From the NCBI GenBank assembly GCA_903857685.1, contig CAIOFO010000148.1, positions 1 through 64,000 on the forward strand: a stretch of 64,000 bases of DNA, in the 5' to 3' direction. Shown here piece by piece: positions 1 through 64,000 of the stretch (the stretch's first letter is position 1; the number at the start of each line of letters is the position of its first letter). Both the position numbers and the translations under genes were made by a program. Source of the stretch: an uncultured Alphaproteobacteria bacterium (GTDB taxonomy: Bacteria; Pseudomonadota; Alphaproteobacteria; Micropepsales; Micropepsaceae). Under the pieces are notes generated by a model. That model was not told where the DNA came from and searched no databases. It saw only the letters and a list, made by a program, of their open reading frames with translations.

Positions 1-290
1 GTCTCTATCATCAGCACTTATCATGCATACGCTATAGGATATGTTCTCTAGCGCTGTCGGCATTACACTTTTTGCCAAAAAATAAAAAACACTACGCGCA
101 GATTTTTTGAGCCTGTACAATCTGCCCGCAATGAATTCACCGACACCAATGCAAAAAATCGGACCGCTTAAATTTTCTTGCCAAGAGGGTGAGGTTGGAG
201 TGTGCTGACGGCAGCCACGACTTGAACGCGCCGGCGCGCTGCATCTGGGATGCGCTCCTCGCTCAAGCGGCTTGCTACAATGGTGAATCC

Positions 291-866
291 ATGACGCGAC
301 GGAAAAAATCTTCAGAAGTCTATAGCGGGCTGCTCACCGAACCCTTGCCGCCAAGCTTCAGACGGCGGTTCAGGCGCGCAGCTCTTCCGGCGGGCGCGCT
401 TGGCATCTATGCAAGCACATCACTGCCGGCCATATCTGGCAAGCTAAGCCACGTCCCCCAATGGCGCATTGAGTATGACCAGAAACTTCCACTTCTCCTG
501 GAGCATTTTGGGATCAAGCAGGGAGAATCCTATCCCTGGTTCAAATTGGCCGTGTGCCTGGCCGTTGCGCATGTCCCGGGGTTTCAGGAAAAGTCCCGTC
601 GGAAGGGCGGCCGCAAGCGGATCATGTCATGGGAAGAAGGGGCCAAACTCGACGCCAGATTTTGCGAATTGAAAAACAAAGGCCATAGCGAGCGCAGCGC
701 AGCTGCTATCATGGCCGAGGAAATAAAGAAGGCTGGCGGTCCGAAGGTCTCCGGCGCCGCGCTCCTGCGCAGGGTGCAGCGCCGCAGCGAAGCAACCCAG
801 AAATTCACCGCGCTGTTTGCCAGCTCGCTACTCCTGCCTGTCGTGACGCAAAATCCCAAACCCTGA
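291..866 (+). CDS. hypothetical protein (basic, island-encoded)
   Basis: ORF 189..866; ATG at 291 (MTRRKKSSEV...) is the more plausible start; no family recognised. Confidence 0.45.
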   Translation: MTRRKKSSEVYSGLLTEPLPPSFRRRFRRAALPAGALGIYASTSLPAISGKLSHVPQWRIEYDQKLPLLLEHFGIKQGESYPWFKLAVCLAVAHVPGFQEKSRRKGGRKRIMSWEEGAKLDARFCELKNKGHSERSAAAIMAEEIKKAGGPKVSGAALLRRVQRRSEATQKFTALFASSLLLPVVTQNPKP

Positions 867-973
867 ATTTTGCGTCACGCATATTTTGGGCGTGACTTTT
901 CTGCGCATTTTGTCCCCTTAAGTTGGCCTCAGTTCGCCGCACTTCGCTGCGATTGTTTCTAATGAGGCCAGTC

Positions 974-1204
974 ATGAACGATCAATCACCAACATATGTT
1001 CGCACGCGGCAGGCCGCGCGCTATCTCAGCCTGTCCCACCGCACCCTCGAAAAGCTGCGGGTCACCGGCGGCGGTCCCGATTACTTCAAGATGGGCCGGG
1101 CCGTCTCCTACGCCATCAGCGATCTTGACGCCTGGCTCGCCAAAAATCGCAGGAGCTCGACAAGCCTTGGCGCGCTCCCGCCAGTCGAACATTTCGGTAA
1201 CTAA
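974..1204 (+). CDS. AlpA/excisionase-like helix-turn-helix DNA-binding protein
   Basis: MNDQSPTYVRTRQAARYLSLSHRTLEKLRVTGGGPDYFKMGRAVSYAISDLDAWLAKNRR: typical MerR/AlpA-type HTH (tRQAA.YL.ls.rTLeklR..GggP.y.k.Gr.v.Y...dLdaWl). Confidence 0.8.
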   Translation: MNDQSPTYVRTRQAARYLSLSHRTLEKLRVTGGGPDYFKMGRAVSYAISDLDAWLAKNRRSSTSLGALPPVEHFGN

Positions 1205-1213
1205 GTGCCGGCG

Positions 1214-1291
1214 ACACACCGCGCCACACACCTAACCCGCATCAGGCCACACACCCAGGCACACACCAGATCACACACCAGGCCGCACACC
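1214..1291 (+). repeat. 12-bp-period tandem repeat with ACACACC core
   Basis: ACACACC cores at 1214, 1226, 1249, 1261, 1273 and a GCACACC at 1285; 12-nt spacing with one degenerate unit around 1238. Confidence 0.75.
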
Positions 1292-1603
1292 ATGCCAAAA
1301 CCGCAAAAGCCCAAGCGCAAACGCGCAATTCCATACATTTATTCAAACCCCCGCCTCGACGAATTGCTGGAGCAGCTGCTGCAAGACCGCGACTGGCGGC
1401 TTCGGCTCTATGCCTATCGATTGGAAGACGACCAAAAGATCCTGCCTGCCATTTATGCCGGTAGGCCATTTTCCGACTTGGAAGATTGGCTTCGTGATGA
1501 ACATGGTGGCGGGGATTTCCACATCATCATTCGGCGCGGCAAGAAAATGACTCTCTCCGGGGCGATTGGCATCGGTGTTCCACTTGCCCAGCAAGCGCGC
1601 TGA
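1292..1603 (+). CDS. hypothetical protein (DUF2285-like/ICE-associated?)
   Basis: MPKPQKPKRKRAIPYIYSNPRLDELLEQLLQDRDWRLRLYAYRLEDDQ...; ORF opens further upstream at 1205 through a CAC-rich repeat; follows the HTH gene. Confidence 0.5.
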   Translation: MPKPQKPKRKRAIPYIYSNPRLDELLEQLLQDRDWRLRLYAYRLEDDQKILPAIYAGRPFSDLEDWLRDEHGGGDFHIIIRRGKKMTLSGAIGIGVPLAQQAR

Positions 1604-2117
1604 TCGCTGCCACACGGGACAACGACCTGAGAATGTCTGCTTTGCGCCAAATGCGAACACCCGCTGAATGACCGCTTTTGACCCAAAGCAGACAATCCCG
1701 ATCGGTCATATATCTCAGACTTTGGTCTTAACCTGCTATGCCAATGCAGCCTTGGCGGCCAGCTTAGTCCTGAGTATTGATGCCGCCTGACATGCCGCGC
1801 TGCTTCGTCATTGCGCCCGGCCTATTGGGGAATCAACGTTAGTTGGTGGCAAAAACAGGAAGATTCTGGCGCGATCCCCATAAGACGGGAAGATTTCCTA
1901 TGCCGAATGCAAATTGCAGGCAGATGGCGGCACCAAAGCATCACGCATTGCATAAAATATCCGCGAGGGAGTACAAACAGAAATCTGCCGCCACGTTGCT
2001 TCGCGCGGCCGCTCGTTGCTATCGAACGTGTATTCACGCTTCAGTTTTGTATGAGCACCAGGATCGCTGCCGAGGCAGCGGAGTACCTGCCAGTCCCCAT
2101 AATCATTGCGCGTTCTG

Positions 2118-2579
2118 ATGTTGGAGATCATTTTGTTCGTACATTGGGAACATAAGTTTTCCGTTGGAAGCGAATTGGTCGACGCAGAACATCGTATGAT
2201 GTTGTTTCTGTGTCGGAAGCTTGATTTCGCGATCAAAAACGATTTTTCCGAAAGGAACCTCATGTGCATCATTCATGAGCTAAAGGCCGACACACAATTC
2301 CACTTTCTAAGCGAAGAAAATGTGATGCATGAGGTTGGGTATCCCGGACTTTCTCAACACAGTGCAATTCATTCTCAGCTACTCAAGACTCTGGACGAAA
2401 TGACGGTGGAGATCGTCAAGCACAAAACCAGCGAGTTCAGCATGCTCGATTTTCTTCACAACTGGCTGCTGAATCACATCCAGCATGCAGACGCGGAGAT
2501 GGGGGCCTACGTCAGGTCCGCATCAACGCGACCGATTGGGGAGAAGTTCTACAAACATTTTCTAACTTACCGAGATTGA
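2118..2579 (+). CDS. bacteriohemerythrin / hemerythrin domain protein
   Basis: FVHWEHKFSVGSELVDAEHRMM...FHFLSEENVMHEVGYPGLSQHSAIH...LLNHIQHADAEMGAYV: His/Glu/Asp iron-ligand pattern of hemerythrins. Confidence 0.85.
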   Translation: MLEIILFVHWEHKFSVGSELVDAEHRMMLFLCRKLDFAIKNDFSERNLMCIIHELKADTQFHFLSEENVMHEVGYPGLSQHSAIHSQLLKTLDEMTVEIVKHKTSEFSMLDFLHNWLLNHIQHADAEMGAYVRSASTRPIGEKFYKHFLTYRD

Positions 2580-2607
2580 GCGGACCGCCTAATTGCGAGC
2601 CGCCTGA

Positions 2608-2850
2608 TCCGAACAGGCAGCCCATCAGGCGCTGCGTCAGGAGAATGAACTAGACGGATACGGCCTAGCATGTTGGATAATGGAGAACAGGCCGGACATT
2701 CCCATCATTCTGGCAACAGGCGACCTGGGCAAGACCAATGCCGCCGCCCAAATCTGCACGATAGAGCATTTGCCCAAGCCCTATGATTTTGCCGAAGCGG
2801 CCAGAAAAATCCGCGAGACAATCCTCCGGCACAGGCAGAAGCGGGCGTAA
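2608..2850 (+). pseudogene. C-terminal remnant of a response-regulator receiver domain
   Basis: Frame opening after TGA 2605: ...DGYGLACWIMENRPDIPIILATGDLGKTNAAAQICTIEHLPKPYDFAEAARKIRETILRHRQKRA*; matches only the second half of a CheY-like fold, no start/N-terminal half. Confidence 0.6.
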
Positions 2851-2964
2851 AGGCCCCCAAGTCCAGAAGCGTTCCACGGATGTGATCGCCCCGCCAATAC
2901 CGACGGGCTAGGACGCTGAGGTAGCGCGACCCATCAATCGCGCAATGAATGACCGCTTCTGACC

Positions 2965-3122
2965 GATTGTGTTGAAAAAGTCCCCGACCAACACTTCGGA
3001 GCCGTTTCCGCGCAACAATGATTCAATTGCGGTATGTATCTTGAATCATCGCTGCGTCAGCAAGGCTCTGCTCGACAGGAAATTGCGAGCGAAAAATGCC
3101 TTCCGACTTTTTCAACACAATC
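2965..3122. mobile_element. MITE-like / non-autonomous IS remnant with 18-bp perfect terminal inverted repeats
   Basis: GATTGTGTTGAAAAAGTC (2965-2982) and GACTTTTTCAACACAATC (3105-3122) are exact reverse complements; flanked by direct GACC (2961-2964 and 3123-3126); no transposase inside. Confidence 0.8.
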
Positions 3123-3286
3123 GACCCAAAGCGGACGTTAGCAGTTGCACAAAACTCTCAGACTTTGCCCTGCGTCACCCTGCGCAAACAGGCTGGAACC
3201 TTTGTCGTGGTGGAGACTTTAGTCCAAGGACGCGGCTGGAGTTCCAATCTCGTCGCCGGTGCATCACGCACCCAAGGATTATTTCG

Positions 3287-3628
3287 ATGAAAATGATGAT
3301 TGTCGGCGCGCTTGCGCTTTCGATCGTGGCCGGGTCGGTCGCGACTGCCCAGCCCTATGGCAATGGCCCAGGTCAGGGCCAGGGCAATCGCGGCCAGGCT
3401 GCCTCCCACAAAAACTGGGGCAAGGATTACGGTGGCAGCCATAAGTGGAAGCGCGGCCAGCGCGTTGGCTACAACGATTGGCAGAGCGCTCAGGTCGTTG
3501 ACTACCGTCAGCACAAGCTGCGTCAACCGCCGCGCGGCTACGAATGGCGGGAGTCAAACGGCCAATATATTATGGCTGCGGTAGCGACTGGCCTGATCGC
3601 CTCGATCATCCTGAACGCCGGGCACTAG
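3287..3628 (+). CDS. RcnB-family periplasmic protein
   Basis: Signal peptide MKMMIVGALALSIVAGSVATAQ, then ...W.RGQRV...VVDYRQHKLRQPPRGYEWRESNGQYIMAAVATGLIASII, the RcnB-type C-terminus. Confidence 0.75.
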   Translation: MKMMIVGALALSIVAGSVATAQPYGNGPGQGQGNRGQAASHKNWGKDYGGSHKWKRGQRVGYNDWQSAQVVDYRQHKLRQPPRGYEWRESNGQYIMAAVATGLIASIILNAGH

Positions 3629-3743
3629 CCGAAGCGGCGCTCGGCGGGAATAAGCCCAGTCGAGCGCCACGGGCTGGCTTATGCCACCACCCCCTATCTC
3701 CGAGCGCTCATCTTGTCAGTAACCAACGCAATTGGAGTTTGTG

Positions 3744-4376
3744 ATGTTCGAGGCGATTAAAGGCTATGCGCTATTGATTGTTTTTGGACTGACATCCCCG
3801 TTCGGCATAAATCTTGGCACAGAACAGCCAAAATACCGAGTAATTGAAACGCTTGGTGGTGGGGTGGAGGTTCGTGAATACGTGGAGCGTATAGCGGCTG
3901 AAGTTACAGTTGATGCTCACACTTCTAATGAGGCTCGCAGTGAGGGCTTCAACACATTGGCGGGATATATCTTCGGTAAGAACAAGCTGAGGCAAAGCAT
4001 CGCAATGACCTCGCCAGTCGAAATAAATTCGAAAGGAAGGTCAATCGCAATGACGAGCCCCGTCGAAGTAAATGCGCGTGGCGGCTTGATGACGATGCGG
4101 TGCTTTATGCCAGCTGCCTATTTAATGGCGGAATTGCCCCAGCCTACTGATCCAAGAGTAAAACTCGTCGAGGTGCCGCCGGTAACGGTCGCAGCATTGC
4201 GGTACAGTGGGTCTACCATGGACGCCAATACGAAAGCGAAAACCATTGCGCTTTTGGATAGGCTGAAGTCTTCACAGTGGAAAGTGGCTGGCCCATCGAA
4301 GGCATTTTTTTACAACCCGCCTTGGACCATTCCTTTCCTTCGTCGCAATGAAGTTTTGGTCGAAGTCGCAGGGTAG
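3744..4376 (+). CDS. SOUL heme-binding family protein
   Basis: YRVIETLGGGVEVREYVERIAAEVTV...IAMTSPVEINSKGRSIAMTSPVEV...: SOUL family pattern. Confidence 0.85.
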   Translation: MFEAIKGYALLIVFGLTSPFGINLGTEQPKYRVIETLGGGVEVREYVERIAAEVTVDAHTSNEARSEGFNTLAGYIFGKNKLRQSIAMTSPVEINSKGRSIAMTSPVEVNARGGLMTMRCFMPAAYLMAELPQPTDPRVKLVEVPPVTVAALRYSGSTMDANTKAKTIALLDRLKSSQWKVAGPSKAFFYNPPWTIPFLRRNEVLVEVAG

Positions 4377-4568
4377 TTAGTCCTAAATCACCTATCTGAG
4401 CGGGATTGTCTATTTCAGACTGCGGAATGGCCGCTTTTGGCGCGGATCGGACCTTCGTCCCCAGTCAGTCTATTGGCCGCTTCTGACCCAAAGCGGACGT
4501 TTAACGTGGCCCTTCAAGAACGTTCTCAATGACCTACTCGTCACCATTTCTTTCGCGAAAAAATCTGG

Positions 4569-7500
4569 CTAGGTTGGGGCATTCATTCGGTCTCCATCCC
4601 GCAGCCAAATATAGATTGCAGGGATTACCAGCACTGTCAGTAGTGTGGACGACGCGAGCCCAAACAAAAGCGAAATGGCCAGGCCCTGGAAAATTGGGTC
4701 CGTCAAGATCGTCGCAGCGCCTATCATAGCCGCCAGAGCGGTCAGCAGAATCGGCCGGAAGCGCGTTGCGCCTGCGTCCAGGAGCACTTCGCGCAGGCTC
4801 TTGCCGGGCGTTTGGTCATGGCGAATAAAATCCACCAACAGGATCGAATTGCGCACAATGATGCCTGCCAGCGCAATGAAGCCGATCATGGAAGTGGCGG
4901 TGAAGGGCGCGCCAAATAGCCAGTGTCCCAGTAGAATACCAATTAGCGTCAGTGGAATGGGAGTTAGAATGACTAGCGGCAACTTGAAGCTTTTGAATTG
5001 TGCCACCACTAAGACATATATGCCCAGGATGGCGATCCCGAAGGCTGCGCCCATGTCGCGGAATGTGACATAGGTAACTTCCCATTCGCCATCCCAGAGC
5101 AGCGATGGCTTGGTTTCATCCGACGGCTGGCCATGCATCAGAATTTGGGGTTTATCCAGCTTGCCCCAATCATGCTTGGCAACCAACTTGTCGACCGCCA
5201 GCATACCGTAGATCGGAGCCTCAAAGTCGCCTGCCAATTCCGCGGAAACCATATCAACATAATGGGCGTCGCGGCGGAAAATTACCGGAGTGCCCAATTC
5301 TTCCTTGACGCTGACGACATCGCCCAGTTCGACAACCGCCTTGTTTCCGGGTTGCGCGTTAGCGGGAACGGGAGTTGAGGCCAGCTTTTGTGTCCAGGCG
5401 AGATCATTTTTGGGCAGGCGCACGATAATTTCCAGAGGGTTGCGATCCTCGCCACGGTGCGAATAGCCGACCGGGACACCGCCAAGCAGCATGCTCAGCG
5501 TGTCATACACATCGCTTTGTTCGACGCCGAAATATTCCAGCTTGTCCTGATCAATGGTGATGCGCAGTCGCGGGCGGGGATCGCCGAAAGAGTTGTCGAC
5601 ATCGACGATGTAGGGCACCGATTTGAATAAAGCCTCGGTTTGGTTCGCGACGGCCCGGCGAGTCTTGCTATCCGGCCCGTATATCTCAGCCAGCAAAGTA
5701 GCAAGAACAGGCGGTCCGGGCGGCACTTCCACGACCTTCACCACCGTACCTTTTGGCAGCGTCAGCTTTGCCATCTGTCGGCGAAGGTCAAGTGCGATGT
5801 CGTGGCTGGCGCGAGAACGATCGGCCTTATCGGCTAGGTTGACCTGCAGTTCGCCCATCTCGGGCTGGGTGCGAAGGTAATAGTGCCGGACAAGGCCGTT
5901 GAAGTTGAACGGGGCGGGCGCTCCTGCATAGGCCTGGATCGAATTGACTTCCGGAAGCTGCTCTGTGACAGCGGCAGCATTGAAAAGCGTTCGCGCCGTA
6001 TCTTCGACCGTTGCTCCCTCAGGTAAATCGACCAGCACCTCGAGTTCGGATTTGTTGTCGAAGGGCAGAAGCTTGACGGTAACGTTTTTGGTAACGAACA
6101 GGAGACAGGCAAGGACCGTCGCCGCTGCGACAAAGGCGAGGAAGCGTTTGGCGTTCCTGCGCGAATGCACCACTGGCGCAGCTAGTCGCCTGTAAATCGC
6201 GCCAAGCCTTCCTTCGCCATGGTGAGTATTTTTGTCACCATTGCGTGTTTTGCGCGAAATTTTGAGCATCGCCCAAGGTGCGATGACCATCGCTACGAAG
6301 AAGGAAAACAGCATGGCGGCCGAGGCGTTGGCCGGTATGGGCGCCATATAGGGGCCCATCATGCCCGAGACGAACAGCATGGGTAGGAGGGCCGCGACGA
6401 CGGTCAGGGTGGCGACGACAGTGGGATTACCGACCTCCGCCACTGCCTCGACGGCTGCCGTCATGCGGTCGCGCCCATCGACCATAGCCCAATGTCGAGA
6501 GATGTTCTCCACCACGACAATGGCGTCATCGACCAAAATGCCGATGGAGAAGATCAGGGCGAATAAGCTGACGCGGTTTATGGTGTAGCCCATCAGATTG
6601 GCGGCGAAGAGCGTCAGCAGGATGGTGGTTGGAATGACGATCAGTGTCACACCGGCCTCGCGCCAGCCGACCACAAAACCAATCAGAAGAACGATGGATA
6701 TCGTGGCGAGCGCCAGGTGGAACAGAAGCTCATTTGCCTTGTCATCTGCTGTCTTGCCATAGTCGCGTGTGATCTCGACATTGACGTCCGCAGGAATGAG
6801 CGGCCCCTTCAGCGCTTCAGCGCGCTTGACTAGGGATTCTGACACAACAACAGCGTTGGCGCCGGCACGTTTGGCGAATGCCACCGTAACGGCTGGTACG
6901 GTATTCCAGGCTGGTGGGCCGCCCTTGGTGGCACTGGTCCGAACCATGGACCAAGCGTGATGTTCGGCGACGCCAGGCCCGACGATGATATTCGCCAAGT
7001 CGCGCACATAGACCGGGCGCCCGTCTCGCGTCGTGACGAGAAGCAGCCCGATATCGGGGACGCCCGCCAGTGTACCGCCGGCGACGGCTTGCGCCATCTG
7101 GCCGCTTTGCCGAATCTGGCCGGCCAGGAAGGACCGGTTGGCGCCCTGAATCTTGGCTTCCAGCTGCTGCAGCGTAACGCCAAAGAGAGCGAGCTTTTCA
7201 GGATCAGGCTCGACTCTGATTTCCTCCGCCGTACCCCCGGAAATATAAGTCAGTCCGACATTGTCAACCTTGATAAGTTCGGCTTGAAGTTTGTTGGCGA
7301 CGGCATAGAGGTCGCTCTCCGTCCAGCGGCCTGCGGCTGCTGGCTTTGCCGATAGCGTCATGGTCACGATCGCAACATCGTTAATGCCGCGCGCGACGAT
7401 CAGAGGTTCGGGGATGCCTAGCGGAATCTGGTCATAATTTGCGCGCAATTTTTCCTGGACGCGCAGGATAGCGTCGTCTTCGCTGGTGCCAGTGAGAAAG

Positions 7501-7796
7501 CGCGCGGTGACCATGACTTGGTCGTCCTGCGTCTGGCTGTAGACATGTTCGACCCCATTGATCCCCTTGACGATCTCTTCCAGGGGTTTCGTGACGAGCT
7601 CGGCGGCGTCAGGTCCTTTTAGGCCGTCGGCTTTGACAAAGATGTCGACCATCGGAACGCTGATCTGTGGCTCCTCTTCGCGGGGAATTATTGCGAGAGC
7701 GATCAAGCCGAATACGATTGCCGCCAAGAGAAAAAGGGGAGTCAACGGTGAGCGGATCGTTGCTCGCGTAAGTCTTCCGGAAAGACCAAGGTTCAT
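4569..7796 (-). CDS. efflux RND transporter permease subunit (AcrB/HAE1-like)
   Basis: 1075 aa; IPREEEPQISVPMVDIFVKADG, GILVDDAIVVVENISRH, GFIALAGIIVRNSILLVDFI; typical RND duplicated topology. Confidence 0.93.
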   Translation of the reverse strand: MNLGLSGRLTRATIRSPLTPLFLLAAIVFGLIALAIIPREEEPQISVPMVDIFVKADGLKGPDAAELVTKPLEEIVKGINGVEHVYSQTQDDQVMVTARFLTGTSEDDAILRVQEKLRANYDQIPLGIPEPLIVARGINDVAIVTMTLSAKPAAAGRWTESDLYAVANKLQAELIKVDNVGLTYISGGTAEEIRVEPDPEKLALFGVTLQQLEAKIQGANRSFLAGQIRQSGQMAQAVAGGTLAGVPDIGLLLVTTRDGRPVYVRDLANIIVGPGVAEHHAWSMVRTSATKGGPPAWNTVPAVTVAFAKRAGANAVVVSESLVKRAEALKGPLIPADVNVEITRDYGKTADDKANELLFHLALATISIVLLIGFVVGWREAGVTLIVIPTTILLTLFAANLMGYTINRVSLFALIFSIGILVDDAIVVVENISRHWAMVDGRDRMTAAVEAVAEVGNPTVVATLTVVAALLPMLFVSGMMGPYMAPIPANASAAMLFSFFVAMVIAPWAMLKISRKTRNGDKNTHHGEGRLGAIYRRLAAPVVHSRRNAKRFLAFVAAATVLACLLFVTKNVTVKLLPFDNKSELEVLVDLPEGATVEDTARTLFNAAAVTEQLPEVNSIQAYAGAPAPFNFNGLVRHYYLRTQPEMGELQVNLADKADRSRASHDIALDLRRQMAKLTLPKGTVVKVVEVPPGPPVLATLLAEIYGPDSKTRRAVANQTEALFKSVPYIVDVDNSFGDPRPRLRITIDQDKLEYFGVEQSDVYDTLSMLLGGVPVGYSHRGEDRNPLEIIVRLPKNDLAWTQKLASTPVPANAQPGNKAVVELGDVVSVKEELGTPVIFRRDAHYVDMVSAELAGDFEAPIYGMLAVDKLVAKHDWGKLDKPQILMHGQPSDETKPSLLWDGEWEVTYVTFRDMGAAFGIAILGIYVLVVAQFKSFKLPLVILTPIPLTLIGILLGHWLFGAPFTATSMIGFIALAGIIVRNSILLVDFIRHDQTPGKSLREVLLDAGATRFRPILLTALAAMIGAATILTDPIFQGLAISLLFGLASSTLLTVLVIPAIYIWLRDGDRMNAPT

Positions 7797-8794
7797 GGGG
7801 TCAGAAGCCTGTCGCCCTGCTTCAGCCCAGAAAGCACCTCAACACCGTCTGTTACACGCGCCGTCCAATGGCTTTCACCGCGCTGAACCGGCACATCGAG
7901 CGCCGGGCCAGCCTTTTGCCACAGACGCGCATAGTCGATGCCAAATCGGGTCGTCAGCAGGTGTCCTGGGATGATAATGGTTGTGCGCGTGCCCGCGGCA
8001 ACCCAGACGGGAACCCGCTCGCCGACGAAATAGTCCGTAAGGCCACCTACACTTGCATCGGCCACCACATGCCCGTTTTCGATCTGGGGATAGACAAGCT
8101 TGATTGCGCCAAATCGCGGCGTCGAGCCAGTATCGTTGCTCTCCAAGCGTATCGGGTCGCCCGCTTTCAGGAAGCGGGCATGCCGTTCGGGCACCTCAAG
8201 CCGCAGAACGAAATCCTTCTCGGCCACGGTGGCGACGGTATCGCCGTTTAACACCACCGTACCTGCTGTGACCGGAACGGTGATGACGCGCCCTGCAGTC
8301 GGTGCGAGAATCTTTCCTTCCGTCACCTGCTGCTGAACCACAGAACGCTGTGCGTTTATTGATTTTAGGTTGCTCAGTGCCACGTCGTAAGCGGTATGAG
8401 CCTGATCATAGGCGTTCCGGGCAATCGCCCCCTGCGTGACAAGGCGCTGGGCGCGATCGAAATCGACTTTGGCCTGGGCGGACTGAGCCTCGGCTGCCTG
8501 AACCTGGGCGGCGTAGGAATTGATCTGCAGTGAAAGTTTGCGATCACCTACCGTGGCGATAACCTGGCCCTGCTCGACATGATCGCCCTGGTGGACCTCC
8601 AGTTCGAGGATGGTGCCGTCCATCCGGGACCGCGCCGGGACGACATACGCAGACTCAACGGTGGCAAACACCGACTTTTCGTCGGGGACCGATGACTGCG
8701 TGACCAGATAGGTGATTGGCATCGGCGGTTCAGGATGAGGTGCCGGTGCGGCTGTCATGCCGAAAAAGGCCATTATCGCTGCAAAAATGTGCAT
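7793..8794 (-). CDS. efflux RND transporter periplasmic adaptor subunit (MFP)
   Basis: HlyD-type lipoyl/hairpin/beta-barrel pattern (EVHQGDHVEQGQVIATV...ILAPTAGRVITVPVTAGTVV); ORF track extends to 8974 but MHIFAAIMAFFGMTAAPAP at 8794 is a likely start; overlaps permease by 4 bp. Confidence 0.88.
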   Translation of the reverse strand: MHIFAAIMAFFGMTAAPAPHPEPPMPITYLVTQSSVPDEKSVFATVESAYVVPARSRMDGTILELEVHQGDHVEQGQVIATVGDRKLSLQINSYAAQVQAAEAQSAQAKVDFDRAQRLVTQGAIARNAYDQAHTAYDVALSNLKSINAQRSVVQQQVTEGKILAPTAGRVITVPVTAGTVVLNGDTVATVAEKDFVLRLEVPERHARFLKAGDPIRLESNDTGSTPRFGAIKLVYPQIENGHVVADASVGGLTDYFVGERVPVWVAAGTRTTIIIPGHLLTTRFGIDYARLWQKAGPALDVPVQRGESHWTARVTDGVEVLSGLKQGDRLLTP

Positions 8795-8811
8795 TGGCCC
8801 TGCCTTCGCCG

Positions 8812-9162
8812 TTACTGTTGATCGCGCGTTTTGCCCGTCTCTGGGTCGATCGAAATGGTCGGTAAACCTGCTGACTTCCAGGCCTTGATGCCCCCTTTCA
8901 CGTGGCTGTCGTTGCTCAATCCGGCGGCCTGGCACTGGGCCACGGCTTTGGCTGAACGCATTCCGGAACCGCATTGAAACACGATCTTGCGCTTACCATG
9001 CTCGGGCAGAGTGTGGGGATCAAAGGTTGAAAGCGGAAACAACAACGCGCCATGAATGCGTTCAGCCGCGTATTCTGCTTGCTCGCGTACATCTATCAGC
9101 ACGATTGCATCTTCTTTTAATTGGCGCGCCACTTCCTGGGGATCAAGATCCTTGATGATCAT
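8812..9162 (-). CDS. rhodanese-like domain protein
   Basis: AIVLIDVREQAEYAAERIHGALLFPLSTFDP...IVFQCGSGMRSAKAVAQCQAAG...VKGGIKAWKSAGLP; active-site Cys in CGSGMRS. Confidence 0.9.
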   Translation of the reverse strand: MIIKDLDPQEVARQLKEDAIVLIDVREQAEYAAERIHGALLFPLSTFDPHTLPEHGKRKIVFQCGSGMRSAKAVAQCQAAGLSNDSHVKGGIKAWKSAGLPTISIDPETGKTRDQQ

Positions 9163-9524
9163 CGTGATTTCTTTCCCGGCAACTTCTTTGTGTGGCGCTT
9201 GCTCTTGTGCATGCCGACGTCCGCGGAACTGCAATAAACGTCGTATAGTGTCTCAACCAGACGGCGCACGATCGGGTTGGCAAGCGCATACCAGATCGTC
9301 TGGCCTTCCCGCCGTGTGGAAACTACTCCGTCCTTGCGCAAAAGCGCCAAGTGCTGGGACGCCGTGGAATCGCGCAATTCCAGGAAAGCGGCCAATTCGC
9401 CTACTGATCGCTCCCCACCCACCAGCTGACAAAGGATCATCAGGCGATGACGATTGCCCAGCGCCTTCAGCATTTGCTCAGCGGTAACGGCCGATTCCCG
9501 CATCTCTTCAAGATTCATGTTCAT
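9159..9524 (-). CDS. ArsR-family transcriptional regulator, BigR/SqrR-like
   Basis: ALGNRHRLMILCQLVGGERSVGELAAFLELRDSTASQHLALLRKDGVVSTRREGQTIWYALANPIVRRLVETLYDVYCSS; two Cys in BigR/SqrR-like positions. Confidence 0.88.
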   Translation of the reverse strand: MNMNLEEMRESAVTAEQMLKALGNRHRLMILCQLVGGERSVGELAAFLELRDSTASQHLALLRKDGVVSTRREGQTIWYALANPIVRRLVETLYDVYCSSADVGMHKSKRHTKKLPGKKSR

Positions 9525-9533
9525 ACTTGCGTA

Positions 9534-9551
9534 TATACGAGTTATCGTATA
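9534..9551. promoter_or_regulatory. palindromic putative operator of the BigR-like regulator
   Basis: TATACGA-GTTA-TCGTATA, perfect 7-bp inverted repeat 10 bp upstream of the regulator start, in the divergent intergenic region. Confidence 0.6.
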
Positions 9552-9627
9552 CATAGTCAACTATGATGCGGGTAGTGATGACGAAGAAAAACCGTTTCAT
9601 TGAGGTCGATTAGAGGAGCTTTACAAC

Positions 9628-9831
9628 ATGAGTGTAGATCAAGCCGTCCTTGTCTTTGCTGGGCTTGTTATCTTGGCGGGCACAGTCTTGACGCAACTTT
9701 ACAGTTCGTGGTGGCTCCTGCTGCCAGCGTTTGTCGGCCTAAATTTGATCCAGTCTGTTTTTACCGGTTTTTGCCCGGCGGCAATCGTCTTCCGCCGTCT
9801 GGGATTAGCGCCTGGTGAGATATTCCGCTAA
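9628..9831 (+). CDS. YgaP-type/DUF2892 transmembrane protein
   Basis: Two TM helices and ..FVGLNLIQSVFTGFCPAAIVFRRLGL signature; SD-like AGGAG upstream. Confidence 0.85.
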   Translation: MSVDQAVLVFAGLVILAGTVLTQLYSSWWLLLPAFVGLNLIQSVFTGFCPAAIVFRRLGLAPGEIFR

Positions 9832-9981
9832 CTGATTCAATAACCACGCACCATGTTGCCTAGTGTCATGCGGCGCGATCTATTGTACCGCTGGCAATAA
9901 GCAACACGGTTGGCGTCCCACCCCGAAGCGTGGTGAGGGCTTCCCTAGGCTAATCGGCCTATGAGCCGTCGGCCGCTCCCC

Positions 9982-11421
9982 TCAGAGCGCGATCTGGGTA
10001 CGGAATGCAACGGTGTCGAAATTCTGGTTCAGGCTGCCGAACGGCGCCGCCGCATTGATGTGGTTGACTTGGGTATTCTGGAACTGAAGAGTGAATTTCA
10101 ATGCCGTGTTGGGATACCAGTTTACCCCCAGCGTACCGATGCGCTGCTCACCGCCGCGGATGCCGCCCGCCGGAGTGACCGCGCCCGTCAGGCCAACATT
10201 GTCGTTGAGATTGAGGTCGCTATAGCGGGCCGCCAGTTCTAAGGCCCCCCAGCCGCCGCCGGGTAGCGAGAAATTGACCCGTGGCTTGGGATTGGTGAAG
10301 GAGCCCGTGGCGGTGGACCAGCTGCGCGCCTCGCCGGTCAGAACCCAGCTGCCTTCGGCATACCAACCGTTGAAGCCTTGGCCGCGCAAGGTAGTAATGC
10401 CGCGCTGGTCAATGCCGTATTTGAAATAACCGCCCTGGGCCAAGAAATTGTCATAGGTGGCTGCGCCTTCCAGGTTCCAGTCCCAGGCATCCGTGACATT
10501 GGCATCGGACACCGAAACGAATTTAGTGCTGTTGTCATCCACGATCAGTTCGGGTGGATTGGAAATGCTAAAAGGGCGCGGCGAGTTCAGCGCTGAGGTG
10601 GTATCACCGGGGCGGAAGACATCGGTGCTGGCCAGGCTGGCGACTAAGCGCCAGTCATTGTCGCTATAGACTACGGCCGCGACACGGGCCACCAGCGCCT
10701 GCTGCTCGTCGAACAGCAACGTAGTTTCCTGCACCTTGTCCCCAGTTAAGGCCAGAGAACCAAACAATCTGTCGCCCAGATAAAGAAGCTCGAAGGAATC
10801 GCGGCCATCACCACCCGCCATATTGCGGGTAGCGTCGCCGGGTGCGGAACGCTCCATCAGTAATTGATCGGTGGCGGCATAGGAATCGTCCAGGCCAGTG
10901 GACGGCGGATGGGCGCCGATGCGCACCGTGAAGGGCGCCAACCCGTCATATTCAACATAAGCCTGCTGGATATGGCCGGGGCTTTCCGTGCCGGTCGAGC
11001 CGCCAGAGCCGTAATCAATGTTGAAATAATAGGACCAGTCGCCGAACAGCTTGCCCTGCAGGCCAATCTGGGCGCGGCGGAAATTGGCGCCGCTGGATAA
11101 GTCCGGACCCAGCGCCAAGGCACGGGCCTTGTTGCTCTGCATGTAATCCGCAACGTCAAACTGGCCAGTCAGGCGCAGCTGGGCGCTGAAGCGACCATCG
11201 GCCGAGGTCAGAGACAGGCGGCCATTGCTGACGCTGGCTTGCGTCTGTTCCTGGGTATCTAAGCGACGGCGATCATCCTGGGCATTGATCTGCCTCTGCT
11301 GGGCATCAATCATTTTCTGCATCTCGTCGAGGCGCTTTGTAAGGGCTGCTTCATCGGCAAGGGCAGGTAGGACTGTCAGTACAATCGCTGCCCCAGTGAG
11401 CAGAGCAAAACGCAGTTTCAT
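9982..11421 (-). CDS. OprO/OprP-type phosphate-selective-like porin
   Basis: Signal peptide, coiled coil LTKRLDEMQKMIDAQQRQINAQDD, then beta-barrel with LRLTGQFDVADYMQ...RRAQIGLQGKLFGDWSYYFNIDYG. Confidence 0.8.
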   Translation of the reverse strand: MKLRFALLTGAAIVLTVLPALADEAALTKRLDEMQKMIDAQQRQINAQDDRRRLDTQEQTQASVSNGRLSLTSADGRFSAQLRLTGQFDVADYMQSNKARALALGPDLSSGANFRRAQIGLQGKLFGDWSYYFNIDYGSGGSTGTESPGHIQQAYVEYDGLAPFTVRIGAHPPSTGLDDSYAATDQLLMERSAPGDATRNMAGGDGRDSFELLYLGDRLFGSLALTGDKVQETTLLFDEQQALVARVAAVVYSDNDWRLVASLASTDVFRPGDTTSALNSPRPFSISNPPELIVDDNSTKFVSVSDANVTDAWDWNLEGAATYDNFLAQGGYFKYGIDQRGITTLRGQGFNGWYAEGSWVLTGEARSWSTATGSFTNPKPRVNFSLPGGGWGALELAARYSDLNLNDNVGLTGAVTPAGGIRGGEQRIGTLGVNWYPNTALKFTLQFQNTQVNHINAAAPFGSLNQNFDTVAFRTQIAL

Positions 11422-11496
11422 GAGAGTTCCCCATTTTTTACGGCCATAGTTGCAATGAGATTGGCGGGCCAATGCAGTTGCGACATTTAGTGCCGC

Positions 11497-12273
11497 TTAC
11501 TTTGTTAGGACCGAAAATCCATCTTTCCGGAACACCGCGCTTGCCGTGGGCGAAGCCAGATAGGCGAGAAAGCCCTTGGCATCCGATTTGGCGTCCTTGG
11601 TCAGCGCGGCGGGATAGAGGATTGGTTGGTGGCTGTTTTCCGGAAATACGCCTACGACCTTTACGCGTGGCTCGGCCTTGGCGTCGGTTTCGTAGACGAT
11701 GCCCAGCGGCGCCTCGCCCCGGGCCACATATTCCAGTGCCACGCGAACATTCTCGGCATTGACCAGCCTGTCCACCACGCCGTTCCATGCCCCCAGCGAG
11801 ATCAACGAGGTGCGGCCGTATTTTCCCGCCGGCACGGAATCCGGATCGGCGATGGCCAGCCGCCCGCCTTTCAGCGCCCCGGCCAGGTCGAAGTGCGGCG
11901 CGATGGTGATGCTTGTGGCTGAGTCGCTGGCCGCGACCAGTACCAGCCGGTTGCCGAGCAAATTTGTGCGGCTGTCATGGGCGATCAAGCCCTTATTGTC
12001 GAGGTAATCCATCCAGTCCAGGTCAGCCGAAATGAAAATGTCGGCACCGCTGGAGTTTTCGATTTGCCGCGCCAGAACCGAGGAAGCCGCCAGCGATAGC
12101 GTTACTGTTTTGCCGCTTTCTTTCTGGTAGTCGGCGGCGATTTCCTTCAAAGCGTCGGTCAGGGATGAAGCGCCGAATACGGTGATATCAGCGGCATAAG
12201 CACCCGCTGAGGCGTACAAAAGGACAAGTGCGGCCAATACTGCCTGTTTCAATTGCTTCAAAGGACACCCCAT
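11497..12273 (-). CDS. modA: molybdate ABC transporter substrate-binding protein
   Basis: ADITVFGASSLTDALKEIAADYQKESGKTVTLSLAASSVLARQIENSSGADIFISADLDWMDYL... classic ModA. Confidence 0.93.
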   Translation of the reverse strand: MGCPLKQLKQAVLAALVLLYASAGAYAADITVFGASSLTDALKEIAADYQKESGKTVTLSLAASSVLARQIENSSGADIFISADLDWMDYLDNKGLIAHDSRTNLLGNRLVLVAASDSATSITIAPHFDLAGALKGGRLAIADPDSVPAGKYGRTSLISLGAWNGVVDRLVNAENVRVALEYVARGEAPLGIVYETDAKAEPRVKVVGVFPENSHQPILYPAALTKDAKSDAKGFLAYLASPTASAVFRKDGFSVLTK

Positions 12274-12298
12274 TTGGTCTTGATATATTCATGATACT

Positions 12299-12326
12299 AT
12301 CGTTATATACGGGCGAATACCACGAA
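12299..12326. promoter_or_regulatory. Mo-box-like (ModE/MopAB) site upstream of modA
   Basis: ATCGTTATATA-CGGGCG-AATACCACGAA; left half fits ATCGNTATATA exactly, right half matches TATATAACGAT at 7 of 11 positions. Confidence 0.5.
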
Positions 12327-12426
12327 ACCTGTCACAAATAAAGGGCAGAAAGAAACAGTAACTTTGGCAGCCGGCCATTACAAAATGGCGCGGCAATATC
12401 TTCATTGTTCAAAATGCTAGGGAGAT

Positions 12427-12639
12427 TTGTCGGTGAGGCTCAGCGCGCGCAATCAATTAAAGGGGCACATTGTCGGCCTTCAGAAGGGGCAAACAACGGC
12501 CCATGTGCGGATAGATATTGGTGGAGGCGTGCTCGTTACTTCCTCGATTACAAATGAGGCAGTGGACGACTTGGCGCTAAAGGTTGGTGATGGTGTCTTC
12601 GCAATTATCAAATCTTCAGACGTAATTGTTGGAAAATGA
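12427..12639 (+). CDS. molbindin (Mop/TOBE-domain molybdate-binding protein)
   Basis: LSARNQLKGHIVGLQKGQTTAHVRIDIGGGVLVTSSITNEAVDDLALKVGDGVFAIIKSSDVIVGK; TTG start. Confidence 0.9.
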   Translation: MSVRLSARNQLKGHIVGLQKGQTTAHVRIDIGGGVLVTSSITNEAVDDLALKVGDGVFAIIKSSDVIVGK

Positions 12640-13145
12640 CGATGGGTTGGCAATCTATGCACGGCATCATGAGGGTTATGAAAAGGCTTGCGGTGGGATA
12701 TCTAGCCGTCCTTTGGTTTGCTTCTGGCGCTGCTGCCGAGCCCTCTATTTCTGTCACCGGCATGGTCGCTAACCCGTTGCATTTGTCGCTTGCTGATCTT
12801 CGCGGACTTCCATCTGCGCATGTTGCCGTTTCCCAGCTATCGGGTCGTGGCCCTGTCAATCTGGAATGCACTGGGGTTACCATCTCATCGCTCCTCAAAA
12901 AGGCAGTGCTTTCCTTCGGACCTAAAAATAATGCGAATCTGGCGCACACGCTTTTGATCACAGCCGACGATGGCTATGCAGTCGCGTTATCCATTGGGGA
13001 AATTGATCCTGAATACGGGCATGTTGAGCCCATCGTAGCCACAGACTGTTTGGGTAAGCCGCTGGATGCTCCACGGCTTGTTGTACCGGGAGACATTCAC
13101 GCGGGCCGGGCGGTCAACGGTATCGTGACCATAGAAGTGAAATAA
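12636..13145 (+). CDS. small secreted SUOX/molybdopterin-binding-like domain protein
   Basis: Signal peptide, then ISVTGMVANPLHLSLADLRGLPSAHVAVSQLSGRGPVNLECTGVTISSLLKKA...; ATGA overlap with molbindin gene. Confidence 0.7.
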   Translation: MTMGWQSMHGIMRVMKRLAVGYLAVLWFASGAAAEPSISVTGMVANPLHLSLADLRGLPSAHVAVSQLSGRGPVNLECTGVTISSLLKKAVLSFGPKNNANLAHTLLITADDGYAVALSIGEIDPEYGHVEPIVATDCLGKPLDAPRLVVPGDIHAGRAVNGIVTIEVK

Positions 13146-13325
13146 GCGAAAGCTACCTACTTACCCTCGAATGACCGCTATTGGCGGCGGACATTCGGCT
13201 GACGTGTGTCGGTCTGAAGCTTCCTTTCAATGTGGCACTTTTTTCCGCCACATAAAAATTCCACCGCAAAATCCCTGTGGTTGCCGCGCACAGCCTGTCC
13301 TTAGAGCGCATAAGAGGCAAAGCGT

Positions 13326-13355
13326 GAATGTCCGCTTTGTCAATAGCGGACATTC
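13326..13355. repeat. inverted repeat of the AATGTCCGCT intergenic repeat family
   Basis: GAATGTCCGCT-ttgtcaat-AGCGGACATTC, 11-bp perfect arms. Confidence 0.75.
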
Positions 13356-13400
13356 AGCAATGTCTGCTTTGCGCCAATAACCGCCAGGAGCACCATAAGA

Positions 13401-14573
13401 TCAAATCGCTGATTTTTGCTCATGCGCTGGCGGTGGCAGACTGGTGTTGCTTGGAATTGCTGGCTTCGGCAATTGCGCGAGGTTTGAAGAAAATTCAATT
13501 GGGTCCGAGCGCTTGTCGAATAAGGGGTTTGCGACGACACGGTGCAGATCTTCTGGCCGAAGATGGGTATAGCGCTTGAGCATTTTCCAATCGCGGTGGC
13601 CGGTGACAAGGGAAACCTGTTGGATCGTCAATCCCGCTTCGAACAGCCTGCTCGCGGCTTCATGCCGAAGATCATGAAAGTGAAGATCTACAATTTTCAA
13701 TTCTTGACAGGCACGGCGAAACGCGGCGCCGACGGAACGCCCGTTATAGGGAAACACGCGATCATTGCGGCTTGATATGCTTGCTTGCTCTTCCAAAAGC
13801 GCCCAGGCGTCGTATCCTGTCAGATGCAACAGCGGAACCTTTTGATGATTTCCGGTCTTGACGCGCGGATCCTTACGGTCCCGGACTAGCGCAGTTCTGT
13901 TTGTGGCATCGATATCCTGCCAAAGCAGATGACAGATTTCGTCCTGGCGCATTGCCGTGGCGACGGCAAAGCGCGCTATGCGGGCGACCGGAATAGATTG
14001 CCGCGAACTCCTCTCCAGATGATTGAATATCCGGTCGAGCTCGTCTTGGGTCGGCCGGCGATCCCGAGCCTGTGATTTGGCAATCAGGCCCAAGCGCTTG
14101 AGCGCAATCCGGGCCAGATCGACCGGTTCGGCGGACACGGCAATGCCGTGAACCGCTGCGGCATGGGCGATGATGGTCTTCACATAGCCCAGATCCGCGC
14201 CAATCGTGACGGGGCCTGCGCCTTCGCGCGCGCGATCTCTGCCGAATGTGACAAGGCGTTCGCGGGTCAAGTCGGCAATCCGGACCATGCCGAGTCTCTT
14301 CTTGAGGGAGTCCAGGCTGAAGACCTTGGACCTTTGGTGGCACTTGCCAACCTCTTTCATATCGGAGAAATGCAGGTCGACGAGGTGTCCGAAGGTCGTC
14401 GGATCGCTGACCGAGGAGGTTCGAGGGGCTTCCCCGCGATCGATCCGGCGCTCATTCTCGAGGGCCCATTCCTCGGCGTCCTTGTGGCGCCGGAAGGTCT
14501 CGCTTATGTAGCGGCCCTTACGGCGGATCTGGACGCGCCAATTTCCGGAGGAGAGCCTGAAAACGGTGGCCAA
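13401..14573 (-). CDS. tyrosine recombinase / phage-type integrase
   Basis: Catalytic motifs ATAMRQDEICHLLWQDI, LHFHDLRHEAASRLFEAG, VTGHRDWKMLKRYTHL. Confidence 0.93.
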   Translation of the reverse strand: MATVFRLSSGNWRVQIRRKGRYISETFRRHKDAEEWALENERRIDRGEAPRTSSVSDPTTFGHLVDLHFSDMKEVGKCHQRSKVFSLDSLKKRLGMVRIADLTRERLVTFGRDRAREGAGPVTIGADLGYVKTIIAHAAAVHGIAVSAEPVDLARIALKRLGLIAKSQARDRRPTQDELDRIFNHLERSSRQSIPVARIARFAVATAMRQDEICHLLWQDIDATNRTALVRDRKDPRVKTGNHQKVPLLHLTGYDAWALLEEQASISSRNDRVFPYNGRSVGAAFRRACQELKIVDLHFHDLRHEAASRLFEAGLTIQQVSLVTGHRDWKMLKRYTHLRPEDLHRVVANPLFDKRSDPIEFSSNLAQLPKPAIPSNTSLPPPAHEQKSAI

Positions 14574-14630
14574 GATGTGCTTTCCTTGTGCAGTAAGCAG
14601 TCAAAACAGAACGTATTTGGGCGTTTTTGA

Positions 14631-15668
14631 GTGCACACGGGCGTGCACATGTTCCTATTTAATTCCTTGAATATACTGGATAAACCGTTGATCTTCAAAG
14701 GCAAAAAATTCTGTGTCGCCCCGATGATGGACTGGACGGACCGGCATTGCCGTGTGCTGCACCGGCTGCTCTCCGCCCGCGCCCTGCTCTACACCGAAAT
14801 GGTGACCGCGGAAGCCATCCTGCATGGCGACAAGGCGCGGCTGCTGGGCTTTGACGCCCGCGAGCATCCCGTGGCGCTGCAACTGGGCGGCTCGGACCCG
14901 GCCAAACTGGCCGAGGTGGCGCGCATCGCCGAAGGCTTCGGCTATGACGAAGTGAATCTCAATGTCGGCTGCCCCTCCGACCGGGTGCAGTCGGGCCGCT
15001 TCGGCGCCTGTCTCATGCTGGAGCCCGCTTTGGTCGCCGCCAGTGTCGGGGCGATGCGCAAGGCGGTGGCGATCCCGGTGACGGTGAAGTGCCGCATCGG
15101 GGTGGACGAGCAGGACCCCGAAGTGGCGCTGCGCGATTTGATCCGCGGCTGCGCCGCTGCCGGCGTCACCAGTTTCGCCGTGCATGCGCGCAAGGCCTGG
15201 CTGGAGGGCCTGTCGCCCAAGGAGAACCGCGATGTGCCGCCGCTGGATTATGACCTGGTGCACCGGGTGAAGCTGGAAAATCCGGGCCTGGAGATCGTCC
15301 TCAATGGCGGCATCACCACCCTGGAGGAAGCGCAGGCGCATCTTGCCCGCTTCGACGGCGTCATGCTGGGCCGCGCCGCCTACCAGAATGCGGCGATGCT
15401 GGCCGAGGTGGATGCGCGCTTTTTCGGCGGCGAAGCCCGCGATCTGGACACGGCAGTGGCGGGTTATTGCGATTATGTCGAAGGCAAGCTGGCCGAGGGC
15501 GTGCGCCTCAACAGCATGACCAAGCACATGCTGGGACTGTTCAACGGCCGGCCCGGGGCGCGGGCCTTCCGCCGCCACCTCAGCGAGAACGCCACCCGCG
15601 ACGATGCCGGGATCGCGGTGCTGCGCGACGCCCTGGCGATGGTGCAGCGGCAGAGCGAAGCGGCCTAG
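14631..15668 (+). CDS. dusA: tRNA-dihydrouridine(20/20a) synthase DusA
   Basis: VAPMMDWTDRHCRVLHRLLS...EVNLNVGCPSDRVQSGRFGACLM...ARKAWLEGLSPKENRDVPPLDY; exact start uncertain because the 5' end looks recombined. Confidence 0.93.
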   Translation: MHTGVHMFLFNSLNILDKPLIFKGKKFCVAPMMDWTDRHCRVLHRLLSARALLYTEMVTAEAILHGDKARLLGFDAREHPVALQLGGSDPAKLAEVARIAEGFGYDEVNLNVGCPSDRVQSGRFGACLMLEPALVAASVGAMRKAVAIPVTVKCRIGVDEQDPEVALRDLIRGCAAAGVTSFAVHARKAWLEGLSPKENRDVPPLDYDLVHRVKLENPGLEIVLNGGITTLEEAQAHLARFDGVMLGRAAYQNAAMLAEVDARFFGGEARDLDTAVAGYCDYVEGKLAEGVRLNSMTKHMLGLFNGRPGARAFRRHLSENATRDDAGIAVLRDALAMVQRQSEAA

Positions 15669-17161
15669 ATCTTCTGATCGTATTCGCCGACTTCAGGATG
15701 TTTCGCCAGACGCGCGTCGATGTCGGCGAACATGGCGCGCATATTGGCCTCGGATGTCGGGCTTTCCACCACCACCACCAGCGACGGCTTGTTGGACGAG
15801 GCCCGCACCAGGCCCCAGCTGCCGTCCGCCAGCGTCACGCGCACGCCATTGACGGTAACGACCGAGGCGATGGCCTGGCCCAGCAGCTTTTCGCCCTTGG
15901 CGGCCAGCTCAGAATAGTCCTTCACCAGCGCCTCGACCACCCTGTACTTTTTGTCGTCGGGACATTCCGGCGCCATGGTGGGCGAACCCCAGGTCTTGGG
16001 CAGCCCGTCATACAGCGCCGACAATTTCGCCGGCCCCGCCCGGTCCAGCATTTCCAGCACCGCGATGCCGGCGACAATGCCGTCGTCATAGCCATGGCCG
16101 ATGGGCGGGTTGAAGAAGAAATGGCCGGACTTTTCAAAGCCCGCCAGCGCCTTCAGTTCGGCGGTGCGGCGCTTGATATAGGAATGGCCGGTCTTCCAGT
16201 AGTCGGTCTTGACGCCGCGCTGATTCAACACCGGATCGGTCAGGTAAAGCCCGGTGGATTTCACATCCACCACAAATTGCGCATTTTCATGCTTGGCAGA
16301 CAAATCGCGCGCCAGCAGCACCCCGATCTTGTCGGCGAAGATTTCGCGGCCCGTGTCATCCACCACGCCGCAGCGGTCGCCGTCGCCGTCAAAGCCCAGG
16401 CAGAGGTCGGCGCCCGACGCCTTCACCGCATCGCCCATGGCGTGCAGCATATGCATGTCTTCCGGATTGGGATTGTATTTGGGGAAGGTGAAATCCAGCT
16501 CGGTGTCCATGCCGATGACCTCGGCGCCGATGCGGCGCAAGGCTTCCGGCGCGAAGGCTCCGGCCGTGCCGTTGCCGCAGGCGGCGATCACCTTGATGGG
16601 GCGCGACAGCTTGTGGCCCTTGGTCACCGCCGCAAGGTACGTCTCGCGCATCTCGGGCACGGCGATATAGGCGCCGCCGGGACGCGGCTTGCCGAGACCC
16701 TCCAGCACGATCTTCTTGATGGCGTTGATCTCGTCCGGCCCGAAGGTCAGCGGCCGCTGCGCCCCCATCTTCACGCCGGTCCAGCCATTTTCATTGTGGC
16801 TGGCGGTGACCATCGCCACCGCCGGGCAGTCCAGCGCGAATTGCGCGTAATAGGCCACCGGCGACAGCGCCAGCCCGATGTCATGCACTTCGCAGCCGGC
16901 CTGAAGCAGTCCCAGCGTCAGGGCCTGCTTCACCGACAGGGAATAGGAGCGGTAGTCATGGCCGGTGACGACCTTGGGCTTGACGCCGATATCGTGCAGA
17001 TAGGTGCCCAGCCCCAGCCCCAGCGCCTGGATGCCGAGCAGATTGATCTCCTTGCCCAGGAGCCAGCGCGCGTCATATTCGCGAAAGCCGTTGGCGGTGA
17101 CCAAGGGCAAGTTCTCGTAATCCGCCGTATTGGGGACAAGGTCGGCGCGCGGCTTGATCAT
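15665..17161 (-). CDS. phosphomannomutase/phosphoglucomutase
   Basis: 498 aa; TASHNENGWTGVKMG active-site Ser loop, DGDGDRCGVVDD metal loop. Confidence 0.92.
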   Translation of the reverse strand: MIKPRADLVPNTADYENLPLVTANGFREYDARWLLGKEINLLGIQALGLGLGTYLHDIGVKPKVVTGHDYRSYSLSVKQALTLGLLQAGCEVHDIGLALSPVAYYAQFALDCPAVAMVTASHNENGWTGVKMGAQRPLTFGPDEINAIKKIVLEGLGKPRPGGAYIAVPEMRETYLAAVTKGHKLSRPIKVIAACGNGTAGAFAPEALRRIGAEVIGMDTELDFTFPKYNPNPEDMHMLHAMGDAVKASGADLCLGFDGDGDRCGVVDDTGREIFADKIGVLLARDLSAKHENAQFVVDVKSTGLYLTDPVLNQRGVKTDYWKTGHSYIKRRTAELKALAGFEKSGHFFFNPPIGHGYDDGIVAGIAVLEMLDRAGPAKLSALYDGLPKTWGSPTMAPECPDDKKYRVVEALVKDYSELAAKGEKLLGQAIASVVTVNGVRVTLADGSWGLVRASSNKPSLVVVVESPTSEANMRAMFADIDARLAKHPEVGEYDQKI

Positions 17162-17229
17162 GAAATTCCAGGTTAAAAAATCGCCGGTGGGTTCTAGCGA
17201 ACCCGCGGCGCTTCCTCAACCTTTGGCCT

Positions 17230-17421
17230 TCAGCCTGGGTCGTGGGGCCCGAGGCTGCCGTCCCGCCGCTCAAAGCGCGGATTGGAAAGGTCATAGGTGT
17301 CGTAGCCGCAGAATTTGCAGGCCGGGATCAGCGCGCCCCTGGACAATGGCGTTACCTGATGGCAGCGCTCGCAGCGGAAATTGGCGCTTTCGCGGGCCGT
17401 CTCGCCGGCTTTTTCGGTCAT
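17230..17421 (-). CDS. small zinc-ribbon protein
   Basis: NFRCERCHQVTPLSRGALIPACKFCGYDTYDL: two CxxC pairs. Confidence 0.6.
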   Translation of the reverse strand: MTEKAGETARESANFRCERCHQVTPLSRGALIPACKFCGYDTYDLSNPRFERRDGSLGPHDPG

Positions 17422-17498
17422 TTGGGGCTTTCATTTGCGGATCAGGGGTGGCAACGCGGCTGTGGCCCATCGCGTTCCCGAACGGATATAATGAAACG

Positions 17499-18302
17499 AT
17501 GGACCGGAACATCATCACGGCACTCAACCTCGCCCCGTTCGAGAAGGGCTGGGTATGGCTGGTCGGCGCCGGTCCGGGCGATCCCGGCCTGATCACGGCG
17601 CTGGGCCTGATGGCAATCGCGCAAGCCGATTTCATTCTTTATGACGCGCTGGTCGATGAGCGCTTGCTGGGACTGGCCCGCAAGGGCGCCGGACTGATTT
17701 TCGCGGGCAAGCGCGCCGGCGTCACCAGCTGCAGGCAGAGCGACATTTCCAGCCTGCTGATCGACCTGGCCCGCAAAGGCAGCCGCGTGCTGCGGCTGAA
17801 AGGCGGCGATCCCTTTGTTTTCGGGCGCGGCGGCGAGGAAGCCGGCGTGCTGGCCAAGGCACGGGTGCCGTTTCGCATCGTGCCCGGCATCACCGCGGGA
17901 ATCGGCGGCCTGGCCTATGCCGGGATTCCCGTCACTCACCGCGACACCAACCACGCCGTCACCTTCATCACCGGCCATGGCGCGGATGGAAAATTGCCCA
18001 AGCTCAACTGGCAGGCGATCGGCAAGGGCTCCGAGACTCTGGTGTTCTACATGGCGCGCAAATTTGCCGGCGAAATCGCCGCCGCCCTGATCTCGGCGGG
18101 CCGCAAACCCGACGAGCCGGCCGCGGTGATCGCCAATGCGGCGCGCCAGGACCAGAGCGTGACCGTCACCACCCTGGGTGGCCTGGGCGAAGCGGCAGCC
18201 GCGCTTCCCGCCTTGTCCATACTCGTGGTCGGCGAAAATGTGCGCCTGCGCGAGCAACTGGACTGGCTGGGCAAGATGGCCGGCGCGCTCAATCCGGCTT
18301 GA
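17499..18302 (+). CDS. cobA: uroporphyrinogen-III C-methyltransferase
   Basis: [18 protein letters not shown]...[18 protein letters not shown]...[24 protein letters not shown] at 17499. Confidence 0.92.
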
Positions 18303-18459
18303 GTTTTTTCATCCGCGCCGGAAGTTCCGCCATCACAAGGCGGCGCTCGGCATCGCTGAAATTGGCCCAATCCGCGATCTCGTCCAGGGTGCGGCCGCAG
18401 CCGGCGCAGAGCCCCGAGGCGGGGTCCAGGGTGCAAGTTTTTATGCAGGGCGTTTCCAT
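18289..18459 (-). CDS. DUF1289 domain protein (56 aa, below ORF-track length cutoff)
   Basis: [56 protein letters not shown]; CxxxC...CxGCgRt.dEi.W signature; overlaps cobA 3' end. Confidence 0.85.
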
Positions 18460-18564
18460 TCGGGCCGATTATCCGCCAATTCGTTCCAAGCCGCACCAGG
18501 GTCTTAACCGGGACTTAACAGCGCTGACTTAGGCTTTCCCGGCAGTTTCGCGGAATTCTTCGTC

Positions 18565-19098
18565 ATGGCAAAAGCGCAGTTCCACAAGAACCAGCGGGTT
18601 TACGTCAAGCCGGTCGGCACCTGGGCGCTGATCGAGCATGTCGTGCCGCATTGGGCCAAGGGCATCGATGAGCCGATCCGGGTGCATTACGATGTCGGGC
18701 TGGGCCGCGAATTCGCCGCCGAGGAACTGCTCAACGAAGAGCCCATGGGCGAGAACGGCCAGAATGGCGATGGCGAGCATTGGCGCGTGGTGCGGGCCCG
18801 CAACAAGTGGCAGCCGGCAGAGGATTGCGCCCGCCATCCGGTGCCGGGCACCTATCCCGTGGTCATCACCGGCGAAACCGAATGGGGCGGCTGGCGCGTG
18901 CCGGGCGCGGAATATGACCTGGATCCCGGCAAGGTCGAAATGCAGGCGCGGCTGATCGCCAGTGCGCCGCAACTGGCCGCCTTTGCCGGCGGCCTGGTGG
19001 AATGGGCGCGCAAGTCCGGCGAGGACATGCCCAATGCGCTGGTGGAACTGGCGCACGACGCGCAGGACATCCTGGCGCATGTAAAAGGCCAGGGGTGA
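18565..19098 (+). CDS. conserved hypothetical protein
   Basis: 177 aa ORF with good codon pattern; family not named. Confidence 0.7.
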   Translation: MAKAQFHKNQRVYVKPVGTWALIEHVVPHWAKGIDEPIRVHYDVGLGREFAAEELLNEEPMGENGQNGDGEHWRVVRARNKWQPAEDCARHPVPGTYPVVITGETEWGGWRVPGAEYDLDPGKVEMQARLIASAPQLAAFAGGLVEWARKSGEDMPNALVELAHDAQDILAHVKGQG

Positions 19099-19109
19099 GC
19101 CAGGAAGAT

Positions 19110-19227
19110 CCGAAGGTCCGGTGGACCTTCGGCCCTGGCGCCATGGGGGCCAGCTTTTCTAAGCTCGCTATCGCTCGCCAAGAAAAGCTAGGCCAACGCC
19201 GCAATGCCGCGCGCCCAAGCGCGGCAT
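19110..19227. repeat. cluster of three intergenic inverted repeats
   Basis: CCGAAGGTCC-GGT-GGACCTTCGG (19110-19132), AGCTTTTCT...AGAAAAGCT (19152-19189), ATGCCGCGC-gcccaa-GCGCGGCAT (19204-19227). Confidence 0.7.
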
Positions 19228-19305
19228 GAGGCCGGGATAGCCTTTCGTCGGGCTGACAAACGCCCGCCACTTCGGCTAGGTTCGCGGCCCCTATTCGAGG
19301 CCGAT

Positions 19306-21939
19306 ATGCGTACCGAAGAACCGCGCGCCATTCATCTGGCGGACTACAAAGCGCCCGACTTCCACATCCGGACCGTCAAGCTCGATTTCGCCCTCGATCC
19401 GCAGGCGACGCGCGTTTCGGCGCGGCTCGAAATCGACCGGCGCAATGCGGGCGCGCCGCTGGTGCTGGCGGGCGAAGAACTGAAATTGATTTCCATCGCC
19501 CTGGATGGCCGCGCGCTCGCGCCTGCCGATTACCGGCTGGATGAGAAGAGCCTCACGATCCCGAATGTGCCCGACCGCTTCGTGCTGGAGACGGTTGCCG
19601 AGATTGCCCCCGCCGCCAACACCGCGCTGGAAGGGCTCTATCAATCGGCCGGCATGTTCTGCACCCAGTGCGAGCCGGAAGGCTTTCGCCACATCACCTG
19701 GTTTCTCGACCGCCCCGACAATCTCTCCGTCTTCACGGTGCGGCTCGAAGCCGACAAGACGCAATATCCGGTGCTGCTGTCCAACGGCAACAGGCTGGAT
19801 GGCGGCTCGCTTGAGGGCGGCCGCCATTTTGCCCTGTGGCACGACCCCTTTCCCAAGCCGTCCTACCTGTTCGCGCTGGTGGCGGGCGATCTTGGCTGCA
19901 TCCAGGACCGCTTTGTCACCCTATCGGGCCGCAGCATCGAACTGGCCATCTATGTTGAGCATGGCAATGAATCGCGCGCCACTTACGCCATGGGCGCCCT
20001 CAAGCGGGCGATGAAATGGGATGAAGAGGCCTATGGCCGGGAGTATGATCTCGACATCTTCATGATCGTGGCGGTCAGCGCCTTCAATATGGGGGCGATG
20101 GAAAACAAGGGCCTCAATATCTTCAACGACAAGGTGCTGCTGGCCTCGCCGCAATCCGCCACCGATGACGATTATGCCCGCATCGAAAGCGTGGTGGCGC
20201 ATGAATATTTCCACAACTGGACCGGCGACCGCATCACCTGCCGCGACTGGTTCCAGCTGTCGCTGAAGGAAGGCCTCACCGTCTTCCGCGACCAGAGTTT
20301 TTCCGGCGACATGCGCAGCCATGGCGTGCAGCGCATCCAGGATGTCCGGGCGCTCAGGGCGCGGCAATTCCAGGAAGATGCCGGGCCCCTCGCCCATGCC
20401 GTGCAGCCGCAAAGCTATATCGAGATCAACAATTTCTATACCGCCACCATCTACGACAAAGGCGCCGAAGTGATCGGCATGCTGAAAACGCTGGTGGGCG
20501 CCGAAGGCTATCGCAAGGCCGCCGATCTGTATTTCATGCGTCATGACGGACAGGCCGCCACAGTGGAAGACTGGGTCAGATGTTTCGAGGACGCCTGCGG
20601 CCGCGACCTCAGCCAGTTCCGCCTTTGGTACCGCCAGGCCGGCACGCCAGTGATCGAGGCCAAGGGCAAATACGACGCCGCGGCGCGCTCTTACACGCTG
20701 GACCTGAGCCAGAGCCTGGCGGCGACGCCCGGTCAGAGCGACAAGAAGCCCATGCATGTGCCGGTGCGGATCGGCCTGGTGGGCAAGAGCGGCGCGCATT
20801 TGCCCCTCACCCTGGACGGCGATAACGCCACCGGTCCGGAAACACGGGTGCTGGAATTGACCGAAGGCTTCCAGCGTTTCACTTTTGTGGATGTGGGCGA
20901 GGAACCGCTGCTGTCGCTTGGTCGCGATTTTTCCGCGCCGGCGATTTTCCTCACAACGCATACAAGCCATGACCGCGCCACCTTGATGGGCAAGGACAGA
21001 GATGGTTTCAACCGCTGGGAGGCCGGCCAGATCCTGGCCGCCGAGATCATGCTTGAGCTGGCGGACCCCGCCGGCGCGAGCCAGGCGCGGGCCGATGCCG
21101 GCACGTCTTACATCGCCGCCATCGGCGATGTGCTGGGCGGGGCCGAACAGGACCCCGCCTTTGCCGCCCAGATGCTGATGCCGCCGACCGAAAGCGAGCT
21201 GGCGGCGCGGCGCGTGCCGGTGGACCCCGATGCCATCCATGCCGCCCGTATCGGCTTGGTGCGCGCCATCGCCAGCGCCCACCGTCCACGCTTGGCGCAG
21301 CTGTACGAACAGATGCGCGATGCCGGGGATTTTCGCGCGGACGCCAAGGCTGCCGGACGGCGCGCCCTGCGCAATGCAGCGCTGCGCTATCTCACCGCCG
21401 CCGATGACGAAGCGGCGGCCGGCCTGGCCGAAGCGCATTACCGCAGCGCCACCAACATGACCGACATGATCGCCGGCCTTGCGGCGCTGACGCGGATGCA
21501 GAGTCCGCTCAAGGGCAGCGCCTTCGGCCATTTCCATGACCGCTTCAAGAACGATCCGCTGGTGCTGGACAAGTGGATGAGCCTGCAGGCCGGATCTCCG
21601 CTGCCGGAAACGGCGGAAGCGGTGCGCGACCTGATGGGCGATCCCGCCTTCGACATCAAGAATCCCAACCGGGTGCGGGCGCTGGTCGGCGCCTTCGCCG
21701 CCAACCATCTGCGCTTCCATGACCGCTCCGGCACGGGATACCGCCTGGTGGGCGAGGTGATCCGCACGCTCGATCCCATGAACCCGCAGGTCGCGGCGCG
21801 GCTGACGGGAAGTTTCGAAAGCTGGCGCCGCTATGACGAGGCGCGGCAAGGCCTGATGCGGGCGGAACTGGCGGCCATCCTGGCGCAGAAGCCCCTGTCG
21901 CCGAACCTTTTTGAGGTCGCCAGCAAGATTCTCAATTGA
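19306..21939 (+). CDS. pepN: aminopeptidase N
   Basis: FNMGAMENKGLNIFN, HEYFHNWTGDRITCRDWFQLSLKEGLTVFRD (M1 HExxH). Confidence 0.95.
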   Translation: MRTEEPRAIHLADYKAPDFHIRTVKLDFALDPQATRVSARLEIDRRNAGAPLVLAGEELKLISIALDGRALAPADYRLDEKSLTIPNVPDRFVLETVAEIAPAANTALEGLYQSAGMFCTQCEPEGFRHITWFLDRPDNLSVFTVRLEADKTQYPVLLSNGNRLDGGSLEGGRHFALWHDPFPKPSYLFALVAGDLGCIQDRFVTLSGRSIELAIYVEHGNESRATYAMGALKRAMKWDEEAYGREYDLDIFMIVAVSAFNMGAMENKGLNIFNDKVLLASPQSATDDDYARIESVVAHEYFHNWTGDRITCRDWFQLSLKEGLTVFRDQSFSGDMRSHGVQRIQDVRALRARQFQEDAGPLAHAVQPQSYIEINNFYTATIYDKGAEVIGMLKTLVGAEGYRKAADLYFMRHDGQAATVEDWVRCFEDACGRDLSQFRLWYRQAGTPVIEAKGKYDAAARSYTLDLSQSLAATPGQSDKKPMHVPVRIGLVGKSGAHLPLTLDGDNATGPETRVLELTEGFQRFTFVDVGEEPLLSLGRDFSAPAIFLTTHTSHDRATLMGKDRDGFNRWEAGQILAAEIMLELADPAGASQARADAGTSYIAAIGDVLGGAEQDPAFAAQMLMPPTESELAARRVPVDPDAIHAARIGLVRAIASAHRPRLAQLYEQMRDAGDFRADAKAAGRRALRNAALRYLTAADDEAAAGLAEAHYRSATNMTDMIAGLAALTRMQSPLKGSAFGHFHDRFKNDPLVLDKWMSLQAGSPLPETAEAVRDLMGDPAFDIKNPNRVRALVGAFAANHLRFHDRSGTGYRLVGEVIRTLDPMNPQVAARLTGSFESWRRYDEARQGLMRAELAAILAQKPLSPNLFEVASKILN

Positions 21940-22028
21940 GTCGCCCCCTTTAATATTTCGTTTCCCGCGTTACGCGCGACTCGCGAACGGCGATAATCCC
22001 CAAACGAATCAGTCTGGGGGCCTTGCGC

Positions 22029-23561
22029 ATGGCGTCAGGTGTGTTCTCCCCGCCTATGAATCTGGCGGTCGCCGGAACGGCGCGCTGGATGACGCGCCAT
22101 CTGCGCCTGACCGTACCCATTCTCATCGTCCTGATCTGCGGCAGCTTCGCCGCTGCCGCACTGCTGCAGATCCGGCAAAGCCGCGCCCAGACGGTCGCCG
22201 AGGCGGCGCTTTTTGAAAGCCGCCGTGCCGCCGATCTGGCTGCCGTCAGCGGCGCGGCGCTGGACCGTTTCGCAGAGGCGGGCGAACTCTATGCCGGCGA
22301 CCCGGCCGCGCCGCTGACCCTGCCCGGCCTGATCAATATCGCCGTGTACGATTCCAGCGGCGCGAATACCGCCACCCTCCACCCCGACAGCGCCATGCCC
22401 TTGCCGCCGCAGCGCCTGGCGAGGCGCGCAGTGTTCCGCTTCGGGCCCGAGGCAACGCTGGCAATCCGCAGCGGCACGAAAATGATCCTGGTGCTGTTCG
22501 ATCCGGCCAGCCTGGCGCCGCAATCGCTTCGCGCCCGCGCGGTAATCGGCGGAGGCAGCGCGATCCTGGATGATGCGCCGCCGGGCGCGGAACTGGCCCG
22601 GGCCGCCGTGCCGGGCTGGCCGCTCACCGCCGGCACGCAGATTGATTCAAAACCCGCGCTGGATGCCTGGGCAGGCGCGCTACCGCTTTATCTTTTCATT
22701 GTGCTGGGTCCGGCCATCGTGGGTGGCTGGCTGGCGGCGCTGTTCGTGGGCAATTTCGAGGGCAAGCAAAAAGCGGCAAAAGCCATCCGCAGTCTCAAGG
22801 CGACGCGCCCGGCAGAAGCCAAATTGCTGGTGCGCCTGGCTGAAGCCGAACGGGCGGCCGTGGAGGGGCTTCGGGCCAAATCCGAATTCATCGCGCATAT
22901 GAGTCACGAATTACGCACGCCGCTGAATGCAGTGATCGGATTTTCCGAAGTGATCGAAAAGGGCCTTTATGGCCCCACCGGCCATCCCAAATATGCCGAA
23001 TATGCCCGCGACATCGCCGAAGCGGGCCGGGGACTGCATGACCGGATCAGCGACATACTGGAATTCGCCAATATCGAGGCCGGCCATTATCCCATCGCCC
23101 TGGCGGCGGTGGAATTGTCCGAGCTGGCCGCCCTCCTGACCAGCGAGCATCAGGGCCGCGCATTTTCCCGCCGCATCATACTTCAGACCGGCTTCGCCGA
23201 GCCGGGCCTGGTCCGGGCCGATGCCCTGGCGCTGCGCCGGGCGCTATCGCATCTGATGGACAACGCCATCACTTACACGGGCGCAGGCGGTCGGGTGCTG
23301 GTCGAGGTGCGGGCCGAAGACGGCTGCGGACTGGTGCGGATTACCGACGGCGGCGGCGGCTTTTCCGGCGCCGAGCGCCGCACGGCCGGGCGCGCCTTTC
23401 AGCGCTTCGACCGGCCCGGCTGCGTCACCGGGGCGGGACTGGGACTGGCCATCGCCTCGGAGCTGACCAGGCGGATGGGCGGGGCGTTGCGTTATCGGAC
23501 GGCGGAAGGCCGCGGCACGACGATGGAACTGCGTCTGCCGGGCCAATTAAGGGAAAATTAA
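22029..23561 (+). CDS. membrane sensor histidine kinase
   Basis: Two TM segments, EFIAHMSHELRTPLNAVIGFSEVIEKG H-box, HLMDNAITYTGAGG N-box, GAGLGLAIASELTRRMGG G-box. Confidence 0.92.
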   Translation: MASGVFSPPMNLAVAGTARWMTRHLRLTVPILIVLICGSFAAAALLQIRQSRAQTVAEAALFESRRAADLAAVSGAALDRFAEAGELYAGDPAAPLTLPGLINIAVYDSSGANTATLHPDSAMPLPPQRLARRAVFRFGPEATLAIRSGTKMILVLFDPASLAPQSLRARAVIGGGSAILDDAPPGAELARAAVPGWPLTAGTQIDSKPALDAWAGALPLYLFIVLGPAIVGGWLAALFVGNFEGKQKAAKAIRSLKATRPAEAKLLVRLAEAERAAVEGLRAKSEFIAHMSHELRTPLNAVIGFSEVIEKGLYGPTGHPKYAEYARDIAEAGRGLHDRISDILEFANIEAGHYPIALAAVELSELAALLTSEHQGRAFSRRIILQTGFAEPGLVRADALALRRALSHLMDNAITYTGAGGRVLVEVRAEDGCGLVRITDGGGGFSGAERRTAGRAFQRFDRPGCVTGAGLGLAIASELTRRMGGALRYRTAEGRGTTMELRLPGQLREN

Positions 23562-23616
23562 CCGTGGTTAACGAGGCTCAGTCCTGCTGCTTCGCGCGCG
23601 CAAGGGGAAGACCGTC

Positions 23617-25152
23617 GTGACCAGGAAAATGTCCATTTTCGCGGCTCTTGCCGCGGCGTTCACCGGCGTCCTGCTGGGCCCGGCCGCGGCGCAGGGACCG
23701 GCCGGATTCGAGGTCACCGCCCATGACGCCAATGTGCTGGAAATCCGCTTTCACAATATGCCGCTCAAGGCGGTGCATGCCGATGCCGCCCAGAACGCGC
23801 TGGCGCTCGACTTCGTCAATGGCGTGGACGGTTCGGCCTTTGATCGCATCGCCGCCGCCATGCCCGACTGGGTTTCGATGGCCTATGCCAATTACGACAG
23901 CGGCGTGATCCGCGCTTCGCGTCCGGTGACATTCCTCACGCGCAATGAATCGGACGGATTCTCGCTGCGCCTGGTGGCGCGCGCCGGTCCCCCGGCGATG
24001 GTGCCGGCGCCACCTGGACCGGTGGCGCTGCGCGGCCCGGTGGATGGCGGCCCGCCGCCGATGCAGCAGCCCATGTATGCGGGGCCGCAGGCGCCGCCGC
24101 CCGATGGTTTCGCCCGCTACAATGCCTATGGCGCGATACGCAGTTACGACCAGCTGGAACTGGCGGTGAACCGCAGCGATCCCTATTGGCAAATGGCCTA
24201 TGGCCGCGCCGCCATCCAGAGCAATTCCGAAATCGGGCTGGGGACGGAATATCATTACTACCATTCCGGCGACACGGTGATCGCCAGCCATGCCCATATG
24301 AAGATCATGCTGGCGGACGGCGTCTCCATCATCGGCAGCGTGGACGACACCGACGCGGCGGCCGACAAGGTGCGCAAACCGGACGGCACTTTCGCCACCA
24401 ACAGCCATACCAATCTGCTGGATGGTTCGCTTGGCTTCGGCCTGGACCTGGGCCCGGATACCGCTGCCGCGCTGGTGGCGCTGGAGGGCAACAATATCAC
24501 CGGCGTGAAATTCACCGGCTATCGGGGCGATCCCGACAGTTTCTGGCAATTGGCGCTTATCTACCACCAGCCCGACATGGACACGCCGGAAAGTATCGCC
24601 GGCCGCGCCTTCAAGGATGAACTGGTGCTGGGCACCGGCCAGCATCTGGGTTACGGCATCTGGGCCAGCCTGGCCGCGCATGGCGACAATTACGGCGTGC
24701 ATGGCAATGCCAGCGTGGCGAAAACCGCAGGCTGGGCCGGCAGCCTGCGCTGGTCGACCGACCTGGGACCGGTGCTGGCGGGCATCGCCTATGACGGCCA
24801 TGGCGAATATCTGGCGGACAATGTCAGCTTCACCGGCACGGCGCCGACACCCTATATCCCCTTGTCGCTGCGCAATAGAGAAACCCATGCCGTCACCGGC
24901 TCGCTGTCCTCGCTGCTGTGGGGCGATACGCTGTGGCTTGATCTTTATGGCGGCTATATCAATGACCGCTACGCCAGCGATGGCGGAATTTACGGCGCCG
25001 CGATCCGCTACCGTCCGGCGCCCGGCGTGGACCTGGCGCTGGGCGCGCGCCATTCCAATGTTTCGCTGCTGCAGGGCGAGACGGGGGCAGAGACCAGCGC
25101 CGGCCTCACCTTCACCCTGGGCTTTGACGGCCCGTCATTCGGATCCTTCTGA
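23617..25152 (+). CDS. secreted/outer-membrane beta-barrel-like protein of unknown function
   Basis: Signal peptide, N-terminal AMIN-like segment, Pro-rich linker (PAPPGPVALRGPVDGGPPPMQQPMYAGPQAPPPDGF), C-terminal alternating amphipathic strands ending in F. Confidence 0.65.
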   Translation: MTRKMSIFAALAAAFTGVLLGPAAAQGPAGFEVTAHDANVLEIRFHNMPLKAVHADAAQNALALDFVNGVDGSAFDRIAAAMPDWVSMAYANYDSGVIRASRPVTFLTRNESDGFSLRLVARAGPPAMVPAPPGPVALRGPVDGGPPPMQQPMYAGPQAPPPDGFARYNAYGAIRSYDQLELAVNRSDPYWQMAYGRAAIQSNSEIGLGTEYHYYHSGDTVIASHAHMKIMLADGVSIIGSVDDTDAAADKVRKPDGTFATNSHTNLLDGSLGFGLDLGPDTAAALVALEGNNITGVKFTGYRGDPDSFWQLALIYHQPDMDTPESIAGRAFKDELVLGTGQHLGYGIWASLAAHGDNYGVHGNASVAKTAGWAGSLRWSTDLGPVLAGIAYDGHGEYLADNVSFTGTAPTPYIPLSLRNRETHAVTGSLSSLLWGDTLWLDLYGGYINDRYASDGGIYGAAIRYRPAPGVDLALGARHSNVSLLQGETGAETSAGLTFTLGFDGPSFGSF

Positions 25153-26463
25153 GTTCAGCGCCGGATCCTTGAGAGCGAGTGCTGCGGCGATGCGCGCCGC
25201 CCGTCCGGACAGGCAGGCCAGCGGCTCGGCGTCTGCGCCGCACAGATAGAGCCCCGCGAACCTTGTTTTCACCCGCACGGCCGAAGGCGCCAGCAGATGC
25301 GCCAGCGTCGCGCGCGCGCCCGTGGTGGAAGGCATGAAGCGCACGCCGCTCACCAGCGCCGCTGCCCCCGGCACCTGGCGCGAAAGGGCCTGAACCGCGC
25401 GCGCCGCCAGCTGGGCGTGATCATCCTTGCCGAGCATGGCGGGCACCGGACGCAGTGTCACCGTGATCTTGTCGGGCGCGGCGGCGGCAAGCTCCATCGG
25501 CAATTCGGCGGCCAGCCGTCCGCTCCGCGCCGCTTCATGGGCGTCGGCATAAATTCCCGGGCGTTCGGCCAGCACCAGGCGCACCGGCGGGAAGGCGATT
25601 TTCTCGCGCAGCGAGATCAGTAGCCGGACCTCGCCGACCCTGTTCTGTAGCGGCGGCGCGCCGGTCAGCGCCATGGTGGCGCCGCCGGACAGGCTGGACA
25701 GGACCAGCGGCGCTTCGATCACTTCGCCCGTGGCCAGCCTGACGCCGGTCACCACGCCTGCCTTTGTCGCGATGCCTGTCACACTGGCGCAGCAGCGGAA
25801 ATCGGCGGTGGCGGCGGCCTTGATCAACGACCAGACCAGTGTGCCGGGCACGGGCATGGCGGCGGCGCCTTCAAGCCCCGCCATCTCCTGGGCGGCACGC
25901 CAGACCAGCGCCAGCGCCGAGCCTGGCTCGGAAACATGAAAGCCGCCGGCGCTGGCGTCGAACAGCAACGCCGCGATCAGTGCTTCGGACTGGAAATGCG
26001 CAGCCAGGAAGGCATCGGCACCGGTCAGGCTGAGGCGCGCGAAATAATCCCTGGCGGCTTGCCGCTCCAGAACCCAGTCGGCGGCGCCTTCCTCCAGCGC
26101 ACTCCACCACCAGCGCCTGAGCTGGCGGGCCAGCGCATGCACCTCGCGGCGAAAGGGCGTCCAGGCCTTTGCATCACTCTCACCAAGCGACCCGAGCGTT
26201 CGCGACGCGGCATAGCTGTCGCGGTCCAGCACAATCCCCGGAAGCGCCAGGGGCAGATCGCGGTTGACAAAGCGCAGACCCCGCACCGACAGCCGGAGCT
26301 GGGACAGCAGCACGGGATCCAGCGCATAGACCGGACCGATGGGTTCGGGCGGCGCCGCTTGCTGTTCCAGCACCAGCACGCGCTTGCCCGCGCCCGCGAG
26401 AATGGCGGCGGCGGCCAGCCCCGCCACACTCGCACCGATTACCAGGGCGTCGTGTTTGCGCAT
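25135..26463 (-). CDS. FAD-dependent oxidoreductase, phytoene desaturase-like (divergent)
   Basis: DALVIGASVAGLAAAAILAGAGKRVLVLEQ dinucleotide fold; C-terminal GLYLCGADAEPLACLSGRAARIAA. Confidence 0.75.
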   Translation of the reverse strand: MRKHDALVIGASVAGLAAAAILAGAGKRVLVLEQQAAPPEPIGPVYALDPVLLSQLRLSVRGLRFVNRDLPLALPGIVLDRDSYAASRTLGSLGESDAKAWTPFRREVHALARQLRRWWWSALEEGAADWVLERQAARDYFARLSLTGADAFLAAHFQSEALIAALLFDASAGGFHVSEPGSALALVWRAAQEMAGLEGAAAMPVPGTLVWSLIKAAATADFRCCASVTGIATKAGVVTGVRLATGEVIEAPLVLSSLSGGATMALTGAPPLQNRVGEVRLLISLREKIAFPPVRLVLAERPGIYADAHEAARSGRLAAELPMELAAAAPDKITVTLRPVPAMLGKDDHAQLAARAVQALSRQVPGAAALVSGVRFMPSTTGARATLAHLLAPSAVRVKTRFAGLYLCGADAEPLACLSGRAARIAAALALKDPALNSEGSE

Positions 26464-27788
26464 CAGCGGTCTGCCAGCAAAGATAGGGCTGCCGTGTAGC
26501 CTGCGGCCCCGGTGCCCAGTGGTGCCGCCGCCGTGGACGCGCCACCGAGATAAAAACCGGGCAGCATCGTGCGGGCGTCCGGCCGCAGACCCAGCATCTG
26601 GTCGGCAGCAAGCTGGCCGCCGTCCAGATCGCCCTCGCTGGCGCCCAACTGTGCCTCCATGTCGGGCGGAGCAATGACGCGGATGCCCGCCAGCGCCGCC
26701 AGCGTGCCGGGCAGGGCCGCCTCAATGCGGCGGAGCGCGGCGGCGGCGAGCTGCGCGCGTTTTTCCGGTGTCCAGGCGCCATCGAACAGGCGCGCGGGAA
26801 TCCCGGCCATCGTGACGGTCAGGACGGCGCCGCCCGCCGGCGCCAAGCTGGCATCGCGCGCGGAGACCGGATCTATCAACAGGGCGGGCTGGAGCGGCAC
26901 GGCGCCCCGGCGGAAGGCGGCGCGCGCGGCATCGTCGCCTGGCAGCAGGAACGGCGCGGAGCAGCCGGAGGGGCGCTTGAGGGCCAGGAGCAGGCGCGCA
27001 GCGCCGCCGCCCATGCGGAATTGGGCGGCGCTGGCGGTCATGGCGGGCGGCAGCGCAGCCCAGGGAAACAGCGCCAGGGCGCTGCGCTTCAAATCGAGGG
27101 TCGAAATCACGGCATCGGCCTCGACATGGCTGCCATCGGCCAACAGCACGCCAGATGCCCGGCTGCCGAAGCGTCCGCTCTTGACCACAATTTCGCTGGC
27201 CTCCAGCCCCAGCCGGAACGGCGCGCTGGCGGCGGCCGCGATAAAGGCTTCGCCCACGGCGCCCAGTCCGCCACGGCGCGGCTCGGCGCCAGCCAGCGCC
27301 AGCAGCGTCATGGCGCTGCCGGCCAGATCGGGATCGGTGGCGCGGCCCAGCAGCGCCCAGGCCTGCAAGTCCGGCCAATCGCTGAGCGCCCGCGCCGCAA
27401 GATCCTGTCCCGGCCATGCCGTACCCGGCAACACCGGCATGATCGCGCGGCGCAGGCGCGCCAGAGGCGTGCGGCGATGCGGCGTCCTGGCCTCGGCGAA
27501 GAGTCGCGCCAGCGCTCCATCGCGCCGCAGGCAGATGTCATGCGGCGGGCTTTCGATCTGGAGCGGTATGGCAAGCTCCAGCGTGGCCATGATCTCCACC
27601 GGAATCGCCGGCATGCGATCGGCGAACAGCGACGCGGCAAAACCGGGATGGAAATCGTCGGTGATCAGCCGCCCGCCGGGCCGCGCGGCGCGCTCGATCA
27701 CCAGCACACTCAGTCCGGCGCGCTGCAGCACCGCGGCGGCGGTTAGGCCGTTCGCGCCTGCGCCGATGATCGCCGCGTCGTATCGCAC
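26463..27788 (-). CDS. FAD-dependent oxidoreductase, phytoene dehydrogenase-like
   Basis: DAAIIGAGANGLTAAAVLQRAGLSVLVIERAARPGGRLITDDFHPGF; C-terminal GFYLGGASTAAAPLGTGAAGYTAA. Confidence 0.85.
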   Translation of the reverse strand: MRYDAAIIGAGANGLTAAAVLQRAGLSVLVIERAARPGGRLITDDFHPGFAASLFADRMPAIPVEIMATLELAIPLQIESPPHDICLRRDGALARLFAEARTPHRRTPLARLRRAIMPVLPGTAWPGQDLAARALSDWPDLQAWALLGRATDPDLAGSAMTLLALAGAEPRRGGLGAVGEAFIAAAASAPFRLGLEASEIVVKSGRFGSRASGVLLADGSHVEADAVISTLDLKRSALALFPWAALPPAMTASAAQFRMGGGAARLLLALKRPSGCSAPFLLPGDDAARAAFRRGAVPLQPALLIDPVSARDASLAPAGGAVLTVTMAGIPARLFDGAWTPEKRAQLAAAALRRIEAALPGTLAALAGIRVIAPPDMEAQLGASEGDLDGGQLAADQMLGLRPDARTMLPGFYLGGASTAAAPLGTGAAGYTAALSLLADR

Positions 27789-27830
27789 ACCAGATCCTGA
27801 CTGCTATTAGGCAGCGCAGGATAAAGCATG

Positions 27831-27863
27831 AAAAAAGGGCGGGAACGCGATGTTTCCGCCCTT
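27831..27863 (-). terminator. rho-independent terminator of speD
   Basis: On minus strand AAGGGCGGAAACATCGCGTTCCCGCCCTTTTTT. Confidence 0.7.
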
Positions 27864-27887
27864 GGTTAAATTAACCGGTTCTGTTGA

Positions 27888-28364
27888 CTAAACGACGCCG
27901 CGCTTATGTTCGCCGACCACGATGCGGCCGGGATTGAAGGCGCGCTTGAACACGTCCAGCGCCTTGCGGGGCTGGGCATCGCCGCACATGAACACATCGA
28001 AGGCCGCATAGCCTTTTTCCGGCCAAGTGTGGACGGAGATGTGGCTTTCGGCCAGCACCGCCACGCCGGAAATGCCGCCGCCTTCCTCGAAGGTGTGCAG
28101 ATGAATGTGCAGGAGCGTGGCGCCCGCCGCATTCACCGCGTCGATCAGCGCCGTCTCGATGCGCTCACGATCGGCGAGGCCTTCGGCTTCCCAAAGGTCG
28201 ATGATCAGATGGCTGCCCGCATACGACAGGCCATTCTTGGTGATGAAGTGATCTTTTTGATCATCGTTCGAAGGGGGAACGATGACCGGAACGGGCCTCG
28301 CAGTCGCGCGGACGCGAGGCGCCCTTGCTTCTTTGTTCGCCGCTACCAGATTAAGTCGAGCCAT
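27888..28364 (-). CDS. speD: S-adenosylmethionine decarboxylase proenzyme
   Basis: GSHLIIDLWEAEGL...LLHIHLHTFEEGGGISGVAVLAESHISVHTWPEKGYAAFDVFMCGDAQP; Ser of ESHIS is the pyruvoyl precursor; ~45-aa N-terminal extension. Confidence 0.95.
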   Translation of the reverse strand: MARLNLVAANKEARAPRVRATARPVPVIVPPSNDDQKDHFITKNGLSYAGSHLIIDLWEAEGLADRERIETALIDAVNAAGATLLHIHLHTFEEGGGISGVAVLAESHISVHTWPEKGYAAFDVFMCGDAQPRKALDVFKRAFNPGRIVVGEHKRGVV

Positions 28365-28530
28365 TGAGCACCTACCCGTCTTGGAGTTGACACCTACGCC
28401 TTGGCCTTACGGACTTCCGGACGCGCCTAAAGAAGAAAGCGACGCTCGGGGTCACCCGGTCGCCGCTTTTTCCCGCTTTTTTTCTCGCGGGGTCGAACGG
28501 GACTTAAGGCTAACCGCCCTCCCATGCAAG

Positions 28531-28559
28531 AAAAAATTTCCCCCGGGGGCAATTTTTTT
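28531..28559. terminator. symmetric terminator-like palindrome between speD and speE
   Basis: AAAAAATTTCCCCC|GGGGGCAATTTTTTT; A/T tracts on both sides of GC stem, one mismatch. Confidence 0.6.
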
Positions 28560-28756
28560 GGGCGGTGTGCGCCACCGCCACAGCGCGGGCAACGGCGCAA
28601 GGACGCGCGACAGGCTTTTTCACGACGCTTGGCGTGCGCGGGAAAGCCCCACTGAATCGGCATCAAACGCATTGCCGGCGTGGTAGACAGAGCGTGCGCT
28701 GCGCCCTATATGGCCTTCGCCAAGCCAACCGCTGTCACAATCCCTAAGGAAGTCTT

Positions 28757-29623
28757 ATGGCCAAGCTCTCCCAGGTTCAGGAACGTCTTCACAAGGGCTA
28801 TGCCCAGACGATGGAGGTGACCAAGGTTCTGGCGGACGAAAAAAGCCAATTCCAGCACATCCGCATCTTCGACACCGTCGCCAATGGCCGTGTCATGACC
28901 CTGGACGACATCGTCCAGATCACCAGCCGGGACGAGAGCGCCTATGCCGACATGCTCACGCACCTGCCGATTCTGGAGCATGGCAAGGTGGAGCGGGTGA
29001 TGATCGTGGGCGGCGGCGACCTTTCCATCGCCGACGAGGCGCTGAAGCACCGCCACGTCAAGGAAGTCGTGCTTGTGGATATCGACGGACGGGTAATCGA
29101 GCTTTGCAAGAAGCTGTTCGGCGGCATCAACGCCAAGGCTTTCAAGGACAAGCGAATGACCATCGAGGTGGCCGATGCCTTTGAGTATCTGGGCCGCAAA
29201 TCCAGCAAAAACCGCTTTGACCTGATTATCGCCGACCGTCCCGATCCGGTGGGGCCGGGCAAGGCGCTGTTCGGCGAAACTTTTTATGACCGGGTCAAGG
29301 GCGCGCTCAAGAAAGGCGGCTACGCCACATTCCAGACCGGCGTGCCTTTCTACCAGCCCTGGGAAATCACCGAGGCGCTGAAGGAATTGGCGGCTTTCTT
29401 TCCCCGTTCCGGTCTCTATCTGACCGTGGTGCCGACCTATATCGGCGGCTTCATGGCCTTGTCCTGGGCCAGCAAGGGCGGCGAAGCGCTGGGCACCAAG
29501 GCCGGCATCCGCCGCGCCGCCAAGGCCTACAAGAAGGCCGGGCTGAAATGCGACTATTACAACCCGGCCATCCATCAGGCGGCCTTCGCGCTGCCGGAAT
29601 GGATCAAAAAACTGGTGCCCTGA
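28757..29623 (+). CDS. speE: spermidine synthase
   Basis: MIVGGGDLSIADEALKHRHVKEVVLVDIDGRVIELCKKLF...FDLIIADRPDPVGPGKALFGETFYDRVKGALKKGG. Confidence 0.93.
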   Translation: MAKLSQVQERLHKGYAQTMEVTKVLADEKSQFQHIRIFDTVANGRVMTLDDIVQITSRDESAYADMLTHLPILEHGKVERVMIVGGGDLSIADEALKHRHVKEVVLVDIDGRVIELCKKLFGGINAKAFKDKRMTIEVADAFEYLGRKSSKNRFDLIIADRPDPVGPGKALFGETFYDRVKGALKKGGYATFQTGVPFYQPWEITEALKELAAFFPRSGLYLTVVPTYIGGFMALSWASKGGEALGTKAGIRRAAKAYKKAGLKCDYYNPAIHQAAFALPEWIKKLVP

Positions 29624-29812
29624 TCGGCCATTTTGGAAGGCGGGCCAGTGACGGCCGGCCCGGCCGGCGTCCGGACGCCGTTGCCGGCCTGGCCCTGGTG
29701 ACGGAACTTGGGGTCACCCCGGGGCTTCGGCAGCGGCGGCTGGCTCGCTAGCCTCTTTCCTTTCGCCTCCCGGCACCCCATCTTTCGGGACGAAACCAGC
29801 GGGACCTCAGTC

Positions 29813-30781
29813 ATGGCCTTGATCGGACCGGGCGGCCGCCCCGTCACTTCCACACCTGTCCAGAACAGCGCGGCGGCGGGCGCCAGCCCGCATATCAAGG
29901 ATTCCGGCATCGCCACCTTCGCCGCCGATGTGCTGGAGGCCAGCCGCGAGGTGCCGGTGATTGTGGATTTCTGGGCGCCCTGGTGCGGCCCGTGCAAGCA
30001 GCTTGGCCCTGCGCTGGAAAAGGCCGTCAGCGGCGCCCAGGGCGCGGTCAAGCTGGTCAAGGTCAATATCGACGAAAATCCCGAGATCGCCCAGCAGCTG
30101 CGCATCCAGTCCATCCCGACCGTCTTTGCCTTCAAGAATGGTCAGCCGGTGGATGGCTTTATGGGCGCCTTGCCCGACAGCCAGGTGCAGGCGTTCGTCA
30201 CGGCGCTGGCGAGCGGTGGGGGCGAGGGTCATGACCACGGCCATGGCGGCCCTGAACATGCCGCCGAAGTTCTGGCCATTGCCGGCGAGGCGCTGGCAGC
30301 AGGCGATATCGGTACCGCCGCCCAGGCCTATGGCCATGTGCTGCAGGACATGCCGGGCGAACCCAGGGCGGTGGCGGGGCTGGCGACCTGCTATCTCAAG
30401 AGCGGCGATGTCGAGCGCGCCCGCACCACCTTGCAGCTGGTGCGCCCCGATGGTGTCAATGACGAAGCCATTCGCGCGGTCGAAGCCGAACTGAAGCTAC
30501 AGGCCAATCCCCTGCCGCGCGGTGAGATCGAAGTGCTGCGCGCCAAACTGGCGGCGGACGAAACCAACCATCAGGCCCGATTCGACCTGGCGCTGGCGCT
30601 GGACGCGGGGGGCGAACGCGAATCCGCCATCGCCGAACTGCTGGAGCTGGTGCGGCGCGACCGCAAATGGAACGAGGACGCGGCCCGGACCCAGCTTCTC
30701 ACCATGTTCGAGGCGATGGGCGCGACAGACCCGCGCACCATCGAGGCGCGGCGCAAGCTGTCCGGCCTGCTGTTCTCATAA
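29813..30781 (+). CDS. thioredoxin-TPR co-chaperone, YbbN/CnoX-like
   Basis: VIVDFWAPWCGPCKQLGPALEKAV + TPR-like C-terminal region. Confidence 0.9.
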   Translation: MALIGPGGRPVTSTPVQNSAAAGASPHIKDSGIATFAADVLEASREVPVIVDFWAPWCGPCKQLGPALEKAVSGAQGAVKLVKVNIDENPEIAQQLRIQSIPTVFAFKNGQPVDGFMGALPDSQVQAFVTALASGGGEGHDHGHGGPEHAAEVLAIAGEALAAGDIGTAAQAYGHVLQDMPGEPRAVAGLATCYLKSGDVERARTTLQLVRPDGVNDEAIRAVEAELKLQANPLPRGEIEVLRAKLAADETNHQARFDLALALDAGGERESAIAELLELVRRDRKWNEDAARTQLLTMFEAMGATDPRTIEARRKLSGLLFS

Positions 30782-31434
30782 TGCTGAGGGGCTATCACAG
30801 CTTCACCGACCTCCCCGGCACCATGCCGGTCTTCCCCTTGACCGGTGTGCTGCTGCTGCCGCGCGCCGCATTGCCGCTGAATGTCTTCGAGCCGCGCTAT
30901 CTGGAACTGGTGGATGATGCGCTCAAGGGAAACCGGCTGATCGGCATGATCCAGCCGACCGAGAGCGAGGAAACCGTGCTGCGGCCCAAACTCTCAGCTG
31001 TGGGCTGCGCCGGGCGGGTGATTTCCTGGCGCGAAACCGAGGACAACCGCTATCTCATCACCCTGGCCGGCCTGTGCCGCTTCCGTGTGAAGGAGGAAAT
31101 TTCCGCGCTCTCCGCCTATCGCCAGGTGGCCTGCGATTTCGCGCCTTTCGCCGGTGACCTGGCCCAGGGCGATGAGGATGGCGATTTTCCCCGTGACCGG
31201 CTGCTGTCGGCGCTGAAGGATTATCTGTCCCGCCGCGACATGAAGGCCGACTGGAAAAGCGTGATGACGGCGCCGGCGGAATCGCTTGTCAATGCGCTGG
31301 CGATGATGTGTCCGTTCGAACCGGCCGAGAAACAAGCGCTGCTGGAAGCGCCGAGCTGGACGGAACGGGTATCGACCCTGGTGACGCTGCTGGAGATTTC
31401 CACCGTGGGTCAGGGTCCGGGAACCCTGAACTGA
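30781..31434 (+). CDS. LON peptidase substrate-binding domain protein
   Basis: [45 protein letters not shown]. Confidence 0.9.
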
Positions 31435-31619
31435 TGGAACCCGATCCCAAGCTGCTGGAGATTCTGATCTGCCCGGTCACGCGCACCACGCTGCATTATG
31501 ACCGCGAGCGGCAGGAACTGGTGTCGCGCGCCGCCGGCCTGGCCTATCCCATCCGCGGCGGCGTGCCGATCATGCTGCCGGGCGAAGCGCGCGAATTATC
31601 GGACGATGAACGCAAATGA
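31434..31619 (+). CDS. Trm112 family protein
   Basis: [61 protein letters not shown]. Confidence 0.9.
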
Positions 31620-31930
31620 GCTGGCCCACCGAACTGCGTCTTAATCCCGGCAGGAACAGGCTGATCATCACCTTTGACGATGGTGAGCATCACGCACTGG
31701 GCGCCGAATATCTCAGGGTCCAGTCGCCCTCTGCCGAAGCCCGCGGCCATGGCGCAGACAGACCGCCGCCGATCACCGGCAAGGAAAATGTGAAGATCGC
31801 GCGGCTGGAGCCGGTGGGCAATTACGCCGTGCGCATCGTGTTCGATGACGGCCATGACAGCGGCCTCTACAGCTGGGATTTCCTTGCCAAACTGGGGCGG
31901 GAGGCGCCCCCCACTCCGGGTATCACGTGA
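31616..31930 (+). CDS. DUF971 domain protein
   Basis: [40 protein letters not shown]...[24 protein letters not shown]. Confidence 0.9.
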
Positions 31931-32844
31931 GCGAAGCTCCGCGGCCGCGCCCCAGCAAAGTGCGCAGCCTGGCCAAGCTGAAGCGCGGCCAGCGGGCCGC
32001 GATCATGAAGGGCCAGGACAGCGGCCGCTTCATGGATCTGTATCACAACATCCTCACCGTCGCCTGGCCGTTCTTTATGCTGCAACTGGCGGCGCTGTTC
32101 CTCACCATCAACCTGATCTTCGCGCTATTCTATGCGGCGGACCGCGGCGGCATCGTCAATGCGCGGCCGGGCAATTTCGCCGATGCTTTCTTTTTCAGCG
32201 TGCAGACGCTGGGCACGCTGGGCTATGGCGCAATGGCGCCGCGCACGCTGTATGTCAACCTGCTGGTGACGGCGGAAAGCTTCACCGGCATCTTGATCAT
32301 CGCCCTGTTCACCGGAATCATTTTCGCCCGCTTTTCGCGGCCTTTCGCGCGGGTGCTGTTCTCCAATGTGGCGGTGGTGGCGCCTTTCGACGGCGTACCG
32401 ACCCTGATGTTCCGCGCCGCCAATCAGCGCGGTGAATCCATTCTCGATGCCTCGATCACCGTTTCGCTGGCGCGCCAGCACACCACGATCGAGGGCGTCA
32501 CCATGCGCCGCTTTCACGAACTGAAACTGATGCGCTCCAGCAATCCGCTTTTTGCCTTGTCTTGGACGGTGATGCACCCGATTGACGAGGCCAGTCCGCT
32601 TTACGGACTGTCCCTCGAGGACATGGAATTGGCCGACATGGAAATCGTGGTGATGTTGAGCGGCGTGGACGAGATCATCTCCGACCGCATCTATGCAAGG
32701 CATGCCTATTGGCATGATGAAATTCTCTGGAACCGGCGCTTTGTGGATGTGATCACGACGGCGCCGTCGGGCCTGCGGGTGGTGGACCTCACCCTGTTCC
32801 ACGAAACACGCGAGCATCAGGCCGGAATCGGCATCACCAGCTAG
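31927..32844 (+). CDS. inward-rectifier (KirBac-type) potassium channel
   Basis: Pore helix/filter FFFSVQTLGTLGYGAMAP, second TM, then Kir cytoplasmic domain (FRAANQRGESILDASITVSLARQHTT); GTG start. Confidence 0.9.
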   Translation: MSEAPRPRPSKVRSLAKLKRGQRAAIMKGQDSGRFMDLYHNILTVAWPFFMLQLAALFLTINLIFALFYAADRGGIVNARPGNFADAFFFSVQTLGTLGYGAMAPRTLYVNLLVTAESFTGILIIALFTGIIFARFSRPFARVLFSNVAVVAPFDGVPTLMFRAANQRGESILDASITVSLARQHTTIEGVTMRRFHELKLMRSSNPLFALSWTVMHPIDEASPLYGLSLEDMELADMEIVVMLSGVDEIISDRIYARHAYWHDEILWNRRFVDVITTAPSGLRVVDLTLFHETREHQAGIGITS

Positions 32845-33890
32845 GAAATTGCGTCGACACCGACGGCGTCCGCGACATGGGCAAAGCCATCGCGGGCCAG
32901 CAGCGCCGCCAGTTCGCGCTTGATGCGCGTCACCAGCCCCGGCCCTTCATAGACCAGCGCGGTGTATAGCTGCACCAGCGAGGCGCCGGCGCGGACCTTG
33001 GCATAGGCGTCAGCGCCGGAGGAAATTCCGCCCACCCCGATGAGCGTTACCGCATCCCCCAGCCGCTGCCGCATCTGGCGCAGAATTTCGGTGGAGGGCG
33101 CGAACAGCGGCGCGCCGGACAGCCCGCCGGTTTCGCCCGCATGCGCGGATGCCAGCGCCGGGCGGGCGATGGTGGTGTTGGACACGATCACGCCCTCAAT
33201 GCCGCTGGCCTGCACCACGGCGGCGATATCGTCCAGCGCCGCGCCGTCAAGGTCAGGTGCGATCTTGAGCAGCAGCGGAATTGCGCTTTTGCGGGTTTGG
33301 ATCAATGCGTCCAGCAGCCGGGTTAAATCGTCCCGGTTCTGCAATCCGCGCAGTCCCGGCGTGTTGGGCGAGGACACATTGACGCTCACATAATCGGCCA
33401 GGGGCAAGAGTTCGGCGAAGGCGCGGGCGTAATCGGATATGCGGTCGGCACTGTCCTTGTTGGCGCCGATATTGATGCCGACGATTCCCTTGCCCCTGCG
33501 GCGGGCGAGATTGGCCGCCGCCACCGCCATGCCCGCATTGTTGAAACCCATCCTGTTGATGACGGCGCGGTCTTTCGCCAGCCGGAACAGGCGCGGCCGG
33601 GGATTGCCGGCTTGCGGCCTCGGCGTAACGGTGCCGCATTCGACAAATCCGAATCCCAGCCTGCCCATGGCGTCGGGGACCTCGGCGTTCTTGTCGAAGC
33701 CCGCCGCCAGCCCCACCGGATTGGGGAAGGACAGGCACAGCGCCGTCACCGCCAGGCGCGGATCATCCGCAGGCGGCTTCGGCAGCAAGGGCGCCGCCGC
33801 GCCGCTCAGCGCGATGGTGGCGCGGTGGGCGGTTTCGGCGGGCAGGAGGCGCAGGAGCCCGGCGGCGGCATCCAGAATCATGGCGCCCAA
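32841..33890 (-). CDS. pyrD: dihydroorotate dehydrogenase (quinone)
   Basis: NPVGLAAGFDKNAEVPDAMGRLGFGFVECGTVTPRPQAGNPRPRLFRL...VNVSSPNTPGLRGLQ. Confidence 0.95.
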   Translation of the reverse strand: MGAMILDAAAGLLRLLPAETAHRATIALSGAAAPLLPKPPADDPRLAVTALCLSFPNPVGLAAGFDKNAEVPDAMGRLGFGFVECGTVTPRPQAGNPRPRLFRLAKDRAVINRMGFNNAGMAVAAANLARRRGKGIVGINIGANKDSADRISDYARAFAELLPLADYVSVNVSSPNTPGLRGLQNRDDLTRLLDALIQTRKSAIPLLLKIAPDLDGAALDDIAAVVQASGIEGVIVSNTTIARPALASAHAGETGGLSGAPLFAPSTEILRQMRQRLGDAVTLIGVGGISSGADAYAKVRAGASLVQLYTALVYEGPGLVTRIKRELAALLARDGFAHVADAVGVDAIS

Positions 33891-33906
33891 CCATACGCCT
33901 TATGCG

Positions 33907-34659
33907 TCACGGATACCCCTGAAATTGGCGCACTTTGGCGGCAAGGGCGGCGGCATCGCCCCGGTTCAGCAGCGCCTGCAATTCGGCGGCGCGGCTCTGG
34001 ATGAATTTTTCATATTCGGTCCGCGGCGCCTCATGGACGGCCGCGTCCAGTTCGCCGGCGATACGGGCATGGAATTTTTTCGTGTCATAGCCCGAGAGTG
34101 ACAGGGCAATCTGGTAGCGCACCGCGACATTGCCGGACGCCGACTGCACGGCGCGGTCGAACAACGCCAGCCCGTCCGCTTCGTGCGCGCCGTAAAGAAG
34201 GCCCGCCAGCAGCGCGCCGCCGCCGCGCACCAGCTCGATGTTCCAGGCCCCCATTGCCGCCAGGGCATAGGCATTGCGGGGATCGCTGCGCAGCGCCGCA
34301 TCCAGTTCGTCCTTCGCCACCGACACATTGGCGCGCGCGCTTATCATCCCCTGGATGCGGCCTTCCAGGCCCAGGCAGGCCGCCAGCCAGATATGTCCGT
34401 CCGGATAGAGGCTGCCGGCGGCCACGGATTTGCGCGCCAGATCCTCGGCCCGCTGGAGACAGGACAGGCAGGGCTCGGGCCGCATCGCCGCCTCGGCCAT
34501 GGCGGCGCGGGCGGCGATGGCGAAGCCTTCGGGCGTGGCCGCTTCGGTGCCGGCGCGGATGGCGTCTTCGTAACGGCCGGCGGCGTAGACCGGGTAAAGG
34601 CTGTCGGCGGCACAGGCTGGAGTCACGGCCAGGACCAGGACGAAGGCCACAATCCTCAT
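33907..34659 (-). CDS. secreted hypothetical protein, TPR-like
   Basis: Signal peptide [17 protein letters not shown]; helical repeats. Confidence 0.6.
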
Positions 34660-36251
34660 TTGAGGAATTCTCCCGCAAGCGCCTGGCGGATCATTGCCGC
34701 GGTCTGGGCGCAGCCGAACAAGGCGGCGAAGGAACCGAAACGCGGACCCTGGCTCTGTCCCAGCAGCACCTCATAGAGCGCCGCGAACCAGGCGCGCAGG
34801 GGTTCGAAGCCGTGCGCCTTGCCGACTTCGTACACCACATTCTGCACCAAGGCGCCGTCGCGTTCGTCGCCCAGTTTTTCCAGCGCCGCCGCCAGGTCTT
34901 CCAGCGCGGCGCGTTCCTTCGCATCGGGGGCGCGAAAGACTTTCGTTGGCTTCACGAAATCCTCGTAATAGCGCAGGGCATAGCCAACCAGCCTGTCCAC
35001 GCCCGGATTGGCCTGCGGCGAGGCTTGCGGCGCATAGGCGCGGATATTGCCCCACAGCACCTCGCGGTTATGCGCGTTCGATGCCGACACGAGATTGAGC
35101 AGCAGCGCGAAGCTGACGGGATATTTTTCGTCCGGCACCTTGCCGCCGTGAATGTGCCAGACCGGATTTTCCAGCCGCTGTTCTTCGCTGGTCTCGTTCG
35201 AATGATAGGCGTCCAGGAAGGCGATATATTCGTCCACCGCCTTGGGGATGACGTCGAAATAGAGGCGCTTGGCGGTACGCGGTTTCTGGAACATGAACAG
35301 CGCCAGGCTTTCCGCCGGGCCGTAGCTCAGCCATTGCTCGACCGAAATGCCATTGCCCTTGGACTTGGAAATCTTCTGGCCCTGATCGTCCAGGAACAGC
35401 TCGAACATATATTGCTCCGGCGGCGTGCCGCCCGCGATGCGGCAGATGGCGTCGTAAAGCTTGGCGGAGGTGAGATGGTCCTTGCCGTACATCTCATAAT
35501 CCACCCCCAACGCCGCCCAGCGCATGCCCATGTCGGGCTTCCATTGCAGCTTGCAATGGCCGCCCGTCACCGGCACCGTTTCCTCGCTGCCGTCTTCCTC
35601 GAGATAGGTGATGGTGCCCTTGGCCACGTCGTGGCGCACCACCTTGGCGAGCAGGACCTTGCCCGAGCGCGGGCTGACGGGCAGGAAGGGCGAATAGGTT
35701 TCCTGCCGCTCCTCGCCCAGTGTCGGCAGCATCACCGCCATTATCTTGTCGTAATTCGCCAGAATCCGCAGCAGCGCCGCATCGAAGATGCCGGCCTTGT
35801 AGGTATCGGTCGAGGAATAGAATTCATAGCGAAAGCCGAAATGATCCAGGAAGGCGCGCAGCCGCGCATTCATGTGATGGCCGAAACTGTCATGGGTGCC
35901 GAAGGGATCGGGCACCGAGGTCAGCGGCTTGCCCAGATTGGCGGCCAGCATGTCCGGCTGGGGCAAATTGTCGGGCACCTTGCGCAAGCCATCCATGTCG
36001 TCGGAAAAGGCGATCAGGCGGGTGGGAATGTCCGACAGGGTCTCGAAGGCATGGCGCACCCAGCTGGTGCGGGCCACCTCGCCGAAGGTGCCGATATGCG
36101 GCAGGCCGGAGGGGCCGTAGCCGGTCTCAAACAGCACCCGTTCCACGGGTTTTCCCTCGGCGGCGCGCTTTTCCGCCCGCGCCAGGAGCCTGCGCGCCTC
36201 CTCGAACGGCCAGGCCTTGGCTGCAAGCGCCTGATCCCTCAGCTTTTTCAC
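34656..36251 (-). CDS. lysS: lysine--tRNA ligase, class I
   Basis: PHIG-type HIGH motif ([18 protein letters not shown]), [16 protein letters not shown] motif; class I LysRS architecture. Confidence 0.93.
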
Positions 36252-36333
36252 GAGAAAATTTACCTTTTATTAGGGCTATTCTTAAGCGTTTTGAAAGGGC
36301 GCGAAAGCTAGGCTTTGGCGAGGGATAGCGTCA

Positions 36334-38481
36334 ATGACCGTGGAAGTCATAACTGCGCCGGACGAGATGGCGGAATCCGAGAGAGTATTCTCCGGCCGCA
36401 TCGAGGTTCTGTACGCGCTCGGACGCCATTATCTTTCCCTGCCTTTCGCGGTCTTGTGCGTGCCCGCCACCCTGCTTGCCGGCAACACACTGGGCCTGCT
36501 GCCGGTGACGCCGCTGCTGCTGCAGATGGCCGTGGTCATCGCCGCCGAGCAGCTTACCACCGCTTACAAGACGCGCTGCAAGAACAACGGCCTTCACTGC
36601 AACGACCCGCATTTCTGGGCGCGGCGCTATACCTTCGTCTCGGCCATCGCCGGCGCCACTTGGGGCCTGGGCGCCATGTTCTGGTTCGCCTGGGATTCCT
36701 TCCCCGCCGAGGCCTATCTGGCGCTGGCCTATCTGGGCATGACCGCCACCGAATTCATCGCCCGCTCGGCGCACCGGCCGGCCTTCGCCGCCCATACCGT
36801 GCTGTCGCTGGGGCCGCTGATCGCGCTGCTGCTGATCCATGGCGGGCTTTACGCCACCATGACCGCCGTCCTGGTCGGCTTTTTCGGCGCCGTGCTGATT
36901 TCCTATTGCCACGGCATGGGCCGGCTGATTGACGAAGGCATCTTCCTGCGCGGCGAGAATGCCGGGCTGGTGGAACGCCTGTCGCGCGAGAAGACCGAGG
37001 CCATCCAGGCGCGCGATGCCGCCCAGGCCAGCGCGCTGGCCAAGTCCGCCTTCATCGCCAACATTTCCCACGAACTGCGCACCCCGATGAACGCCCTGCT
37101 GGGCATGGCGCAATTGCTGGAACGCGCCGAGCTGCCCAAGCGCCAGGCCGATCACGTCAAGGTCATGCTGGAAGCCGGCCAGGGTCTGCTCACTTTGCTC
37201 GACGATGTCATCGCGCTGACCCGCGATGACGACGAACAGCTGGAAGACGAGGATTGCGATCCGCTGCAGACCGCCCGCGCCGTGGCGCGCCTGCTGCAGC
37301 CGCGCGCCTGGGAGAAGCGCCTGCGCCTGGCGCTGACCGCCGCGCCCGACCTGCCGCGCGTTGCCGCCGATCCGCGCCGGGTGCGCCAGGTGCTGCTCAA
37401 GATCACCGACAATGCGCTCAAATTCACCGATCGCGGCCTGGTGGATATCCGCCTCGACGCCGAGCGCGACGAAAAAGGCCAGGCCTTTGTGCGCTTCACC
37501 GTCAACGACACCGGCCTGGGCGTTGCGCCGGAAGTGGCGCACCTGCTGTTCAAGCCTTTCTCGCCGGGCGATTCCTCGTATGCGCGTTACCAGCAGGGCG
37601 CGGGCCTGGGCCTGGCCGTGGCCAAGCGGATCATCGACCAGGCCGGCGGCCAGATCGGCTTTGAAAGCAATCCCGGCGAAGGCTCGCAATTCTGGTTCAC
37701 CCTGCCCGTCTCCGGCCAGACCAGTTTCGGCAAGACCGGCGGCGCGCCCACCGAAATGCAGCAGATCGCGCCACACGGCATCGTGCTGCTGATCTTCGCG
37801 CCCGCGCCCGGTGTGGCGCCCCAGATCGCCAACCTGCTGGAGCCGTTCGGCAACCGCGTCGTCATCGCCACCAGCGCCGCCGATGCCGCGCGCCATGCCA
37901 GCCAGGAACGCTTCGACGCGATCATCGCCTCGGCCGCCGACGCCGATCTGCTGGCCGCCGCCCCGGGCGTCAAGGCGCCCTTGATCGCGGTGCTGCTGCG
38001 CGGCGACCGCACCCCCGCCTCGACCGACAATGTGCTGCGCTGGCCGGTGATGGCGGACGAGCTGTACCGCGCCATCGATGCCGCCTGCATCGTGCCCGAG
38101 GACGGCGCGCCGCTGGAAGAAGGCGAACTGCCCGCCGCGATTGACGCCATAGCCTTCTCGACCCTTGAGAAGTCGGTTGGCGTGAAGACGCTGATCGAGA
38201 TTCTGCAATGCTATATCGTCACCGCCGAAGAACTGACCAATGCGCTGGCGGCGGCCTGTGCCGAAGAAAGATGGGACGAGGCCGCGCGCCTGGCCCAGGA
38301 CATAGTGGGCGCCGCGGGCGGGCTTGGCCTGGGCGCGGTGACCCAGGCGGCGCGCCTGTTCGCCCAGAAGTCGCGCGACGGGTATAATCCGCATGAGCTG
38401 CGCAACGCGGCGCAGATGGTGGTGGGCGAGCATATCCGCGCCCGCCGCGCGCTGACCAGCCTCTATCCCGATGTGGCTTAA
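36334..38481 (+). CDS. membrane sensor histidine kinase with degenerate receiver and HPt-like C-terminal modules
   Basis: FIANISHELRTPMNALLGMAQLLE, TDNALKFTDRG, GAGLGLAVAKRIIDQAGG; C-term receiver-like and HPt-like segments lack phospho-acceptors. Confidence 0.88.
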   Translation: MTVEVITAPDEMAESERVFSGRIEVLYALGRHYLSLPFAVLCVPATLLAGNTLGLLPVTPLLLQMAVVIAAEQLTTAYKTRCKNNGLHCNDPHFWARRYTFVSAIAGATWGLGAMFWFAWDSFPAEAYLALAYLGMTATEFIARSAHRPAFAAHTVLSLGPLIALLLIHGGLYATMTAVLVGFFGAVLISYCHGMGRLIDEGIFLRGENAGLVERLSREKTEAIQARDAAQASALAKSAFIANISHELRTPMNALLGMAQLLERAELPKRQADHVKVMLEAGQGLLTLLDDVIALTRDDDEQLEDEDCDPLQTARAVARLLQPRAWEKRLRLALTAAPDLPRVAADPRRVRQVLLKITDNALKFTDRGLVDIRLDAERDEKGQAFVRFTVNDTGLGVAPEVAHLLFKPFSPGDSSYARYQQGAGLGLAVAKRIIDQAGGQIGFESNPGEGSQFWFTLPVSGQTSFGKTGGAPTEMQQIAPHGIVLLIFAPAPGVAPQIANLLEPFGNRVVIATSAADAARHASQERFDAIIASAADADLLAAAPGVKAPLIAVLLRGDRTPASTDNVLRWPVMADELYRAIDAACIVPEDGAPLEEGELPAAIDAIAFSTLEKSVGVKTLIEILQCYIVTAEELTNALAAACAEERWDEAARLAQDIVGAAGGLGLGAVTQAARLFAQKSRDGYNPHELRNAAQMVVGEHIRARRALTSLYPDVA

Positions 38482-38520
38482 TAGGCCGCGCGTTTTTTCG
38501 GCTCTCCGGTATAATCGGGG

Positions 38521-41256
38521 ATGCTTCCCGCAACCGACTCGCTTGTCGACCTGATCGCGCTGGTGCCTGCGCCGCCGGGAGCCGCGATCTGCGGCAGCGA
38601 CGGCGCTTGCAGGCGCGTTTCGCGCGAGGAAGCACGGGAGATATTCCAATCCGGCCGGGCGCTGGTGGTGCATGGCGCCTTTGTCGCCGGACGGCTGAAA
38701 ACCGCCATCACGACGCCCCTGTTCGATGTGCTGGAACTGTTCGCCTTTGTGCGGCCGGGCCAGCCCGCCGTGCCCAGCGCGCTGGGATTGGCGCGCCTGA
38801 CCGACATGGCGCTGCCCCAGACGCCGGAAGAGGCGGCGCGGATTTTGCCGCGCGTCGCCGGCATGCTGCTGGAGGAAGCAGCCGCCCTGCCGCAGGAGGC
38901 GCGCATCCGCCTGGCGCCGCTGCTGGATACGATGGGCCGGGCGGGCTGGCGCTGGGCGCCGCTGCTGCGGGCGGCCATCAAGGAACAGGTCCAGCAAGGT
39001 TCGCCCATAGCCGGACTGGAAGCCTGGCGCGGCCTGCCGCAATGGGAAGACGAAGCGCCGGTGGGAACGCCGGGCTCGCAAGCGGTCTCGGCAGACGAAG
39101 CCACCGCCCGGCTGATGCGGCTGGTGGGCGAGCCGCGCCCCGAACAGGCGGCCTATAGCGTGGCGGCGAGCTATGCCTTCGGGCCGCGCGAGGATGGCGG
39201 CGCGCCCCGCATCGCCCTGGTCGAGGCGGGCACCGGCACCGGCAAGACGCTGGGCTATCTGGCGCCCGCCAGCCTGTGGGCGGAAAAGAACGGGCCGGGG
39301 CTTTGGATATCCACCTACACCCGCAACCTGCAACGCCAGATCGTGCAGGAGATCGCCCATCTCTATCCCGATCCCGCCGAGCGCGCGGAAAAAGCCGTGG
39401 TGCGCAAGGGGCGGGAGAATTATCTCTGCCTCTTGAATTTCGAGGACGCGGCCAAGCGCACCGCCCTGGCGCCGGGACCGCGCAGCGTGGCGCTTGGCCT
39501 GATTGCGCGCTGGATCGGCTCGGGCACCGACGGCGACATTTCCGGCGCGGGCTTTCCGGCCTTTCTCGCCGCGTCCATGCCGCTGTCCGAGGTCACCGAC
39601 CGGCGCGGCGAATGCATCTATGCCGCCTGTCCGCTTTACCGCATCTGTTTCATCGAGCGGGCGATCCGCCGGGCCCGGCATGCGCCCATCGTGATCGCCA
39701 ACCATGCGCTGGTCATCGCGCAGGCGGCCTCGGACTGGCTGGCGACCGATCAAACGACAGATACGCCACCAGAACGGCGGCTGCGCTATGTCTTCGACGA
39801 AGGCCATCATTTGTTCGATGCGGCCGATGCCGGCTTTGCCGCGCTGCTGTCGGGCCGCGAGATGGCGGAGCTGCGCCGCTGGATCCGGGGGCCGGAAGGG
39901 CGCGCCCGCACCCGGATGCGCGGACTGGAGGAGCGGCTCAAGGACCTGATCGCCGATGACGAGACGGCGCGCGAGGTGCTGGACGAGGCAGTGATGGCGG
40001 CTGGCGCCCTGGCGGGCGAAGGCTGGATGTCGCGCATCGCCGGCGGCGGGCCACGCGGTCCGGGCGAGATTTTCCTGGCGGAAGTCTATCGCCATGTCCG
40101 CGCCCGCAGCGATGACCGTGATGTTTTCTATACGCTGGAAGCCGAGCCGCATCCCTTGAGCGATGACGCGGCGCGGGCTGTGACGGATCTGTCGCGGGCA
40201 CTGAAACGCATTGCGGACCCGCTGACGCGGCTTGCGAAATTGCTGCGCCAGAAAATGGACGACAAGACTGCCGAGCTTGAGCCCTATACCCGCGCCCGGC
40301 TGGAAGCGGCAGCGCGCGGCCTGGACCGCAGGGCCAAGCTGGTGCTGCCGGCCTGGCGGGGGATGCTGGAGAATCTGGAGAATGGCGAGATCATCGACGA
40401 TTTCACCGACTGGTTCGAGATCGCCATGCTGGAAGGCCGCGATTACGATGTCGGCTTCGAGCGTCACTGGATCGATCCCACCATCCCGCTGGCCAAGGAA
40501 ATACTGGAGCCGGCGCATGGCGCGCTGATCACGTCGGCGACGCTGCGCGATACCGGCGAGGAGGATATCGAAAGCCACTGGCAAAGCGCAGAAATCCGCA
40601 CAGGGGCGCTGCATCTGCCCGTGCCGCCACGCCGGGCCAGCTTCGGCTCGCCCTTCAAATATAAAAACCAGTCGCGCATCTTCATCGTCAAGGATGTGGA
40701 GCGGCGAAACCCCGAGGCCCTGGCCGCGGCGATGCGCGAATTGTTCCTGGCCAGCGGCGGCGGCGCGCTGGGCCTGTTCACCGCGGTGCGCGCCCTGCGC
40801 GATGTGGAAGCGCGCATCGCCCAGCCATTGGCGGACGCGGGCATTGCGCTTTATGCCCAGCATGTGGACCGTCTGGATACCGGCGCGCTGGTGGATCTGT
40901 TCCGCGCCGAGGAGAATGCCTGCCTGCTGGGCACCGACGCCTTGCGCGACGGCGTGGACGTTCCCGGGCGCTCGCTGCGCCTGGTGGTGTTCGACAAGGT
41001 GCCCTGGCCCAAGCCCACAATACTGCACAAGGCGCGCCGCGCCCGCTTCGGCAAAAGCTATGACGATCTGCTCACCCGCCTGCGGCTGAAACAGGCGTTC
41101 GGGCGGCTGATACGGGGACCGCAGGACAAGGGCTGCTTTGTCATCCTGGAAGGGGCGACGCCATCGCGCCTGCTCGCGGCATTCCCGGATGCCGCCCCCG
41201 TCAAACGCTGCGGTTTGGCCGAGGCAATTGGGGATATCCGGGCCTTTTTGGGGTGA
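38521..41256 (+). CDS. ATP-dependent DNA helicase, DinG/XPD family
   Basis: ALVEAGTGTGKTLGYLAPA (Walker A), YVFDEGHHLFDAAD (DEAH), C-terminal motif V/VI LRLKQAFGRLIRGPQDKG. Confidence 0.93.
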   Translation: MLPATDSLVDLIALVPAPPGAAICGSDGACRRVSREEAREIFQSGRALVVHGAFVAGRLKTAITTPLFDVLELFAFVRPGQPAVPSALGLARLTDMALPQTPEEAARILPRVAGMLLEEAAALPQEARIRLAPLLDTMGRAGWRWAPLLRAAIKEQVQQGSPIAGLEAWRGLPQWEDEAPVGTPGSQAVSADEATARLMRLVGEPRPEQAAYSVAASYAFGPREDGGAPRIALVEAGTGTGKTLGYLAPASLWAEKNGPGLWISTYTRNLQRQIVQEIAHLYPDPAERAEKAVVRKGRENYLCLLNFEDAAKRTALAPGPRSVALGLIARWIGSGTDGDISGAGFPAFLAASMPLSEVTDRRGECIYAACPLYRICFIERAIRRARHAPIVIANHALVIAQAASDWLATDQTTDTPPERRLRYVFDEGHHLFDAADAGFAALLSGREMAELRRWIRGPEGRARTRMRGLEERLKDLIADDETAREVLDEAVMAAGALAGEGWMSRIAGGGPRGPGEIFLAEVYRHVRARSDDRDVFYTLEAEPHPLSDDAARAVTDLSRALKRIADPLTRLAKLLRQKMDDKTAELEPYTRARLEAAARGLDRRAKLVLPAWRGMLENLENGEIIDDFTDWFEIAMLEGRDYDVGFERHWIDPTIPLAKEILEPAHGALITSATLRDTGEEDIESHWQSAEIRTGALHLPVPPRRASFGSPFKYKNQSRIFIVKDVERRNPEALAAAMRELFLASGGGALGLFTAVRALRDVEARIAQPLADAGIALYAQHVDRLDTGALVDLFRAEENACLLGTDALRDGVDVPGRSLRLVVFDKVPWPKPTILHKARRARFGKSYDDLLTRLRLKQAFGRLIRGPQDKGCFVILEGATPSRLLAAFPDAAPVKRCGLAEAIGDIRAFLG

Positions 41257-41305
41257 CCCCGGTTGGTCCAGCCCCTATAACGCTTAACAACAGGAAGTAC
41301 GGGCC

Positions 41306-42451
41306 ATGGGAGAATTGCGGGAAATCGTCAATCCGGAAGAAGAGGGCTATGGCCGCTTCTCGACCGGCATCCTGCCCAGCCATGTGCTGAAAAGGCTGAT
41401 CGCGGCCAAGCGCGAATTGCTGGCGGACGAGCCGATCGTCCCGGCCCAGATCCAGCCCGCCAGTGTGGACCTGCGCCTGGGGGCCGTGGCCTTCCGGGTG
41501 CGCGCCAGTTTCCTGCCCGGCAGAAACGCCACGGTGGAAGGCAAGCTGGCCCAGGTCTTCATGCACGAGATTGATCTGACCCGGGGCGCGGTGCTGGAGG
41601 CGGGCTGCGTCTATATCGTCAAGCTTCTGGAGCGGGTGGAATTCTCGGCCCGCATCGCAGGGGCCGCCAATCCCAAGAGCAGCACTGGCCGGATTGACGT
41701 CTTCACCCGCCTGATCACCGACCGGGGCGAAGCGTTCGACCGGGTGGATGCCGGGTATCACGGCCCGCTCTATGCCGAGATCAGCCCCCAGACTTTCCCC
41801 ATTTTGGTGCGCAAGGGTTCGCGCCTCAACCAGCTGCGCATCCGCCACGGCTCGCCGCAATTCAGCGACACGCAGCTGCGCCGCCTACATGCCGAAGCGC
41901 CGCTGGTGGACGGCGAACCGGACATCGATAATGGGCTGGGCTTTTCGATTGACCTGAAAGGCTCCGCCTCCGGTCATGAGGGGCGCATCGGCTGGCGCGC
42001 CAAGCGGCATACCGGCCTGATCGACGTAGACAAGCCGGGGATACTTTCGCCCCATGAATATTGGGATTCGGTGGCGGCCAATTCGGCGGGCCATCTGGTG
42101 CTGGATCCGGACGAATTCTATATCCTTGCCAGCCGCGAACGCGTCGCAATTCCGCTGGACCATGCCGCCGAGATGGTGGCCTTCAATCCGCTGGTGGGCG
42201 AATTCCGCGTCCATTATGCCGGCTTCTTCGATCCGGGTTTCGGCTATGAAGCGGGCAAGCCGCCCTCGGCCCGCGCCGTGCTGGAAGTGCGCTCGCGGGA
42301 GGTTCCCTTCATTCTGGAACATGGGCAGATCGTGGGCCGGCTGGTGTTCGAGCGGCTTACCGATCCGCCGCCGGAGGCCTATGGCGAGGGCCTGGGCTCC
42401 AATTACCAGAAGCAGGACCTCAAGCTGTCCAAGCATTTCCGGTCGCCATGA
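41306..42451 (+). CDS. dcd: 2'-deoxycytidine 5'-triphosphate deaminase (long alphaproteobacterial form)
   Basis: IVPAQIQPASVDLRLGAVAFRVRASFLPG...; 381 aa with two DCD/dUTPase-like halves. Confidence 0.9.
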   Translation: MGELREIVNPEEEGYGRFSTGILPSHVLKRLIAAKRELLADEPIVPAQIQPASVDLRLGAVAFRVRASFLPGRNATVEGKLAQVFMHEIDLTRGAVLEAGCVYIVKLLERVEFSARIAGAANPKSSTGRIDVFTRLITDRGEAFDRVDAGYHGPLYAEISPQTFPILVRKGSRLNQLRIRHGSPQFSDTQLRRLHAEAPLVDGEPDIDNGLGFSIDLKGSASGHEGRIGWRAKRHTGLIDVDKPGILSPHEYWDSVAANSAGHLVLDPDEFYILASRERVAIPLDHAAEMVAFNPLVGEFRVHYAGFFDPGFGYEAGKPPSARAVLEVRSREVPFILEHGQIVGRLVFERLTDPPPEAYGEGLGSNYQKQDLKLSKHFRSP

Positions 42452-42752
42452 GCGATTTGGGCGTACGCTAACCGCCCAACATCCCTAACGATTGTTGCCA
42501 AAAGTCCACATCCCCTTATGAAAAACGCGTGATCGCCTGCAATCCCGTTGCTTCGCCGCGCCGGTCCGGCACAGTTAGCGCGCTGCGGACGGACGGTTTG
42601 GGGAAACCCCGCAGTGTTTGGCACCGGTGCTGATTGGGGAATAAAGCGCCGGGCCGAGGGTCCATTTTGAAGGGGGCAGTCGTGAGGCGGTTACGGCGCG
42701 AAAGCTGCCGGCCGCCTCATGTTTTTCCGCCACCCTGCCAACCGGCGCCGGC

Positions 42753-43283
42753 ATGCATCTGACAACCGAAAGGCTGATCCTGCGGCCGATGCTGCAAAGC
42801 GATGCGGCGGCGCTGTTCGCCATCCTGGGCGATGCGGAGGCGATGCGCTTCTGGCAGCGGCCAGTCCTGACGCGCCTGGCGGTGGCCGAAGAGATGGTGC
42901 GCGAACAGATCGCCGCCGGGAAGCTTTGCCGCTATTGGACGGTATGGCGGCAGGGCGACGCCATCGGCAGCTGCGATCTCAGCTTCATCGAGCCTGCGAA
43001 TCACGCCCAGACCGGTTTTCTGTTTCGCCGGGACCAGTGGGGCCGGGGCTATGCCGCGGAGGCCATGAGTGCCGTCATCGGCCATGCCTTTGGCGAAATG
43101 GGGCTGGAGCTGCTGACCGCCAGCACCCATGCGCAGAATGCGCCCGCCCGCCGGGTGCTGGAGCGGTTGGGCTTCGGCCTGGAAGGGCTTGTTGCCGGTC
43201 ACCAGCCCGTACCCGGTGTGGCGATGGACTGCGCTTTTTACGCCTTGCGCCGCCAGACATCCGCCGCCCAGAAGGGCGCGTAA
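42753..43283 (+). CDS. GNAT-family N-acetyltransferase (RimJ/RimL-like)
   Basis: MHLTTERLILRPMLQSDAAALFAILGDAEAMRFW...GFLFRRDQWGRGYAAEAMSAVIGHAF...ARRVLERLGF. Confidence 0.93.
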   Translation: MHLTTERLILRPMLQSDAAALFAILGDAEAMRFWQRPVLTRLAVAEEMVREQIAAGKLCRYWTVWRQGDAIGSCDLSFIEPANHAQTGFLFRRDQWGRGYAAEAMSAVIGHAFGEMGLELLTASTHAQNAPARRVLERLGFGLEGLVAGHQPVPGVAMDCAFYALRRQTSAAQKGA

Positions 43284-43936
43284 TAAACCAGCAGCGACAG
43301 GATGCCGATCACCACCAGCTCGGGCACGTACCAGGGCCAGGGTGACAGAAAATCCAGCAGGCTGGCATTGTCGGGCTTGGCTTTGAGAAAGCCGTAATTG
43401 GTGCCGAGCGCGAAGTCCGCCGCCCCCGCCGCCATGGCATAGCCCAGTGTCGCCGCCACAACGCGCGGCAGCGAGGCCGGCACCGGCCGCATGCCGGCAA
43501 AGGTGAGGTAGAGCAGCGCCGTCATGATGCCGGCATGATTGATGAAGAAGAAAATGAATTGCGGGTCGGGGAATCCATACGCGATGTCGGGCGTGATCAG
43601 GCCCTGCAGGGTGCCGCCGAGACCCCAGAAATATCCCAGCTCATAGGCAAGCTGACCGCGCGTCAGCAGCGCCGCTATCAGCGCCACCGCCGCCCAGTCG
43701 CAAAGATTGAGCGGCAGGCCATTGCCGAGCGTGAGCCAGCCCCGGAACGCGAATAGCGCGTACCAGCACAACCAACCGCCCGCCAGGACAGCCGCCACGG
43801 CCCGGCGGATGGGCCGGTCCAGCAGCGGCGACTTTCGCGCCGACAGCACCAGCACCAGCGGCACCAGCAGCGACAGCGCCAACATCAGCAGATGGGCAGT
43901 TCCGAACAGCACAAAGATCGGACGGGGCGGCGGCAT
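43238..43936 (-). CDS. TIGR02206/YwaF-type integral membrane protein
   Basis: LPLNLCDWAAVALIAALLTRGQLAYELGYFWGLGGTLQGLITPD...FPDPQFIFFFINHAGI. Confidence 0.88.
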   Translation of the reverse strand: MPPPRPIFVLFGTAHLLMLALSLLVPLVLVLSARKSPLLDRPIRRAVAAVLAGGWLCWYALFAFRGWLTLGNGLPLNLCDWAAVALIAALLTRGQLAYELGYFWGLGGTLQGLITPDIAYGFPDPQFIFFFINHAGIMTALLYLTFAGMRPVPASLPRVVAATLGYAMAAGAADFALGTNYGFLKAKPDNASLLDFLSPWPWYVPELVVIGILSLLVYYAPFWAADVWRRKA

Positions 43937-44040
43937 TTCAGGAACTTAGCCCCTGCTCACAAAAATGTAATCCGGCTTGCGCGCCACCCAACCGCGGCCC
44001 GGACGTTCTTGGCAAAGAGCGGGCGAAATGGAGTGAAATC

Positions 44041-44313
44041 ATGACATTCAAAAAGACCTTTTTGATGGCTTCGGTTGCGGTCCTGGGACTTGCGGGATTG
44101 GCGGCCACGACGACAAGCGCCAGCGCCTATGTCGCCTGCAATCGTGACGGCGATTGCTGGCATACCGACAGCCGCGTCCGGGTGCCGGGCGTGACGTTCG
44201 ATTTTCATCCCGACGACTGGTATTTCCACCAGCATTGGGATGCGAACCGTCATTTCCGCGATTATCATGAAGGGCGCGGCTATTGGCGCGGCGGCGTCTG
44301 GGTAACGCTGTAA
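44041..44313 (+). CDS. small secreted protein, DCWHTD/HPDDWYFHQ family (paralog 1)
   Basis: Signal peptide; YVACNRDGDCWHTDSRVRVPGVTFDFHPDDWYFHQHWDANRHFRDYHEGRGYWRGGVWVTL. Confidence 0.85.
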   Translation: MTFKKTFLMASVAVLGLAGLAATTTSASAYVACNRDGDCWHTDSRVRVPGVTFDFHPDDWYFHQHWDANRHFRDYHEGRGYWRGGVWVTL

Positions 44314-44336
44314 GAGCGTTGGAACAAGACTGAAAG

Positions 44337-44363
44337 GAGCCCGGTCCGCCGGGCTCTTTTTTT
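44337..44363 (+). terminator. rho-independent terminator
   Basis: GAGCCCGGTCCGCCGGGCTCTTTTTTT. Confidence 0.88.
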
Positions 44364-44445
44364 AACCGTTCGCCCCGCCAATCGCCCCGCTTGCGAAAAC
44401 ACCGGCTTCCGAAAACACCAGCATATGATACAAGGCCCCGGGAGC

Positions 44446-44519
44446 GCGGGTGTAGTTCAATGGCAGAACGGCAGCTTCCCAAGCTGCATACGTGGGTTCG
44501 ATTCCCATCACCCGCTCCA
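44446..44519 (+). tRNA. tRNA-Gly (anticodon CCC), CCA encoded
   Basis: GCGGGTG TA GTTC AATGGCA GAAC G GCAGC TTCCCAA GCTGC ATAC GTGGG TTCGATT CCCAT CACCCGC T CCA folds as a full cloverleaf. Confidence 0.95.
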
Positions 44520-44659
44520 ATCACCGATAGCCAGTCATGTTATCGGGAGGGGTGCGCCTCGATAGTTCGTTTCCAAAACAATTTTGCGTGCGTCTAACGA
44601 TAAGAGCGCGACCCATTTTTTGGAGCCGCGCTCTTGCCTCGTTTTACCGTCCGACGAAC

Positions 44660-45262
44660 TCACATACCCTTTGGCGGGGGCGGAGGCATCTCATCCATGG
44701 ATGCAGTCTGCGGCATCATGATATGCGCGCCCGGTTGTCCCGAGTTCATCATCCAGGGAGACGAGGAATTCACGCGCGAGACGGGAAGACCCAAATCCTC
44801 GCCCTTAACATTCGGCATCAGCATGCGCCACATGACGCGGGCTTCTGCTTCGGTTTTGCCCGCGCGGCTGTAGGTCATGGTGCCCACAGGCGGACGGGAA
44901 AGCTTCCCCGAAGCGTAAGCCGCATCGGTATCCGCTGTGACGGCCTTGGCGTCTTTTCCCTGCGCTTTTTCCAGAGCCTGGAAATCAGAGGCGGCACGTG
45001 TCACATCGCCACGACAACCAATATTAAAGGCAACCGGAGTGGAATTATCGACACAGAAGATATGGTTCGTTCCCTGGCGGACGACATGCGGCAGACCTTT
45101 GCCGTCATAACTGATCACCGTGGCAGAATCGCGCAAAGCCGCCGGCAAGGGCGACGTGGCACGCTTAATATCATCCGCACCTGACACTGGCTGTGCCATG
45201 GCCATAATTGACCAGAGTGCTGACAATGTTAGTGCACCGGCGAACAATGTGGACTTCTTCAT
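44660..45262 (-). CDS. secreted hypothetical protein
   Basis: Signal peptide MKKSTLFAGALTLSALWSIMAMAQ; no recognised domain. Confidence 0.65.
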   Translation of the reverse strand: MKKSTLFAGALTLSALWSIMAMAQPVSGADDIKRATSPLPAALRDSATVISYDGKGLPHVVRQGTNHIFCVDNSTPVAFNIGCRGDVTRAASDFQALEKAQGKDAKAVTADTDAAYASGKLSRPPVGTMTYSRAGKTEAEARVMWRMLMPNVKGEDLGLPVSRVNSSSPWMMNSGQPGAHIMMPQTASMDEMPPPPPKGM

Positions 45263-45409
45263 GCATTTTCTCCTTTGTTACATGTCAAATTAAGGCAGAA
45301 CTTCCTGTCCTGTTGATCGCCGCATGAAATCCGCAAAATGCGGTCTTTCTGCAAAACGGCGGCGGAAACGGGCTGGAGGCCTGTGGTGACTGCGGACGCC
45401 TGTTCCGCT

Positions 45410-46015
45410 TTAACTTGATATCGTGAGCCCCTCGGCGGCCAATGCCGCCTGAACCTTCGGCCGCGCAAGGACACGCTTGCGAAACGCCGCCAAATTGGCG
45501 GGCAATTCCATTTTCATGAGCGTTGCCCAGTTTGTTATGACGAACAAATATGCATCCGCAACGCTAAACGTGCTGCCCAGAAGGTAATCGTGTTTGGCAA
45601 GGGCGCCATCCACATAAGCAAAGCCTTTTGCTATTTTTGTTCTTGCCCCGTCTTTCGTCTCCTCCGGGCCGCTTCCGAACAAAGGGGAAAAACTCTTGTG
45701 CAATTCGGAATTTATGAAAGTCAGCCACTCCATGAGGCGATAGCGCTCGACCGTGCCCGGAGGGGGCGCAAGATTGCTTGCCGGCATTTGGTCGGCCAAA
45801 TATTGCACGATGACCGGGCCTTCGGTGAGCAATTCGCCGTTCTTCAATATCAACGCCGGCACGTAACCCTTCGGATTGATTTTGTAATAGTCCGCGCCTG
45901 TCTCGGTCTTATGGGTGCGCAAATCGACTTTCTCAAGTTCGAGTGAAATCCCCGCTTCCTCGGCGACGATGTGCGGCGAAAGCGAACATGCGCCTGGAGC
46001 ATAATAGAGTTTCAC
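45410..46015 (-). CDS. glutathione S-transferase
   Basis: MKLYYAPGACSLSPHIVAEEAGISLELEKVDLRTHKT...INPKGYVPALILKNGELLTEGPVIVQYLAD. Confidence 0.93.
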   Translation of the reverse strand: MKLYYAPGACSLSPHIVAEEAGISLELEKVDLRTHKTETGADYYKINPKGYVPALILKNGELLTEGPVIVQYLADQMPASNLAPPPGTVERYRLMEWLTFINSELHKSFSPLFGSGPEETKDGARTKIAKGFAYVDGALAKHDYLLGSTFSVADAYLFVITNWATLMKMELPANLAAFRKRVLARPKVQAALAAEGLTISS

Positions 46016-46251
46016 AGGGCTATCCTCTTATGGATGAATATCGGCGACCATGACCAAATCACCGCAATGCGCCGCGATTCAAATCCACCGCCTAATCGAT
46101 AGTTGAGATAATATCTTTCCGCATAATATCGCGCAACCCTGAACGCCGGCTTCGCACTAAAACGGACGTAAAGACGATCAGCGAGATTGCGTCTCGACAG
46201 CACCTGATCGCCCGCCGCGAGGATTGCAAAAGTTTTTCGATTTCCCTGCCA

Positions 46252-46746
46252 TCACCCGTGTTTATCGGGGGCATGCCTTGGCTGCACTGACCAGGCCGCT
46301 GGCTCGTCGTCTTTGTCGGCCTCAGCCGCCGCCGCCGTCGCCTGCACCTTGTCGGGTGCATGATGGGCAGGCGCGTAGATCGTATAGACCTGCATTGGCG
46401 TCGCGCCGGTATTGGTGATGTTGTGCCAGGTCCCCGCCGGAACGAGGACACACCAGCCGTTTGACACGTCCTTTTCAAAAGTCAGTTTATCCTTCGCGGG
46501 GCCCATCTGCACCCGGCCGCTGCCAGCGTCGAGGCGCAGGAACTGATCGGTCTCCGGATGCGCTTCAAGGCCAATGTCGCCGCCGGCGGGAATCGACATC
46601 AGAGTCACTTGCAGATAGCGCCCGCTCCAGGCGACCGAACGGTAATTAGTGTTTTCCTTGGTCGCGCGTTCAATGTCGAACGATTGCGGCTGGGGCCCAA
46701 TATCTTTGATCCTGTCAGCAGTGTTTACCAAGGCTAATCTCCTCAA
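46252..46746 (-). CDS. cupin domain protein
   Basis: LMSIPAGGDIGLEAHPETDQFLRLDAGSGRVQMG...NGWCVLVPAGTWHNITNTGATPMQVYTIYAPAHH. Confidence 0.9.
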   Translation of the reverse strand: MRRLALVNTADRIKDIGPQPQSFDIERATKENTNYRSVAWSGRYLQVTLMSIPAGGDIGLEAHPETDQFLRLDAGSGRVQMGPAKDKLTFEKDVSNGWCVLVPAGTWHNITNTGATPMQVYTIYAPAHHAPDKVQATAAAAEADKDDEPAAWSVQPRHAPDKHG

Positions 46747-46896
46747 ATATGCGGCGATGCGCTATTTCGCTTGGGGAACGTGCCAACCGGGATTTGGATC
46801 CTCTGGATTCGGCAAATATAATTGCCAGCGCCCCCACGCCGGAATGCATAAGGCCCGCCGGTATCACCGGCAGGCCCTGCTTATTGCAAAAATCTA

Positions 46897-47073
46897 TTAT
46901 AGGGCGTTGCGGACAGCGTCTTTGGCGCCGCCGACAGCGCTTTCGACCTGACCTTTTGCCTTATCGAGCGTGCCTTCGGCCTGAAGTTTGGAATCGCCGG
47001 TGATTTTGCCGGCTTCTTCCTTTATGGAGCCTTTCGCCTGATCGGCGGCTCCATTGATGCGATCCTTGTCCAT
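46897..47073 (-). CDS. CsbD family stress protein (58 aa, not in ORF track)
   Basis: MDKDRINGAADQAKGSIKEEAGKITGDSKLQAEGTLDKAKGQVESAVGGAKDAVRNAL. Confidence 0.9.
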   Translation of the reverse strand: MDKDRINGAADQAKGSIKEEAGKITGDSKLQAEGTLDKAKGQVESAVGGAKDAVRNAL

Positions 47074-47158
47074 GAAAAGTCCTTTCTGGTGAGATCAGAA
47101 AACTCAATAGTGAGCGGTCCGTTCCCTTTGCGTCATACGTGTATGCGAATGGCATTTC

Positions 47159-48274
47159 TCACGTCGAAATTGGCGCTTTCCCGCTGAGGCGTGCGCCCCA
47201 GGCCAGAAGCGCGGGAAAGCGCCGCACGACGGCCAGCGACACTGCGCGCGTGTCATCGCGCATCGCCAGATGCGCGAACAAAGTGGCGGCGTGGATGCGC
47301 GGCGCGAAGCGGCGATGCCATTCGGCGGCATAGGCCTGTGGGCGGCCTGCGATCAGCAGCCGCGTCAGCAGGCCCGACGACTGAATCGCCATGCTGATGC
47401 CCTCGGCGATCACCGGATGCGCTTCGCCCGCGATGTTGCCGGTGAAGAAGATGCCGTCCCGGACGCGCGGACGGATGCCGGGGCGGATCGGGCCTGTGGA
47501 CAGGAAAGAATCGCTCAGCTGTGCGCCGCCCAGCGCGCGTTCAACACCGGCTGTGGCGGCGCGGATATGGGCCAACACCGCTTCGGCCGCCTTGCCGCCA
47601 TGGCGAGACCGCGCATGGGCCAGCGTATCGCGGCGGATGCAGCAGGACAGCGAGGTGCGGCCATCGTCGGTATGCACCATGCCGCCATAACCGCCGCGGA
47701 ATGCCAGCAGCGGCATCAGGCCATCGGGCAAGGCGGTATGGCGAAAATGCGCCTTGAAGGCGAAAAGGTCGGAGGGCCTCGATTCAGGCGCGGCAGCAGC
47801 GAAGACGCCCTTCCCGTTCCAGGAGCCGCAAGCGGCAATCACGATGCGGGCGGCGATTGCGATATCGTTGTCCAGCTTGCAACGATAGCCGTCCGGTGTG
47901 CGCTCAAGCGACATGAGTTCGGCGGGCTGGAACAGGCATGCCCCCGCCCGCACGGCGGCATCCCGCAGCAGCGTGTCCAGATGCTCGCGGCCCAGCGCGC
48001 GGCCCCAGACCTGTTCGCCGGGCGAAGACTGCATGGTTTGCCCGGCATAAAGGCCGATATATGTGACGGGTGGGCCAGCCGCCGCCACGAAGGCTTCTGC
48101 GACACCGCAGGCCTCCAGCACCGGCATGGTGGGAGCAGAAATAAATTCGCCGCAGACCTTGCGGCGGGGAAAATCGGTTTTCTCGACCAGCGCGACGGAC
48201 CATCCGGCCTGCGCCAACAACCGCGCGGCGGTAGAACCGGCAGGCCCCGCACCCACGATCAGCGCATCAAACAT
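47159..48274 (-). CDS. FAD-dependent oxidoreductase (geranylgeranyl-reductase-like), type III PKS cluster
   Basis: MFDALIVGAGPAGSTAARLLAQAGWSVALVEKTDFPRRKVCGEFIS...GIFFTGNIAGEAHPVIAEGISMAIQSS. Confidence 0.9.
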   Translation of the reverse strand: MFDALIVGAGPAGSTAARLLAQAGWSVALVEKTDFPRRKVCGEFISAPTMPVLEACGVAEAFVAAAGPPVTYIGLYAGQTMQSSPGEQVWGRALGREHLDTLLRDAAVRAGACLFQPAELMSLERTPDGYRCKLDNDIAIAARIVIAACGSWNGKGVFAAAAPESRPSDLFAFKAHFRHTALPDGLMPLLAFRGGYGGMVHTDDGRTSLSCCIRRDTLAHARSRHGGKAAEAVLAHIRAATAGVERALGGAQLSDSFLSTGPIRPGIRPRVRDGIFFTGNIAGEAHPVIAEGISMAIQSSGLLTRLLIAGRPQAYAAEWHRRFAPRIHAATLFAHLAMRDDTRAVSLAVVRRFPALLAWGARLSGKAPIST

Positions 48275-48935
48275 GCGCGGCGAACAGATGCGTGAAGGGA
48301 TAGGCGATATGTTCCGCTGTTTTCCATCCGGACGGCCACAAGGCCGACAGTTCATGGTTATTGAAGCCCGCCTCGACGCTGACCACCGCGTCATGGCGTG
48401 TCACGGCATTGCAGCCGAGCACACCCACCAGGCGGGACGCCAGCAGCGCGAAGCCGTTGCGGCGCGGCTCGCAGGCGACGAAGCCTCTGGCCTGCGCGGC
48501 GACTGTCCCGAGCAGGCGCGCCAGCGCAGCGTCCTCGAAATGGTGCAGGAACAGGTTGGCGATGACGATGTCTGGCGCCAGGCGCGGCAGGGTCTCGAAG
48601 ATGTCGCCGGTGAGGTTTTCGCAGGTCCAGCCCAGCTTGGCGAAACCGGCGCGGGTCTGATCGGCGACGATATTCTGCCGGTCGGCAATCACCGCGCGCA
48701 CGCCCGGCCAGCGTATTGCCAGCCGTTTTGCCACGCCCAGCAAAAAGCGGCCGTCGCCGCCGCCAAGATCGGCCAGGATGGCAGGCGGAGGAAACGCCGA
48801 CAGCGCCCGCGCCATGGCCCCATGCTGGCGCATCACCCAGTTGATCCGCACGAGATCACGGCGTGAAGCAACCGCGCCGGGATCGTCCGGCGGCAACAGG
48901 TCGAGCAACTCTGGCGTCAGCTTGCGCGGGGTCAT
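48267..48935 (-). CDS. SAM-dependent methyltransferase, type III PKS cluster
   Basis: ILADLGGGDGRFLLGVAKRLA (motif I), IVIANLFLHHFED. Confidence 0.88.
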   Translation of the reverse strand: MTPRKLTPELLDLLPPDDPGAVASRRDLVRINWVMRQHGAMARALSAFPPPAILADLGGGDGRFLLGVAKRLAIRWPGVRAVIADRQNIVADQTRAGFAKLGWTCENLTGDIFETLPRLAPDIVIANLFLHHFEDAALARLLGTVAAQARGFVACEPRRNGFALLASRLVGVLGCNAVTRHDAVVSVEAGFNNHELSALWPSGWKTAEHIAYPFTHLFAAHV

Positions 48936-49993
48936 GCCGCCATGCGGAACATCATGGTCTCGGCCACCAGTCCGGGGCCGAAGGACATGGCGCAGCCGCG
49001 CTGGCCTGCGTCCGCGTTCCGCATGATGCGGTCCAGCACGAACATCACCGTGCCCGACGACATGTTGCCACAGTCGTTCAACACGCCGCGCGAATGGGTC
49101 AGCGCCGCCTCCGGCAGCGCAAAGGCCTGCTCCACCGCATCGAGCACCGAACGCCCGCCTGGATGCACCGCCCAAAGGTCAATGTCGTTGGCGCCTCCCA
49201 GGATATCGTCGCGCGAGGTGGAAAGCGCGGCGCGGATGGCGCCGGGCACGCCGCCCGACAGCACCATGTCGAAGCCCTGGTCGCGAATATGCCAGCGGAT
49301 CAACTCACGCGTTTGCGGCACCAGCGCGGCATGGAAGGATTCCAGTTTGGCGCCGACCGGATCAGCCGTCACTAGAGCAGCGGCGCAGCCGTCAGCGAAC
49401 AGCAGAAAGGACAGGATTTCCTCGATATCCATGGTCTCGTGCAGGTGCAGGGTGCAGAGTTCCAAATTGACCGCGAGCACCCGCGCCTTGGGCTCGGACC
49501 GCACTATATGGCGTGCCAGCTTCAACCCGTTGATCGCGGCATAGCAGCCCATGAATCCGACCATGGTGCGCTCCACCGAATGCGGCAGGCCGCAACGTTC
49601 CACGATATCGAGATCGACGCCGGGCGCGGAAAAGCCGGTGCAGCTGGTGACGATGACATGGGTGATGCGGGAACGGTCCTCGCCCGCCAGAAGCTTCTCG
49701 ACCGCCGCCACCGCCAGGCCGGGCGCATGGGTTTCATACAGGCGCATGCGTGCGGCGGTATCGGGAAAGGTGCCCTTGGCATAGAAACCCGCAGCGTCTA
49801 CCGCCTCGCCGCCCTTGCTGCCTTCCAAAAAGGAATAGCGGTGTGCGATCCCGCTGCGGTCCGCCATGCGGTTGAACAAGGCCAAGCGGCGCGTGTCGCC
49901 CTGCAGCATCTGGCGGCCAAAGGCCAGGAAAGTCCCATGAACATCGTGCGGCGGAACGGCCGTCGCTATGCGATTGATATGGGCCTCTGCCAT
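48932..49993 (-). CDS. type III polyketide synthase (chalcone/stilbene synthase-like)
   Basis: Catalytic Cys in VGFMGCYAAINGLKLA, His in LWAVHPGG, Asn in LNDCGNMSSGTVMFVLD. Confidence 0.95.
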   Translation of the reverse strand: MAEAHINRIATAVPPHDVHGTFLAFGRQMLQGDTRRLALFNRMADRSGIAHRYSFLEGSKGGEAVDAAGFYAKGTFPDTAARMRLYETHAPGLAVAAVEKLLAGEDRSRITHVIVTSCTGFSAPGVDLDIVERCGLPHSVERTMVGFMGCYAAINGLKLARHIVRSEPKARVLAVNLELCTLHLHETMDIEEILSFLLFADGCAAALVTADPVGAKLESFHAALVPQTRELIRWHIRDQGFDMVLSGGVPGAIRAALSTSRDDILGGANDIDLWAVHPGGRSVLDAVEQAFALPEAALTHSRGVLNDCGNMSSGTVMFVLDRIMRNADAGQRGCAMSFGPGLVAETMMFRMAA

Positions 49994-50089
49994 AGACGAT
50001 TAACCACCTGATTGTGAGAACCTTAACGCGCAAAGGGAACTTTCGCTCCCTTTAACATGATGCACATTTGAGGGTTCTGTTAATCGAGA

Positions 50090-50377
50090 TCAGACTTCAA
50101 TCCAGATGCCGCTGAGGTAGTAACCGTTACCGTCATGGTAATTGCGGAAGTTGCGATCTGTTTTACCGCTCCAGGTTTGATGGAAATACCAGTCGTCAGG
50201 ATGAACCTGCGCCTTAAGTTTGTCGGGATATTTTGCCTTTTGATCCGTATGCCAGCAGTCTTTCGCGTTATTGCAAACAACATAGCCAGAGGCCGTACCG
50301 GCAGTAGCGACAAGCGCGCCGTTGCCCAAGAGCATGGCGACGGCGATAGTCGACAATGTCGTTTTCGCAGAAAGCAT
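50090..50377 (-). CDS. small secreted protein, DCWHTD/HPDDWYFHQ family (paralog 2)
   Basis: MLSAKTTLSTIAVAMLLGNGALVATAGTASGYVVCNNAKDCWHTDQKAKYPDKLKAQVHPDDWYFHQTWSGKTDRNFRNYHDGNGYYLSGIWIEV. Confidence 0.85.
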   Translation of the reverse strand: MLSAKTTLSTIAVAMLLGNGALVATAGTASGYVVCNNAKDCWHTDQKAKYPDKLKAQVHPDDWYFHQTWSGKTDRNFRNYHDGNGYYLSGIWIEV

Positions 50378-50898
50378 TGCGATAGCTCCAATTGCGGATG
50401 ATTGATAATTAAGCGTTGTGCCCGCCATTTGGTTCCAAGATTGACCTATTTTCAGGCGCGAATGGCCTGTTCGGCCGGTTCCCCATATATCAGGCTGCAT
50501 CACCCTGGACCTGAGCGAGCCCGACAAGGCTGAGTTGGCAGCGCAGATGCAGAGCAAAGTCTGAGATATTGGAGCGGCCGGGAATGCCCGCTTGCGCCAA
50601 TAGCGGACAAGCAAGTGCGCTCGAAAATCCGTCACTTCAATTCGGCAACTATTGCGGCATTGCTCCAGCAAGCGGCCGTCGCGCGAAAATTGCGGCGAAT
50701 TCATGTGAACGCCCCGATCTCTCCAGCATATACAGCGTAAAGTTAACCCCTGCTGTTGACCCCGATCAATGCAGCGCTGGAACAGGCTGGTAGCGTCGCC
50801 CATTTGGCATTTTTGCTTGTTGATGAGCTTTCAAAGGCGAAAGCAAATGGGCGGACAAACACTATGCATTTGTCCTGCCCGTTGAAGGGGCATGATTG

Positions 50899-52248
50899 AT
50901 GCTTGGGTCGTGGAACAGGATCGGGCTCAAGGCCCAGTTCATGATGGTTACCGCGCTCAACGTGGCCGTGACTGCGATCGGCGTCGTTATCCTCGTCGGC
51001 TGGTTCCAATCGCAGCAGATCGAGGAAAAGCTGCACAGCTTTTCAGTAAACGAACTGCAGTCCCTCCATGCTCTGGTGATCAGCGCGATGAACCGCCGGC
51101 CCGGGGATACCCAGAATGTCGCCATAGGCGTGTTCAACGACTGGTTCCAGGGCCGCAACACCGATTATCCCGGAAAACTCTGGAGCGTTTGGGGTGCCAA
51201 GACAACCGCCTACATGAAGACACAAGACAGTGCGCGGCCCTCCAAAAGGCCCGCCGATGCGATCGACAAGGAGGCACTGCGGACAGGAAAGCCGGTCGGC
51301 CGGTTCATCAATGGAGCCTACCGCTACAGCCTGCCGATCGTCTTCGGGGTGACCAGGGGAGCTGACGGCAAGAATTGCGTGATGTGCCATGGCCAGCTGA
51401 TGGGCGAGAAAAAGGGCGGCGTCATTGCTGTCTTTTCGAGCAGCCTGTCGACCGCCGCCGATTTTGCCGCATTGCGGCGATTTCTTTTTCTGGTGCTGGG
51501 TTGTGCGATCGTGGCAGCGACGGCGATGATGGGAGTCATCTGGCTCGTGTTCGAGCGGCTGGTAAGCCGGCCGCTTACCATGGTGACCGGGGCCATGACA
51601 GCGCTTGCCCGGGGCGAGAAGCTGCTTCATCAAAAGGACGAGGCAATCAAATATCAGTCACTTATAACGAAGGAGTCCGATCATCGGTTGCTTAATGCCA
51701 TGCAAATGGTCGCGGGACTGCTTTCCCTGCAGAGCAAGACATCCAGCAACGCTGAAACCGCCGGACAATTGCTTATCGCGTCCAATCGCGTCAGCATGAT
51801 CGCGCGCATCCATCGCCGTCTCAATTCCCTCGACGGCGTGCAAACTGTCGCATTCAGGACATTTCTTGAGGAGTATTGCCGCGAGTTTTCCGAAATGCTC
51901 TCGCTGGAGGAAGGCGCCAAGCGTATCGTCGTGGCGGATGGCGTTGAAATAGAATTGCCCGCCGCCACGGTCGTACCGCTTGCGTTTATCGTAAGCGAAT
52001 TGCTCACCAATGCCGTCAAATACAGCAAAGGGCAAATCGCCATCCGGTTGGAAGCGGACCCTGAAAAAGGGCACTTGTTGTCGGTCTCCAACAGCGGGTC
52101 GGCATTGCCACAGGGGTTTGATCCGGACGGGAGCAAGGGGCTCGGAATGAAAATTATCAGCTCGTTTGTCAAGCAGATCGACGGCGAATTGCGGTTTGGT
52201 CCAGCCGATGGGAACCAAGGGGTGCAATTTACGGTTCTGTTCTCCTGA
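50899..52248 (+). CDS. HisKA_2/HWE-type sensor histidine kinase with periplasmic CxxCH (heme c) sensor domain
   Basis: N-terminal TM, Tll0287/DUF3365-like region with NCVMCHGQL, second TM/HAMP-like, ESDHRLLNAMQMVAGLLSLQ, ELLTNAVKYSKGQ. Confidence 0.85.
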   Translation: MLGSWNRIGLKAQFMMVTALNVAVTAIGVVILVGWFQSQQIEEKLHSFSVNELQSLHALVISAMNRRPGDTQNVAIGVFNDWFQGRNTDYPGKLWSVWGAKTTAYMKTQDSARPSKRPADAIDKEALRTGKPVGRFINGAYRYSLPIVFGVTRGADGKNCVMCHGQLMGEKKGGVIAVFSSSLSTAADFAALRRFLFLVLGCAIVAATAMMGVIWLVFERLVSRPLTMVTGAMTALARGEKLLHQKDEAIKYQSLITKESDHRLLNAMQMVAGLLSLQSKTSSNAETAGQLLIASNRVSMIARIHRRLNSLDGVQTVAFRTFLEEYCREFSEMLSLEEGAKRIVVADGVEIELPAATVVPLAFIVSELLTNAVKYSKGQIAIRLEADPEKGHLLSVSNSGSALPQGFDPDGSKGLGMKIISSFVKQIDGELRFGPADGNQGVQFTVLFS

Positions 52249-52354
52249 CTGCTTTTCAATTGGGCTGAATGCCAATATGTCGTTGGCGGTTCATGCTGGA
52301 TGGCTTCAAGCCTCAAATGCTGGACGGCGCACTCCCGGCCTTAAGGCGCTGCAA

Positions 52355-52720
52355 TCAGGGAGTGAAGAATTTCGTCAAAGCAGCGCTCAGGTCCGTGTTC
52401 GTGAATGGCTTCCTGAGGACGGGGCGGTCTTCATATCCGTCCATCACGTGACGAGCGTCATTGCCCGTGGAGATGACGAACGGCACACCTTTCGCCGCGA
52501 GCGCGTCAGCCACGGGACGGCTGTTGATGCCTTTGAGATTCACATCCAGCATCGCTGCGTCGAAGACCTGTTCCTCAATCAGCGCGATAGCCTGACCGAC
52601 CGTGGCAGCAGTCGCCACCGCTGCGCATCCCGAATCCTCCAGCATGGCTTCAATCATCATGAGGATCAGCATTTCATCCTCAACAACGAGGATGCGACGG
52701 CCTGAAAGCACATTATCCAT
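52355..52720 (-). CDS. stand-alone response regulator receiver
   Basis: RILVVEDEMLILMMIEAMLEDSG...FDAAMLDVNLKGINSRPVADALAAKGVPFVISTGND...VLRKPFTNTDLSAAL. Confidence 0.92.
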   Translation of the reverse strand: MDNVLSGRRILVVEDEMLILMMIEAMLEDSGCAAVATAATVGQAIALIEEQVFDAAMLDVNLKGINSRPVADALAAKGVPFVISTGNDARHVMDGYEDRPVLRKPFTNTDLSAALTKFFTP

Positions 52721-53882
52721 TTTGCATACCTGGCGGCGCAGGAATGTCCATCGTGCATACCAGGCCTGTTGGCCGGTATTCGAGATGCGTGATGGCTTGC
52801 AGTTCGTGGGCCAGACCGCGTTCGAGCACGCTTGATCCGAAGCCTTTGTGCGACGGCGGCATGACCGGGGGACCATCTCTTTCCTGCCAGTGGAGCAACA
52901 GCCTGTCGCCCTCCGGCGCCTGCGCAATTTTCCACCCGATCTCGATTGATCCCGTCTCATTTGAGAGGGCGCCATATTTCATGGCATTTGTTGCAAGTTC
53001 GTTGATCGCAATGCCCAGGGCCAGTGCCGCCGGCGGCGCGAAACGGATATTCTCTCCCTGAATCACAATGCGTCCGGCCCGGCCACCGCTGACCCCGAAT
53101 GGTTCCAAAGCACTGGAAACAATATCGTGCAGCCCCGCACTTTTCCAATTTTCGCGGGTCAACAGGTCGTGTGATCGGGAAAGCGCAAGCAACCGCGATT
53201 CAATGGAGGACTGGATCACCTTGGGGTCGGCACTCGTTCGCAAGGCCTGCCAGACGATCGATTGCACCGTCGCGAGAATATTTTTCACGCGATGGTTCAG
53301 TTCATCAATGAGCATCCTCGACTGGATCTGCTCTTCCTTGTGCTTGGTGAGGTTGGCGAACGACGCGAAATACTGAACAATGTCGCCTTTCTCATCCTTG
53401 ACCGGGCTGACAAAGAGCGCGGACCAGAACTCGCTGCCATCCTTGCGGCGGTAAAGAACCTCCACACCACAATCCGAACCACCTTCGAATTCGGCCTTAA
53501 TTCGGGCCAGTGCATCGGCATCGGCGACATGTGCCATCAAGAAATTGAAGCTCTTGCCCAGAACTTCCTTCCGGTCGTATCCCGTAAGAGAGAGAAATCT
53601 GTCATTGGCAAAAATAATCGGATTGTCGGGCCGCTTTGCGTCGGCGAACACCATCGCCATTCTTGTTGTTTCAGCGGCGACCACGAACGGGCCGAGGCTC
53701 TCCTTGAAGCCTTCGACCTTGGATTCCGCGGCCTTCTGTTCGCCGGACTTGCCTGTCACTTTTTCCAAACTACAACTCAATCTGGTTCTTGAAATGCGTG
53801 CGGCCACGCCAGCACGCCGCAGACAGCAATGCTGAAAAGGTACATGCATATTACAGGAATATGAGCAATATAGGGAGTGCAT
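52713..53882 (-). CDS. LOV-like PAS-HWE sensor histidine kinase (photoactive Cys absent)
   Basis: NPIIFANDRFLSLTGYDRKEVLGKSFNFLM...RRKDGSEFWSALFVSPVKDEKGDIVQYFASFANLT; LIDELNHRVKNILATVQSIVWQAL; start uncertain. Confidence 0.88.
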   Translation of the reverse strand: MHSLYCSYSCNMHVPFQHCCLRRAGVAARISRTRLSCSLEKVTGKSGEQKAAESKVEGFKESLGPFVVAAETTRMAMVFADAKRPDNPIIFANDRFLSLTGYDRKEVLGKSFNFLMAHVADADALARIKAEFEGGSDCGVEVLYRRKDGSEFWSALFVSPVKDEKGDIVQYFASFANLTKHKEEQIQSRMLIDELNHRVKNILATVQSIVWQALRTSADPKVIQSSIESRLLALSRSHDLLTRENWKSAGLHDIVSSALEPFGVSGGRAGRIVIQGENIRFAPPAALALGIAINELATNAMKYGALSNETGSIEIGWKIAQAPEGDRLLLHWQERDGPPVMPPSHKGFGSSVLERGLAHELQAITHLEYRPTGLVCTMDIPAPPGMQNG

Positions 53883-53948
53883 TCAGAAGACAAAAGACCG
53901 GTAACTTTCGTCACCAGGCCTTTGTCGGGATTATTGGCGCAACGTCAG

Positions 53949-54119
53949 CTAGATCGGGCGAGCGCCAATGCCGCCAAAGAGATACAGCAGCAAGACGATG
54001 ATCAGCACCAAGCCAAGAACTCCGCCCAGTCCCGCCCCGCCATACCGGCTGTGAGCATAATACCCGCCGCCGCCGCCGAATAGCAGCAGAAGCACCACAA
54101 TAATAAGCAATAGACTCAT
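53949..54119 (-). CDS. DUF3309-like small membrane protein (56 aa, not in ORF track)
   Basis: MSLLLIIVVLLLLFGGGGGYYAHSRYGGAGLGGVLGLVLIIVLLLYLFGGIGARPI. Confidence 0.85.
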   Translation of the reverse strand: MSLLLIIVVLLLLFGGGGGYYAHSRYGGAGLGGVLGLVLIIVLLLYLFGGIGARPI

Positions 54120-54446
54120 CTTCCTAATCCTCTATCGAAATCCATCCAACGCGCGAATAAATACTTGGCCGGTATTGCTGCCCGGGACCCATCCGGAAGA
54201 ACGCTGACGAAGAAACGCATGCGTCTCACCGCGGCAACGAGTTTTCGCCAGAAAAACGCCTTCAAAGGCATTTGGTTCCACAAAAAATTGTAGGGGAAGT
54301 GCCGGCTTTTCTCTTGTCCTGGCCAGCCTAAAATGGGTGGGGCGCTGTTGGGAAAAGGTGGGGGGCGCCAATTGACGCCCTCAAGACGCTGATGCGCAGG
54401 CGCTCATGGACGCCCTCGCCCGCTATCCCTGGAGCGCCAGGAAGCA

Positions 54447-54478
54447 AAAAGGCCGCCGCCTTGCGGCGACGGCCTTTT
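54447..54478 (-). terminator. rho-independent terminator (for the DUF1684 gene)
   Basis: AAAAGGCCGCCGCC-ttg-CGGCGACGGCCTTTT; T-tract on minus strand. Confidence 0.8.
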
Positions 54479-54532
54479 GATCTGTGCGGCTTGGTGCGCC
54501 GCACCCAGGTTGGGCGCGTTCGCAGGACCGGT

Positions 54533-55432
54533 TCAGGATGCGTCGTGGTGCAGGCTGTGGGGATCGCGTTCGCCCACCGTGATGGGCAGGTCAAAATGGA
54601 CATCCGTCAGCGGGCAGGTCCAGAATGGCGAGCGGGCGCAGTCGGGGTTGTAGGCCTTGTTGAAATCGATCACGACCGGATGGTCGGCATTGACCTTGTT
54701 GCCGGCATCATCGAAGGCGAGATTGACATAGCGGCCGGCGGGATAAGCGCCCTTGCCGGTCAGCTCGTCGGTGAAGAAGCCCTGCGCGCCCTTGATCTTC
54801 GCCGGATCGTTGCTCCGGGCATAGATGGGAAGCAGGAACGACTTTCCCTTGAGCGTGAAGCTGACATCGCCGGTATGATAATAGTCCTTGTCGGTCTTGT
54901 GCGAAGTGTGGAAGGTCGTGGTCACGAACTTCGGATCGGCAACGTATTTTGCCTGGACCAGGAATGACGGGTCATAGGGGTAATAAGCCATGCCGGTGAA
55001 CTTCGCCGCTTCCGGGTTCTTCTGATTATAGAGCCAGAACCGCGCGCCATTGACGTGGGCCGCAATCGGGGTCAATTCGCCATTCACATCGATGTCGGTG
55101 TCGACCACGACGCTCTTCTCAATGCCGTCCACGGGCTTGCCGTCGAGGGTGGCGGAAGGCTTGCCGTGGTTCAACGCGACATGGAGCGCGCCCTTGGCAT
55201 TGGCCTCCGTGCTCCAATGATAGCTGGCGGCATTGCCCTTGGTGCCGGTCAAGACGGCCTGTTGGCCATCGCCGATATAGACGGCGTCCTGGAGTTTCAG
55301 GACCGCGTGCGGGGCCGTGCCGTAATGCACATTCTCCGTGGCGATAAAGGCATTCCAGTCCTCCTCCGGCGTGGCGCCGAAGGCAGGAAGGGCGGCGAAG
55401 ACGGCAAGCAGCAAGGCAGCGCGAGTTTTCAT
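54533..55432 (-). CDS. DUF1684 domain secreted protein
   Basis: ...AGRYVNLAFDDAGNKVNADHPVVIDFNKAYNPDCARSPFWTCPLTDVHFDLPITVGER. Confidence 0.9.
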   Translation of the reverse strand: MKTRAALLLAVFAALPAFGATPEEDWNAFIATENVHYGTAPHAVLKLQDAVYIGDGQQAVLTGTKGNAASYHWSTEANAKGALHVALNHGKPSATLDGKPVDGIEKSVVVDTDIDVNGELTPIAAHVNGARFWLYNQKNPEAAKFTGMAYYPYDPSFLVQAKYVADPKFVTTTFHTSHKTDKDYYHTGDVSFTLKGKSFLLPIYARSNDPAKIKGAQGFFTDELTGKGAYPAGRYVNLAFDDAGNKVNADHPVVIDFNKAYNPDCARSPFWTCPLTDVHFDLPITVGERDPHSLHHDAS

Positions 55433-55591
55433 GGTTCCCACCTGTAGGTTTTTCACGGTTGCCGTTTATTAGCTCCGAATCTCTATATAGTCAATATAGT
55501 TTTACCGGCATTCCGGGGGGCTTCGACGGCATTATGATCAGTCTCCCAAAGAGGCCGGGCGGGGCGAATTTGTCCCGATCGGGCATCAGCC

Positions 55592-57589
55592 TCAATCGCT
55601 TGCCAGCGCCACCACCGGATCAAGGCGCGCGGCCTTGCGCGCCGGAAAATATCCGAAAACCAGGCCGGTTACGGCGGCACAGCCGAATGCCAGCATCATG
55701 GGCGGCAGCGTGAACGCTATCGGCGTACCAAAGGCGCGAATGACAAAACCGACCAACAGGCCGCCCAGCACCCCGATAATTCCGCCAATGCCGGAAACCA
55801 CCACCGCTTCCAGGAGAAACTGCTGAAGAATATCGCGCTGCCGCGCCCCGGTCGCCATGCGAATGCCGATTTCCCGTGTCCGTTCGGCCACCGACACCAG
55901 CATGATATTCATGACGCCGATGCCGCCAACCAGCAGCGAAATTGCCGCGACCGAGCCGAGCAGAATGGTCATTGTGTCCTGCGCCACCGTCGCGGTCTCT
56001 ATCACATCCGCCATGTTGCGAATCTGGAAATCCTGACTGCCATTGTGACGCTCTGTGAGCAGCGTCGTGACGGATTGCTGGACGGTATCCATCTGAGTGA
56101 GATCCGATACCGCAACCGTGACGGAGCGGACAAATCGCTGCCCGGAAATTCGCAGCATGCCGGTCGTCAGCGGAACAAAAATGACGTCATCGGAATCCGT
56201 GCCGTTCGCGGAGGCGCCTTTCGGCGACATGACACCGATAACCTGGAACGGAATATTGTTGATCAATACATACTGGCCGATGGGATTGGGAGTGCCGGGA
56301 AAGAGCGCCGCTTGCACCGTCTGGCCCAGAACGGCCACCGCCGCGTAGCTGACTTGATCGTCTTGCGAAAAAAATACGCCTTGCGCCAGCGGCCAGCTGC
56401 GGGTTGGCGGCAGCGCCTCGCTGGTGGCGTCAATCTGGGTCTGATAGTCTATGTCATTAGAGCGCACGGTTGCGTTGGAGGTCGATTCCGGCACAGCAGA
56501 GCCGACATTGGCAAGCTTGGCGATTTCCACCGCATCGGCGGCGGTGAGTGTCGCAATCGTGCCATTATAGCCGCGCCCGTTGCGGATCTGCGGCCGCACC
56601 ACCAGTAGATTGGTTCCCATCTGGCCGATTTGCGCAATCAGACTGTCCTTTGCCCCTTCGCCAATGGCCAGCATCGCCACAACGGAACTGACGCCGATGA
56701 CGATGCCAAGCAGGGTCAAAACAGTGCGGAAGACGTTGGCCCTGAGGGCGCGCAGGGCCATGCGCAGGGATTCGCCGACACCCGCAAAAATGGGCGTCCG
56801 AATGCGCGCGCCGGCAAGAGGCGCCAGATCGAGTTCCGGAATGGTCATGCCGGCGGCGGCGGGGCCCTTGCTGGTGTCTTTGGCGACCTCGCCGTCGTGA
56901 ATTTCAATCACGCGGTTCGCATAGGCGGCGACCTTGGCATCGTGAGTGATCAGGATAACCGTGTGACCCTTGTTCGCCAGGTCCGTCAGAAGCGCCATGA
57001 CCTCGGCGCCGCTTTTGCTGTCGAGCGCGCCCGTCGGCTCATCGGCCAGGATGATCTTTCCGCCATTTACCAGGGCGCGCGCGATGCAGACACGTTGCTG
57101 CTGTCCGCCGGAGAGCTGGCTGGGGCGGTGGGTAAGGCGGTCGCCAAGCCCCAGAGAGGCGAGCAGTGCGTCGGCTTTCTGTTTGCGCTCCGACGGCGAG
57201 AGGCCGGCATAGACAGCAGGTATTTCGACATTCTCCTCCGCTGTCGAAGTCGCCAACAGGTTATAGCTTTGAAAAATGAAACCGAATGCCTCGCGGCGCA
57301 ACCATGCCAGCGCGTCCGAATCGAGCTTTGAAACATCGTGCCCGGCAAAATGATAGGAGCCTTGCGTGGGCCGGTCGAGACAGCCGACGATATTCATCAA
57401 GGTCGATTTTCCCGAGCCGCTTGCGCCCATGAAGGCGACGAACTCTCCGGGATAAATATTGATCGAGACATTATGGAGCGCATTCACGCGGATATCGCCG
57501 CCGGTCACATAGGTCTTGGCAATATTATCCAGCGCGATCAGCGGCACCGCTATGCCGGCCGCGAGCGACGGATGCGGCACCTGGTTCAT
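55592..57589 (-). CDS. macB: MacB-type ABC transporter ATPase/permease
   Basis: [59 protein letters not shown]-terminal FtsX-like permease; 665 aa. Confidence 0.93.
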
Positions 57590-58923
57590 GGGCCGCCTCG
57601 GCCGAAATTCCCCGCTCCAGCTGCCGGGACGGCGGCAGTGGCCGCGGGCCGCGCGGTTTTTACAGAGGTTGCGCTCTGGGTGCCGGCAATCACCTTTTCT
57701 CCCGGCACAAGACCGGAAACGATTTCCGCATCGACCCGGTTGGTGACCCCAACCATGACATTGCGGGTTTCCGTGGCTCCGGATGGCTGAACCACGGTCA
57801 CAGTCGCCGGGCGCGGCGGCGCCTTGGCCGCGCTGTTCGGCTTTCCCGGCTGGCGAGCGCCCGCGCGCGCGCCGGCATCGGCATATTTCAAGGCGCCAAC
57901 CGGCACGACAACAACATTGTGCGCGGACGCAAGAACGAAAAATACCTGCGCCGTCATTTGCGGCAGCAGCATGCCGTCGGGATTCTTGACGTCGAACAGC
58001 GCCGTATACAGCACCACATTATTGACCACGGTCGGCGTCGGGAGAATCTGCCGGAGCGTGCCCGGATAGCGCCGGTTGGAATTGCCCAGCGTGGTGAAAT
58101 AGGCGTCCATGCCCAGATGCAGCTTAGGGACATCGGCCTCGGACACCTGGGTATAGACAGTCATGGTCGCCAGATCGGATATCGTGAGAAGGGTGGGAGC
58201 CTGCTGGTTGGCATTCAGCGTCTGCCCTTCCTTGGCCGGTATGGCCGTGACGGTACCTGTCATCGGCGCATAGATGTTGGCATACCCCAAGGTCGCCCGA
58301 TCCGCCTTCAGGGTGGATTGCGCTTGCGTGATTTGCGCCTGGAGGGCCTTGACCTGTGCCTGGGCGGAACGCATTGCCGCTTGCGCGCTATCATAGAGAT
58401 CCTGGCTGGTGGCATTCTCGTTTTTCAGGCGCGTCTGGCGGTCGGCCTGCGCAGACGTCAGCAATTGGGAGGATTGCTTGTCGGAGAGCAGCGCCTGGAA
58501 ATTCTGCAGCTGCGCGCCGTCGGCGTCAACCTTGGCGGCGGCGACCGTTGAATCGATATCCGCGACCAGATCGCCCTGCTTCGTGGTGTCTCCGATCTTC
58601 ACATAAAGTTTTTTCAGCTGCCCCGAGACCTGCGCGCCGACATCCACCGTGTTGAGCGGCTGCAAACTTCCGATAGCGGTGACGAGATTTTCGATATCGC
58701 CCCGGGTCACGGCGACGGTGACGGGCGTTCCCGATGTGTTGCTATTCCAGTTATAGGCAAAATACGCCCCGACGAGTACTGCCGCAAAGGCAATGCCGCC
58801 TGCCAAAATTCCATGGCGCCGCAGCAACGCCAGGACGCCCGGGAAGGCGGGTGCGGGGAAAACCGTTTTTGCCGGCGCAAAATTGCCAATCTTGGGACTG
58901 GGAAGCGTTTCTGGCAGGGACAT
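57586..58923 (-). CDS. macA: MacA-type periplasmic adaptor
   Basis: [57 protein letters not shown]; 4-bp overlap with macB. Confidence 0.92.
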
Positions 58924-59292
58924 CTGTCAATCCTGACTAAATGACGCTTCCGGGCGGCCGGTTTCCCGACGAAACCGCCCCAACGTCGGGAAATAAGGGC
59001 AAAAGGTGAGGTCGAAACGGCCGGGCTGCATTGAGGCGGATCAAGTCTGCCGGGTACTGGTTCAGGCGTCGGAGCAGGCAATTTTGGCTGACAATCCGGC
59101 CGGCCCCCAAGATCAGGCACGCAATGAATTGCGCGTGGCCATGAAACGCCTATCGCCCCGTTTCGCCTCACCTGTTTTGGGTCAATCGCGCGATTGGGCA
59201 ATGCCGGCGGACGCGAGAAGATGCATCCCCGCCGAAAATTGACTGTCAGGGTTCGATTGCCCGAGTTGATCCCGATCAAGGACCGTCCCGGC

Positions 59293-59685
59293 ATGGCCGT
59301 GATAGTTATGCAAAAATGCGCCATGTGTAATTCCGCCCACCAAAGACGCCGCCTCGCGGCCCGGCTGCTCTGCGCCCTGGTCGCGGCGATATTCACGCTT
59401 GCGGCGCAGCCCGGCGCAATGGCGATGCCCGCCGCGCCATCATCGTTCATGGCAATGCCGGATTCTGCGATGCCGGGCTGCGACGGCATGGGTCTTCACA
59501 AGGGTGGCGCGCCCGTCAAAAGCGGCGCCCCCTGCCTGGGCATGTTGTCCTGTTACGGCATCGCGGCACTGAATCTTCAGCCCATCATATTCCGCAGCCC
59601 CGCCGCGTATCTCGTCGCGCATCATCCTGACAGCATGTCGCCCGGGCTGAGCCGCTCACCGGAAAATCCGCCCCCCATCGCCTGA
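59293..59685 (+). CDS. small secreted Met/Cys-rich protein upstream of metal efflux genes
   Basis: MAVIVMQKCAMCNSAHQ...FMAMPDSAMPGCDGMGLHKGGAPVKSGAPCLGMLSC. Confidence 0.6.
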   Translation: MAVIVMQKCAMCNSAHQRRRLAARLLCALVAAIFTLAAQPGAMAMPAAPSSFMAMPDSAMPGCDGMGLHKGGAPVKSGAPCLGMLSCYGIAALNLQPIIFRSPAAYLVAHHPDSMSPGLSRSPENPPPIA

Positions 59686-59751
59686 CGCAACGGCCGCATC
59701 ACGCCTGCCCGCAAGAGCCGGGTGGGTTGTTCCGTTCGTCAGGAGAAAATC

Positions 59752-61281
59752 ATGCCAAGAAATTTCATTGCCGCCATCCTGCTGGCTTTTGCAGGTCTGG
59801 CGGCGGGTCTTGCCCAGCCGGCCTTCGGCCAGGGCGAGAGTTGGAAACTGCTCACCCCAAGCGTGGCCGCCAATGTGGCAGCGTCCATCCGCATTCAGCT
59901 TGTCGACAAGGGCGGCAAGCCCGTTGCGCGCCCACTCGCCATCGCCTCGGTCCGCGCCGACATGAGTCCCGATAATATGGGGACCATGACCGCGCCCGCC
60001 CGATCGCTCCCGTCAAAGGAGCCGGGCGTGGTGGTGGTGGAAACCACGCTCACCGCGCCGGGACGCTGGGCGATCACCCTGTCCGGCAGTGCCGGCGGCT
60101 TGCCTGCCAAAGGCACGGTGATCGTCACGGCCACGGCCAAGAGCGCGCAGGCGGCACCGCCGCCTGCCGTCGGGCACCGCATCGTTTATTACCGCAATCC
60201 GATGGGCTTGGCGGATACTTCGCCCCTGCCGCGCAAGGACCCGATGGGGATGGACTATATCCCCGTCTATGCCGACGAAATCGTGCAATCGCCCGGCGCC
60301 ATCCATCTCGACAATCGCAAGATCCAGCGTTCCGGCGTTCGCACCGTGGCGGTTTCGCGCATGGTCCTGGCCAAAAGCGTACGCGCCACCGGCATCGTCG
60401 CCCCGGACGAAAGCCGGCAATCGGTGCTGGCGGCGCGCTTCAATGGCTTTGTCGAGAAGCTTTTTGTCACCCAGACAGGTGATAGCGTACGCCAGGGCCA
60501 GCCCCTGATGCGGGTGTGGATCGAAAGCCCGGAGGTGCTGATCAAGGAGGCCGACTATGTCGGCTCACTGGCTTCCGGCTCGGACGCCAACGCCAATTTT
60601 GCGGCGTCTGTCCTGCGCCAATTCGGCGTGCCCCAATCCGAACTGGACGCCATGGCCAAAAGCGGCACGCCCACGCGCGCGATCACGATCGCCGCCCCCT
60701 CCAGCGGAATCGTGATGGAAAAGCTGGCCGTCAACGGCATGCGGTTCTCGGCCGGGGATCCGCTGTTCAAGATCACCGATATCTCGCTCCTGTGGGTGCT
60801 TGCCGGCGTGTCGGAACGCGATCTTGCCACCGTCAATCCGGGCCAGAAGGCGACAATCAATTTTCAGGACGATCCATCGGCCTCTTTTGTGGGGAAGGTG
60901 CTGTTTGTCTATCCGGACATCGATGCCGCCACCCGCACCGTCAAGGTGCGCATTGCGCTGGCGAATCCGCGGGGGCGCCTGCGTATCGGCCAATATGCCG
61001 ATGTCAGGATTGACGCGCTGGTCTCGGCCGCACCGGTGCTGGCGGTGCCGGTCTCGGCCGTGGTCGACGACGGCAGCCGCCAGATCGCCTTTGTCGCGGA
61101 ACCGGACGGCAGCTTCGCGCCGCGCCAGGTGTCGCTGGGCGCCCGCTCCGGCGACATGGTCGAGGTCCGCGCCGGCCTGAAGGAAGGCGAGCGCATCGTC
61201 GCCACGGGAAATTTCCTGATCGACGCGGAAAGCAATCTCGAAACCGCGCTGCAGAGCCTTGCCCCGGGACAGCGCCCTTGA
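59752..61281 (+). CDS. CusB-type heavy-metal efflux periplasmic adaptor
   Basis: YYRNPMGLADTSPLPRKDPMGMDYIPVYADE metal-binding-domain segment, HlyD-type adaptor core, GLKEGERIVATGNFLIDAESNLETAL. Confidence 0.92.
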   Translation: MPRNFIAAILLAFAGLAAGLAQPAFGQGESWKLLTPSVAANVAASIRIQLVDKGGKPVARPLAIASVRADMSPDNMGTMTAPARSLPSKEPGVVVVETTLTAPGRWAITLSGSAGGLPAKGTVIVTATAKSAQAAPPPAVGHRIVYYRNPMGLADTSPLPRKDPMGMDYIPVYADEIVQSPGAIHLDNRKIQRSGVRTVAVSRMVLAKSVRATGIVAPDESRQSVLAARFNGFVEKLFVTQTGDSVRQGQPLMRVWIESPEVLIKEADYVGSLASGSDANANFAASVLRQFGVPQSELDAMAKSGTPTRAITIAAPSSGIVMEKLAVNGMRFSAGDPLFKITDISLLWVLAGVSERDLATVNPGQKATINFQDDPSASFVGKVLFVYPDIDAATRTVKVRIALANPRGRLRIGQYADVRIDALVSAAPVLAVPVSAVVDDGSRQIAFVAEPDGSFAPRQVSLGARSGDMVEVRAGLKEGERIVATGNFLIDAESNLETALQSLAPGQRP

Positions 61282-64000
61282 TCGCACGCGTCATTGCCTG
61301 GTCGGCTCATCATTGGGGCCTGGTGCTGATCGGCACGGCGGTTCTGGTGCTGCTGGGTCTTTTCGCCGTCAGCGAGATTCCGCTCGACGCCATTCCCGAC
61401 CTGTCCGACACGCAAGTGATCGTCTACACCGAATATCCCGGCCAGGCGCCGCAGGTGGTTGAGGACCAGGTTACCTTTCCGCTGACCTCGGCGCTGCTGA
61501 GCGTGCCCAGGGCGAAGACGGTTCGCGGCGTCTCCTTTTTCGGCGTTTCCTTCATCTACATGATCTTCGATGAAGGCACCGACATCTATTGGGCGCGTTC
61601 GCGCGTGCTGGAATATCTGAACGCCGCGTCCCAGAAATTGCCGCAGGGCGTGGTTCCCAGTTTGGGTCCTGACGCCACCGGCGTCGGCTGGGTCTATGAA
61701 TATGCCCTCACGGGCGGCGGCCTGGATCTGGCGCAGATGCGTTCGCTGCAGGACTGGCATCTGCGCTATGCGCTGGCCAAGGCAGAAGGCGTGTCCGAGA
61801 TCGCCAGTGTCGGCGGCTTCGTCAAGCAATATGCCGTCGTGGTGGACCCGGGACGGATGCGGGCCTATGGCATAACGCTGGGCCAGCTCCGCGACGCCGT
61901 GGCGGGCGCCAACCTGGATGTGGGCGGCCGGACCATCGAACTGTCGGAAACAGAATTCATGCTGCGGGGGCGCGGTTATATCAAGTCGCCCCAGGACCTG
62001 GAACGCGTCACGCTGAAGGCCAGCGACGGAACCCCGGTCCTGCTCGGAGCGGTCGCCCATGTCGAAAATGTGCCCGACGAGCGGCGCGGCATAGCCGAGC
62101 TCAATGGAGAAGGCGAAGTCGCTTCCGGCATCGTGGTGCAACGCTATGGTGCCAATGCCCCCAACGTCATCAATGCCGTCAAGGCGCGGATCGGCGAGAT
62201 TGCCGCCAGCCTTCCCGCCGGCGTGAAAATCGTGCCGGTTTATGACCGCGCGCTTTTGATCGAGCGCGCCATCGGCACCCTCAAAAGCACGCTGATCGAG
62301 GAAAGCATCATCGTGGCGCTCGTCTGCTTCGTCTTCCTGATGCATGCCCGCAGCGCGCTGGTCGCCATACTCACCCTGCCGGTGGGGATCCTGATCGCCT
62401 TTATCGCGATGGACGTGCTGGGAATCGGCTCGAATATCATGAGCCTTGGCGGCATCGCCATTGCCATCGGCGCCATGGTGGACGCCGCCATCGTGATGAT
62501 CGAAAATGCGCATAAGCATCTGGAACGCGCGGCCCCCGGAGAGCCGCGCCTTGCCGTCATAGTGGCGGCGGCCAAAGAGGTCGGCCCGGCGCTGTTCTTC
62601 AGCCTGCTGGTCATCACCGTCTCCTTCATTCCCATATTCGCGCTGCAAGAGCAGGAAGGACGGCTGTTCCACCCGCTGGCCTTTACCAAAGGCTTCGCGA
62701 TGGGCGCCGCCGCCCTGCTTTCGGTGACATTGGTGCCGGCGTTGATGGCCCTGTTTGTCCGCGGCCGGATCGCGCCGGAAGCGAAGAACCCGGTCAACCG
62801 CTTTCTGATCTGGATCTATCGCCCCCTCATCGCGGCGGTATTGCGGTGGCCATGGATCACGCTGGCCCTGGCGGGGCTTGTTCTGGCGGCGAGCTTTTAT
62901 CCCGCCTCGCGAATCGGCAGCGAATTCATGCCCGCATTGAACGAGGGCACGCTGCTCTACATGCCCACGACCTTGCCGGGACTGTCGATCACCAAGGCGG
63001 CGCAGCTGCTGCAGACCCAGGACCGCATCATCAAGGCATTTCCCGAAGTCGAGACCGTGTGGGGCAAGTCCGGCCGCGCCGAGACAGCCACCGATCCGGC
63101 GCCGCTGGAGATGTTCGAGACGGTCATAAACCTGAAGCCACCGGAGCAATGGCCCGCCGGGATGACGACGGACCGCCTCGTCGCCGACCTGGACAAGGCG
63201 CTGCAATTTCCGGGCGTCAGCAATGCCTGGACCATGCCAATCAAGGCCCGCACAGACATGCTGTCGACCGGCATCCGTACACCGGTGGGCGTAAAGGTCT
63301 ATGGCAAGGATCTGGCCGAAATCGAAACCCTGTCCCGCGAAGTGGAGCGCGCCGTGCATTCGGTGCCGGGCACGACCTCCGCCTATGCCGAACGGATCAA
63401 TGGCGGCTACTATCTTGACATCACGCCCGACCGCGAACGGATCGCGCGCTACGGGCTTTCGATGCAGGATGTTCTGTCCACCATTGCGAGCGTTATCGGC
63501 GCCAAGACAATTACGACCACTGTAGAGGGGCGGGAACGTTACGGTGTGGTGCTGCGCTATCCCCGCGACATCCGCAGCGACCCTGATGCCATTGCCGCCA
63601 ATACGATGGTCTCGCTGCCTTCGGGCGGGACCGTGCCTCTGGGCGAACTGGCGACCATCGCACGTACGCGAGGCCCCACCATGGTGCGCACCGAGGATGG
63701 CCAGCTTGTGAGTTATGTCTATGTCGATTTCCGGGGCCGCGACCTGGGCGGCTATGTCGAGGACGCAAAGCGCGCCGTGGCGAAGCAGGTTTCGTTTCCA
63801 CCCGGGACCTATGTGCGCTGGAGCGGACAGTATGAATATTTCGAGCGCGCCAACCAGCGCCTGCGGATTGTCGTGCCGGCGACGCTGCTGGTCATCCTCT
63901 TTCTGCTATGGCTGAATTTCCGGCGCCTGAGCGATACGCTGATCGTCATGCTGTCCCTGCCATTTGCGCTGGCGGGCGGAATCTGGCTGACCTGGCTGAT
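61278..64000 (+). CDS. CusA/CzcA-type heavy-metal efflux RND permease (3' end beyond window)
   Basis: TTG start overlapping the adaptor stop; MIARVIAWSAHHWGLVLIGTAVLVLLGLFAVSEIPLDAIPDLSDTQVIVYTEYPGQAPQVVEDQVTFPL...GGIAIAIGAMVDAAIVMIENAHK; open to window end, so absent from the ORF track. Confidence 0.93.
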   Translation, partial: MIARVIAWSAHHWGLVLIGTAVLVLLGLFAVSEIPLDAIPDLSDTQVIVYTEYPGQAPQVVEDQVTFPLTSALLSVPRAKTVRGVSFFGVSFIYMIFDEGTDIYWARSRVLEYLNAASQKLPQGVVPSLGPDATGVGWVYEYALTGGGLDLAQMRSLQDWHLRYALAKAEGVSEIASVGGFVKQYAVVVDPGRMRAYGITLGQLRDAVAGANLDVGGRTIELSETEFMLRGRGYIKSPQDLERVTLKASDGTPVLLGAVAHVENVPDERRGIAELNGEGEVASGIVVQRYGANAPNVINAVKARIGEIAASLPAGVKIVPVYDRALLIERAIGTLKSTLIEESIIVALVCFVFLMHARSALVAILTLPVGILIAFIAMDVLGIGSNIMSLGGIAIAIGAMVDAAIVMIENAHKHLERAAPGEPRLAVIVAAAKEVGPALFFSLLVITVSFIPIFALQEQEGRLFHPLAFTKGFAMGAAALLSVTLVPALMALFVRGRIAPEAKNPVNRFLIWIYRPLIAAVLRWPWITLALAGLVLAASFYPASRIGSEFMPALNEGTLLYMPTTLPGLSITKAAQLLQTQDRIIKAFPEVETVWGKSGRAETATDPAPLEMFETVINLKPPEQWPAGMTTDRLVADLDKALQFPGVSNAWTMPIKARTDMLSTGIRTPVGVKVYGKDLAEIETLSREVERAVHSVPGTTSAYAERINGGYYLDITPDRERIARYGLSMQDVLSTIASVIGAKTITTTVEGRERYGVVLRYPRDIRSDPDAIAANTMVSLPSGGTVPLGELATIARTRGPTMVRTEDGQLVSYVYVDFRGRDLGGYVEDAKRAVAKQVSFPPGTYVRWSGQYEYFERANQRLRIVVPATLLVILFLLWLNFRRLSDTLIVMLSLPFALAGGIWLTWL

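Follow-up and report, generated by a model that had tools for sequence, protein, structure and literature searches.

A candidate sulfane-sulfur-responsive operon with a two-Cys ArsR-type repressor, a rhodanese and an RND pump in an alphaproteobacterial genome

Introduction

What signal controls an RND pump whose genes follow those of a two-Cys ArsR-type regulator and a rhodanese, and what does such a pump export? The question is raised by a stretch of 64,000 nucleotides (the window) that forms the start of a 107-kb contig of an alphaproteobacterial assembly (3.0 Mb, 160 contigs). A preliminary description had proposed a BigR-like regulator and a sulfur-responsive efflux system. The second proposal stands as far as the neighbourhood goes: a two-Cys repressor and a rhodanese, often with sulfide:quinone oxidoreductase (SQR), are conserved beside the RND pair.

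Results and Discussion

Organization of the locus

Four genes on the minus strand encode an ArsR/SmtB-family two-Cys repressor of the SqrR/BigR/YgaV/HlyU group (P0004; 9159–9524; Pfam HTH_5; metalloregulator ArsR in family scans; C32 and C98), a single-domain rhodanese (8812–9162; 116 aa; Pfam Rhodanese PF00581, 59.8 bits) with the loop CGSGMR (C64), an MFP/HlyD periplasmic adaptor (7793–8794; 333 aa; Pfam HlyD/RND_mfp; TIGR01730, 128.5 bits, above its cutoff), and an AcrB/HAE-like RND permease (4569–7796; 1075 aa; Pfam ACR_tran, 476 bits). The genes start with ATG, overlap by 4 bp at the ArsR/rhodanese and MFP/RND junctions, and leave 17 bp between rhodanese and MFP. Divergently, positions 9628–9831 of the plus strand encode a 67-aa DUF2892/YgaP-like transmembrane protein (Pfam YgaP-like_TM, 36.0 bits against a cutoff of 25.3) with the motif FTGFC (C49). 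The co-orientation, the overlaps and the divergent YgaP-type protein were thus as the preliminary description had them. It had also named a separate promoter for the RND genes as evidence against its proposal; no sigma-70-type promoter was predicted on the operon strand inside the four-gene operon. No outer-membrane channel gene was found in the operon, and a TolC-like gene lies near the orthologous pump in some sphingomonad loci.

The region adjoining the operon (9982–13145) encodes a phosphate-selective porin O/P family protein, a molybdate-binding ModA and a small exported protein weakly similar to molybdopterin oxidoreductases. A search of related pump loci showed neither the ModA nor the porin gene. 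Farther on, immediately upstream of a Dus-type dihydrouridine synthase gene (14631–15668, plus strand), there is a tyrosine recombinase gene (13401–14573, minus strand); an excisionase-like HTH_17 gene is found at 923–1204. An integrase beside a dus gene is a known type of island insertion site. The pump operon may belong to a mobile island that extends on the left beyond the contig. A search for attachment-site repeats of this integrase found no copy of at least 14 bases of the dus 5′ region elsewhere in the window. A 19-nt exact repeat (1632 and 13359) was rejected as an attachment site, as it resembles a dispersed repeat family instead. Short intergenic repeats of the GAATGACCGCTTTTGACCCAAAGCGGAC type occur at 1663, 2944, 3106, 4422 and 4468, and the 19-nt repeat may be of the same type.

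The regulator and its candidate operator

C32 and C98 are the sole cysteines of the regulator, with a spacing of 66, and in a sequence alignment to PDB relatives they fall on the cysteines of LMIMC and FCSG in SqrR (SqrR C41/C107 positions). Neither varies in an alignment of 27 regulators, of which nearly all come from this pump clade's loci, in agreement with the earlier remark that two cysteines are kept at BigR-like places. By sequence as well as by predicted fold, the best PDB matches were HlyU, SqrR, BigR and YgaV. Structure modelling, which had been proposed as a check, yielded a model with a pLDDT of 86.8. Its best fold matches, and the nearest solved relatives of the regulator, were HlyU and SqrR (46–49% identity), the SqrR matches including disulfide and tetrasulfide structures, while the BigR match was at 38–41% identity. 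The BigR equivalog identity (NCBIfam NF040642) was rejected, since the regulator scored 88.7 bits against a cutoff of 155. Therefore, “SqrR/BigR-group two-Cys repressor” is the right name; of the proposed BigR-like identity, the fold and the Cys pair hold and the BigR assignment itself does not. Proteins of this two-Cys group sense sulfane sulfur via a polysulfide bridge (PMC12423496, PMC10451225). By analogy with the group, to which SoxR also belongs, the regulator is probably a sulfane-sulfur-sensing repressor.

The divergent intergenic region contains a perfect palindrome, TATACGA-GTTA-TCGTATA (9534–9551), ten bases upstream of the regulator ATG, which is a candidate operator. In the window genome and in each of three others (G018, G037 and G064), TATACG-N6-CGTATA is matched exactly a single time, always at this locus; no exact match was found in G030. 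Of the 22 same-family loci having an ArsR gene, 15 show the pattern, within two mismatches, near or upstream of the regulator start, and a near-perfect 24-base palindrome is present in a Bradyrhizobiaceae MAG (L076). A single exact site per genome, at this locus, together with its recurrence in relatives, points to a regulator that would act locally and control its own operon.

Conservation of the pump neighbourhood

Permease orthologues (60–87% identity) were gathered from the same family, plasmids and species genomes, which gave 88 loci whose neighbours within 5 kb were compared with those of 35 other RND genes of four related genomes. Pumps with 81–83% identity were found in proteobacterial MAGs. 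Neighbours of the 88 orthologous pumps included ArsR at 63 loci (two-Cys ArsR at 52), DUF2892 at 66, SQR at 45 and rhodanese at 39. Among the control pumps, ArsR was found at two, neither with the Cys pair, and two-Cys ArsR, rhodanese, DUF2892 and SQR at none of the 35. The difference was significant for each of the five neighbours (Fisher p ≤ 2e-7), although the loci are related and two contigs are counted twice (L081 = L056 and L113 = L050); for this reason the contrast itself outweighs the p values. The exact order ArsR-rhodanese-MFP-RND, for which a survey had been suggested, is conserved at 22 loci (20 without duplicates), mostly with a divergent DUF2892 gene. The preliminary description would have been contradicted had the regulator and rhodanese failed to co-occur with this RND pair elsewhere, and the counts of 52 and 39 remove that objection. 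The arrangement varies: the rhodanese gene follows the pump in Azospirillum, the regulator gene follows it in sphingomonads and Asticcacaulis, and the pump of Paracoccus denitrificans PD1222 is flanked by a persulfide dioxygenase-YeeE-sulfurtransferase cluster on one side and an SQR-like gene on the other. Distances between regulators correlate with those between pumps (Mantel r 0.62, 0 of 2000 permutations), to which shared genome ancestry also contributes. At nine of the 88 loci (e.g. L052 4369–4752, L039, L040, L043 and L046) a small protein of the AhpD/carboxymuconolactone-decarboxylase fold is encoded, possibly a thiol-active partner.

The set is found in many alphaproteobacteria. SQR often accompanies it, and persulfide dioxygenase, which adjoins some of the orthologous pumps, sometimes does. 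Therefore, the sulfur link of the regulator, rhodanese and RND genes is real. None of the sulfur neighbours is present at 14 of the 88 loci, and at the sister pump locus (L047) SQR is kept with no ArsR or rhodanese shown; the pump can therefore work without them. Distant pumps (40–46% identity; mostly from other phyla and gammaproteobacterial sulfur bacteria) had no two-Cys ArsR or rhodanese neighbours with the same seeds, which makes the association a trait of the clade at or above about 60% identity. RND homologues of about 42–44% identity from gammaproteobacterial and other sulfur bacteria (L130, L134, L140, L141, L148 and L153) carry a C-terminal tail of 130–300 aa, which is of low complexity, rich in Lys, and ends in a conserved (R)RGIRLK-like motif. 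A rhodanese fused to the gammaproteobacterial homologues (1209–1357 aa) was considered and rejected, because their extra C-terminus is such a low-complexity tail, rich in Lys, Ala and Pro.

SQR, rhodanese and DUF2892

The divergent slot normally holds SQR and DUF2892 in relatives. Their flavoprotein is a true SQR, matching the solved SQR 3sz0 over its full length with 508 bits; the NCBIfam models leave it unnamed. No close SQR homologue was found in the window genome, while the same search detected SQR in G018 and G016. The window genome has lost SQR. The pump tree implies about 18 changes in the state of SQR among 72 loci, and the sister of the window's pump (L047) has the gene. Given this absence and these repeated changes, the pump with its regulator, rhodanese and DUF2892 persists without SQR. 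As no close homologue is present, the organism may not make sulfane sulfur from sulfide via SQR. A search of the window genome for persulfide dioxygenase gave a best match of 38% identity with a metallo-beta-lactamase fold.

The CxxGxR loop is present in 39 of 40 pump-linked rhodaneses, and the DUF2892 protein carries a conserved Cys motif. The rhodanese and the YgaP-like transmembrane domain are encoded by separate genes and not as a single YgaP protein. The window genome also encodes a second two-Cys ArsR with a fused rhodanese-YgaP-TM protein at a separate locus (C160; L073, 3923–4803, plus strand), a canonical ygaVP-like pair without a pump.

Comparison with known systems

SqrR of Rhodobacter capsulatus has the same two-Cys ArsR fold and is about 47% identical to the window regulator where the two align. 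SqrR represses SQR and rhodanese genes, among others (PMC9995734), and relatives of the window likewise carry SQR divergently. Unlike SqrR, the window regulator appears local: it has one exact operator-like site, its neighbourhood has lost SQR, and its operon includes an RND pump. The locus resembles E. coli ygaV-ygaP in that a two-Cys regulator adjoins a rhodanese and a YgaP-type transmembrane domain; however, the YgaP halves are separate genes on opposite strands, an MFP-RND pair follows, and the genome has its own fused YgaP (C160) in addition to the split halves. With the BigR operon of Xylella and Agrobacterium it shares a two-Cys repressor, a DUF2892-type membrane protein and a rhodanese function, but neither a Blh persulfide dioxygenase-rhodanese fusion nor a sulfite exporter was found in the window operon (ORF list of positions 1–16000 and family scans of neighbouring proteins).

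A link between RND pumps and two-Cys regulators is itself already published. In a 2025 study of sHdrR, RND pumps were reported among the transporters encoded next to two-Cys sulfane-sulfur regulators (PMC12423496), and a 2017 study described an H2S-responsive RND-SQR operon of Azospira suillum (Dsui_3440-3443; RND-SQR-MFP), deletion of which left the H2S oxidation rate unchanged (PMC5358917). These show the same kind of association, likened here by description, and the Azospira text names SQR but neither an ArsR regulator nor a rhodanese. The present analysis adds the pump clade, its comparison with control pumps, a candidate operator and a form of the locus that lacks SQR.

Proposed mechanism and alternative explanations

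Sulfur control of the locus is well supported at the sequence level. Of the persulfide or electrophile gating suggested in the preliminary description, it is the sulfur part that the locus bears out. The support consists of the gene order, the Cys pair, the fold, the unique operator-like site, the SQR-linked conservation, the CGSGMR loop, the DUF2892 Cys motif and the AcrB-type RND permease; from these we infer DNA binding, the sulfur bridge, release of the repressor on persulfidation, the action of a split YgaP and the exported compound. A dimeric two-Cys repressor bound to the palindrome would keep both the ArsR-rhodanese-MFP-RND operon and the DUF2892 gene opposite it repressed. Once persulfide or polysulfide bridged C32 and C98, the repressor would leave the DNA, and the gene set would be made. 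The rhodanese and DUF2892 proteins would together form a split YgaP, one supplying the sulfurtransferase and the other the membrane part, that hands on sulfane sulfur at the inner membrane. Working with an outer-membrane channel whose gene lies elsewhere, the MFP-RND pump would clear the membrane or periplasm of a compound that arises when sulfane sulfur is in excess; polysulfide, S8 or an organic polysulfide is the most plausible candidate. We favour this overall reading with some confidence: a self-repressed operon, derepressed by sulfane sulfur, that combines a dedicated pump and a YgaP-type sulfurtransferase split over two genes.

What the pump exports is a separate matter. The permease has the ACR_tran domain and the TM4 Asp pair of AcrB/HAE-like pumps, and D423, D424 (TM4) and R982 (motif GIIVRNSIL) are invariant among the compared pumps; by analogy with AcrB, we take them to be the proton-relay residues in TM4 and TM10. 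A tentative suggestion is that the MFP-RND pair is dedicated to exporting sulfane sulfur (as polysulfide, S8 or organic polysulfides): under a persulfide-sensing repressor, it would pick up from the inner membrane the hydrophobic product of SQR activity or of excess persulfide and carry it outside. Polysulfide or S8 is the most economical guess of substrate because SQR, their producer, is the commonest enzyme partner of the pump. It is also possible, if doubtful, that reactive sulfur is a mere alarm signal for a general drug, electrophile or organometal pump whose substrates are not sulfur compounds. The permease is AcrB/HAE-like, reached no curated NCBIfam subfamily and was not recognised as belonging to a sulfur-specific one; its one Cys is non-conserved, and the MFP has none. 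MarR-family repressors of drug pumps are described as sensing sulfane sulfur as well (PMC11211675), and E. coli ygaVP is cited as tributyltin-inducible (in PMC12423496). Against a general pump, the link with SQR, rhodanese and DUF2892 is specific to this clade and absent at other RND pumps of the same genomes.

For RND pumps that were up under H2S, the Azospira study suggested a role in metal efflux (PMC5358917), and the window pump might accordingly remove metal ions or metal-sulfide complexes arising under sulfide stress. We regard this as improbable: the permease scored 265.8 against a cutoff of 701.45 with the CusA/CzcA heavy-metal RND model (TIGR00914), and no metal-binding Cys pattern was found in permease or MFP. 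Its TM4 motif, VDDAIVVVEN, is of the drug-pump type. The separate ygaVP-like pair on C160 also raises the thought that such a regulator-rhodanese unit merely happens to precede an unrelated pump. The contrast with the control pumps (two-Cys ArsR 52/88 against 0/35, DUF2892 66/88 against 0/35), the gene overlaps, the lack of a predicted internal sigma-70-type promoter on the operon strand and the co-divergence of regulator and pump make such a chance neighbourhood very hard to credit.

We found no demonstrated exporter for sulfane-sulfur removal from membranes in the literature. Should polysulfide or elemental sulfur be what it exports, the pump would account for the way in which sulfide-oxidising or sulfide-exposed bacteria rid their membranes of sulfane sulfur. 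The pump clade is well delimited and occurs in the culturable genera Azospirillum, Paracoccus, Bradyrhizobium and Novosphingobium. Even with another substrate, reactive sulfur would switch on an AcrB-type pump, so that in many alphaproteobacteria of soil and water efflux would be tied to exposure to sulfide.
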